This document shows positions 1-38,213 of a stretch of DNA of 38,213 nucleotides, piece after piece. Each line of letters starts with the position of its first letter. Positions within the stretch are counted from its first letter, which is position 1. Under the pieces are notes generated by a model. It saw nothing but the letters and a program-made list of their open reading frames with translations, was not told the origin of the DNA and ran no database searches. This stretch comes from a virus, in the IMG/VR virus record IMGVR_UViG_3300032294_001825, positions 1 to 38,213 of that record, one strand, 5' to 3'. Position numbers and translations under genes: made by a program.

Positions 1-3000
1 AAAGCAATTGCTCTAGTCAATTCCTTATCTTTACTTGAGAATACAATATGGCTCATCATTTTTCCAGCCTTTGTTTTATAGGGAGTAAAGTTGACTACCA
101 TAAACTCATCTTCTTCTAAATCGTATTCTTTTCTATATAAGTAATCTACAAAAAGGTCTGCTGCATTAGGGTCAATATCTTTTACATTTATATACCTAGC
201 AATACGGTTATCTCCTACCAAGATAAAGTACATCTGGTTTGGTTCAATCTGAGTATCTTCATGGTGAAACAGACCAATTGTTCCAGTCTCATCTACCAAT
301 TCAACTCTAGCCCAACCAGTTCCACGCTTAATACTTTTAACCATACCAAACATAACGAATGAACCTAGATCGTCAAAGTCTTCAATTGGTCTAGCCTGAG
401 CTTTAATTCTTGGTGGTATGCCTGCCAAGTTAAACGTTGGTATACCAAGATACTCATAGTAGTTATCTTTTTCGTTACCGCTTCTAGCATTGTCTGTAAA
501 TGCAGCACCGCCAATTTGATTAAGAGCATCAACAGCCCTACTATTGATTCCGCTGCCTTTTTTAGAAGCCTTCTCAATAAAGTCTGCATAATCTTTAAAT
601 GGTCTTTTTTCAATAATCTTATTGGCAATGTTATCTGAAATGTATTTAATTTCAGCCAGACCAAATCTAATACCGTCTCCTTGTAATGAGAAGTAAATGT
701 CAGACTCATTAACATGAGGAAGCATAATACGCAAGCCTAGACGTTTTGCTTCGATTAAGTATTCTGTTCTGGCGTCCTTGTCATTTTCATTCTTAAGAAT
801 TGAAAACATGAACTCAAGAGGGTAATAAGTTTTAAGCCAAGCCGTATAGTAAGAGAGCATAGAATAAGCAACGGCATGAGAACGATTAAAAGAATAACCT
901 GCGTGAGCTTCAAAGTCATGCCAAAGCTGCTCCGCTTTCTTTTGAGAAATGTGTTTTGAAGCCCCAGTAATAAACTGATCCTTGAATTGATCGAATTCTT
1001 TTGCATCTTTCTTTTTACCGATAATCTTGCGAACCTTGTCCGCTTCAGACCACGACATTCCTCCTAAGTGAACACAGGCCTGCATAACCTGCTCTTGATA
1101 AATAATAACACCGTATGTGTTTTCTGTAAAAGGCTTAAGAATAGTATGCGTATATTCTACAGCCTCACGACCATGCTTACGATTAATGTAGGCTGCACCA
1201 ACAGTATTCATCGCACCTGGACGAACTAAAGCATTAGATGCTGCTAAGTCTTCAAACTTGTCAACACCCATCTTCATGAGCAGATTTGTATAAGGGGTTG
1301 CTTCCGCTTGAAACACACCCTTTGTATATCCTTCGCTTAACATCTGGTAAACCTTTGGGTCATCCAATGGCAGTTCAGACAGATTAACAGTCTTATTGTG
1401 TCTAGTCTTAATTGATTCTAGTGTATCTGAGATAACAGATAAAGTCTTAAGACCTAAAGCATCTAGCTTAATAAGACCAATGTCTGCTACAGTATCCATA
1501 TCATAAGCAACAACTGGAATACGTCCAGATACTTTATCTTGAGCATCTTCACGAGATTCCACTGGAGCATATTTTCTAAGATCATCTTTAGCTACTACAA
1601 CACCAGCAGCATGCACTCCAACAGAACGAATACGTCCACGCAATCTATCTGCAAGCCAAACTACTTCTGGATATTTATTTCTAAATTCTTTTGTGTTAGG
1701 CGAACTTAAGAAGTCTTCAAAGGTATCAATCTGCTTTGTTGCACGATTAACTTCTTGAAGTGGAACCATAAATACACGAGCAGCATCACGGATCACTCCT
1801 TTATCTTTAAAATAAGTATAGGTTGAGATAGAGGCAACGTGCTTAAACTTCTTCTTTAAATATTCCTTTACCTCTTTACGGCGGCGATCTTCAAAGTCTG
1901 TATCAATATCTGGGAAGTCATTACGTTCTGGATTAATAAATCGGAAGAATAGCAGGTCATATTTAATTGGATCTACATCTGTAATACCCAAGGCATAACA
2001 GACTAAAGATCCTGCTGCTGAACCACGGCCTGGGCCAACACGAATTCCAGTTTCTTTAGCCCAGTTAATCATATCTCCGACCACCAAGAAGTATGAGGCA
2101 AAATTCTTAGAAGCAATTACTGATAGCTCTTCGTCTAGCCTGTCTCTATAAATTGGGTCTGAAGCCTTCTGAAGCCTCTCTAAGCCCTTTTCAGCTAGCT
2201 CCCGTAGTCTTTCATCGGCATCCGTCTTTGGGACTGGCAGAAGGTCTAGACCTTGGTTAAAGTCATAGTCCTCAACCTTGTCAGCAATTTCCATTGTATT
2301 ATCAAATATATCTGTTCGATTAATTAAAGCCTTCTTGAAGTCAGCCTCAATTTCTTCACGACTTTGAATAAATAGATTATACTCTTCAAATGAGATACGG
2401 CGGTCAGGATATAGGTAATTAAATCTAGCCATCATGTCCTTCATATTTCTGGACATGTCAAAGTCTGCATCCTTATCAAACTTAGGAGATGTAGACAAGA
2501 TAAGCAATGCCTCTTCTAAGATACGATCATCTTCTTTAGCAAAGTGTGCATCTCCAGTAGCAACTGGCTTAATCTTTAATTCGTCCGCCAACTCAAGCAG
2601 CTTTGCATTTATTTCTGGCGGGTTATGAGATTGGACCTCAATATAAAAGTCTTTACCAAAAGTCTGCTTAAAATCTTTGAGTATAAGTTTTGCTTCTGAG
2701 AATTCCTGGCGTTCAATAGCCTTACTAATAAGTCCGTTAAGGCATCCAGAAAGAACGATAATACCTTCTGCATATTCTTTTAGCACCTCTCTATCAATAC
2801 GTGGCTTATGATAAAAGCCTTCGTTCCATGCTAGCTCCTGAAGAATATTAATATTCTCAAGACCCTTTTTATTTTTAGCCAACAATATAATGTGGTTATA
2901 AGCCTGAATTGATTTATCTGTTTTAGAAGATCTATCAAATCTGTCTGTAGGTGAGATATAAGCCTCTACGCCAAGGATTGGCTTTATACCCAATTCTTTA

Positions 3001-3161
3001 GCAGCAATCTGCATATCACGATGAGAAGATAAGGTTCCATGATCTGTAATTGCAATTGCTGTTTGTCCAGCATCTAGCGCAGCCTGACATAACTCTTTAG
3101 GAGAGTTTAGTCCATCCATTAAACTATAGTAGCTGTGAACGTGAAGGTGTGTGAAGCTCAT
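1..3161 (-). CDS. dnaE: DNA polymerase III alpha subunit (DnaE-type), 3' end beyond window
   Basis: This is the replicative DNA polymerase catalytic subunit, of bacterial family C. About 1053 codons are open from the ATG at 3161 to the left edge, so the C-terminus is missing. The N-terminal PHP domain opens with HLHVHSYYSLMDG and keeps every metal ligand I could place: H7, H9, D16, H41, E66, H90, C140, D204 and H206. The palm has VGPGRGSAAGS, then PDIDTDF with D420 and D422, and the third catalytic Asp is in LIKLDALGLKTL (D567). A helix-hairpin-helix region and an OB-fold-like segment follow near the window edge. The start overlaps the stop of the upstream gene (TAATG). No separate epsilon exonuclease is visible, and the intact PHP suggests built-in proofreading, as in mycobacterial DnaE1. 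The beta-clamp-binding tail cannot be seen. Confidence 0.96.
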   Translation of the reverse strand, partial: MSFTHLHVHSYYSLMDGLNSPKELCQAALDAGQTAIAITDHGTLSSHRDMQIAAKELGIKPILGVEAYISPTDRFDRSSKTDKSIQAYNHIILLAKNKKGLENINILQELAWNEGFYHKPRIDREVLKEYAEGIIVLSGCLNGLISKAIERQEFSEAKLILKDFKQTFGKDFYIEVQSHNPPEINAKLLELADELKIKPVATGDAHFAKEDDRILEEALLILSTSPKFDKDADFDMSRNMKDMMARFNYLYPDRRISFEEYNLFIQSREEIEADFKKALINRTDIFDNTMEIADKVEDYDFNQGLDLLPVPKTDADERLRELAEKGLERLQKASDPIYRDRLDEELSVIASKNFASYFLVVGDMINWAKETGIRVGPGRGSAAGSLVCYALGITDVDPIKYDLLFFRFINPERNDFPDIDTDFEDRRRKEVKEYLKKKFKHVASISTYTYFKDKGVIRDAARVFMVPLQEVNRATKQIDTFEDFLSSPNTKEFRNKYPEVVWLADRLRGRIRSVGVHAAGVVVAKDDLRKYAPVESREDAQDKVSGRIPVVAYDMDTVADIGLIKLDALGLKTLSVISDTLESIKTRHNKTVNLSELPLDDPKVYQMLSEGYTKGVFQAEATPYTNLLMKMGVDKFEDLAASNALVRPGAMNTVGAAYINRKHGREAVEYTHTILKPFTENTYGVIIYQEQVMQACVHLGGMSWSEADKVRKIIGKKKDAKEFDQFKDQFITGASKHISQKKAEQLWHDFEAHAGYSFNRSHAVAYSMLSYYTAWLKTYYPLEFMFSILKNENDKDARTEYLIEAKRLGLRIMLPHVNESDIYFSLQGDGIRFGLAEIKYISDNIANKIIEKRPFKDYADFIEKASKKGSGINSRAVDALNQIGGAAFTDNARSGNEKDNYYEYLGIPTFNLAGIPPRIKAQARPIEDFDDLGSFVMFGMVKSIKRGTGWARVELVDETGTIGLFHHEDTQIEPNQMYFILVGDNRIARYINVKDIDPNAADLFVDYLYRKEYDLEEDEFMVVNFTPYKTKAGKMMSHIVFSSKDKELTRAIA

Positions 3162-3367
3162 TAATAACCGCCTAAACAAATATTTCTTGTATGATAAATC
3201 CTAGTTCTAGTTAAATCTTTTTTATTGGGTGCGTACATTGTTTCTTTACAGTTAACACATTTAAAGTGCCACTCTTTGGCAAAGAAATCATACACGTAGC
3301 CTTTGGCATTTTTATATTTATTTGCCACAAACTCCATGAATGGGTCTGGTATTTCGTATGATTTCAT
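3161..3367 (-). CDS. Small Cys/His protein, putative zinc-binding, upstream of dnaE
   Basis: A 68-residue protein of unknown function. The frame can be extended to a TTG at 3403, but that codon lies inside a terminator hairpin, so I prefer the ATG at 3367. A CxxC (C40, C43) in the middle plus H59 and C64 near the C-terminus could form one zinc site; the spacing is unusual and I cannot name a family. It has no clear Shine-Dalgarno. A promoter-like TTGACT-N17-TAGAAT ends 7 nt before the ATG, so the mRNA may be leaderless. The stop overlaps the dnaE start by one base, which suggests translational coupling. Confidence 0.7.
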   Translation of the reverse strand: MKSYEIPDPFMEFVANKYKNAKGYVYDFFAKEWHFKCVNCKETMYAPNKKDLTRTRIYHTRNICLGGY

Positions 3368-3374
3368 GTTGCTT

Positions 3375-3403
3375 ATTCTACTAAATGAAACAGGGGCAGT
3401 CAA
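3375..3403 (-). promoter_or_regulatory. Candidate promoter TTGACT-N17-TAGAAT before the zinc protein and dnaE
   Basis: The -35 TTGACT (3398-3403) and -10 TAGAAT (3375-3380) each match the sigma70 consensus at 5 of 6 positions with ideal 17-nt spacing. The -35 lies within the loop and one arm of the terminator hairpin. The predicted start point is about 3368, directly at the ATG at 3367, which implies a leaderless mRNA. Inferred from sequence only. Confidence 0.5.
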
Positions 3404-3416
3404 TAGACTGCCCCTG
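3391..3416 (-). terminator. Perfect 11-bp hairpin, likely bidirectional terminator after ssb
   Basis: The arms at 3391-3401 and 3406-3416 are perfect reverse complements (CAGGGGCAGTC and its partner) around a 4-nt loop. It sits 11 nt beyond the stop of the ssDNA-binding protein gene. The minus-strand tail (TTTCATTT) is moderately U-rich and the plus-strand side has TTTTT, so it may work in both directions. Confidence 0.75.
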
Positions 3417-3426
3417 ATCTTTTTAG

Positions 3427-4104
3427 TTACCAGTCTAGGCTGCTACCTGTTGATGCAGCAGATGACTCTTCGCTATGTCCGCTTTCCCCTGCAAAGAAAG
3501 CTTCTTGCTCTGTGTAAGGCAAGTCTCGTACAGCGGTGGTTTCTAGGTCATACAGTTCCAAAGAAGATGAGTCGAAAGGGGTCTCATCTTTAGCTAGTGG
3601 AATAATCGTATAACTTGTGTCAGTTTTTGTGCCTGAACGCTTAATACGCCACATGAGATTTGTAATTGATCCCATTTCTCCAGCGTATTCAATTAGGGTT
3701 GGGGTGATTGTTTTTCCGCTTGAACCCTGTGAAAGAATTGCAACATAAGGATCTTCTTTGCCATCATCAATAAGTACATTGATATAAAGTCGTGAACGAC
3801 CCTTCCATCCCGCCTTATAATCCTTGCGATGTTGTTCGCAACCGTAGCATTTGCCTTGGTCTTCCATTGAACACAAAGCTTTACGCTTGTAGTCTTTTGG
3901 ATTTGTGTGCTCAACGGCAATAAAGCCTAAGCCATTTTTTGCATCATATGTTGGTGAGTCTGGATCTAGCTCCTGAAGAAAACGAATCTTAACGCTTTCT
4001 GCATCTTCCAGCTTGGCCCAACGAGCCTTTGTTCCGTCGCCTTCTGAGTAAGTAGGCTTGTCCATTACTTGATTAAGTCCCTTAAGACCTTTTACGATAC
4101 CCAT
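3427..4104 (-). CDS. T4 gp32-like single-stranded DNA-binding protein
   Basis: A 225-residue protein that should coat ssDNA at the replication fork. Its zinc-site spacing H66-x11-C78-x7-C86-x2-C89 closely resembles that of T4 gp32 (His-x12-Cys-x9-Cys-x2-Cys). The C-terminus is rich in Glu and Ser and ends in SLDW, like the acidic tails through which SSBs recruit partners. The start is supported by a strong AAGGAG 7 nt before the ATG. It lies between primase and polymerase genes, as expected for a replisome component, and is followed by a strong terminator, which fits a highly expressed gene. The assignment rests on the zinc motif, tail and context rather than on overall similarity that I can compute. 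Confidence 0.85.
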   Translation of the reverse strand: MGIVKGLKGLNQVMDKPTYSEGDGTKARWAKLEDAESVKIRFLQELDPDSPTYDAKNGLGFIAVEHTNPKDYKRKALCSMEDQGKCYGCEQHRKDYKAGWKGRSRLYINVLIDDGKEDPYVAILSQGSSGKTITPTLIEYAGEMGSITNLMWRIKRSGTKTDTSYTIIPLAKDETPFDSSSLELYDLETTAVRDLPYTEQEAFFAGESGHSEESSAASTGSSLDW

Positions 4105-4158
4105 TTATATCTCCTTAGTTATAGTTGATGGTATAGATCCATCTGTATTACTATTATA

Positions 4159-5157
4159 TCATTGATTCCAAGATCTGTATTCTATGTCGGATACAGCATT
4201 TTTAATACAAGACTTTATTTCTTCATCAGTCATATCGCCTGCATCTTTTGCATCATGTGGATATATCTTACCATAAGAATAAGAAGCCCACAAGATATCT
4301 TTATTACGAAGTTTAGTGGCTATGCTCATACCTAGTTCTCTGCCAGCTAAATCCGCATCTGTCATAATTGTAATTCTATTAAAATATCTATTTAATAATT
4401 TATGTTGCTCTGTTGATAGGAATCCACCTAGCGTAGCAACTACATTTGGAAATCCTGCCTGATGTATTCTAATAGCATCAAAGCTGGATTCTACCACGAT
4501 AACGTGGTCTCCTATCTTCTTAGCTCTATGAACATTAAAAAATGTTTTGCTCTTTGGCAGGTTAGTGCTATTCTTAAAAGACTTACCTTCAATTGATCTT
4601 CCAACAATTCCTATTGGAATTCCGTCTGGGCTATGAACTGGAACTGTTACCATGCTCATATTTGCAGAATACCCAAGACCAAAATGTTCTGCTGAATCTA
4701 AATTGATTCCTCTGGACTGAAAGTACTTCTTGGCATTATCATTTTCTAATAAACCGACATGCAGTTTATTTAATGTATCCTGGGAGAATTCTTCAAAGTC
4801 TGGCTTGTCGTCCATTGCTTCTGATAAAAGCTCATCAAAGTTTTCTAATGCCTCTGATTCTTTAGATAGGATAAAACGCAAAACTTCGTATTCATTCTTG
4901 TGTGTTGTTCTACGGACTAATTCTGTTAGTGTGCCAGCCTCACCACATGATGGGTTAAAGCATATGAACGCACCCTTCTCACGACTAACGCTAAAGCTTG
5001 ACGTATGTCTATTAGAATGAAATGGACAGTAGCATAGGAAATCATTATTAGTTTCGCCAACGATCTCTAGGCCAATCTCTTTTAAGATCGACTTAATGTG
5101 GGCTGGGGTGTAATGCGTGGAATCAACTTCCCTTGTGTTGTACCCTCGAATTGCCAT
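4159..5157 (-). CDS. DnaG-type DNA primase
   Basis: A 332-residue primase that makes RNA primers for lagging-strand synthesis. The N-terminal zinc-binding domain has CPFH (C44, H47) and a second pair at C66 and C71. The Toprim catalytic core shows the acidic motif VVESSFDAIRIHQAG (E223) and IMTDADLAGRELG (D267, D269). It is shorter than bacterial DnaG because it lacks the long C-terminal helicase-binding domain, as in many phage primases. The frame extends to 5208, but the ATG at 5157 has an AGGAAAGAAGAAGG Shine-Dalgarno and begins just before the conserved zinc domain, so I chose it. The gene overlaps the 3' end of the preceding small gene by 76 nt. Confidence 0.93.
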   Translation of the reverse strand: MAIRGYNTREVDSTHYTPAHIKSILKEIGLEIVGETNNDFLCYCPFHSNRHTSSFSVSREKGAFICFNPSCGEAGTLTELVRRTTHKNEYEVLRFILSKESEALENFDELLSEAMDDKPDFEEFSQDTLNKLHVGLLENDNAKKYFQSRGINLDSAEHFGLGYSANMSMVTVPVHSPDGIPIGIVGRSIEGKSFKNSTNLPKSKTFFNVHRAKKIGDHVIVVESSFDAIRIHQAGFPNVVATLGGFLSTEQHKLLNRYFNRITIMTDADLAGRELGMSIATKLRNKDILWASYSYGKIYPHDAKDAGDMTDEEIKSCIKNAVSDIEYRSWNQ

Positions 5158-5384
5158 GCCTTCTTCTTTCCTATATATACTCCATAGAGTGTCATTAAAA
5201 ACACCCATGTCTCACCACTGAATTCTACCGAAAAGTTTGGGTCTAAGTCAAGTACCCTGACGTAGCCTTTACCCCTCATGTCCTGTGTGAGCAAGCTTTC
5301 ATACTGTGCTCTAACTCTGATCATATCTGAATCATCTTTAAACTGAACACGTACTTGAAATCTTTTTATATTCTTATGATTCAT
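5082..5384 (-). CDS. Conserved-looking small protein between helicase and primase, unknown function
   Basis: A 100-residue protein I do not recognise. The frame is open to 5495, but the ATG at 5384 overlaps the helicase stop by only 11 nt and is the natural start. The first half looks like alternating beta strands (KRFQVRVQFKD, YVRVLDLDPNFSVEF). The second half has an aromatic stretch, WVFLMTLYGVYIGKKKAW, then a basic Pro-rich tail. The last 25 codons overlap the primase gene in another frame. Its position between helicase and primase suggests a role in the replisome, perhaps bridging the two, but nothing in the sequence proves this. Confidence 0.7.
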   Translation of the reverse strand: MNHKNIKRFQVRVQFKDDSDMIRVRAQYESLLTQDMRGKGYVRVLDLDPNFSVEFSGETWVFLMTLYGVYIGKKKAWQFEGTTQGKLIPRITPQPTLSRS

Positions 5385-6615
5385 TCTTCTGGAATGGGTT
5401 TTCGTAAATCTCCTTGACGATACCACGATTGATATCCCAGTCCAAGTACATTCCAAATTCTTGCCCGTGTCTATTCTTTCTAGAAACAACTTCAATCATT
5501 TGTGTACCTGTATATTTATGAATAGCAATAGCCATATCTGCATCGTACTCAATAGCCTTAGACCATGCAACCTGAGAAAGCATAGGAGGATTATCTTGAT
5601 CTGAAACATCATCCATTGTTGCAGCAGTAATATCGATTACTGGAATATTATTAGTCATTGCCAACATCTTGAATTCACGAGAGATATTCATATTACGTTC
5701 TGTAGCACCCATACTCTTTTTATTATCTGAGAATAGCTGGTGGTAGTCCAAGATAACTAGGTCAGGCTTATGCTGATCTATTTTGCCTTGAATAGTTGCA
5801 GGAGTAACTTCAGCCATACCTTCATTAGATACTAGAACAAAACCGTTTTTGTTTTCGAACTTCTTCTTAGACCATGTTTTAAAGTCATCAATACTGATAT
5901 CGCCAGTTGACAAATCGCTAGCCTTAAATAAACCAGAGCCAAGCATGGTATAGATTCTGTCACGCATATTTTCTGGTGACATTTCAAGAGATACAATCAT
6001 TGGCTTGAAGCCCTGCTCCCATGCCTTACAAGCAAGATATGAAGTAAACCAAGTCTTACCTCTTCCTGGCCAACCAATAGCAACAATCAAATGTCCTGGT
6101 GCCATACCAGTTGGGTAAGCTAAATCAATTGCTTCAAATCCAGTTTTAATTCCTGGAGAACCGCCCATTTCTGCAGAACGAACTTTTGTTGCTTCAAAGT
6201 GGCGTATAGCATCTTCTGCATCTGTAACATCTAAGTCACGAACATGGCTAGTAAATTTACTAAGACTTGCTAGTTGTGCCTGCATTTCAGAGAGCACTCT
6301 AGATGCAGCATCTTCTTTAAGCATAGATCCGCTTTTGATAAGAATATTCTTAAGCCTATTAGAAAGGTATTCATTCTTTAGTTTATCTAGGTAGTAGCCA
6401 GTTTCTGCTTTTACATTTGTATCAATTTCAAAGTCTTTAAACTTCTCAAGCAGAACTCCAGCTTCTGGAACAGATTTAAACTTATAGTAATATGACTTTA
6501 AACCTTCCCATATATCTCTATGAGAGGTAAATAGCTCATCTACATTGTCTGCCAGCAGGGTGCTAATATCTTTATTCTTACATACAGCAGATATTAATGT
6601 TGCTTCTGTATTCAT
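5374..6615 (-). CDS. DnaB-type replicative helicase
   Basis: A 413-residue RecA-fold helicase that unwinds DNA ahead of the polymerase. A helical N-terminal domain (residues 1 to about 125) resembles the DnaB collar. The motor follows: Walker A GWPGRGKT at 181-188, the downstream VSLEMS strand typical of DnaB motif H1a, Walker B LVILDYHQL at 286-294, and late motifs around residues 345-385, where VVSRKNRHG would place the arginine-finger region. It is a little shorter than bacterial DnaB (about 450-470). The start overlaps the stop of the upstream gene (TAATG), so the two are probably translated together. Confidence 0.93.
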   Translation of the reverse strand: MNTEATLISAVCKNKDISTLLADNVDELFTSHRDIWEGLKSYYYKFKSVPEAGVLLEKFKDFEIDTNVKAETGYYLDKLKNEYLSNRLKNILIKSGSMLKEDAASRVLSEMQAQLASLSKFTSHVRDLDVTDAEDAIRHFEATKVRSAEMGGSPGIKTGFEAIDLAYPTGMAPGHLIVAIGWPGRGKTWFTSYLACKAWEQGFKPMIVSLEMSPENMRDRIYTMLGSGLFKASDLSTGDISIDDFKTWSKKKFENKNGFVLVSNEGMAEVTPATIQGKIDQHKPDLVILDYHQLFSDNKKSMGATERNMNISREFKMLAMTNNIPVIDITAATMDDVSDQDNPPMLSQVAWSKAIEYDADMAIAIHKYTGTQMIEVVSRKNRHGQEFGMYLDWDINRGIVKEIYENPFQKNES

Positions 6616-6935
6616 TACATCCCGCCTTCTTCAACCATCTTCTTCGTCTCTTCTAGTAATAAACGACGTCTTTCTTTATCTCTTTCAATTTCAGCTACTG
6701 CAGAATCTATTCTATCAAAATTATAGAAAAAGAACTGCAAAGGGTGTCCACCTTTAGGTAGGCTAAAGTAGTATATCAAAAGTTCTTTAGCACGATCAAG
6801 CCCTACGCTCTCAATAACATCTTGCATGGCCCATTTCTCACGAAACTTATTAAGCTGTGGAACCTTGCCATATTTTTCTTTATACAGAGACTGATAAAGT
6901 GTCATTAAGATATAAGGTGCTTTTTCATTTGCCAC
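6615..6935 (-). CDS. Small helical protein, candidate helicase loader
   Basis: A 106-residue, mostly helical protein whose stop overlaps the DnaB-type helicase start by one base. The sequence has a central aromatic block (GGHPLQFFFYNFDRI, about residues 62-76) and a highly charged C-terminal helix (EIERDKERRRLLLEETKKM). Small helicase loaders of Gram-positive phages often sit directly before the helicase gene and are of this size, so loader is the best guess by context. No Walker motif is present, which rules out a DnaC or DnaI-type ATPase. Unrecognised by sequence, so the function is inference. Confidence 0.55.
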   Translation of the reverse strand: MANEKAPYILMTLYQSLYKEKYGKVPQLNKFREKWAMQDVIESVGLDRAKELLIYYFSLPKGGHPLQFFFYNFDRIDSAVAEIERDKERRRLLLEETKKMVEEGGM

Positions 6936-7128
6936 GCTTTAACTCTTCTTCTACTTCACGAGTTTTTTCAATAAGCTTATCTTCAACAAACTTATATACT
7001 CTTTCTGTGGCATCATTGACATGCTCACCTTGACGAACATCATCTTCAACCCCAATACCTATTTTAATGCTTTCATAGTTACCAAGGTTGCGAGTAAACG
7101 ATAGGTCTACTTTAACTTTTGTTGTCAT
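6925..7128 (-). CDS. Small hypothetical protein of the replication operon
   Basis: A 67-residue protein. The N-terminal half looks like beta strands (VKVDLSFTRNLGNYESIKIGIGVED) and the C-terminal half is a charged helix (VEDKLIEKTREVEEELKRGK). It overlaps the next gene by 11 nt, and its start overlaps the preceding stop (TAATG), so it belongs to a tightly coupled operon. I do not recognise a family. The strand-then-helix pattern could mean a small adaptor. Confidence 0.65.
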   Translation of the reverse strand: MTTKVKVDLSFTRNLGNYESIKIGIGVEDDVRQGEHVNDATERVYKFVEDKLIEKTREVEEELKRGK

Positions 7129-7613
7129 TATTCCGCCTTCCAGACTGGGACAAACTTTCCTTCATTGGTCTTAGTATACAATATAACATTGCGTTTGAGA
7201 AGAGCCTGCAATTCTACCTTGCTAGGCAATTCTTTAGAATGTCCAGCATCTAATATAAATTGATGTAAATCCAATACATCAGACTCACTAAACATATACT
7301 TAGACCAATTTTTATGATCAGGATTACTTATTGGGTAAACCTTTTGAGGGGCTTTTATTTTACCTTCAAGAATATAATCTTCAATCGTAACTTTGTGCTT
7401 ACCCAAGATCAAGCTGACCTGAGTCATACTATATGCATTTTGCATATACTTCTCAACCTGAGCATAGGAGTATAATACTCTTTTACGGTCAGGATAGCAC
7501 CAAGCAATCAATTCATCTTTTGATCTATGAGCTTTAAGAACCTTATGGATCTTATCATTCAAGAAGAAATAGAGAAATCTTTTGCGTACTGATTTTCTTT
7601 TTTGTCTAGCCAT
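7128..7613 (-). CDS. HTH-like DNA-binding protein in the replication operon
   Basis: A 161-residue protein with a very basic N-terminus (RQKRKSVRKR). A central segment, MTQVSLILGKHKVTIEDYILEGKIKAP (about residues 63-90), looks like a MerR or excisionase-type helix-turn-helix, in which the protein recognises a site and a wing follows; the YMFSESDVLDLHQFI stretch continues that pattern. It may be a transcription factor or an origin-binding protein, and its place upstream of the helicase gene makes origin recognition attractive. The start has a short AGG Shine-Dalgarno and lies 55 nt inside the preceding gene. Confidence 0.65.
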   Translation of the reverse strand: MARQKRKSVRKRFLYFFLNDKIHKVLKAHRSKDELIAWCYPDRKRVLYSYAQVEKYMQNAYSMTQVSLILGKHKVTIEDYILEGKIKAPQKVYPISNPDHKNWSKYMFSESDVLDLHQFILDAGHSKELPSKVELQALLKRNVILYTKTNEGKFVPVWKAE

Positions 7614-7747
7614 CTACCTAGTGGGTTCGTTTCTTTATTAATCATCCAGCGTTTTCCGCATAGGATACAGAATAGTTCAGCATGAAGCTTCTGTGAAAAT
7701 ACTCTATCGATGAATACTCTTCCACCGCATTTCTTACATTTTATCAT
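7559..7747 (-). CDS. Small zinc-ribbon protein
   Basis: A 62-residue protein with two CxxC knuckles (C4/C7 and C27/C30), a classic zinc-ribbon arrangement, followed by a polar tail. Such ribbons bind nucleic acid or protein partners, and the target here is unknown. The start overlaps the stop of the metallophosphoesterase (TAATG). The 3' end overlaps the following HTH-like gene by 55 nt in another frame. Confidence 0.75.
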   Translation of the reverse strand: MIKCKKCGGRVFIDRVFSQKLHAELFCILCGKRWMINKETNPLGRWLDKKENQYAKDFSISS

Positions 7748-8550
7748 TATAGGCTAAACATCTTTCCATCAACTACACAGCTATAATTAGGAGACACATG
7801 AATCATTTGAACATGTGGATACTCTCCATTTTCAATATGTGCAATGGCAAACCCTTTTTGCCAATCATGATGCTGAGTATACTTCATACCTGGCCCCTTT
7901 TCATCACACATGTGACCTATTTCATAACCACGAAGAGTTTCCCCCTCACCATTATTTCTAAGCTCATATGTTACCATATGTGAAGCAATTCTGTGCGAGT
8001 GTCCTCTAATTAAAGACACCTGCATATCTTCCATATCTTTTCTTACAGAACCTGTTGCTGCAATTGAAATTCCATGGTGAACGTGTATGTCTCCGAAGCG
8101 GCGTTTAGGAAGTGAGTCATAATAAATATATTCATACCCTAATGAGTCAAGTGACCAGAGTGATTCTGGAGTAACATCTTTAGCATAGTCTGGAAGCTTC
8201 TTATCAATGTAATCAAAAATACGAATATCATGATTACCTAATGCTGAAAACAATTGTGCATCTGGAAGCATTTCTCGTGTCTTTGCATAAAAATCTCTTG
8301 CGCCCTTAGCCTCATGTCTCATCATCGGAACAATTAAATCACGACTATCATCTTTATGAAGCTGAAGAAATTCTGCTGAACGACCCTCTGTATATTTACT
8401 ATAACATGCCTGATCATCTGTATCGCCGAGATAATCAACCACGTCTGGCTTAAACCATTTCATAACCTTAAACCACAGTGCAATCATTTTATCATCCTGA
8501 TAAGGGAACTGCTGATCGGATGATAGCATCCACTTTAAATCATTACTCAT
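7747..8550 (-). CDS. Calcineurin-like metallophosphoesterase
   Basis: A 267-residue phosphoesterase with the ordered metal-binding motifs of the family: SSDQQ (D12, Q14), LGDTDD (D43), LGNHD (N106, H107), HVHHG (H156, H158) and RGHSH (H184, H186). The DxQ in place of the usual DxH at the first motif is a common variant. The substrate cannot be read from the sequence; a nuclease or nucleotide phosphatase in phage DNA metabolism would fit its place as first gene of the replication module. The start has AAAGGT 7 nt upstream of the ATG. A terminator lies directly upstream, so it probably needs readthrough or its own promoter. Confidence 0.9.
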   Translation of the reverse strand: MSNDLKWMLSSDQQFPYQDDKMIALWFKVMKWFKPDVVDYLGDTDDQACYSKYTEGRSAEFLQLHKDDSRDLIVPMMRHEAKGARDFYAKTREMLPDAQLFSALGNHDIRIFDYIDKKLPDYAKDVTPESLWSLDSLGYEYIYYDSLPKRRFGDIHVHHGISIAATGSVRKDMEDMQVSLIRGHSHRIASHMVTYELRNNGEGETLRGYEIGHMCDEKGPGMKYTQHHDWQKGFAIAHIENGEYPHVQMIHVSPNYSCVVDGKMFSL

Positions 8551-8570
8551 TAAAATACCTTTATACGAAA

Positions 8571-8592
8571 AAAGTCACGGGAACGTGACTTT
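8571..8592 (-). terminator. Rho-independent terminator ending the virion operon
   Basis: A 9-bp perfect stem (8571-8579 with 8584-8592) around a 4-nt loop, followed on the minus strand by six consecutive T residues. It is the clearest terminator in the window and marks the boundary between the tail/fibre genes and the replication genes. Confidence 0.85.
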
Positions 8593-8593
8593 G

Positions 8594-8616
8594 ATGTTAC
8601 ACCCTAAGTGTAACAT
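8594..8616. other. Perfect 9-bp inverted repeat (ATGTTACAC / GTGTAACAT)
   Basis: Arms at 8594-8602 and 8608-8616 flank a 5-nt spacer. It has no U-tract, so it is not a simple terminator. It overlaps the -10 box of a possible minus-strand promoter and could be an operator or an RNA hairpin. Confidence 0.6.
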
Positions 8617-8634
8617 ATTGGTTTAGGCTGTCAA
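8607..8634 (-). promoter_or_regulatory. Candidate promoter TTGACA-N16-TACACT
   Basis: A perfect -35 TTGACA (8629-8634) and a 4 of 6 -10 TACACT (8607-8612) lie just past the last tail gene and point toward the replication operon. The -10 is inside an inverted repeat, and any transcript would meet the 8571-8592 terminator within about 10 nt, so its use would imply attenuation or antitermination. It could also be chance. Confidence 0.35.
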
Positions 8635-8637
8635 GCC

Positions 8638-9036
8638 TTATTGATTCTTTTCGAAAGCTATCCAGTTAATTCTAACTGCATCTCTGCTTTTATTTGAAAT
8701 AACTCTAATTGAAGGTGCATTTCCTGCGCTAGCAATAGATACAGTTACTACTTCATCTTTTGCCAAAGAGCTTCCTACTGATGCAATAATAAACGGTGCT
8801 CCAGAAAAAGCTGCAGTTGTTACTACCTGTTCTGTATCAAAAACTCCTGCTGTAAGCTTACCAGTTAAATATGATCCACCATCAATCTTTAATGTATATT
8901 GATTATCTAATGATGCATTAGTTAAACCATTTACATCTGTGACCAGAGAAGTTATATTTGACTGTAAGTCCATCAGCTTTTGTGGGTCTAATGGTGCACC
9001 TGCATTAAATGTAACTGGCGTATATTTGTTTGTCAT
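8638..9036 (-). CDS. Probable distal tail or fibre protein
   Basis: A 132-residue protein. The N-terminal part has a short helical stretch (QKLMDLQSNITSLVTDVNGL) that could trimerise. The C-terminal part is Gly/Ala/Ser/Val-rich beta structure ending IRVISNKSRDAVRINWIAFEKNQ, a pattern seen at the ends of phage fibre and lectin-like domains. It is the last gene of the structural operon, directly before the terminator. No enzyme motif is present. Its role in receptor contact is inference from position and composition. Confidence 0.6.
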   Translation of the reverse strand: MTNKYTPVTFNAGAPLDPQKLMDLQSNITSLVTDVNGLTNASLDNQYTLKIDGGSYLTGKLTAGVFDTEQVVTTAAFSGAPFIIASVGSSLAKDEVVTVSIASAGNAPSIRVISNKSRDAVRINWIAFEKNQ

Positions 9037-9440
9037 TATAAATCTTCTCCTAGATCATGCATGCTTGCTTCCATTTCGCTAACCTCTATGATATTAGATC
9101 TATTTAATCCATAGATATCAAATGAATCTGGGCTCACAATATGACGTCTTTTATTCTGTGATATTAAATATATTCTACCATCTGATATATTCTTTATCAA
9201 GGTTCCGTCTCTAAACCCCAGCTTCCCTACAACCTTCATATGAGCAACAGCTTTTTCTGTTGCATATACTGTAGGAAATGACCATGACTTTTCGGCACGA
9301 TCAGAAATTAGCTTAAACCTTTTACCGTCTTTAATCCAATATGAGGCAGAGTCGGTTTTGACTGCAAGCCCTGAAGGGAAATTAGTTGGTTGCGTTACTA
9401 AGTGAGTCTGAATAATCTTGGATTGCTTTTTCCTTAGCAT
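9036..9440 (-). CDS. Small protein with imperfect repeats, probable fibre-associated
   Basis: A 134-residue protein built of two or three related units, each with a pattern like 'D-G-x-x-I-K-x-I-S-D-G-R-I-Y-L-I-S-x-x-K-R-R'. The units are visible at about residues 22-50 (LAVKTDSASYWIKDGKRFKLIS) and 76-105 (RDGTLIKNISDGRIYLISQ). Repeats of this type occur in actinobacterial surface and cell-wall-associated proteins. The start has GGAAGAG upstream and lies inside the preceding 59-residue gene (59-nt overlap). It probably acts at the virion or host surface, by inference. Confidence 0.6.
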   Translation of the reverse strand: MLRKKQSKIIQTHLVTQPTNFPSGLAVKTDSASYWIKDGKRFKLISDRAEKSWSFPTVYATEKAVAHMKVVGKLGFRDGTLIKNISDGRIYLISQNKRRHIVSPDSFDIYGLNRSNIIEVSEMEASMHDLGEDL

Positions 9441-9561
9441 TTTTCTCTTCCATTAGTTGGGTTACTTCGGCACGTAAAATAGCAACTTGCGTCTCATAAT
9501 TTGAAACAAGTTCGCCTATACGCTGTTGTAAAGCAGTAATAATTAATTCTGCTTTTTCCAT
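9382..9561 (-). CDS. 59-residue coiled-coil protein
   Basis: A short open frame from ATG 9561 to TAA 9382, in good order between its neighbours. Almost the whole protein is predicted by eye to be one heptad-rich helix (ELIITALQQRIGELVSNYE, then VAILRAEVTQLMEEKNAKEKA). It may be a small trimerisation or assembly factor for the neighbouring fibre proteins. It overlaps the following gene by 59 nt and lies 15 nt after the preceding one. Confidence 0.6.
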   Translation of the reverse strand: MEKAELIITALQQRIGELVSNYETQVAILRAEVTQLMEEKNAKEKAIQDYSDSLSNATN

Positions 9562-9576
9562 TTATATTCCGATCTA

Positions 9577-9801
9577 TTAGGCAGAAGGTGCAATTTTTGC
9601 AGCTTCTTCATCAAGTGCTTCCATCTGTGCTTCTGCCTCAGATATATCTGCATTGAGTTTTGCTATAACAAGTGTGTCCTTTTCGGCCTTTGAATTTTCT
9701 TGAATTAGGGCCAATTCAGCATTGTACTTATTAAAAGCAACATTTTTCATATGAGAATTAATGACGCCAAGCTTTTCTTCTGTTGTTAGTTCTACTGTCA
9801 T
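9577..9801 (-). CDS. 74-residue coiled-coil protein
   Basis: A small helical protein rich in Ala, Glu and Lys, with clear heptad character from about residue 30 onward (KAEKDTLVIAKLNADISEAE). A strong AAGGAGG Shine-Dalgarno lies 6 nt before the ATG, suggesting good expression. With the next gene it makes a pair of short coiled-coil proteins in the fibre region; both may be assembly chaperones or small virion components. No family recognised. Confidence 0.65.
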   Translation of the reverse strand: MTVELTTEEKLGVINSHMKNVAFNKYNAELALIQENSKAEKDTLVIAKLNADISEAEAQMEALDEEAAKIAPSA

Positions 9802-9838
9802 AATTTCCTCCTTTCTAAGTATATCATATTATAAACTT

Positions 9839-10420
9839 TTAATCTATACTATTTTTGTTTATTTTATACCATTGATCTTCAGTTAATTCTTTACGAATAA
9901 CTGACAAGTAGGATGGACCTTTAGTAAAAAACCAGTGGTCTGGTTCTGCAAAATGGAAAAATATCATGGCAACATGATTATCATGTGGTTCTGGAAATTC
10001 TTCACGCCAATGCTCTTGGTCATTTCCATAATAAGCAAGGGCTTGGTTTGGCATAAGAGTATAGGGTTTTTCTTCTACATAAAGATCCCAAGATTTTTTT
10101 TGATACACACACATATCAATTGTGTATGTGCATGCATTATCATCTTTATGTTTATGTAGTCGAGCTTCGGGTCCTTCATAATGAGAGAACAATGTATAGG
10201 TTGGAAGAAGATCATTACTTTCAAATAATTTTCTGGCCATAGGAATTAAAGAATAAGCATAATTTTGTAACATTGGCATAGTATTATCTGCAATTACCCA
10301 TCTAGAAAATCCGTCTTGAAACTCAAATGATTTAGGGTCTTGAAACAATGTCTTTAGTCTACTAAAATCATTTTCATTAAAAACTTGATCTAATAAAATA
10401 GGGTCTTTAACTTTTGTCAT
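9839..10420 (-). CDS. 2OG-Fe(II) oxygenase-like protein
   Basis: A 193-residue protein that resembles 2-oxoglutarate/iron(II) dioxygenases. Candidate iron ligands are H91 and D93 in LHKHKDD and a distal His at H137 (YGNDQEHWRE), followed by beta strands (HVAMIFFHF). I chose the ATG at 10420, which overlaps the stop of the preceding oxygenase (TAATG); an in-frame ATG at 10432 is possible. The substrate is unknown. Its pairing with a second oxygenase inside a tail-fibre module suggests protein hydroxylation rather than nucleic-acid demethylation, but this is inference. Confidence 0.7.
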   Translation of the reverse strand: MTKVKDPILLDQVFNENDFSRLKTLFQDPKSFEFQDGFSRWVIADNTMPMLQNYAYSLIPMARKLFESNDLLPTYTLFSHYEGPEARLHKHKDDNACTYTIDMCVYQKKSWDLYVEEKPYTLMPNQALAYYGNDQEHWREEFPEPHDNHVAMIFFHFAEPDHWFFTKGPSYLSVIRKELTEDQWYKINKNSID

Positions 10421-11019
10421 TATTCCCACCATCCAACTACTGCATATCTAGTTCCACTTATTACTGGATGAACTGTATGATTATAAACATAGTTAGCTGG
10501 GAAAAATATAGCTTGATTTGCTTTTGGTTTTATTTTTAAATTAAATCTTGAAAATTCAATTTCTCCACCTTCATAATCATCATTTAAATAAAAACTCATT
10601 GACATTGTTCTTGGATATTGTTTTGAGTCATCATAATGATTTATAAAGTAATTATCTGAACCATATTTTAATAATTGCCATCCTTCATTTAATTTCCAAT
10701 GTGGAGCATTGTATTCATTGCAATACTCGTCTAGCAATGGGTTTAAATATTTATTTAGTTCTTTATGTATAGTATATAGAAAGTTATCTTCTGATACATT
10801 GGTAGCATTATCATAATTTGGTATTGATATAGCTTTACAATTTCTTGCAGACTTTACTACCTGTGATTCAGACTCTACTCCGCCATCACTTTGACTAGCA
10901 TCAAACCAATAGATTTTTTTAGAATTTACGCTATCCTCTAAGCTATTTATAAAATTAATTGGATCACTTATTACATTTTCAAATGAAATAATTCCTGGAG
11001 CTAAAATATTTTTTTCCAT
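10420..11019 (-). CDS. Prolyl-4-hydroxylase-like 2OG-Fe(II) oxygenase
   Basis: A 199-residue enzyme with a complete P4H-type double-stranded beta-helix core: HxD at H128/D130 (INHYDDS), the strand pattern MSMSFYLNDDYEGGEIEF, and the distal block YNHTVHPVISGTRYAVVGW with H181 as third iron ligand and R191 to bind 2-oxoglutarate. Members hydroxylate prolines or other protein residues. The frame extends to 11085, but ATG 11019 follows the previous stop by one base and gives the normal domain start. About 800 nt upstream of it ends a fibre protein with 22 Thr-Pro repeats, a plausible substrate. Confidence 0.88.
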   Translation of the reverse strand: MEKNILAPGIISFENVISDPINFINSLEDSVNSKKIYWFDASQSDGGVESESQVVKSARNCKAISIPNYDNATNVSEDNFLYTIHKELNKYLNPLLDEYCNEYNAPHWKLNEGWQLLKYGSDNYFINHYDDSKQYPRTMSMSFYLNDDYEGGEIEFSRFNLKIKPKANQAIFFPANYVYNHTVHPVISGTRYAVVGWWE

Positions 11020-11020
11020 G

Positions 11021-11251
11021 CTACCATTTCCCTTCTGGGCATTTTGACGCTTCAATTTTTGTTTTAGCAGCCATAAAACAACCACATTTTTTACATTGAG
11101 TAGTTAATTTAATTAATTCTGGACAACCAAGGCAAACACCCATTCTGCTGTCAGATAACTCTTGTGTTGCATACCTAGTTTGTGGGTTTAAAAAATCTAA
11201 TGGCGTTGATCCATTTTTTTCTTTGTACGCTTGCCATCTACTTTTTGACAT
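11021..11251 (-). CDS. Small cysteine-rich zinc-binding protein
   Basis: A 76-residue protein with cysteines at 40, 43, 53, 56, 58 and 71: a CxxC, then CKKCGCFMAAKTK, then a final CPEGKW. The pattern matches small zinc-ribbon proteins of unknown function that I associate with aquatic phages. It sits immediately before the prolyl-hydroxylase-like gene (next start one base after this stop), so it may be translated with it and could help that enzyme or its target. No function is established. Confidence 0.75.
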   Translation of the reverse strand: MSKSRWQAYKEKNGSTPLDFLNPQTRYATQELSDSRMGVCLGCPELIKLTTQCKKCGCFMAAKTKIEASKCPEGKW

Positions 11252-11650
11252 TTAATTCCATCCTAATGTGGGGGAAAGCTGTGACATATCTCTTCCGTCA
11301 GTTAATATAAATTTTTCTCCATCAAATTTAGCATGAGGAGCAATTGCATATTTACCGTAAGGATATTTATCCATATCTATAACCTGTGGATTGCTTAATA
11401 AAATAGATCCAAAATATTCAGAAGTTTTAAGCTCTTCTAAAATTTCTCCATTTTTCATAAAACGAACAGTTATTCCATCGTGATCTGGATACTGTTCTGA
11501 AATATCTATAATTTCATCACATTCTAAAAAAATTTTTGAATGTTCAACTGACAGAGGATAATCATATAATACATCCCCATCAATTACCCAGCATAAAGGT
11601 ACCCCATTTATGCCTTTCCATTCAAACCATATATCGTCATCTGTTAACAT
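11252..11650 (-). CDS. Hypothetical protein between fibre and oxygenase genes
   Basis: A 132-residue acidic protein with many aromatic residues (MLTDDDIWFEWKGINGVPLC at the start) and alternating strand-like segments. I see no catalytic motif, signal peptide or membrane segment. A Shine-Dalgarno AAGGA precedes the ATG by 5 nt. It directly abuts the zinc-binding gene. It may belong to the fibre-modification group or be a small virion protein; both are guesses. Confidence 0.65.
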   Translation of the reverse strand: MLTDDDIWFEWKGINGVPLCWVIDGDVLYDYPLSVEHSKIFLECDEIIDISEQYPDHDGITVRFMKNGEILEELKTSEYFGSILLSNPQVIDMDKYPYGKYAIAPHAKFDGEKFILTDGRDMSQLSPTLGWN

Positions 11651-11689
11651 TTTTATCCTTTTTTAAAAGTATACAATATCTAAATATTC

Positions 11690-13621
11690 TTAGCAAGTAG
11701 CACTTGAGCATGCTGTTCCAGCTCCTCCAGACCAGCAATCTGATGAGCCACCAAATCCGCTTGGGCAACAGAAGCCACCAGTAAGCTGTGACCTACTGCA
11801 TCTAAATAAGCTAGGTGTAGGTGTAGGAGTTGGTGTTGGTGTAGGTGTAGGCGTTGGTGTAGGTGTTGGTGTAGGTGTAGGTGTAGGTGTTGGTGTAGGT
11901 GTTGGTGTAGGTGTTGGCGTTGGTGTAGGTGTAGGAGTAGGAGTAGAAGGTGCACTAACTGATACATAATTAGATCTTGCAGTTGTAGAGCCCTTGCTAT
12001 TTGTTGCAGTAATTGCGATACGCAATAAACTTCCATATGTGCCTACGTAGAATGAAGGAGGTGAATAGGTAGCTCCAGTAGCTCCACCTATAGCTCCTGA
12101 GACTGCCTCCCATTGATAAGCGTAGGTTCCGCTTGGATCCCATGTACCAACAGTAGCTGCATAAGTTGTTACTCCAGCAGTGCCTGTTGTAGGTGTAACT
12201 TGTGGAGCGGCAGTATTAACTGGTGCTGTAAGAACCTTAGAAAGAACTACATTTGACTCTACTTGAGACGATGTTCCACCAGCATTTGTTGCTGTAGCAA
12301 AGGCTTTAAAATAATATGCAGGGGGAGCTGCATCAGCATCTGTTATTGTATATGTAAGTGAACTTGATGTTGTACTTGTTTTTAAAACTGTTCCAGTGGC
12401 TCCTGGAGAAGGAGGATTTGATGTAGAAACATATAATCCTAAATCATAAGATGTTGGCGAGTTGCTCCATCCTGAAGTTGATGCTGTTAAAGTTGTTCCA
12501 GCATACTGAGTTCCACTAGGAGATATGCTTACACTTCCACCAGAAGGAACGGGAATAACTGGTGCACTAACTGTTACGTAGCTAGCTCTTGCCGTAGCGG
12601 AGCCATTAGCATTTGTTGCTGTAACAGCAACTCGAAGAGCTGTTCCGTAAACGCTAACATAATTAGAGGGAGGCGTATAGCTACTTGATGTGGCACCAGA
12701 AATAGCTCCTGAAATTGCTTCCCATTGATACGAATAAGAGGTTGGCGAGTTGTCCCATGATCCGTTTGTTGTAGAGTAATTTGTACTTCCAGCAGTACCT
12801 GTTGATGGGCTTATTGATGGAGCTACTGTATTTATTGGTATCAAGACCTGATCTGTTTTGTTTGTCTGATAAGACAAATTACCAGAATACCCTGGATTAG
12901 CTGTTGATGTTCCGCTTATACCTTTAACGGCAATTTGATAAGTTGTGTTTTGAGATAAACCTGTTCCATCGCTTGTTTGAGAAATAGTAATACTTGTATT
13001 TGATGTATGTCTAAATGAATCCCAGGAGCCAGGACTTGATGGGTTATTATAATTTCTTATTTGATAAAGATATCCATTTGCATATAGCCCTCCAGTCCAA
13101 CTAAAACTTATACTTGAAGTTGTAGTAGATCCAGCAGTTATAGATAAATCTCTAACTCCTTCTACTTCTAATGTAGCTGACGATGAACTAGTTGTATTAT
13201 ATGTAGAATTAGTTGCAGATACAATAAACTCAAATGTATTTGTTACATTTGGCAATACATCTGTTGCTATTAATAAATATGTTTTTGTATTACTTACAGT
13301 AGGATTTGCTATTGTTCCTGTATCTAAAGTCGAATCAAAGGCACCTGGGGCATACCTATTAAAGCTATACTCTAATCCAGTTGAGTTAGTCCATTTATAA
13401 TTTGTTCCAGTTAATGTTATTAGCTTAGTTGTTGAATTAGTAGACTGAGATATTTCAACAGGCGAACTTATAGATGGAGATATTAAAGAAGTAAAAATTC
13501 TTCTCCATCCGTCTGCAGTCTTTAAATAAGCATTAACTATTCTTCTCCAGCCATCTGAAGTTTTTAAAAAACTTGAAACAGCTGATCTAAACCCATCGGA
13601 AGTTTTTAAATATATAGGCAT
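11690..13621 (-). CDS. Modular tail-fibre protein with Ig-like domains, Thr-Pro stalk and Cys-rich tip
   Basis: A 643-residue surface protein. In order: three 14-residue repeats (core YLKTSDGWRR, residues 4-45); a Ser/Thr-rich region; an FN3-like domain (about 155-240); two closely related Ig-like domains (about 266-354 and 471-557, both with QWEA, a Tyr-rich middle and TAR near the end) separated by another beta domain; 22 Thr-Pro dipeptides; and a final 40 residues with six cysteines including one CC pair. The layout reads as virion attachment site, spacer, rigid stalk and disulfide-held tip. AAGGA precedes the start. It probably contacts the host surface. Confidence 0.82.
   Translation of the reverse strand: MPIYLKTSDGFRSAVSSFLKTSDGWRRIVNAYLKTADGWRRIFTSLISPSISSPVEISQSTNSTTKLITLTGTNYKWTNSTGLEYSFNRYAPGAFDSTLDTGTIANPTVSNTKTYLLIATDVLPNVTNTFEFIVSATNSTYNTTSSSSATLEVEGVRDLSITAGSTTTSSISFSWTGGLYANGYLYQIRNYNNPSSPGSWDSFRHTSNTSITISQTSDGTGLSQNTTYQIAVKGISGTSTANPGYSGNLSYQTNKTDQVLIPINTVAPSISPSTGTAGSTNYSTTNGSWDNSPTSYSYQWEAISGAISGATSSSYTPPSNYVSVYGTALRVAVTATNANGSATARASYVTVSAPVIPVPSGGSVSISPSGTQYAGTTLTASTSGWSNSPTSYDLGLYVSTSNPPSPGATGTVLKTSTTSSSLTYTITDADAAPPAYYFKAFATATNAGGTSSQVESNVVLSKVLTAPVNTAAPQVTPTTGTAGVTTYAATVGTWDPSGTYAYQWEAVSGAIGGATGATYSPPSFYVGTYGSLLRIAITATNSKGSTTARSNYVSVSAPSTPTPTPTPTPTPTPTPTPTPTPTPTPTPTPTPTPTPTPTPTPTPSLFRCSRSQLTGGFCCPSGFGGSSDCWSGGAGTACSSATC
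11814..11945 (-). repeat. 22 tandem 6-bp units encoding (Thr-Pro)22
   Basis: On the plus strand the unit is GGTGTA or GGTGTT, with GGAGTA, GGAGTT and GGCGTT variants, 22 copies without a break (132 bp). In the fibre gene it reads as alternating Thr and Pro codons. Third-base variation among units shows that the peptide, not the DNA, is conserved. Slippage could change the stalk length. Confidence 0.95.
13487..13612 (-). repeat. Three 42-bp units encoding the YLKTSDGWRR repeat
   Basis: Residues 4-17, 18-31 and 32-45 of the fibre protein align as 14-residue units (YLKTSDGFRS, FLKTSDGWRR, YLKTADGWRR). They lie at the N-terminus, the end expected to attach to the virion. Confidence 0.85.
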
Positions 13622-13623
13622 AT

Positions 13624-15681
13624 TTAAATTCCTTGGCTTGCATCATATACTAATAAAACATCTCCGCTATTTGCGCTTGGATATATACCACTTACTAGAT
13701 TTCCTGAAGACACTGTATACATATTTCTTAATCCGCCAGACCTATAGGCATTTGTGGCAAGGGTGCTGGTACCGTCTGAAGCAGTAGTTCCATTTCCAGA
13801 TATTTGTGCAGACTTAATAACTTCTACTTGTCTTGTTGAGCTTCCTAATAATATTCTTAATGGTGAATCTGTAGCTCCAGATACTGATTCTGTTTTTAAT
13901 AAATTTAGTCCATTGCTAGCTTGAGATATAGTAAAATCAGTTTGATTAGCACTTGTCATAGTATAATCTCCGACTTTGATTCTAGCAGAACCACTTGAAA
14001 CTATGCCATCTGAATCAATAGACCAACGATTAGTATTTCCTCCAAAATATCCTCCTGTAGCATTTACTGTTCCTGTAATAGTAGCATTTGTTGCTGTAAC
14101 ACTTCCATCGTCAAGCACTTTAAATTGTCCGCTTGATCCAGCTTGAATTCTTAGACTTGTTTCTCCAGTTTTACCAGCAGAATATAAAAATATATTTCCA
14201 GATGGAGATGAAATACTGTCTGTATTTATTTCCCAGCCAGCAATCTTGCTTGTTCCAGAAGGACTTAAAGTTAATTTACCACTTTGATTTGCGCCACCAT
14301 CTGAGCTATGGAATAAGCCTCCTGACGGAGTTATTACAACCGCTGCACCTGTAGATGATCCAGCTCTAATTTGTCCAGAACTATCAATCTTAAATGTATT
14401 TCCAGAGTTTTGTAGCCCATCTGCTGCGATAGTAATTCCACCTATAGAGCCACCACTTGCAGTAATAGTTCCAGTAAATGATCCATCTGATGCAGACATT
14501 ATGCCATTAGAATCTACAGAGAATTTATTTGAAGATGTTGATATAGATGTTGCCGATAAAGATCCCTTTAGCGCAAGAGCGCCTGTGGCTAAGTCAAAAC
14601 CTAATGTCTCTGTGCTACCGCTGGAGTATGCGGTAAGACCTCTTTTTACTGTATTGCCGCCATTAGTAAAATTGTTAGTACCGCTTAATTCTATTCTTGC
14701 TCCGCCCGCTGAACCAACTCTAAGCCATGATGAAAATGATCCATTACCAGCAACTAAATTTTCAATAGATATCAACCCGTTTGCTAAATCTACTAAGTTT
14801 GCTTTTATTGGATTTACTGAAGATGAGTTAATTCGAGTATAAGTCGGGGAACCATATTTAACATCACTTCTATTTACTGAAACATAGTAAAAGAATATAT
14901 TTGATGTATATGCATCAGATGTTGATGTTAAGGACAGGGCCTGTTTTAAGTTGTCTAGTCCGACGTTAATTCTATTAGTTGTATCATTAACGGTTAGACT
15001 TCCAACCAAATTTGATTCTGAAATTCCAGAAGTTGTTGTTGACCCTAGATCAGATGATGCTGCATAAATATTAATTGATTTAAAACCTAAAAATGAATCT
15101 GATCCCGAATAAGATCCGTCCCAATTAACTGCAACAGCAAATGGGGCTGCAGATACAGATAATCCTGTTGGCAAATTAGGAGGTTCAATTGGTTCCGCAG
15201 CACTTGTTACCGTTACAGTTCTTGCTGTACTAAAAAATGACTGAGTTTTATTTGTACTAATTATTTTTAATTGAACAATATATATTCCAGGAGCTGCGAC
15301 AAATGTTTGTGTTCCAGATGTTCTAAAAGATCCAGCAGGCTTTGTGCCATCTCCAAATGTCGTTCCAGAGATATGAACATCTACCCTGTCAAGATTTGGT
15401 ATAACTGAACCAGATGCGACTGTTCCACCCCATGTTACTTTTATAAATCCTGCACCACCAACAACATCAGTTGTTAATAAAGTTGGTTCACTAGGGACAC
15501 CTAGTGCTGGTGGAGATATAGATCTTACTGCAGACCATACACTAAAAGTGCCATCTTTTCTTTTCCATCTGAATTGTATTGGATAAGACTGTCCAGCATC
15601 CAAGTCAGTAATTGTTAAAAGAAAATAATCTCCATTTTCAACATACTGAGATGTATCTTTTAACAGGTCCTGATATGCCAT
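13624..15681 (-). CDS. Minor tail or fibre protein with FN3-like and repeated beta-structured region
   Basis: A 685-residue virion protein. The N-terminal 160 residues contain an FN3-like module (WKRKDGTFSVWSAVRSIS), with a second around 170-290. The middle (about 370-600) has a repeating pattern such as GSFTGTITASGGSIGGI and KFSVDSNGIMSASDG, typical of the beta-rich shafts of phage fibres. The C-terminus (SGIYPSANSGDVLLVYDASQ) looks like a short cap. The stop is 2 nt before the next fibre gene, so the two fibres are probably co-translated. No enzymatic motif seen. Confidence 0.82.
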   Translation of the reverse strand: MAYQDLLKDTSQYVENGDYFLLTITDLDAGQSYPIQFRWKRKDGTFSVWSAVRSISPPALGVPSEPTLLTTDVVGGAGFIKVTWGGTVASGSVIPNLDRVDVHISGTTFGDGTKPAGSFRTSGTQTFVAAPGIYIVQLKIISTNKTQSFFSTARTVTVTSAAEPIEPPNLPTGLSVSAAPFAVAVNWDGSYSGSDSFLGFKSINIYAASSDLGSTTTSGISESNLVGSLTVNDTTNRINVGLDNLKQALSLTSTSDAYTSNIFFYYVSVNRSDVKYGSPTYTRINSSSVNPIKANLVDLANGLISIENLVAGNGSFSSWLRVGSAGGARIELSGTNNFTNGGNTVKRGLTAYSSGSTETLGFDLATGALALKGSLSATSISTSSNKFSVDSNGIMSASDGSFTGTITASGGSIGGITIAADGLQNSGNTFKIDSSGQIRAGSSTGAAVVITPSGGLFHSSDGGANQSGKLTLSPSGTSKIAGWEINTDSISSPSGNIFLYSAGKTGETSLRIQAGSSGQFKVLDDGSVTATNATITGTVNATGGYFGGNTNRWSIDSDGIVSSGSARIKVGDYTMTSANQTDFTISQASNGLNLLKTESVSGATDSPLRILLGSSTRQVEVIKSAQISGNGTTASDGTSTLATNAYRSGGLRNMYTVSSGNLVSGIYPSANSGDVLLVYDASQGI

Positions 15682-15682
15682 T

Positions 15683-16621
15683 TTAGAAACTCAAATCTAA
15701 CTTATACTCTACGTCTACTTGTCTTCCGTTTAATTTTGTAAGCGGTGAACCAAGTACCGACCTGCTTATCAATCCAAAAATAGGGTCGAATGTATCTTCA
15801 TCATTGATTCTTAATCCATCTAGCCCAACGCTTGTTGAGTTTCCTGAAGTTGGGGTAACAACAATTCCTATTTTATTTATTTGAGATTTATTTGGTGATC
15901 CAGTAGGACCAGAGAAAAAAGTGCTAAGTAAAATGTTACTAGTTACCCTATAACCAGTTCCAGAAGCTGGAGTAATTACTGTTGAATAATAGTCTGTATC
16001 TGAACTATACATCTTTAATGTAATGCTTTGTAAGTCCGCCTCGGTTTTATTGTATGCTAATCTTATAGAATCTGCGTCACTATATCCAGATATATCTAAA
16101 GATATGCTGGAGGTATATTCGTTTGCAGAAGTTGAATCAGAAGACATGGTTAAAACATTATCTCCAATTTTTGCCCCAGTAGCCTCTGACAAAGGGTTGA
16201 ATCCGTCTCCGTCTGTCCAGTCTAAAAAGTTGCTAAAGTCAGTTATAAACTTACTATCAAAATTATTTATTGATCTTCTAGTAGAAGGATATAGTCCTAC
16301 CTCTGAAATAACACCAGATACTTCCTGCGGAATTGTTGCCTTGTAAACTACAGAATATGTTGTTGATCCGTTTACCGTTTGAATATCTGTGCTATTTAAT
16401 AAAACTGGAACACGATAAAACTCAAACCCTAGTCGTGTATCATTAACTGTTGCTGTAGTTGAATCTATGCCAAAGGCTAGGTCTTTTGACGCATCTTCAA
16501 TATTGCCAGCAATAAAATTGGTTAAAAATCTTTTGCCAAATTTTGTGATGAGGTTTTGTGAACGATAGATTTCTTTACCGTCTTCATAAAATATGTATGT
16601 ACCTTTTATCATATTATGCAT
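15683..16621 (-). CDS. Minor tail or baseplate protein
   Basis: A 312-residue beta-rich protein. The N-terminal part (GTYIFYEDGKEIYRSQNLIT, then KFGKRFLTNFIAGN) looks like a conserved tail-adaptor segment. A middle region (about 125-260) resembles a carbohydrate-binding jelly-roll, with many Ser/Thr and Asp residues. Three nearby ATGs are possible: 16642, 16621 and 16612. I list 16621, which overlaps the upstream stop by 8 nt, without strong ribosome-site support; the open frame itself goes up to 16678. Position in the tail module supports a baseplate role. Confidence 0.72.
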   Translation of the reverse strand: MHNMIKGTYIFYEDGKEIYRSQNLITKFGKRFLTNFIAGNIEDASKDLAFGIDSTTATVNDTRLGFEFYRVPVLLNSTDIQTVNGSTTYSVVYKATIPQEVSGVISEVGLYPSTRRSINNFDSKFITDFSNFLDWTDGDGFNPLSEATGAKIGDNVLTMSSDSTSANEYTSSISLDISGYSDADSIRLAYNKTEADLQSITLKMYSSDTDYYSTVITPASGTGYRVTSNILLSTFFSGPTGSPNKSQINKIGIVVTPTSGNSTSVGLDGLRINDEDTFDPIFGLISRSVLGSPLTKLNGRQVDVEYKLDLSF

Positions 16622-17033
16622 TAGGATTGTAAATCCTTGCATCCACCCCCTGTACATTTGTTTTATTAGCGCTTGCATTTCTAATTTTAATAATAGCTTT
16701 GTATTTTATAAGGTTACTTACAGAATCATAGTATTGCTCGTAAGTAATGCTTTCTATATCTGTAAGATCAACTGTATCTTCTTTTACTGGCACTACAGGT
16801 ATGATTTTATTTGATGAGGCCAAAGTAGAGTCTAGGGTTGTTCCAGCTCTTTCTACTCCAGAAATTCCAGTTAGATAATTATCAAACCCGCTAGAAAGAG
16901 ATCCACCCTTTACCTTAAGATATTTGTTTGGGGAAATAAATAAAGCATCTGGGTTATTTTCATCCAACACAGGCAAGTTACCCTGAACAACATTTGCCTT
17001 GGGTAATCTACTTGGATTTTCTTTTTTAGTCAT
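16614..17033 (-). CDS. Hypothetical tail-module protein
   Basis: A 139-residue protein with a polar N-terminus (KKENPSRLPKANVVQGNLPV) and a C-terminal half that looks like a small beta domain (IESITYEQYYDSVSNLIKYK, then AIIKIRNASAN). It has no Shine-Dalgarno. A TATAAT preceded by TGG lies 6 nt before the ATG, so it may be made from a leaderless mRNA as well as by readthrough. No family recognised; a structural role is likely from context. Confidence 0.65.
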   Translation of the reverse strand: MTKKENPSRLPKANVVQGNLPVLDENNPDALFISPNKYLKVKGGSLSSGFDNYLTGISGVERAGTTLDSTLASSNKIIPVVPVKEDTVDLTDIESITYEQYYDSVSNLIKYKAIIKIRNASANKTNVQGVDARIYNPNA

Positions 17034-17048
17034 TTTTTTATTATACCA
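17034..17048 (-). promoter_or_regulatory. Extended -10 (TGG-TATAAT) 6 nt before an ATG
   Basis: TATAAT occupies 17040-17045, with TGG just upstream on the minus strand, and is followed by six A residues and the ATG at 17033. No good -35 is visible. A weak 5-bp hairpin (AGAAC/GTTCT) lies upstream at the end of the preceding gene. Confidence 0.4.
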
Positions 17049-17057
17049 TTTTAAGAA

Positions 17058-18761
17058 CTATAAGGTTCTACAAGTGATACGTGTCTCCAGTCCTTGATTA
17101 TATGTATGAGATATGGAAGTTATGATAAGTTTTTCCGTCCCGCTAAATCCTTGATATGGATACTTTACTGACACTATGTCTCCAACGGAAAGAAGTGGGT
17201 TTCCAAATACACTCATTTGAACTACCGCCCCACGGTTAATAACTTTATCTTTAATCCAGTTAGCTAAACTCTTAACGTCGTTTTCATTTTGAATCCACGA
17301 AGATTTAAAAATTATTGGTTCCTTAAAATTATAAGAATCTGATTCATCTGTTGAGTATTCTAGTTCACCAGATTTTCCAATATCATTTCCAAATGCGTAG
17401 AATGAAGCTGCGGCCCCATCTGATAACGGAATAGTAGTAGAGGTATTATTTAAAACATAGGCTTCTCCGCCAAAGCTAGATAGCGTCTGTCCTATAATCT
17501 TTGCATACTTATTTGATCCAGTAGACCATTTAATTGGAAATGCTGGGCGGGAGTCAAACTTGGTTTTAACACGAACAATTTCTCTTACAACAGATCCAAA
17601 CTCTTCAATAATATTTTTTGACTTATAGTTCTCGTCATCAGCATTATTAGCATTATATAAAAGATTTCCATATGCTGTTGACAAAGTATCGTTTGAGAAT
17701 TGTCCCTGATAAAAGTTTGGATTATACTCAACTGATTCGTATTGCTCTTTTGTTATAGAGGTTCCGTAAACATAGTCAAAGAATGATTTACCTTTAAATA
17801 CAGCCAAGGATACATTTTTTGTGGGCTTTAATATAGAGTTTATTTTACTACTTGTAATATTAGTTTTATCTACAGCAGTTATTTTAAATCCATTAACGAA
17901 GACATTAATAGTTACTTGATCTAATAAAACTTTTACCTTTACATCTATTACATATGCTCTTCCACCATAAATACCGTCAAAGGTAGTTTCGGTAGATTTT
18001 TGTGAGCTATTTAATTCTTTAATGCCATCGTATTCTGATGTTTTAACTATTCTAATAGATTTTTTATTTTTTGAAGCAGATAAAGATGTGCTTTCTATTA
18101 GGACCATGTATCCAGCTTTTCCAGAATTATTAACAAAGAATCCTAGGCCCGCAGACTGATTTGGTCTATCAGAGTTGTTCTCTAAAAATAAACTAGTGCC
18201 AAACGTATAATAGCTTTCGCTATATTTTTGATCTAAAAATTTACCGCTTTCTGGCAGGTATATTGAAGAGCCAGCAGTAATATTAGGGATATTAATACCA
18301 GCAAACTCTTTATATGCCAAAACAAATTCTTTTGGGTTTTTGCCTAAATATGAAAGCTCTAGATAAGATTTTGCGGATTTAATTTCTTTAGGATTAACAT
18401 TAAAATTTGTTGTACTAAGACCGTTTGATGCATAAGCTTTGCTTAGTGTATATTGAGGAAATATTTGCTTGTTGCCCAATGAGCTGCCAGAGCTTGCTTG
18501 AGCTGTAATTATATATGTTGAACCTTCTTTTAGTCCAGTTAAAATTTGTGAAGCCCCAGGATTTTTAACCACTGTGACCAAAGAGCCTATATTGGATTTG
18601 GTAGTTGGATTTATTTCTTGCAGGGTATAGGTTACAGTAACAGCATTATCACGAATTACTGTTTCTATAGATGTTGCTGTAGGCTGTTCTTTAAAAAATA
18701 TTACAGGAGAATTAAGGTTTACGCTGTTTCCTCCACCTCCGTCCATTACTGGTAAACTCAT
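17058..18761 (-). CDS. Minor tail protein (tail-tip hub-like)
   Basis: A 567-residue tail protein. A start at ATG 18761 gives an ATGA overlap with the preceding gene; an in-frame GTG at 18788 is less likely. The middle (about 150-330) has a concanavalin/LamG-like beta pattern (GLGFFVNNSGKAGYMVLIE, VTINVFVNGFKI). The C-terminus (about 470-567: WIKDKVINRGAVVQMSVFG, then SVGDIVSVKYPYQG and ITSISHTYNQGLETRITC) resembles the C-terminal part of tail-tip hub proteins of the T4 gp27/gp44 type. With the next two genes it likely forms the distal end of the tail tube. Confidence 0.8.
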   Translation of the reverse strand: MSLPVMDGGGGNSVNLNSPVIFFKEQPTATSIETVIRDNAVTVTYTLQEINPTTKSNIGSLVTVVKNPGASQILTGLKEGSTYIITAQASSGSSLGNKQIFPQYTLSKAYASNGLSTTNFNVNPKEIKSAKSYLELSYLGKNPKEFVLAYKEFAGINIPNITAGSSIYLPESGKFLDQKYSESYYTFGTSLFLENNSDRPNQSAGLGFFVNNSGKAGYMVLIESTSLSASKNKKSIRIVKTSEYDGIKELNSSQKSTETTFDGIYGGRAYVIDVKVKVLLDQVTINVFVNGFKITAVDKTNITSSKINSILKPTKNVSLAVFKGKSFFDYVYGTSITKEQYESVEYNPNFYQGQFSNDTLSTAYGNLLYNANNADDENYKSKNIIEEFGSVVREIVRVKTKFDSRPAFPIKWSTGSNKYAKIIGQTLSSFGGEAYVLNNTSTTIPLSDGAAASFYAFGNDIGKSGELEYSTDESDSYNFKEPIIFKSSWIQNENDVKSLANWIKDKVINRGAVVQMSVFGNPLLSVGDIVSVKYPYQGFSGTEKLIITSISHTYNQGLETRITCRTL

Positions 18762-20809
18762 ACTTGTGTCACCAGCTTTCCTGTCCACCCATCAAGTTTA
18801 GCTACAGAAGCAGCATGTGCTGCAGCTTTAGTTCCTAGAGCACCTCTACCAACTAAATTATTGTATTGATCTTTTTTAACTCTGTATCTTCCGCTTGGTT
18901 TAAAATATGATGTTTCAGCAGGCTTTAATGGATCTTCATATCCAGGAAGAGCAAGCGACCTATACTTGCTTACATCTGACTCAGAAGATATCCACACATG
19001 TTCTTTGCTGCCTCCAGATAATGGAGTAAGATCATATCCTATGGCATCAAATTCAATTATCTCTGCATCTACTAATATATATCCTGCAAAATTATAAAAT
19101 GATTGCTGTATGCTATAGGTATCTGTTGCTGATATTTCAATAATAAATTCATCGCTATTTGCAGTAATTGCTTCTTTTAAAGCACCAGCACTTAAAAATG
19201 AAGTAGGGGATTCCCATAAAAATCCAGAAGTTCCTATATAATTTGAAGAAAGTGGTGTTTGCCATAATACCTTAACCATATTAGCAGATGCAATTTCTTT
19301 TTTATTAAAGTCAACTATATTTGGAAGAGCAGATCCCTCTTGAGAATAATAAAAATTCCATGATGCTGAACGTGAAGCATCATACAAATAGTCTCTGCTA
19401 TAAAATTGTAGCACGTTGTCATCATCAAATACTGCATTCATTTGTATATCTCTACATAATTCTTGTATTGCACCCCACACTGTATTACTATCTTCTGTCC
19501 ACCAATATTTAACTTGAGGAATTGATGTTTCACTTGCAGCAAGATTAAAGTTATAGTTTGTAAATCCAATAGAATCCAGTAAGTTTCTTAAAATTGCTGT
19601 CACTGGAAAGTCTTCACATAATAAATCTGGGCATAAGGTTTCCATTAAATACTTGGAACCATCAATAGCTAATAAGCTTGTTGCTCCTACTTCATCAATT
19701 GACCAGCTTTCAATAAAATATGTTCCTTGATAGTCTTTATCATACTGATTAGGCGATGTACCTAAAACTCCTGATGAATGAAATATTTTAAAGTATGGTC
19801 GAAGCTCAGCATTTTTAACCATGTATATTGCATTTGCAATAGTCGGGCTTGTTGTCCAAGCAGCATCTCTATTATAATTAATTATTTGAAGAGCAGATTG
19901 ATTATACTTAGCAAGTTGTAGGTCAAAAGAATTAGCGGTTACTGATCCAACTGGAAGTATGTCCTCTGAAGATGAGGATGCTTCTTTATTAATATCAAAT
20001 GTAACTATGTCTGATGATATATCTTTAACCCATCTCGCAGATACTTCAATTACTCCCACATATTTACCACCGTCTGGATTAGTTGCCTCTAATCTAATTG
20101 ATCTAATAGACTGAGGTTCACTAAATGAATATGGTTCTGAGATTGATGTTGTGCTCCAGTTTGTTCCATTCCAATAATGATTGATTACTCCAGTTGATGA
20201 AGGAGCGGCATACGTTGTTGTTATTGCAGATCCAGTGACTGGAGTTACAGTAATTCTATATTGAGTAGGCAGAGCATGAAATTTTTCAAAGCTCACAACA
20301 ATTTTGTTTGCTAGTGCTGCTTTATTTCCAGCTGGAATATTTCCATACTTTCCAGCTGCAGTCCAAGTAGTGCTAGTTTGTAGATATCTAACAGTTAAAT
20401 CAACATCCGCATCTTTTGCACTAAGCCAATACTTATAAGATGTTGTAATTCCTGGATAGTAAATTCTTGGCTTTGCGTTAGATTCATTAGCATTTTTCCC
20501 TTCACCAGTGTAAGATACAGTTCTAAAAGGAAGGTAGGTATTGTCTGGCTCAGACATAATAAAATATTTAGCTCCAGGATATAATGGCCTAAAGCCTTTA
20601 ATAATTGCATCTACTGGAAATAGTTTTTTAAATGGGTTAGCTCTATCTGTTGACCAATCAGTAATTCCGTTAATATATGAAGAGTCTGCTGTTGCTGAAG
20701 TAACCGTAATTCCGTCAATCATTAAATTCATATTATATTCAATAGTGCAACCAACTTCTGTTCTTATGGTTGTATTATTATAAAAAACATTTTCTAGAGC
20801 TGTAGGCAT
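18758..20809 (-). CDS. Minor tail protein (tail-tip hub-like), large
   Basis: A 683-residue protein expected at the tail tip. The first third has jelly-roll-like stretches (VIEVSARWVKDISSD). A central segment, FPVTAILRNLLDSIGFTNY then VWGAIQELCRDIQMNAVFD and LQFYSRDYLYDAS, matches the style of baseplate hub domains. The C-terminal end (YRVKKDQYNNLVGRGALGTKAAAHA) continues toward the next gene. TAATG overlap with the preceding distal tail gene, GGAGCAGG before its ATG. Hub function is inferred from gene order after the tape measure and from sequence style. Confidence 0.8.
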   Translation of the reverse strand: MPTALENVFYNNTTIRTEVGCTIEYNMNLMIDGITVTSATADSSYINGITDWSTDRANPFKKLFPVDAIIKGFRPLYPGAKYFIMSEPDNTYLPFRTVSYTGEGKNANESNAKPRIYYPGITTSYKYWLSAKDADVDLTVRYLQTSTTWTAAGKYGNIPAGNKAALANKIVVSFEKFHALPTQYRITVTPVTGSAITTTYAAPSSTGVINHYWNGTNWSTTSISEPYSFSEPQSIRSIRLEATNPDGGKYVGVIEVSARWVKDISSDIVTFDINKEASSSSEDILPVGSVTANSFDLQLAKYNQSALQIINYNRDAAWTTSPTIANAIYMVKNAELRPYFKIFHSSGVLGTSPNQYDKDYQGTYFIESWSIDEVGATSLLAIDGSKYLMETLCPDLLCEDFPVTAILRNLLDSIGFTNYNFNLAASETSIPQVKYWWTEDSNTVWGAIQELCRDIQMNAVFDDDNVLQFYSRDYLYDASRSASWNFYYSQEGSALPNIVDFNKKEIASANMVKVLWQTPLSSNYIGTSGFLWESPTSFLSAGALKEAITANSDEFIIEISATDTYSIQQSFYNFAGYILVDAEIIEFDAIGYDLTPLSGGSKEHVWISSESDVSKYRSLALPGYEDPLKPAETSYFKPSGRYRVKKDQYNNLVGRGALGTKAAAHAASVAKLDGWTGKLVTQV

Positions 20810-21243
20810 TATACCTGCTCCATTGATAAACTTACGCTCCAGTGTGGTTCAATGCCACGCTTAAGGACAACAAAAGATGCGCTAGTTATAGATACTGTAT
20901 ACTCCTCAAATCCTGAAGAAGACTGATCTGTTCCATTTGCGGCAAGGTTCACCTTTATATCAAAAGTTCCTTGACCACCTGAGCTATAATAAAAGTCTCT
21001 TAAATCTTTTGCCCCCCATCCTCCATCAACTGTTAAGGCTGATGTGTGTGGAAGCATTTCCCAAGAAAGAGTTATATTTCTTTTGTCTGCAATAAAAAAT
21101 TTACGCAATGTTCCATTGGACATGCGTTGCGTTCTTTCAATTCTTTGTGGGCTAATTGTAAATTCAGAGCGGTTATGTTCAGAAGTCTTATAATAGACTC
21201 CTCCTGATTTAATCCATAAAATGGATCCTCTAGGCATATTCAT
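20809..21243 (-). CDS. Distal tail-like protein
   Basis: A 144-residue beta-rich protein directly after the tape measure gene, where siphoviruses encode the distal tail (Dit) protein. It contains SPQRIERTQRMSNGTLRKFF and ITLSWEMLPHTSAL and ends in a strand pair (EPHWSVSLSMEQV), consistent with a tube-like fold. It is shorter than typical Dit proteins and lacks the galectin-like second domain. Start and stop overlap its neighbours by one base each. Confidence 0.72.
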   Translation of the reverse strand: MNMPRGSILWIKSGGVYYKTSEHNRSEFTISPQRIERTQRMSNGTLRKFFIADKRNITLSWEMLPHTSALTVDGGWGAKDLRDFYYSSGGQGTFDIKVNLAANGTDQSSSGFEEYTVSITSASFVVLKRGIEPHWSVSLSMEQV

Positions 21244-24200
21244 TAAATTAACCTCGCTCCTGGACTACCATTTGTAACCTTGTTATTATACTTCATATCC
21301 TTAATAGTTGCAATAGTTTTTCTTGTAATTGCTTCTGACAACTGTTCAACATTTAAATCAGTTCCAGTAATATAATTATTTACTGTATAAGAATCTTGTC
21401 CACCAGACATTTTTTGCTGATTATTAACACTATAAGCCATGTTAGGAAGTTTAAATTTAGCATCCAAGTTCTTGCTTTGGAAGTTATTTAATATCATCAT
21501 GTCAGTAGTAGGGATACCGTATTCTTTACCTTGTTCTCCAAATGAATGGAGCATGCCTTTTTTAGCAATTCCGCCACCCCAACGTACAATTGGGCCTCTA
21601 AACTTGTCTTCGAGCTCTCTCTTTTTTTGTGCAGAGCTTTGTTCAGATTTTGGTCTTTCAGTAGGGAAAGGTGGTTTTTTAGCATTAGTGCCAGCCAATA
21701 GATCTGACATAAACTTTGATTGTGAGTCAAAGTATTCTTTTGATGTAAGTGCAACCTTAAATGATTCTGCTAACTGTTTTCCTATTTCTGCTGGACTTAA
21801 CTGTAATTGCTGTCCAGTTAATATAGATGTTTTAGTTGTTTTTACTCCAGCTGGTAGCGTAAGTGCTGGATTTTCTTTTTGAATATCTTTAAATAACTGA
21901 TAAAGTGCAGCATAATCTGATGCAGGAATTTTTTGTCCTGCAGCCTTACCTTTTTCAACTGCTTCTAGTAAGCCTTTAAATGAATTTACTGCAGAAGCTA
22001 AAGAATTAACTTTAGGAGTAAGCTTATCTAGAGCATCTCCAGCCAAAGATGTGCTGTCTGATAGCTTTTGATTTTTTTCATTTAAGGCATCAATTTGTTT
22101 TTGAAGCGGTTCAATTCTTAATTCTGCATTTTTTTCTATAGAAGATACAGCAAGCTCTGTCTGTCTTTCTCCGCTCATTGATTTTATATCAAGTTGCGCT
22201 TGTGCGGCACGAGACATGTCTCCTGCTGCTAATGCATCTTGATACTCTATCTGCTTTTTTTGAATAGATAAAGTAAAGTTTTCAGTTCTCTGCCTTTCTT
22301 GAAGAGCTTTCTTTCGTGTATCCGCTTCTTCCTGAATTAACTTTATCTGCTTTTGCAAGGATTCTATTTGTTTTCTAGAATCAATTTGTTGTTTTGCAGA
22401 AATTCCTGCAGAACTTCTTTCTAATTTTTTCTGACGTTCTTGTAAATTATCAAGTAAATCATATGTGCTCTTTAGTTGACCACTCTTTAAATTAGACGTA
22501 ATAGATTTTTCAATAACAGCATTCATCTTATAAAGTGCATCTACTCCAGCATCAGATAAAACAGATAAATCAACAGTTGTGCCTTGAATTAGTAACTGAT
22601 ACTTTTGCCAAACAGATCTAATGGAGTCAGTTGAGTTTAGTACTCTACCTAATTCTGGCATCTGCTTTTGAACTTCAGTTAATGTGCTATTGCTTAGTCT
22701 TGCCTGATCACCAGCCAAGGAGTTTATCTTTTCAAACTGTTGTGCAGTAGCTTCCTGATAAGTAAGATTATCTTTGGACTTACGCATGATCTCATCAATA
22801 CCAGCATTTATTCCATTGATAGCTGACTGCAATGCTGCATAAGATGCTTGTGAATTTCCTGTTGCTTCCGCTTGAGTAAATGATCTAACGCTAAATGCTG
22901 CTGCTGTTTCTAGACTTTGAATTGATCCAAAGTCTTTGCTTCCTATTGCTGATCCAGCTAAGCCAACTTTATTTGAGGCTGCTATTAAGGCAAAAGTTTT
23001 CTTGGTAGCTTCGTCTGCTGCATCTCCTGCCTGCATAAACATTGTTTTTAATCTAATTGCTAAATCGCCAACATCTCTGGACTTTGTTTGGTTTACAAGC
23101 TTTACTAATTCTGGCATTGTTGATTTAACTTCTTCTTTAAGCTTTCTGTACTCTTCAATTGTAAGCTTTAACGGTGTGCCAGCGCTTGTAATACTTGCAT
23201 AAACTAACCTATTCTTTTCAGCTAAGGCTTCATTATTTTTTATAGCTTCTTTTAGTGTTAAATTTAAATCTTTATAATTTAATCCAGCCTTTGCTGCTGC
23301 TTCTGAAGTAAGAGCAAATCCTAGGGCTTGGGTTTTTAGTTGATCATTATAATTTTTATAAGCTTTATATGCTAATGTTAATGCTCCTACAGTTGCGCCA
23401 ATTGCTACATTTGTTTTAGTAAATATTTGAGCAGCAGTTAAGAATTCTCTGCTCTTAAGCATTTGTAATAACTGTGGAAGGAATCCTCCAGCAATTGAAC
23501 CAACCATTCCGCCAATTGGTCCAGCAATTGATTGACCAATCATTCCTCCGCCGATTGAACCACCTACTGCACCGACTGTTGACACTAATCCTGATGCAGG
23601 CTTAACCACTCCGCCATCTTCAAACCTTTGCATTTTGTTGTTTGGAATTATTCCGCCACTATTTCTTGGCACAAAAAGCTCTGGGCCTTTTTCTCCAACT
23701 ATATAAGGCTGTCCAGCATTAACTGGTCCACCCATTGCTCTTGCTTCCGCAATGGTTTCAATTTGAAGTGCACCATTTTTATAACCAACAATCTTAAACT
23801 TCCCACCAAAAATTGCTTCCTGCTCAGGTCTTTCTAGTCCTCCGCCAAACTTTCCTGTTGGATAGTCTTGTCCGTATGGTGCCCTAAATACTCTTTTAGG
23901 GAATAAATCTCCAGCTGGAACAATGTTTCTATTTCTAACTGCAGCCTCTAATAATATTGATCCTGGATCAGAGCCACGCTTTGCAAAGTAGTTCGCAATC
24001 ATCTTGTCTTTGCTCCAAGACGATCTACGCATTATAAATTCTTTACCTAATAGCTTGTTCCAATCTCCAGTTTCTTTTGCCTGAAGTATTGCTTTTTCTA
24101 TATGCTTAGGTAATGCATTTTGTGTTTGTCCAGCTAATATTCCTCTATAAAGTTTTCCGCTAAACTTTTGCTGTATAGCTTTCATGGCAGCTATTGGACC

Positions 24201-27200
24201 CAGTGGATGGTTTCCTAATGTTTCCATCTGAGACATTATGTCTAAGTCACCAGCCATGTATCTTGATGTAGAATACATTCCACGTCTTTGTTCATCTCCA
24301 GTTAAAAATGCAGGAGCCGTAGTCATTCTACTAAATTGGTCTCTGTATAGTATACTTTCTCTAGGATATTTTGTAGGATCGTATCCTGCAAAACTCTTAA
24401 GATTTTGAGACATTCCAATTTGAAGTGGGCCGTGTAATGGATCTTGATTGCCTAATCTATACTGGTGTCCTTGTGGATAAAATTGTTTTTTACCAGGCCA
24501 TCTAGAAGTAAGTCTTTCAATAACATTTTTTGGTAAGCCAGGTATTCTGCCGCCAACTCTATACCCTGGAATCATTCCTCCAGAATTTGCTGTAAAGTAG
24601 GAATTTAATTTTGCAATAAATGGGTTGGCTTCTTCTTTAGTATGATAAAACTTATTTGAGCCAGATGACTCTAGGTTTGCAAAATTTGCTGTCTTTCCGT
24701 TTAATGTTAATTTATTTAAGAAATTGCTTGAGCTTCTATATTTTGCATCTGCGAAGCCTCCTGGCTGTCTAGAATATTCTTGCCAAAATGCTAGCGCATC
24801 TGGGTTATTAGAAAATTCTTTTAATAATATTTCATTAGAGACACTCCACATTGGATTGTTATTGTCTGAAACTTTTTCCATGCCAAGTATTCTCTTTGCA
24901 TAAGCGCTAAAAGCTTTTTTAGAAATCTTTCTGTATTCTTGTTTAGAAATAATTCCAGATTGCGCTAATCCAGATAAAAATACATCTGTAGATGTTCTAG
25001 CTCCACCACCCCTTGCATTTATAGATGCTAAAAGAACTTGTGGGTCTACACCAATAGTCTCCATATCTTTATTAATTTTTGCTGTACTTGCTGAGAAATT
25101 ACGACTTTGTGCATGTCCGCCAAATACTCCTGCGTTTCCTTTTGGCTCATATTCTGATTTTGGAGCAGATCCATGCTTTCCAAATACAGATCTCCAATTT
25201 TTTTGTATTTCTGGAGTTGAAAGTAGCTTTCTTCCACGAGGAGTTAGTCTTGCTATTAATCCTCCTAGGTTCCTACCTTGTACTGGGACAATTTTTGCTT
25301 GTCCAGCATTAAGAGCTCTCATGCCATCTGGATCTTGTTGAGCTATATCTCTTCTAATTACAAATTCACCAGGAGTCAACATTGCTGGAACAACATCAGC
25401 GTTTACATTAGGTCCTGGAACTTGGTCTCCATTATTATAAAATACATCTCCGCCAGCGTTTAATCTTCTAGGCTTTGTTGTTTCAATACTGTATCCGCCG
25501 CCTGAAGTTCTTACTCCAAGGCCTCTTGCAATTTTATCTACAAGTGCTGAAGTTTTGCTCTTGTGGAACATTTCCTTCATGTTTGATTTTCCTGTTACTG
25601 GGTCTACAACTGGTTGTCCAGTAAGAGGAACTGCGCCTAAGTTAACAGTTCTTCCTTGAGATGCAGCAACAGATGCGGCAGTTTCTGCCATCATTGCTTC
25701 AATTCTTGCGTTTAATTGAATAACCTTGGCTCTAGCTTGATCTACTGTTATTTTGCTTGCTTCTAAATCAGCCACTATGAGTCTGGATTGTTCTGCAGCC
25801 AAAGTTGTAATGTTTGTCATTTTTGGTAGAAGAGCTTGATAAGAGGTAGATAATTCTGTTGTAACTGCTCCTGTAGCAGCAACTTCTTTCTTTAATAACG
25901 CTATTTCTTCTTGTGATTGCATTGCAAGAGCAGCTGTCATAGAATGCCATTTGGCCGCTTCATCTGCAACAATACCTGTAGAGACTTTTCCAATTTCTGT
26001 AATACCTGGAACTCTAGGAAGTTCTCCAGTCATATAAATTTGTGGGTTCTTGCCAATTCTTTGGTTTACTGGCGCTGGTCCTGGCACAACACCAAATATA
26101 TTTTGTGCCGACTTTTCTTCAGTTGTCATACCAGCAACTGGTCGTGTATGAGACATTTGTCTAGAATAAGGTTTGCCTATATATGGACTTGTTGGGTCAG
26201 CTACTCTTCCTGAACCTTCCATAACCACATTACCTGCAATTGTAGATATAAGTGGTTGTGCAGATACTGTTCCAGCCACCGCCTTTTGCTGTAAAATTGT
26301 ATACTCATTAGATAGGTTTGCTAATGCAGCAGATAATATTTTTGCTGCTTGAGCATCGCTGTAAAATGTTTGTTCAATTAAGCTACCAGCTTGCTCTGCA
26401 GCTAAAATTTGAGGAGTAAGTAATTTAAATCCTTCTCCTCCTCGGCCCAATGCTCTTAGGTGTCCAATGCCCTTAATTACATAGCCAATAAAGTTAGCAA
26501 ATACACCAGTAAGCATGATGAGTGGGCCTGCAAGTGCTGTTATGCCACCAAGTAATCCTAATAAGTTTTTAACTGGGTCTGGAAGCTTGGTAGCAAACTT
26601 AATTACTCCGTCAACTATCTTAATAAAGAATGTTCCAATTTCAAGGAACTGCTCTCCTAGTCCTGCTAAGCTAGCCTTTAAACTTTCAATTGCTCTCTTG
26701 TATTGTCCTGAAGCAGATTCAGTAATTTGTGCTAATTCTCGACCAGCAACATTTGCAAGATCTTGTGAGCTTGCTTTCATTAGATCCAGAACCTGAAGGG
26801 TCTGGCTTCCCTGCTTTCCTAGGTTTTCAAACAAAGCATTCATTCTAGCAAACTGGAACTTGCCGAATAGCTGTTCAATTGCTTGTGACTTCTTTAATGG
26901 ATCTAAAGCATCTAATGCTGATTGAATTGATAAAATAGTTTGTGTTAAGTTTCCAGCATTTTTATTTACAATTCCTTCAAGATCTATTCCAAATCCAAGG
27001 AACTGTTCTTTTGCTACCTTAGTAGGATTAATAATAGATGCAAGTGCTGACTTTAATGCGTTAGCGCCTTCTGATGCATTAACTCCGCCTTCACGCATTG
27101 CTGTAAGATATAGTGCTAGATCTTGAACGTCTCCGCCTAATGCTTTAACTACTGGACCTGCTTTTGGAATTGCTTCAACTAAATCTGCAAGGCTTGTTGA

Positions 27201-28175
27201 TGTTTGGTTTTCAACTGCGTTAAGAAAGTTAATTGATTCTGTAAGCTCTTCTGTGTTTTGCTTAAATGCAGATTGAATAGCCAAGGTAGCTTTCATTGCT
27301 TCCTGTCGATCAACTTCACCTAAAATAGAAAGTCTTGTAGCTTCTCTTGTAGACTTGAGTAATTCGTTACCCTGTTTGCCAGTTGCTGCAATATCAGCAG
27401 CTAATGCAATTGTATCTTTAAATGAAGCTCCATACATTCCAGCAAGCTCTCTGGCTGTATCTGAAACGTCTTTGCGAACTTTAGCTAACTCTTGTGAGCT
27501 TGTTTCTGCTAATCCGCCATAAACTTTTTGAAGTCTTACAAGCTCTTGATCTGCTTCTCTAAATGCTTTTGCTGAGGCCGCTCCAAATGCGGCTAGTGGT
27601 ACGGTTAGTCCTACTGTTAACTGACGGCCTGCCCATTGGGTATTCTTACCCCAGTTAATTAACTGAACACCACCGTCTTGAATTACCTTATTGTAAATCT
27701 GTAATTCTTTTCTTGCTAATGCAGTTTTGCTAACTGTTTCGTCTATTCCATTTGCAACATGAACATTAAACTTCATCATTCCATCGGCGGCTTTACCTAA
27801 TGGCTGCACAATAGCGTTTTGTAGAGCTACCTGCTGCTTAGCTAAATCTCTTATTAATCCGCCTGAAGTTTTAGTATGAGTTTGCCATGTTCTAAAATAG
27901 TCACCAAGCTTGAGCTTACCAGCATCTAGCTTTTTACCGAATGTCTCTACCTCAGAGCCAACGGTAACAAAATGCGTTGTAAACTGGCCAGTGCTTCTAA
28001 GTGTTTCTCCGAACGACTTTTGAATCTGGCCAGCTTGCGCCGCTAATGCTTTATTAGATAAACTTAATTCTGCTTGTAATTTTGATAAGGCAGATGTAGT
28101 CCTTTGCACATCTGCAATAAGACCTGAAAAATCTGACGTTGCAACTACATTGGTTACAATCTTTTCATCAGCCAT
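21243..28175 (-). CDS. Tape measure protein with inserted globular domains, one ADP-ribosyltransferase-like
   Basis: A 2310-residue protein that sets tail length and is ejected with DNA. The N-terminus is helical; residues about 190-400 match the TP901-type core (RKDVSDTARELAGMYGASFK). Hydrophobic segments lie near 520-570 and a glycine-rich one near 1529-1575. Gly-rich motifs punctuate the centre: GGDVFYNNGDQVPGP (about 908), GGLI (970), GGMIPGYRVGG (1200) and GGPVNAGQPYIVGEKGPELF (1480). Between them are two globular insertions: about 975-1198 of unknown type, and about 1216-1480, ART-like with R1344, S1386/S1388 and E1451/E1453. Residues about 1900-2035 are a long coiled coil. The start follows the G-T stop by 9 nt. 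Confidence 0.95.
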   Translation of the reverse strand: MADEKIVTNVVATSDFSGLIADVQRTTSALSKLQAELSLSNKALAAQAGQIQKSFGETLRSTGQFTTHFVTVGSEVETFGKKLDAGKLKLGDYFRTWQTHTKTSGGLIRDLAKQQVALQNAIVQPLGKAADGMMKFNVHVANGIDETVSKTALARKELQIYNKVIQDGGVQLINWGKNTQWAGRQLTVGLTVPLAAFGAASAKAFREADQELVRLQKVYGGLAETSSQELAKVRKDVSDTARELAGMYGASFKDTIALAADIAATGKQGNELLKSTREATRLSILGEVDRQEAMKATLAIQSAFKQNTEELTESINFLNAVENQTSTSLADLVEAIPKAGPVVKALGGDVQDLALYLTAMREGGVNASEGANALKSALASIINPTKVAKEQFLGFGIDLEGIVNKNAGNLTQTILSIQSALDALDPLKKSQAIEQLFGKFQFARMNALFENLGKQGSQTLQVLDLMKASSQDLANVAGRELAQITESASGQYKRAIESLKASLAGLGEQFLEIGTFFIKIVDGVIKFATKLPDPVKNLLGLLGGITALAGPLIMLTGVFANFIGYVIKGIGHLRALGRGGEGFKLLTPQILAAEQAGSLIEQTFYSDAQAAKILSAALANLSNEYTILQQKAVAGTVSAQPLISTIAGNVVMEGSGRVADPTSPYIGKPYSRQMSHTRPVAGMTTEEKSAQNIFGVVPGPAPVNQRIGKNPQIYMTGELPRVPGITEIGKVSTGIVADEAAKWHSMTAALAMQSQEEIALLKKEVAATGAVTTELSTSYQALLPKMTNITTLAAEQSRLIVADLEASKITVDQARAKVIQLNARIEAMMAETAASVAASQGRTVNLGAVPLTGQPVVDPVTGKSNMKEMFHKSKTSALVDKIARGLGVRTSGGGYSIETTKPRRLNAGGDVFYNNGDQVPGPNVNADVVPAMLTPGEFVIRRDIAQQDPDGMRALNAGQAKIVPVQGRNLGGLIARLTPRGRKLLSTPEIQKNWRSVFGKHGSAPKSEYEPKGNAGVFGGHAQSRNFSASTAKINKDMETIGVDPQVLLASINARGGGARTSTDVFLSGLAQSGIISKQEYRKISKKAFSAYAKRILGMEKVSDNNNPMWSVSNEILLKEFSNNPDALAFWQEYSRQPGGFADAKYRSSSNFLNKLTLNGKTANFANLESSGSNKFYHTKEEANPFIAKLNSYFTANSGGMIPGYRVGGRIPGLPKNVIERLTSRWPGKKQFYPQGHQYRLGNQDPLHGPLQIGMSQNLKSFAGYDPTKYPRESILYRDQFSRMTTAPAFLTGDEQRRGMYSTSRYMAGDLDIMSQMETLGNHPLGPIAAMKAIQQKFSGKLYRGILAGQTQNALPKHIEKAILQAKETGDWNKLLGKEFIMRRSSWSKDKMIANYFAKRGSDPGSILLEAAVRNRNIVPAGDLFPKRVFRAPYGQDYPTGKFGGGLERPEQEAIFGGKFKIVGYKNGALQIETIAEARAMGGPVNAGQPYIVGEKGPELFVPRNSGGIIPNNKMQRFEDGGVVKPASGLVSTVGAVGGSIGGGMIGQSIAGPIGGMVGSIAGGFLPQLLQMLKSREFLTAAQIFTKTNVAIGATVGALTLAYKAYKNYNDQLKTQALGFALTSEAAAKAGLNYKDLNLTLKEAIKNNEALAEKNRLVYASITSAGTPLKLTIEEYRKLKEEVKSTMPELVKLVNQTKSRDVGDLAIRLKTMFMQAGDAADEATKKTFALIAASNKVGLAGSAIGSKDFGSIQSLETAAAFSVRSFTQAEATGNSQASYAALQSAINGINAGIDEIMRKSKDNLTYQEATAQQFEKINSLAGDQARLSNSTLTEVQKQMPELGRVLNSTDSIRSVWQKYQLLIQGTTVDLSVLSDAGVDALYKMNAVIEKSITSNLKSGQLKSTYDLLDNLQERQKKLERSSAGISAKQQIDSRKQIESLQKQIKLIQEEADTRKKALQERQRTENFTLSIQKKQIEYQDALAAGDMSRAAQAQLDIKSMSGERQTELAVSSIEKNAELRIEPLQKQIDALNEKNQKLSDSTSLAGDALDKLTPKVNSLASAVNSFKGLLEAVEKGKAAGQKIPASDYAALYQLFKDIQKENPALTLPAGVKTTKTSILTGQQLQLSPAEIGKQLAESFKVALTSKEYFDSQSKFMSDLLAGTNAKKPPFPTERPKSEQSSAQKKRELEDKFRGPIVRWGGGIAKKGMLHSFGEQGKEYGIPTTDMMILNNFQSKNLDAKFKLPNMAYSVNNQQKMSGGQDSYTVNNYITGTDLNVEQLSEAITRKTIATIKDMKYNNKVTNGSPGARLI
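23790..24530 (-). other. ADP-ribosyltransferase-like domain within the tape measure protein
   Basis: Residues about 1216-1462 carry the R-S-E signature in the right order: KLYRGI (R1344), a Phe-Ile-rich strand then RRSSWSKDKMIANYFA (S1386-W-S1388, followed by the helix expected after the STS motif), SILLEAAVRNRNIVPAG as the next strand, and RPEQEAIFGGKFKIVGY with E1451-Q-E1453, where the second Glu would be catalytic. In known arginine-specific ARTs the ExE and a final FKV strand are arranged this way. Function is inferred; the canonical STS is SWS here. Confidence 0.65.
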
Positions 28176-28184
28176 TTATCAATT

Positions 28185-28843
28185 TTACTCCCTAACGTAT
28201 CCTAATCCTAAACCAACGCCGAAGCCTGATTGGGCTGCTAAGTTTCCTTGTAGTGAAACAACATCGTCTCCCGATGCATCTATTCCAAGGGCCCTGCGTT
28301 GTATGTCTTCGAAACTAGGACCAGTTTCTTCTTGCGACTCATTTAAATCAATACCCTGAATTGAAGCTAAGAATCTTCTTTTTTCCGATTCAGTTTTTTG
28401 CATTGCTTTAAAAGTTTGTATTAACTCTGGCATTGAGAGGTTATCTTCTAGTTCTTCGTAATTTTTCCAATTACCTAAAAGAAAAACTTCTCCTTCTAAT
28501 GCGGCTAAATCTAGTTCTGACCAGCCAGAACCGCTGCCGCTAGAAGGTTTGGGTCGTCCATCTTAATTCCTCCACATACTTCAAGGATGCGGTTGATAGT
28601 TGGTACGTCCAATGCATCTTCTAATGCATCACGGTCTTTAACTAGATCTGGTTGCTGCTTTTCAAGTGCTACTGCACATGCATCAATTAGAATAGTCAGG
28701 GTCTCATCTTCTGATGTTACTTCTGCTGTCTTTTGAATTGCGGCCATGAACTTTCTTAGCTCTTTAATTGTGAGCGGCTTAAGTGTTACCTTTGCGCCAT
28801 TTTGTAACGTAATTTCTTCTACGTCATATACTGTAGTTGCCAA
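28185..28843 (-). CDS. Tail assembly chaperone G-T fusion by -1 frameshift
   Basis: The longer chaperone needed to load tail tube subunits on the tape measure. Ribosomes read 99 codons of the G frame, slip back at C CCA AAC (28547-28553) and continue 120 codons to the stop at 28185, giving about 219 residues. The -1 frame after the slip is open and protein-like (SELDLAALEGEVFLLGNW, then KNYEELEDNLSMPELIQTF). A 6-bp hairpin lies 16 nt past the heptamer. The T region has no start of its own with a good ribosome site. The arrangement (G, slip, G-T, tape measure) is standard in siphoviruses. Confidence 0.88.
28501..28553 (-). promoter_or_regulatory. -1 frameshift signal: CCCAAAC slippery site and downstream stem-loop
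   Basis: The heptamer C CCA AAC fits X XXY YYZ in the G frame (28547-28553). Downstream is a perfect 6-bp hairpin, GTTCTG/CAGAAC (28526-28531 with 28514-28519), nested in an outer GCGGC/GCCGC pairing (28536-28540 with 28501-28505). The G stop codon is at 28511-28513. Confidence 0.85.
28511..28843 (-). CDS. Tail assembly chaperone G (short form)
   Basis: A 110-residue protein made when ribosomes do not slip. It begins at a TTG codon (28841-28843) with a strong AAGGAGG 5 nt upstream. The sequence EEITLQNGAKVTLKPLTIKE near the start and the helical remainder fit tail chaperones of siphoviruses. It precedes the tape measure and follows the tail tube gene, the classic position. Shares its first 99 codons with the G-T fusion. 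Confidence 0.88.
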   Translation of the reverse strand: MATTVYDVEEITLQNGAKVTLKPLTIKELRKFMAAIQKTAEVTSEDETLTILIDACAVALEKQQPDLVKDRDALEDALDVPTINRILEVCGGIKMDDPNLLAAAVLAGQN

Positions 28844-28871
28844 TTTATCCTCCTTGGATAGTGTCTTAATA

Positions 28872-28900
28872 ATTATAACAAAAGCATCCTAATAACACAA
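28872..28900 (-). promoter_or_regulatory. Candidate extended -10 promoter for the tail chaperone/tape genes
   Basis: TGTTATAAT includes a perfect TATAAT (28872-28877) and an upstream TG. The -35 TTGTGT (28895-28900) matches at 3 of 6 with 17-nt spacing. It lies directly behind the terminator that follows the tail tube gene, restarting transcription into the chaperones. Confidence 0.5.
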
Positions 28901-28903
28901 ACG

Positions 28904-28924
28904 AAAAACCCCCATTTCTGGGGG
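28904..28924 (-). terminator. Terminator after the major tail tube gene
   Basis: CCCCCA and TGGGGG (28919-28924 and 28909-28914 on the minus strand) pair around a GAAA tetraloop and are followed by five T residues. It would limit transcription beyond the tail tube gene. Confidence 0.85.
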
Positions 28925-28948
28925 CTTTCCTTAATTTAATAAATTAAA

Positions 28949-29686
28949 TTATGCTAGGATGCGGTCAATAATCTTTCCGTATTCCTGTCCAGCGTATGCT
29001 GAATCTCCTGATGGGAGAAGACGGAATGTTACTGGGAATGTTGTTGCTGCATTACGAGCCAATGAGAATTGTGACTGTTGTACAGAAAGAACACGACGTG
29101 CATAATATACACGCTCTGTTGACTTATTGTTTGCTCCATCTGTTGTTGATGGTGCCTGTCCAACTGCAATTAGCTGACGCTCTGTTGGAGCGATTCCTAG
29201 TGCACCAGCTGCAAGTCCAAGAGTTCTTGTCTTGTTAGCTGTTCCTGTTGTAAATCCTGACTCTGTTGTAAGAGTTTCTCTTGCTGACAAAGCTGATGAA
29301 TTTGCATTATCTCCTGGCTGTCCGAATACTGCGAGAAGATTCTCAAGTGTTCCTTCTGCCATTTCTGTCATAATCATAACTTCCATTGACTCCTTGAAAA
29401 GCTTTGCTGTATCAAGAAGCTGATCAACTGTAACTGAACCGAATGTTGGGTTATAAGTAATCTGAAGACCATTGTTTGTGTATCCAACGTTTCTGTAGTA
29501 GAAATTGCCAGATTCAATTGCGTTTAGTGTATCTGTATAAGATGTTCCTGATACAAATGCACGACCTGAGCTACCTGCTTCAGCATTATCTACATAGTTA
29601 GCAGTGTCTGTTGAGTCGGTATTTGAAATAAATAGTGGTGATGCACCAACTAGAATATTTTTAGCATTACCTGTGTTTTGTGCCAT
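28949..29686 (-). CDS. Major tail tube protein
   Basis: A 245-residue protein that should polymerise into the tail tube. It is beta-rich, with SGNFYYRNVGYTNNGLQITY and TYNPTFGSVTVDQLLDTAKL in the first half and a helix containing MEVMIMTEMAEGTLENLLAV. A strong AGGAGG lies 10 nt before the ATG and the gene is followed by a terminator, both consistent with a very abundant protein. Position between tail completion proteins and the frameshifted chaperones is the standard one for siphovirus tail tube genes. Confidence 0.85.
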   Translation of the reverse strand: MAQNTGNAKNILVGASPLFISNTDSTDTANYVDNAEAGSSGRAFVSGTSYTDTLNAIESGNFYYRNVGYTNNGLQITYNPTFGSVTVDQLLDTAKLFKESMEVMIMTEMAEGTLENLLAVFGQPGDNANSSALSARETLTTESGFTTGTANKTRTLGLAAGALGIAPTERQLIAVGQAPSTTDGANNKSTERVYYARRVLSVQQSQFSLARNAATTFPVTFRLLPSGDSAYAGQEYGKIIDRILA

Positions 29687-29780
29687 GTGGTTTAAACCTC
29701 CTGTTTAAAAAAATGATATTAAATTGTAAAAACAAAAATTTGGCTGGCTAGGCCCTTTCCTCTATATCCAATTTTAGGCT

Positions 29781-29808
29781 ATAATACGCCCAAAGGCAAA
29801 TCAAGCAA
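29781..29808 (-). promoter_or_regulatory. Candidate promoter for the tail tube gene
   Basis: TTGCTT (29803-29808) and TATTAT (29781-29786, 5 of 6) are spaced by 16 nt. The mRNA leader would be about 85-90 nt, with the AGGAGG Shine-Dalgarno at its end. Only a sequence-based suggestion. Confidence 0.35.
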
Positions 29809-30313
29809 ATCTGCCCAGACCATCGGTAATTCTAGAGAATTTAACATCTAATACTATATCTGTTGATAAGAACCCCTGCAGTTCTTCTGATGGGGTTGTT
29901 GCAGAGATATCTGCTAGATAGATACTGTGGAATTTAAACTTATCTGATAGGTCCGCCCAGCGATTAATATCACGGGCAGATTCATCCATTCTTCTAAATA
30001 GATCCATCATGAAGTTTCTAATTTCATTGATTTCAGACACATCAGTTGAATATATTGTAAATAAAAACTGCTCATTACAGATTAGCCAATTGGTATCATA
30101 TGAGGCGCTGATCTTATCATAGACTATATGCTTCTTGCCGCTTAGAAATTGGCTTAATTCTGCCTGCTGCTGAATAGGTATAATTGGCACAATTGTGGAC
30201 ATAAGATTATCACTATAATAATCAGTCTCATCAAATATTCCAATGGTCAATAACTCTTCCCATAAATATTTTCTTAGCTCTAGCAAGGCATCTAGCTTGT
30301 AATTTACTGTCAT
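29801..30313 (-). CDS. Tail terminator or tail completion protein
   Basis: A 170-residue protein in the connector series just before the tail tube gene, where the tail terminator is normally encoded. Helices at the start (LDALLELRKYLWEELLTIG) are followed by a beta core (DTNWLICNEQFLFTIYSTDV), a helix with FMMDLFRRMD and a final strand (TDIVLDVKFSRI), which resembles the tail terminator fold. The start overlaps the preceding stop by 4 nt (ATGA). Confidence 0.7.
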   Translation of the reverse strand: MTVNYKLDALLELRKYLWEELLTIGIFDETDYYSDNLMSTIVPIIPIQQQAELSQFLSGKKHIVYDKISASYDTNWLICNEQFLFTIYSTDVSEINEIRNFMMDLFRRMDESARDINRWADLSDKFKFHSIYLADISATTPSEELQGFLSTDIVLDVKFSRITDGLGRFA

Positions 30314-31101
30314 AATAATGCTCCTCCAAATGCTTCCTTTAAGGCTGCGTCAGCCTGTGTTCTAATTGTATTTGGAGAGAATGAATATTGTACTTTTTTA
30401 ATTCCTGAAGGAACACTTAATGCTTTATTCATTCCCGCATTAAATATATTTTGAAATCCAGATCTTCTAATAGATTCATTAACTAATTGTCCTGTAAAGA
30501 ATTGTGCATATGCAATCCTGAACTGTCCTGTAGCCTTGCCTCCTCCAGGCTTTGAGACGGTCACAGAGGCACCTTTAGGCATGAAGACAGTATAATCATT
30601 GACTTCAAATACAAGTCGCTCAGCGGCCCTTGGAGAGATTGTGACGGGTATGCCATTTTCCATAATAAATGCTTTATTGGCAAACTTATATTTTTTCATT
30701 CCTCTTTTAGAAGGAACATTAGATTTAGACTGCAAAAATTCATATGTCATCTGAAATGATAATCCATGCTGATTATAAGTCTTTAATTTAAATAATCTAG
30801 ACTTTATATCTCCAGCCTTTTTCCACTCATAAACATGGTGTAATGCTTTTGGCTTTGATCTAGCCTGTGCATCTAAATATAATCCAAAATCTGTTTCTAT
30901 TTGATCGCCTATTACTTTTCTAAACTTTGCTTGAAATGCTGTATTTGATGAAAGCTTGGATACAACATGGGCTTTATAATAAATGGCTGCCGATATTTGT
31001 GCAACTGTAGTGTCACGAATATTAGTATTATTTGCAGTACTATTAGTCATCAGTCTTTCAAGACCGCTGGCTGCCGTCATTAATAAAGCGCTAGAGTCCA
31101 A
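30310..31101 (-). CDS. Neck / tail-completion protein (HK97 gp10-like position)
   Basis: A 263-residue protein with a helical N-terminal half and a basic beta-rich second half (VNDYTVFMPKGASVTVSKPG). Its place between the head-closure and tail-terminator genes is where HK97 gp10-like proteins occur, though this one is longer than usual. It overlaps the preceding gene by 11 nt and the next by 4 nt. The assignment rests mainly on order. Confidence 0.65.
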   Translation of the reverse strand: MDSSALLMTAASGLERLMTNSTANNTNIRDTTVAQISAAIYYKAHVVSKLSSNTAFQAKFRKVIGDQIETDFGLYLDAQARSKPKALHHVYEWKKAGDIKSRLFKLKTYNQHGLSFQMTYEFLQSKSNVPSKRGMKKYKFANKAFIMENGIPVTISPRAAERLVFEVNDYTVFMPKGASVTVSKPGGGKATGQFRIAYAQFFTGQLVNESIRRSGFQNIFNAGMNKALSVPSGIKKVQYSFSPNTIRTQADAALKEAFGGALL

Positions 31102-31519
31102 TTATCTGATTCTCCGATCTTTTCATTATTGTGTTGTAGCCAAGCACTTTGCCAAAAGGATCTGTTATTGGAGTTGTACCAACCACCTCAAATACTGTTG
31201 GTGTTTCTGTTGGAAAGTCTATTTCTGCCCAGACAAGGGTTCCTTCTGAATTGCAAATATTAGTTACTTTTTCACGAGCAGTCAGACGCTTAGATGTTCT
31301 TACTTCAATGACTTGTTCGTTTCTATATCTATTATCGAACACCTGCCTGTCACCGCTTCTAGCAGTAGCAGAATTGCTGATTATTCCCTTAGCGTGGCAG
31401 GGTACTGTTTTATAATATGTCCATTCTTTTTTAATGGCCCCAGTATCTGGATCTTGTGTATCTAATTGTCTATAAACATCCAGCCTCATTGAAAAAATGG
31501 ATTCAACAAGATTGTACAT
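31091..31519 (-). CDS. Head closure (head-tail joining) protein
   Basis: A 142-residue beta-rich protein. The sequence MRLDVYRQLDTQDPDTGAIK with WTYYKTVPCHAKG is typical of stopper proteins that cap the connector, which often begin with 'DVYR...D..G...' and 'Y...PC.A'. It follows the adaptor by one base and precedes the neck protein. No strong Shine-Dalgarno, so coupling to the upstream gene is likely. Confidence 0.75.
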   Translation of the reverse strand: MYNLVESIFSMRLDVYRQLDTQDPDTGAIKKEWTYYKTVPCHAKGIISNSATARSGDRQVFDNRYRNEQVIEVRTSKRLTAREKVTNICNSEGTLVWAEIDFPTETPTVFEVVGTTPITDPFGKVLGYNTIMKRSENQIIGL

Positions 31520-31520
31520 T

Positions 31521-32498
31521 TTATATAACTACCATTTGTGTTAAGACATAGGAAGAAAGGATTTGATCAACATAAACATTGCCAGTTCCAGTATATGAGT
31601 CAGGGCTATATTCAAATTGCCAATCAAATGTCTGCAAGTTAGTGAGGTACTTATTTCTCCATTCTTTATCTTTAGAAAAATAATCTCTCATTAATTCTAT
31701 ACAGGCTAGCTCAACTTCATCTGGAACAGTTTCCCAGCCATATCTACCTTGTACACGATAGACAGTATTTTTTGAGAACATTCCAGTGCTATCATTAATT
31801 GTTGGCGGCACCATGCCATTTGCTGTATAGACTGTATTATCAATCATAGAAGCTTTATTAATTCTTATTCCAAAGCCCGTCTCTGATATCTGAACATCAT
31901 AGTTCCAGTTATTAATATCATTAATGGTATCTAAAAGAAGTATATCGTTTTGATAAAGCTCATGCAATTCGTTTAATTTGTATGGAAGAGGAAGAACATC
32001 TGATCCAGCACCATATACTGTATGTAGATCATCATATAAATAAAACTGTTGCCCAGTATACTCTTCGATTACTTTTCTAGCCCAGCGTTCTGCTGAACAT
32101 AATTCTGCATATGTTTTATAGCTTGGATCCGAAGGATCTGAGCTAAGGCTCAAGTCGTCCATTGCCTGTGCGATATCAGCATATGGCTGTACAACAAAAA
32201 CATTGTGAGTTTTAGTTGCTGCCGTAGATTCTACATTGTACTGCCAAACTAATTTAAGTTGTCTCTTTCTATTTGTAAGAGACAATGGCAAATACACATT
32301 GTAGGTTCCTGGATCTGTTTCTGATTTTTCTGAAGTCAGTGATGCTAATTCTGTTTCTGGATTTATAGATGGAGTTATTACTGGATCTTCTGTAACATCA
32401 TAAACTTTTACGATTGGTAAAGAGCTTGCGTCAGTTAATGCACCTTTCCAAAAAATTTTATGATTAATTGGTGAGTTTGATCCTATTAATATTTCCAT
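31521..32498 (-). CDS. Head-tail adaptor with an additional N-terminal beta domain
   Basis: A 325-residue protein. The C-terminal two-thirds (from about 110) resemble gp6/gp15-like adaptors: helices with CSAERWARKVIEEYTGQQFY, a beta hairpin region, YRVQGRYGWETVPDEVELAC and a final helix with LMRDYFSKDKEW. The N-terminal 105 residues form a separate beta-rich module (NSPINHKIFWKGALTDAS, YNVYLPLSLTNRKRQLKLVW) not needed for an adaptor; it may decorate the neck or bind a whisker. The start has no good Shine-Dalgarno and comes 10 nt after the previous stop. Confidence 0.75.
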   Translation of the reverse strand: MEILIGSNSPINHKIFWKGALTDASSLPIVKVYDVTEDPVITPSINPETELASLTSEKSETDPGTYNVYLPLSLTNRKRQLKLVWQYNVESTAATKTHNVFVVQPYADIAQAMDDLSLSSDPSDPSYKTYAELCSAERWARKVIEEYTGQQFYLYDDLHTVYGAGSDVLPLPYKLNELHELYQNDILLLDTINDINNWNYDVQISETGFGIRINKASMIDNTVYTANGMVPPTINDSTGMFSKNTVYRVQGRYGWETVPDEVELACIELMRDYFSKDKEWRNKYLTNLQTFDWQFEYSPDSYTGTGNVYVDQILSSYVLTQMVVI

Positions 32499-32508
32499 TT
32501 AATTAGGT

Positions 32509-32904
32509 TTAGTTGTAGAATTCCTGTGCTTCTCTAGGAGTTGCTAAACGGAAACCTTCCTCCACATCAAAGATTTTTTGAGCATCTTCTTCTTTCATTG
32601 CAACAAATGGGTGTTCCTTAGTAAAGGTGTATCCCAAAATATCGTAACGAAAGTTTGCTCTTGTCATTCTAACTAAAACACTGTCTTTTAACTGAGTTTT
32701 GTCAGGCTTTGGCAATACTTCTGTTTCGTTCATATCCGCCTCTTCTTCTTTAACATCTAATGTTTTCGCATATACTGCGAATGTTACGCCCTCTTCGGAT
32801 AGAGCGGCAATAATATCTGCTTTGTTCTTTAGACCTTCTGTATCAACTGCAAAGTCCTCTGCAATTTTCTTAAGTTCTGCAACCTTCATGGTTTCAAACG
32901 ACAT
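32509..32904 (-). CDS. SAP/HeH-like protein next to the capsid gene
   Basis: A 131-residue protein. Residues about 5-40 (MKVAELKKIAEDFAVDTEGL, then KADIIAALSEEG) match the SAP/HeH helix-extended-helix motif often found in phage head proteins. The second half (SVLVRMTRANFRYDILGYTF, then EDAQKIFDVEEGFRLATPRE) looks like a small conserved domain of the same neck region. A strong AAGGAG precedes the ATG. It may bind packaged DNA near the portal vertex; that is inference from motif and position. Confidence 0.7.
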   Translation of the reverse strand: MSFETMKVAELKKIAEDFAVDTEGLKNKADIIAALSEEGVTFAVYAKTLDVKEEEADMNETEVLPKPDKTQLKDSVLVRMTRANFRYDILGYTFTKEHPFVAMKEEDAQKIFDVEEGFRLATPREAQEFYN

Positions 32905-32931
32905 TTATTTCTCCTTAGTCTAGGTGTTTCA

Positions 32932-32960
32932 ATTATAGCATTGATAAATTTAAATGAAAA
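32932..32960 (-). promoter_or_regulatory. Candidate extended -10 promoter behind the capsid terminator
   Basis: TGCTATAAT includes a perfect TATAAT (32932-32937) with an upstream TG. The -35 TTTTCA (32955-32960, 4 of 6) is at 17-nt spacing and overlaps the terminator tail. Its start point would be about 20 nt upstream of the Shine-Dalgarno of the SAP/HeH-like gene. Confidence 0.55.
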
Positions 32961-32983
32961 GCCCCCGAAATAAATTCGGGGGC
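32957..32983 (-). terminator. Terminator after the major capsid gene
   Basis: A perfect 9-bp stem (GCCCCCGAA at 32961-32969 with TTCGGGGGC at 32975-32983) around 5 nt, followed on the minus strand by TTTT. It sits about 30 nt beyond the major capsid stop. Confidence 0.85.
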
Positions 32984-33012
32984 AATTCTAGCAGTACGCT
33001 TAATAAATTAAA

Positions 33013-34059
33013 TTATGAAGCTACCTTAACGTTCTTGACAACGACCCATGCATCTGCCTGCTCGATCTGAACACCAACACGAGTATACATTGTGTACTCG
33101 ATTGAGTCCTTACGTGGCCAGAAGAAACGGTAAACTGTGACGTCACGCTTGATACCAATAACTACGTTATTTGGGAATGTCAAGTGGATATCTCCATGTG
33201 AACCTGTGCGTCCTGAGTAGTCACCTGTCTGTGTCTCAGGAAGAAGTGGAACTTCAACGATTGGAATACCAAATGCGTATGGAGCTACATATCCTGCTGG
33301 ACCTGACAATGGCTGAACATCTCCACGGATGATGCTTGAAGCGATATCCTGTGGAATTGTCTGGTTTGTACCAATGCTGTTAGCATATAGGAAGTCCTGG
33401 ATCAAGTTTGATCCCGCAAGGAAGCGGAGGTCTGTACGACGCTGCTTGTACTTACGTGGAAGTGCCTTAAGTGCTGAGTTGAATACTGCACGTGAAACGG
33501 CAGCTCCACCAGCATCTACTACACGACCATATTGCTTTGACTTCTTTACTACACCGTTAAATGCCTTGTAAAGAGGATCTGATGAAAGAGCTGTATCTCC
33601 GTTAAGGATAACATCTTCAATATCATTTCCTGCCTGTGTTGCAAGTAATCTTGCAATGTGATCTTCGAGATCAGCACCTTCAATATTGTCTTCTAGAGAC
33701 TCAGTTGAAAGTTCCCAATCCAAGCGAAGCTTCTTTGTTGTGAGAGAAATCTTTGAAAATGTGACGGCTGAGTTTGATGATGTATCATCACCTTCTGTAG
33801 CGAGCTTCATAAGCTTTTCGCCAACTCCAATACGATCAATCTCGGTTGTGTCTGCTCTCATACGAACTGTACGTGCGACCTTACCAATTACGGTTGCGTC
33901 GAACATATAGTCAAGGAATCGTGCTGACTGTTCTGGGTTAAGCAAGCCACCGTTGCCTGATTCAGCAGCGATGTGGATTCCACCCGCTGATGTATTAGAA
34001 GCAAAAGTACCTGTTGCTGTTGTACCAGCTGCAATATCTTTTAATAATTCATTGCTCAT
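33013..34059 (-). CDS. Major capsid protein (HK97 fold)
   Basis: A 348-residue capsid protein. It follows the protease/scaffold gene and has the usual pattern: a flexible N-terminal arm, the long-helix region (about 120-160, ESLEDNIEGADLEDHIARLL with AGNDIEDVILNGD), a P-domain with LRFLAGSNLIQDFLYAN, and a C-terminal A-domain with GIPIVEVPLLP and VVIGIKRDVTVYRFF. The AGGTAGGTG Shine-Dalgarno and downstream terminator fit a highly expressed gene. No separate delta-domain is needed because the preceding gene supplies a scaffold-like tail. Confidence 0.93.
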   Translation of the reverse strand: MSNELLKDIAAGTTATGTFASNTSAGGIHIAAESGNGGLLNPEQSARFLDYMFDATVIGKVARTVRMRADTTEIDRIGVGEKLMKLATEGDDTSSNSAVTFSKISLTTKKLRLDWELSTESLEDNIEGADLEDHIARLLATQAGNDIEDVILNGDTALSSDPLYKAFNGVVKKSKQYGRVVDAGGAAVSRAVFNSALKALPRKYKQRRTDLRFLAGSNLIQDFLYANSIGTNQTIPQDIASSIIRGDVQPLSGPAGYVAPYAFGIPIVEVPLLPETQTGDYSGRTGSHGDIHLTFPNNVVIGIKRDVTVYRFFWPRKDSIEYTMYTRVGVQIEQADAWVVVKNVKVAS

Positions 34060-34078
34060 TATATTTTTTCACCTACCT

Positions 34079-35401
34079 TTAGTTGAATATTTCATTCACG
34101 GAACCGAGGAAAGAACCGTTCCATTTTGATTTTGATTTTGTTACTACCTGTGACCCGCCAAGGTCAGAGGACTTCTTAATTGCAGTCTCGCCCTCAACTG
34201 CATCGACACGCTTTTCAACGCCGTCAATTGTGTTGCGGATTTCTGCTACAGCCGCACTAAGTACGCTGTGTTGTTCTGCCAACTCTGAGATTCTGCTATC
34301 AACACTCTTGCTAAATGTCTCAACTGTCTCTTTGATAGTTGAAACTTGGTTAGCATTAGTTTCTGCAGCCTTGTTTAGAGTTTCTGAGAAAAAGCCTTTT
34401 AGATCGCCAAGCATCTTTGCAAAATCAGGTTCATCAACCATAACTTCTGATACGTCGGCTGCCTTCTCCAGAGTTTCGGCAGGAGCGTCTTCTGTTGCTA
34501 CTGCTTCCGCAGGAGCGTCTTCTACTACTGGTGCTGCTTCTTCAACAGCAACTTCTACAGCAGGTGTTGTTTCTTCAACAACATCTGTTGTTACTTCTGT
34601 GTTTTCTGACACTTCATTACCTCCTTCTGCGTTTGCCTGTTTTGCAATTGTTTGTGTATCAGGCAACGTAAATCTTGATTTCTTAAATGAATCAAGAATC
34701 TTGTCTATTTCTTTTGATTTGTTTACATCTGACTTTTCAACCCAACCAATGATGGTTGCTGGCTTACCAGAAGTTGGTGAATCAAATGTCTTCTCTGTTG
34801 ATAGAAATACTGAATTGCTTTCTTCGCAATAAAAAATATTTTCTGTTACTACTTCTGCCGCCATTCCCTTAAAAACAGTTTGGCCATTCATCTTTTCAAT
34901 AGAAAAAATGTTGCACAGTTCATTTGCTGGTGAATCAACAACTGAGAGCTCAATCAAGTCATATCCTTTGATAAAACGAACTGTTTGTCCTGTTGACTTG
35001 TTAACTTCATTGTCTGATTCGTAGATCTTTCCGCCAATTGAAAAACCAGAAAGAGTTCCGTCTAGAACCTTCTCCCATGTATCTTGTGCGCCTTTTGAGA
35101 TATATGTTGTTACGTAAACGCCATTATAAAACTTCTTTGTGTTTTGATCGTAGTATGTTTCTGGCTTAAACGATACAAGCTTGCCTACTGCAAGTGGTGT
35201 GTGCATCTCACGAATGTTTCCACGGAATCCTTCGAATGCTTTTAAGCTTGCTTCCGCTGTAACTACATCTCCAGTTTGATCAACATTATCTAATGTTGCA
35301 AATCCTGAGACAGTGCGCTTTTCTCTGTTTACCTTTGTGAAAGGAACAGATAAATGGAGGTTGTCGCCATTTGAAGACCAGTTTGATTTTTCAACGTTCA
35401 T
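34079..35401 (-). CDS. Prohead protease with C-terminal scaffold-like domain
   Basis: A 440-residue fusion. The N-terminal 180 residues form an HK97/S78-type prohead serine protease with the catalytic His in NIREMHTPLAVG (H67), Ser in DGTLSGFSIGG (S118) and ELSVVDSPAN as the following conserved block. After a linker, residues about 255-310 are Ala/Glu/Val-rich and acidic, and about 330-410 form a coiled coil (VSTIKETVETFSKSVDSRIS), consistent with a scaffold. The protease would digest the scaffold part after assembly. It has no Shine-Dalgarno; a -10 box 7 nt before the ATG suggests a leaderless start. Confidence 0.9.
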   Translation of the reverse strand: MNVEKSNWSSNGDNLHLSVPFTKVNREKRTVSGFATLDNVDQTGDVVTAEASLKAFEGFRGNIREMHTPLAVGKLVSFKPETYYDQNTKKFYNGVYVTTYISKGAQDTWEKVLDGTLSGFSIGGKIYESDNEVNKSTGQTVRFIKGYDLIELSVVDSPANELCNIFSIEKMNGQTVFKGMAAEVVTENIFYCEESNSVFLSTEKTFDSPTSGKPATIIGWVEKSDVNKSKEIDKILDSFKKSRFTLPDTQTIAKQANAEGGNEVSENTEVTTDVVEETTPAVEVAVEEAAPVVEDAPAEAVATEDAPAETLEKAADVSEVMVDEPDFAKMLGDLKGFFSETLNKAAETNANQVSTIKETVETFSKSVDSRISELAEQHSVLSAAVAEIRNTIDGVEKRVDAVEGETAIKKSSDLGGSQVVTKSKSKWNGSFLGSVNEIFN

Positions 35402-35408
35402 GTAGTTA

Positions 35409-35437
35409 ATTTTATCGACTTATATATAAAAAGGCAA
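35409..35437 (-). promoter_or_regulatory. Candidate leaderless promoter TTGCCT-N17-TAAAAT before the protease gene
   Basis: -35 TTGCCT at 35432-35437 and -10 TAAAAT at 35409-35414 are 17 nt apart. The ATG at 35401 starts 7 nt after the -10 box and no Shine-Dalgarno lies in between. Confidence 0.45.
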
Positions 35438-35442
35438 ATAAT

Positions 35443-35472
35443 GGTTGAGTAGTATTATTCAACTACTCGACC
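35443..35472 (-). terminator. Imperfect hairpin spanning the portal stop codon, possible terminator
   Basis: 11-nt arms at 35443-35453 and 35462-35472 pair with one mismatch around an 8-nt loop that contains the portal stop. T-rich sequence follows on the minus strand (ATTATTTGCCTTTTTAT), so partial termination is possible. Confidence 0.5.
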
Positions 35473-37035
35473 ATCGCCTTTTGCATTTCTGCCTTCCCCA
35501 GAATTATCTGGAGAATTAGCATCTCGCTCTTGAGTCCTAGTTCTGGTATTTCCAGCCTGTGCTCTTTGCTCTGCTGCTGCCTGCGGCTTTAAATCAACTA
35601 CCTGATCTCCTCCATCAAGAGGGATCATACCCTTTCTAATTCTAACTTCATTAGGGGTAATTACCTGCATGCGTAAATATCTTTCATCGATCTTAGACTG
35701 AGTATCTTCGTCAGTAAGAGTTAATTCATTGAATTTAAGAACTAAAGCATCTGTCTTTTCTTCAATAATTTTATTTAATTTCTTTTCTAATCTCATTTGT
35801 GCTGGACGGCAAACCTGCTCTTTAAATGTTTTATCTGCATCACGAGCATTAGCAAGGCTTACTCCTTCAGGAACACCAATCTTATTAATTGGAACTCTAT
35901 GGGCTAATAGAATTTCATCCCTATTTGCTAAACGGTATTTATTAAATGAGCCTTCTTGGGTTCCCGCCTCAATTGGCTCCATCTTAAATTCAACCTTTGA
36001 GTCTGGGCTATCTGCAGGCAGAGGTACATAAAGTGATCGGTGATTCTTTCCTTTTAATCCTACCTGAAAAAACTCTAAAAGCTTACGCTCAGACTCAGAT
36101 GAAAGCTTTGCTCCCTTAACTGTAATAATATATCTTGGGACAGCTTTATTTTCAAAATAATCTAAGTTATATCTACCAGAAAATTCATTTCCAGCCAAAG
36201 CAGTCTGTGCTGCAATTACATCTGGAATTCCATAGTAATTATTCATTGGAGTATACTTCTTAAAATGTATAACTTCGTTAGGTCGATCTTCTCCGCCTGA
36301 AATTGGATTAATGGTTTCAGTGTCTCCAAAGTTTCTGAAGAACACAGCCTTGCCATAAAGCAACTGAATAAATCCATCACGCAAACGGCGTACTCTCATG
36401 GTCTTTGCTGGAATATGTCCAATATATCCAATATCGCCATTTGTTGTGCGACTAATTTCTAGGAAGCCATTTCCTGTAGCTTCTAGATCTGTATAAACTT
36501 TAATTAATGTTTCTGTAAAAGTATCTTCATCGTTTGTGCTATCTAGCCAGTCTGTTAAATCTTGTCTTAGCTTTCCTAGCTTACGACGTGCTCTTTCTAA
36601 TTGTCTTTCATCTGTGATTGCATCAAATGCATCGTTAGTCTTTCTTGTCTCAACAAACGAGTGTCCAAGACCAACAATATTTGCAACCTTAGCATTAATT
36701 GCTGCATAGTTATATGTTGATACTTCATAAATTTGTGATAAGTATTCTAGGTTATAGACTGGTTGGACAAGATCGAACATTGCATATCCAGTGACCGCCT
36801 GCTGCAATAAATTCTGCTGTGTTGCTGTTCCATCAATACCAGTAAATGATTTTGTGAATTCTCTTCCTACTTTACGGCGGAATGCAGGGCTAAGTCCATG
36901 CAGCTTCTTAATCTCTTCTAGATCAATAGTAAATGCATCATCGTGTTCCGCCTGCTTTTTAAATGAAAACCAGTCAGCAACATTTGATAATTCAATGTTT
37001 TGAGTTGTATCGTTTTCTTCATCCATGAATTCCAT
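35455..37035 (-). CDS. Portal protein
   Basis: A 526-residue portal, forming the ring through which DNA is packaged and ejected. The recognisable portal blocks appear in order: NLEYLSQIYEVSTYNYAAIN, then VYTDLEATGNGFLEISRTTN, HIPAKTMRVRR, EVIHFKKYTPMNNYYGIPDV, then LLAHRVPINKIGV and the final helix with FKEQVCRPAQMRLEKKLNKI. The C-terminus is Gln/Arg-rich and disordered-looking. AAGGGG precedes the ATG by 6 nt. The following gene is the protease, as expected in a head module. Confidence 0.93.
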   Translation of the reverse strand: MEFMDEENDTTQNIELSNVADWFSFKKQAEHDDAFTIDLEEIKKLHGLSPAFRRKVGREFTKSFTGIDGTATQQNLLQQAVTGYAMFDLVQPVYNLEYLSQIYEVSTYNYAAINAKVANIVGLGHSFVETRKTNDAFDAITDERQLERARRKLGKLRQDLTDWLDSTNDEDTFTETLIKVYTDLEATGNGFLEISRTTNGDIGYIGHIPAKTMRVRRLRDGFIQLLYGKAVFFRNFGDTETINPISGGEDRPNEVIHFKKYTPMNNYYGIPDVIAAQTALAGNEFSGRYNLDYFENKAVPRYIITVKGAKLSSESERKLLEFFQVGLKGKNHRSLYVPLPADSPDSKVEFKMEPIEAGTQEGSFNKYRLANRDEILLAHRVPINKIGVPEGVSLANARDADKTFKEQVCRPAQMRLEKKLNKIIEEKTDALVLKFNELTLTDEDTQSKIDERYLRMQVITPNEVRIRKGMIPLDGGDQVVDLKPQAAAEQRAQAGNTRTRTQERDANSPDNSGEGRNAKGDGRVVE

Positions 37036-37036
37036 T

Positions 37037-37387
37037 TTAACCCCTTAAATTGCCCAGCTTTTTCATCTCATCTTTATAGCTTCCTATATCAAGAGGGTCT
37101 GGGACTAAGCCTAGATTTAATCTAGATTGCTGATATTCAAACTCTTCGTCATCAATTTTTCTACGGCCAGATAAAAATAATGGCTGCCCTTCTGTAATTC
37201 CATAAGAAAGAACCACTTCCGCTAATGCATTCATCTTGGTCTTATTGCCTTTTTTGGATGTAACAGACAAGAAGTTTCCTTCATCATCTCCGATCCATCT
37301 ACCGTCTGGCATCTCCCAAACATAGATTCCTAGGGTTGTTTCTTCATCGAGAACCTTTGAGTTTACCTTGCTTAAGTCTAATACCAT
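37037..37387 (-). CDS. Small protein upstream of portal, unknown function
   Basis: A 116-residue protein. The sequence GIYVWEMPDGRWIGDDEGNF looks like a compact beta domain, and the rest is mainly helical and charged. It abuts the portal gene with one base between, suggesting co-translation. No Shine-Dalgarno; an extended -10 (TGG-TAAAAT) lies 6 nt before the ATG. It may be a head-assembly factor; I cannot name it. Confidence 0.68.
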   Translation of the reverse strand: MVLDLSKVNSKVLDEETTLGIYVWEMPDGRWIGDDEGNFLSVTSKKGNKTKMNALAEVVLSYGITEGQPLFLSGRRKIDDEEFEYQQSRLNLGLVPDPLDIGSYKDEMKKLGNLRG

Positions 37388-37393
37388 GTTTTT

Positions 37394-37402
37394 ATTTTAC
37401 CA
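37394..37402 (-). promoter_or_regulatory. Extended -10 (TGG-TAAAAT) 6 nt before an ATG
   Basis: TAAAAT at 37394-37399 with TGG directly upstream is followed by 6 nt and the ATG at 37387. The surrounding sequence (AATGGTAAAATAAAAA) closely resembles the site before the 17033 start (AATGGTATAATAAAAA). Confidence 0.4.
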
Positions 37403-37406
37403 TTAT

Positions 37407-37434
37407 CTAATATCTAAGTCCAGCTTTTTGTCAA
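37407..37434 (-). promoter_or_regulatory. TTGACA-N16-TATTAG promoter candidate overlapping a dyad
   Basis: A perfect -35 TTGACA (37429-37434) and a 4 of 6 -10 (37407-37412) lie ahead of the small gene and portal. The -35 is inside the 8-bp inverted repeat at 37426-37448. Confidence 0.4.
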
Positions 37435-37448
37435 CGTTTGTGACAAAA
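37426..37448. other. Perfect 8-bp inverted repeat TTTTGTCA / TGACAAAA
   Basis: Arms at 37426-37433 and 37441-37448 with a 7-nt spacer, directly against the stop of the upstream gene. Neither strand has a U-tract, so it is more likely an operator than a terminator. Confidence 0.6.
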
Positions 37449-38213
37449 TTACACAGTTTGATATACTAGCCAGTCATTGTTATATGGAGTAACAGAGTTC
37501 TCTGTCACAGTAAATGACGAATCATCTAGTATTGTGGGGTTTGTGCCCATATAAAGATCATAATGTAATTGAGCGGCAGTAGAATCAAATGCTGTCTCAT
37601 AAAGAATAACATTTTGATAAAGGGCAGGAACCGCACCATACAGAGAATGATTAAACTTAATGGCATCTGATATAGGGGCAGTAAATACTATTACGACATA
37701 GTGTAATTGTCCCTGGGTAAATACATTTGCCACATTTGTCTGACTTGTCTTATTTACCCCATTTACGTATATTGCAGAGATATTAGTTTTGCTAATAGCT
37801 CCTGAATTTCTCCACGAGTAGTTAGAGGCATAATAGAACGTATCAGCCAAAGAGGAGATCAGACCGCTATCTGTAAGAGCATATGGGGTATAGAAAAATT
37901 CTATGGTTTGAGTTAGTCTATCTGTTGTTATATCGAAGCCAGAATCTTGGACTACTCTGAGCCCGTTTCTTTTATCCCTAGACAATATGGGATAAACATT
38001 GTTGCTTAAGTTGACTTCAAATTTAGTGACTCCTGATTGCCCCTCTAATGTTGTAAAATAGCTTGTTGAGTTTTGTGCATACATCTTTTGATTATTGTAA
38101 AATCTAATTGAAATGCTATCTAAACGTGGAAGATACTTGCTATCATCAGTCGTAGACATGGTTATTCTTAGATAAAGATTTCTGGATGAATTAAAACTTC
38201 CTAATTTATATTG
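37449..38213 (-). CDS. Structural protein with LamG-like character, 5' end beyond window
   Basis: At least 254 codons are open to the right edge. An in-frame ATG at 38159 exists but has no Shine-Dalgarno, and the 18 codons before it (QYKLGSFNSSRNLYLRIT) read as good protein, so the true start is probably outside the window. The sequence is strand-rich: RLTQTIEFFYTPYALTDSGL, then ISAIYVNGVNKTS and HYVVIVFTAPISDAIKFNHS followed by a Tyr-rich end, the pattern of concanavalin/LamG-type domains found in virion decoration proteins. It precedes the head genes. Confidence 0.7.
   Translation of the reverse strand, partial: QYKLGSFNSSRNLYLRITMSTTDDSKYLPRLDSISIRFYNNQKMYAQNSTSYFTTLEGQSGVTKFEVNLSNNVYPILSRDKRNGLRVVQDSGFDITTDRLTQTIEFFYTPYALTDSGLISSLADTFYYASNYSWRNSGAISKTNISAIYVNGVNKTSQTNVANVFTQGQLHYVVIVFTAPISDAIKFNHSLYGAVPALYQNVILYETAFDSTAAQLHYDLYMGTNPTILDDSSFTVTENSVTPYNNDWLVYQTV

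Follow-up and report, generated by a model that had tools for sequence, protein, structure and literature searches.

A divergent ADP-ribosyltransferase-like domain in an exchangeable slot of a siphophage tape measure protein

The locus described here raises the question of whether an ADP-ribosyltransferase (ART) has been built into the tape measure protein (TMP) of a phage tail and, if so, what such an enzyme would do there. The window, meaning the whole 38,213-nt stretch of DNA that was analysed, represents part of a tailed phage genome. It carries an open reading frame (ORF) of 2310 aa on the minus strand (28175..21243, ATG start) that is recognised as a TMP by Pfam (PF10145, E=1e-26), NCBIfam (TIGR01760, E=2e-29) and PHROGs (phrog_10030, E=1e-123). 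Its conserved core (PF10145, PhageMin_Tail; E=1.1e-26) spans residues 238-438 (26862..27464, minus strand), and a conserved C-terminal section at residues about 1590-2030 (22086..23408, minus strand) is present in about 60 of 80 relatives. The gene is flanked by those of the tail chaperones and of the minor tail proteins, in the company of genes for a DNA polymerase, SSB, portal, maturation protease, major capsid and an Ig-domain protein that is probably the tail tube. The nearest cultured relatives are Stanwilliamsviridae siphophages of Streptomyces (61% identity in the capsid, about 41% in the TMP core), and therefore the host of the window phage is probably actinobacterial. The order Ig-domain protein, chaperones, TMP, minor tail is identical in phages Yaboi and Coruscant. 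The TMPs of the cultured Streptomyces relatives have an M23 peptidase, and neither the ART domain nor the kinase module described below is present in them.

An earlier note on this DNA had claimed an ART-like domain embedded in the TMP, naming five residues of an ART signature. Each of these (R1344, S1386, S1388, E1451 and E1453) is found exactly where it was placed, and conservation among 41 relatives, an AlphaFold2 (AF2) fold and Foldseek comparisons support a separate domain at residues 1212-1486 (23718..24542, minus strand), with a well-modelled core at about 1291-1476. In the alignment and the AF2 model, R1344 (codon 24144..24146, minus strand) belongs to the first ART motif, LYRG; S1386-W-S1388 (24012..24020, minus strand) forms an STS-like second motif; and E1451-Q-E1453 (23817..23825, minus strand) forms the third, of the ExE type. 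The glycine-rich linkers that had been described on both sides are likewise there, and both flank an exchangeable slot. Upstream is GGMIPGYRVGG at residues 1199-1209 (24549..24581, minus strand). Downstream, GGPVNAG, from residue 1482, opens a conserved linker, GGPVNAGQPYIVGEKGPELFVPRNSGGIIPN, that extends to residue 1513 (23637..23732, minus strand), corresponds to phrog_30701 and is common to TMPs with other modules. Flexible linkers of this kind would fit unfolded travel and refolding of a cargo.

The motif alone proves nothing: shuffling the window TMP is expected to produce about 1.8 matches per copy to a loose R..SxS..ExE pattern, which was therefore discarded as stand-alone evidence. 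A search with the TMP core yielded 80 relative TMPs, 12 of which carry the domain, giving 13 of 81 with the window. The strict pattern LxRG[VIL]..SxS..ExE..G..strand, which was built post hoc with the family already known, occurs in all 13 domain-bearing TMPs and in 0 of 200 shuffles, and has no match in the other TMPs (about 140,000 residues). Across 41 non-redundant sequences, with identities to the window of about 34 to 61%, R1344, S1386, W1387, S1388, E1451 and E1453 are invariant in every one, so that the residues the earlier note had looked to in homologues are present throughout. The alignment covers 275 window residues and has 41 invariant columns, among them all five residues named blind; by simple arithmetic on this alignment, five randomly drawn positions would all be invariant with a probability of about 6e-5. 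Further, a median dN/dS of 0.14 (19 pairs) indicates purifying selection on the domain. This conservation is the decisive evidence, and confirms that the observation is more than chance.

The domain also keeps to one kind of protein. An alignment-based scan of IMG/VR recovered 50 loci with the ART domain, and in 49 of them the domain profile matches within an ORF. The same ORF has a TMP N-terminus in 48 of these 49; in the remaining locus (L116) the TMP is broken by a frameshift. A contig fragment lacking the TMP N-terminus (L088) falls outside this count. Among loci with checkable context, the domain is confined to TMPs. At the sensitivity used, no relatives of the domain were detected in the contigs of 84,980 bacterial and archaeal genomes, prophages included, or by tblastn in cultured phage records.

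Predicted structure places the domain among the ARTs. An AF2 model built from the 41-row alignment has a mean pLDDT of 71 and a pTM of 0.65; ten-residue block means in the core (model residues 80-265) are mostly 65-93, and model residues 17-76 are poor, mostly below 50. ARTs of the R-S-E clade share an order of two helices, R strand, helix, SxS strand with its helix, further strands and ExE strand. The elements of the model follow as helix, helix, R-strand, helix, SxS-strand, helix, strands and ExE-strand. R1344 sits on the first core strand (predicted 125-136), which is followed by a helix (146-158); SWS closes the second core strand (predicted 168-177), again followed by a helix (180-186); and E1451 and E1453, the E/QxE of the ARTT loop, stand at the start of a predicted strand (242-255).

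In line with the earlier note's reading, the model matches ART folds in Foldseek. Ranks 1-19 of 183 PDB matches are all ARTs (prob 0.77-1.00, best E=5e-4), and the first non-ART match is unrelated (E=0.7). The top matches include Vis (4xzj; E=5e-4, prob 0.99), Certhrax (prob 1.00, TMt 0.50), and iota Ia and CDTa (prob about 1.0), with BECa also among the ARTs. The superpositions are loose: TMq is 0.28-0.41 among the ART matches, the best TMt to a solved structure is 0.50, and the rmsd is about 6 A or more. Among predicted viral proteins (BFVD), an annotated Gordonia phage ART is matched (E=2e-5, prob 1.00), as are other entries annotated as ARTs.

Sequence gives the domain no such family. Sequence-only searches against Pfam, PHROGs, NCBIfam and PDB profiles returned no match, and none of the 13 members matches the Pfam ART families (PF03496, PF01129 and related) at E<=10. 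Comparison with an 8-sequence alignment of the T4 Alt family gave an hhalign probability of 1.7% (P=0.03), and shuffled controls reach 1.6%; profile-profile comparison with the candidate ART of Gordonia phage GMA2 was not significant. Because the model matches ARTs while sequence profiles link to no described ART, residues about 1212-1486 are supported as an ART by predicted fold and catalytic signature, and as a new family by sequence.

Aligned to the window TMP, nearly all of its 80 relatives cover the sequence as far as about residue 900; about 12 of the 80 do so over residues 1020-1460, and the number climbs again after 1500. In complete TMPs (L073, a short ORF, was left out of the length comparison) this variable stretch measures 330-1021 aa, and the remainder is mostly 1646-1825 aa, with outliers at about 1984-2179. 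The stretch is laid out as an upstream module of many unrelated types, an optional cargo and then, in cargo-bearing TMPs, usually a GGPVNAGxPYxVGExGPExFVP linker. In the window the upstream module occupies residues 963-1196 (24588..25289, minus strand); it has no Pfam or PHROG match, and phmmer finds it shared with L016 and L033 and, more weakly, with L066, L025, L051 and L064. L016 has this upstream module and no cargo where the window has its ART, and L033 has in that place an all-helical module, here called module C. The ART domain is thus one occupant of an exchangeable slot that is bounded by glycine-rich linkers and separates the conserved N-terminal half of the TMP from its C-terminal section.

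Other occupants are known from the same sample. In addition to the 13 TMPs with the ART, a module of about 335 aa, which usually precedes module C, is carried by 16 of the 81 and module C alone by 7, and further TMPs have no cargo; the sample was picked by closeness to the window, and these fractions are not prevalences. The ART occurs together with neither the 335-aa module nor module C in any of the 81. On a tree of the TMP core, the distribution of the ART requires at least 5 gains or losses, and that of the 335-aa module at least 4. A leader motif (LxIG-like) shared across cargo modules was suspected, and was not borne out by profile comparison.

The 335-aa module appears to be an enzyme of another kind. 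It has an invariant K74, RGDKDL..N162 and D170, with a nearly invariant E85, and its reading as kinase-like came from these conserved residues, before structure prediction; AF2 (pLDDT 78, pTM 0.74) and Foldseek agree. The best Foldseek matches are CtkA (E=6e-4, prob 0.99), HipA and protein kinases, and on this modelling the module is a HipA/CtkA-like, kinase-like enzyme. It is encoded at no fewer than 119 IMG/VR loci. That two unrelated enzymes of protein-modifying type share one slot of one ejected protein argues more strongly than anything else for a cargo function of this slot. These findings bear on whether the ART fold might be retained for a structural role, without catalysis. The domain is indeed housed in a structural protein, and its catalysis is a prediction, but its catalytic residues are all invariant across deep divergence, and the alternative occupant is also enzyme-like, with conserved kinase residues. 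Further, some relatives (L016) leave the slot unoccupied, so the domain is not needed structurally. We consider a purely structural role extremely improbable.

We think it likely that this divergent R-S-ExE ART domain is cargo, expelled on infection to ADP-ribosylate a host protein early. An ART-bearing ruler suggests that, in these phages, the injected TMP itself brings in enzymes that modify the host. Injection of the domain into the host is plausible by analogy with known TMPs: T5 pb2 is expelled and has a muralytic domain (PMC10038345), and the TMP of JBD30 has been proposed to be ejected into the membrane, where it forms a channel (PMC11445458). The TMP occupies the inside of the tail tube and leaves it at infection, so that the envelope or cytoplasm of the cell would receive several copies of the enzyme ahead of the DNA or along with it. 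In the tube, the JBD30 TMP density has a width of only about 20 A, and for this reason the cargo would pass unfolded or partly folded, and presumably refold on exit. Once in the envelope or cytoplasm it would move ADP-ribose from NAD+ to a host protein, favouring the phage in the first minutes. We infer the catalytic activity of the domain, its refolding in the host after ejection, and its target. The acceptor would most likely be arginine, since transfer to this residue usually goes with an ExE motif and not with QxE. Among possible targets, RNA polymerase would be a sensible first candidate, though solely by analogy with T4 Alt.

The same motif weighs on a reading in which the domain is an active enzyme of the ART superfamily and not an Alt-type modifier of proteins, consuming NAD+ or modifying a nucleic acid or nucleotide signal, and for instance blunting, on entry, a host defence against phages that works through NAD. 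Any R-S-E ART or NAD glycohydrolase would be equally compatible with the fold and the invariant triad, and virion-borne NAD/ADP-ribose enzymes acting against restriction have been proposed for phages (PMC9503650). However, the tie between ExE and arginine transfer speaks against it, as does the window TMP itself, which showed no partner domain of the macrodomain, Nudix or NADAR type. We regard this reading as unlikely. Timing could also differ. TMP would be abundant late in infection, because its gene sits in a late structural cassette with those of the portal, capsid and tail tube, and the enzyme might work in the virion-producing cell, where host proteins or not yet assembled tail proteins could for instance be its substrates, in which case its place in the TMP would not serve injection. 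A stand-alone gene would be a simpler route to such activity, however, and fusion to ejected proteins is the usual way to early action (PMC5512222). Late action therefore seems to us very unlikely, and early modification of a host protein by an expelled ART remains the reading we prefer.

On a broader scale, we lean towards the view that the siphophages of this group, whose hosts are probably actinobacteria, use their TMPs as modular carriers of effectors. The ruler itself would be fixed and would hold an exchangeable bay of host-modifying enzymes (the ART, the HipA/CtkA-like kinase with its helical partner, and others), which would lie unfolded in the tube, be threaded into the host and refold there. 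If true, this would provide a protein-injection route for non-contractile tails. Virion-delivered ARTs have been tied mainly to contractile phages, and siphophages have been suggested to be less equipped for injection (PMC9503650); an ART, or its kinase alternative, in an ejected siphophage ruler would represent a concrete route of early host takeover for non-contractile phages. Entry of the TMP into the cytoplasm becomes testable with an enzyme reporter, and for the loading of phage tails with cargo an ART-bearing TMP offers a natural template. Outside the slot, TMP length is nearly constant, which predicts that the ruler does not count its cargo.

The earlier note knew of no described ART inside a TMP, and this holds in the literature searched, mostly outside subscription journals, where no report of an ART or a kinase inside a TMP was found. 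In the papers examined that pair 'tape measure' with ADP-ribosyltransferase terms, the two are separate genes, and the word 'tape' is absent from a survey of NAD/ADP-ribose proteins in 21,191 viral proteomes (PMC9503650). What is new here is the ART family and the TMP as its vehicle; virion-borne ARTs as such are already known. Alt of T4 is packaged in the virion and injected together with the DNA, and ARTs are also fused to MuF/portal proteins and found in polyvalent proteins (PMC9503650, PMC5512222, PMC7302621, PMC9206674).

Comparison with these and other systems marks out the locus. Like Alt (PMC5512222, PMC9503650), whose sequence has LYR, STS and ExE motifs, the window ART is a phage ART in the virion with predicted early action; Alt, however, is a separate head protein, whereas the window ART lies within a tail TMP, and profiles do not connect the two. 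MuF-VIP2/ART fusions similarly join an ART to a virion structural protein, some of them in actinophages (Percival, Goodman, Johann) and also in phage AXL1 (PMC7302621, PMC9206674), but their vehicle is the head/portal-associated MuF, and VIP2 models detect those ARTs whereas none detects that of the window. Vis, Certhrax, iota Ia and CDTa have the nearest solved folds by Foldseek, yet share 14-19% identity in structural alignments and no profile-level similarity. Enzymatic domains do occur in ejected TMPs, as in T5 pb2 (PMC10038345) and the M23 domains of Streptomyces phages Yaboi and Coruscant; these peptidoglycan hydrolases open the cell wall, whereas the ART and kinase modules would modify molecules inside the host. 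Tme, of Streptomyces contractile injection systems, is also a TMP homologue bearing an effector enzyme domain, but the domain is a C-terminal endonuclease, and the vehicle is not an infecting phage but an injection system of bacteria (PMC11126660).

The slot that holds the ADP-ribosyltransferase-like (ART) domain in the tape measure protein (TMP) of the window is, in some related TMPs, the site of a HipA/CtkA-like kinase module. This module lies within the TMPs of the compared loci L063 (7265-8269), L030, L039, L049 and L074, and is encoded by at least 119 IMG/VR loci. A further module, which we term module C and which is, judged from its sequence, rich in helices, either follows the kinase module, as at L063:8264-8833, or occurs by itself (L012, L033, L052, L053, L057, L067 and L068), and never co-occurs with the ART among the 81 TMPs examined. 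The upstream module of the window's cargo region (24588-25289, minus strand; TMP residues 963-1196) had no family match in Pfam or PHROG, and many mutually unrelated modules occupy its position in other TMPs.

Among the TMPs of L003-L082, slot length varies threefold, while TMP length outside the slot is nearly constant. Consequently, the cargo is predicted not to count in tail length.

The L004 TMP combines the ART with CHAP and LysM domains, located in the later part of the protein (12812-14377). At L116 (about 6775-8759), the TMP N-terminus and the ART domain occupy separate frames, reflecting either a frameshift or an assembly error. In Gordonia phage GMA2, orf14 (L141:14328-15059), annotated as hypothetical in GenBank, lies within the structural cluster; at 243 aa, it has the same length as the ART named in the BFVD match A0A0K0N738, making it, by length, a candidate for that ART.
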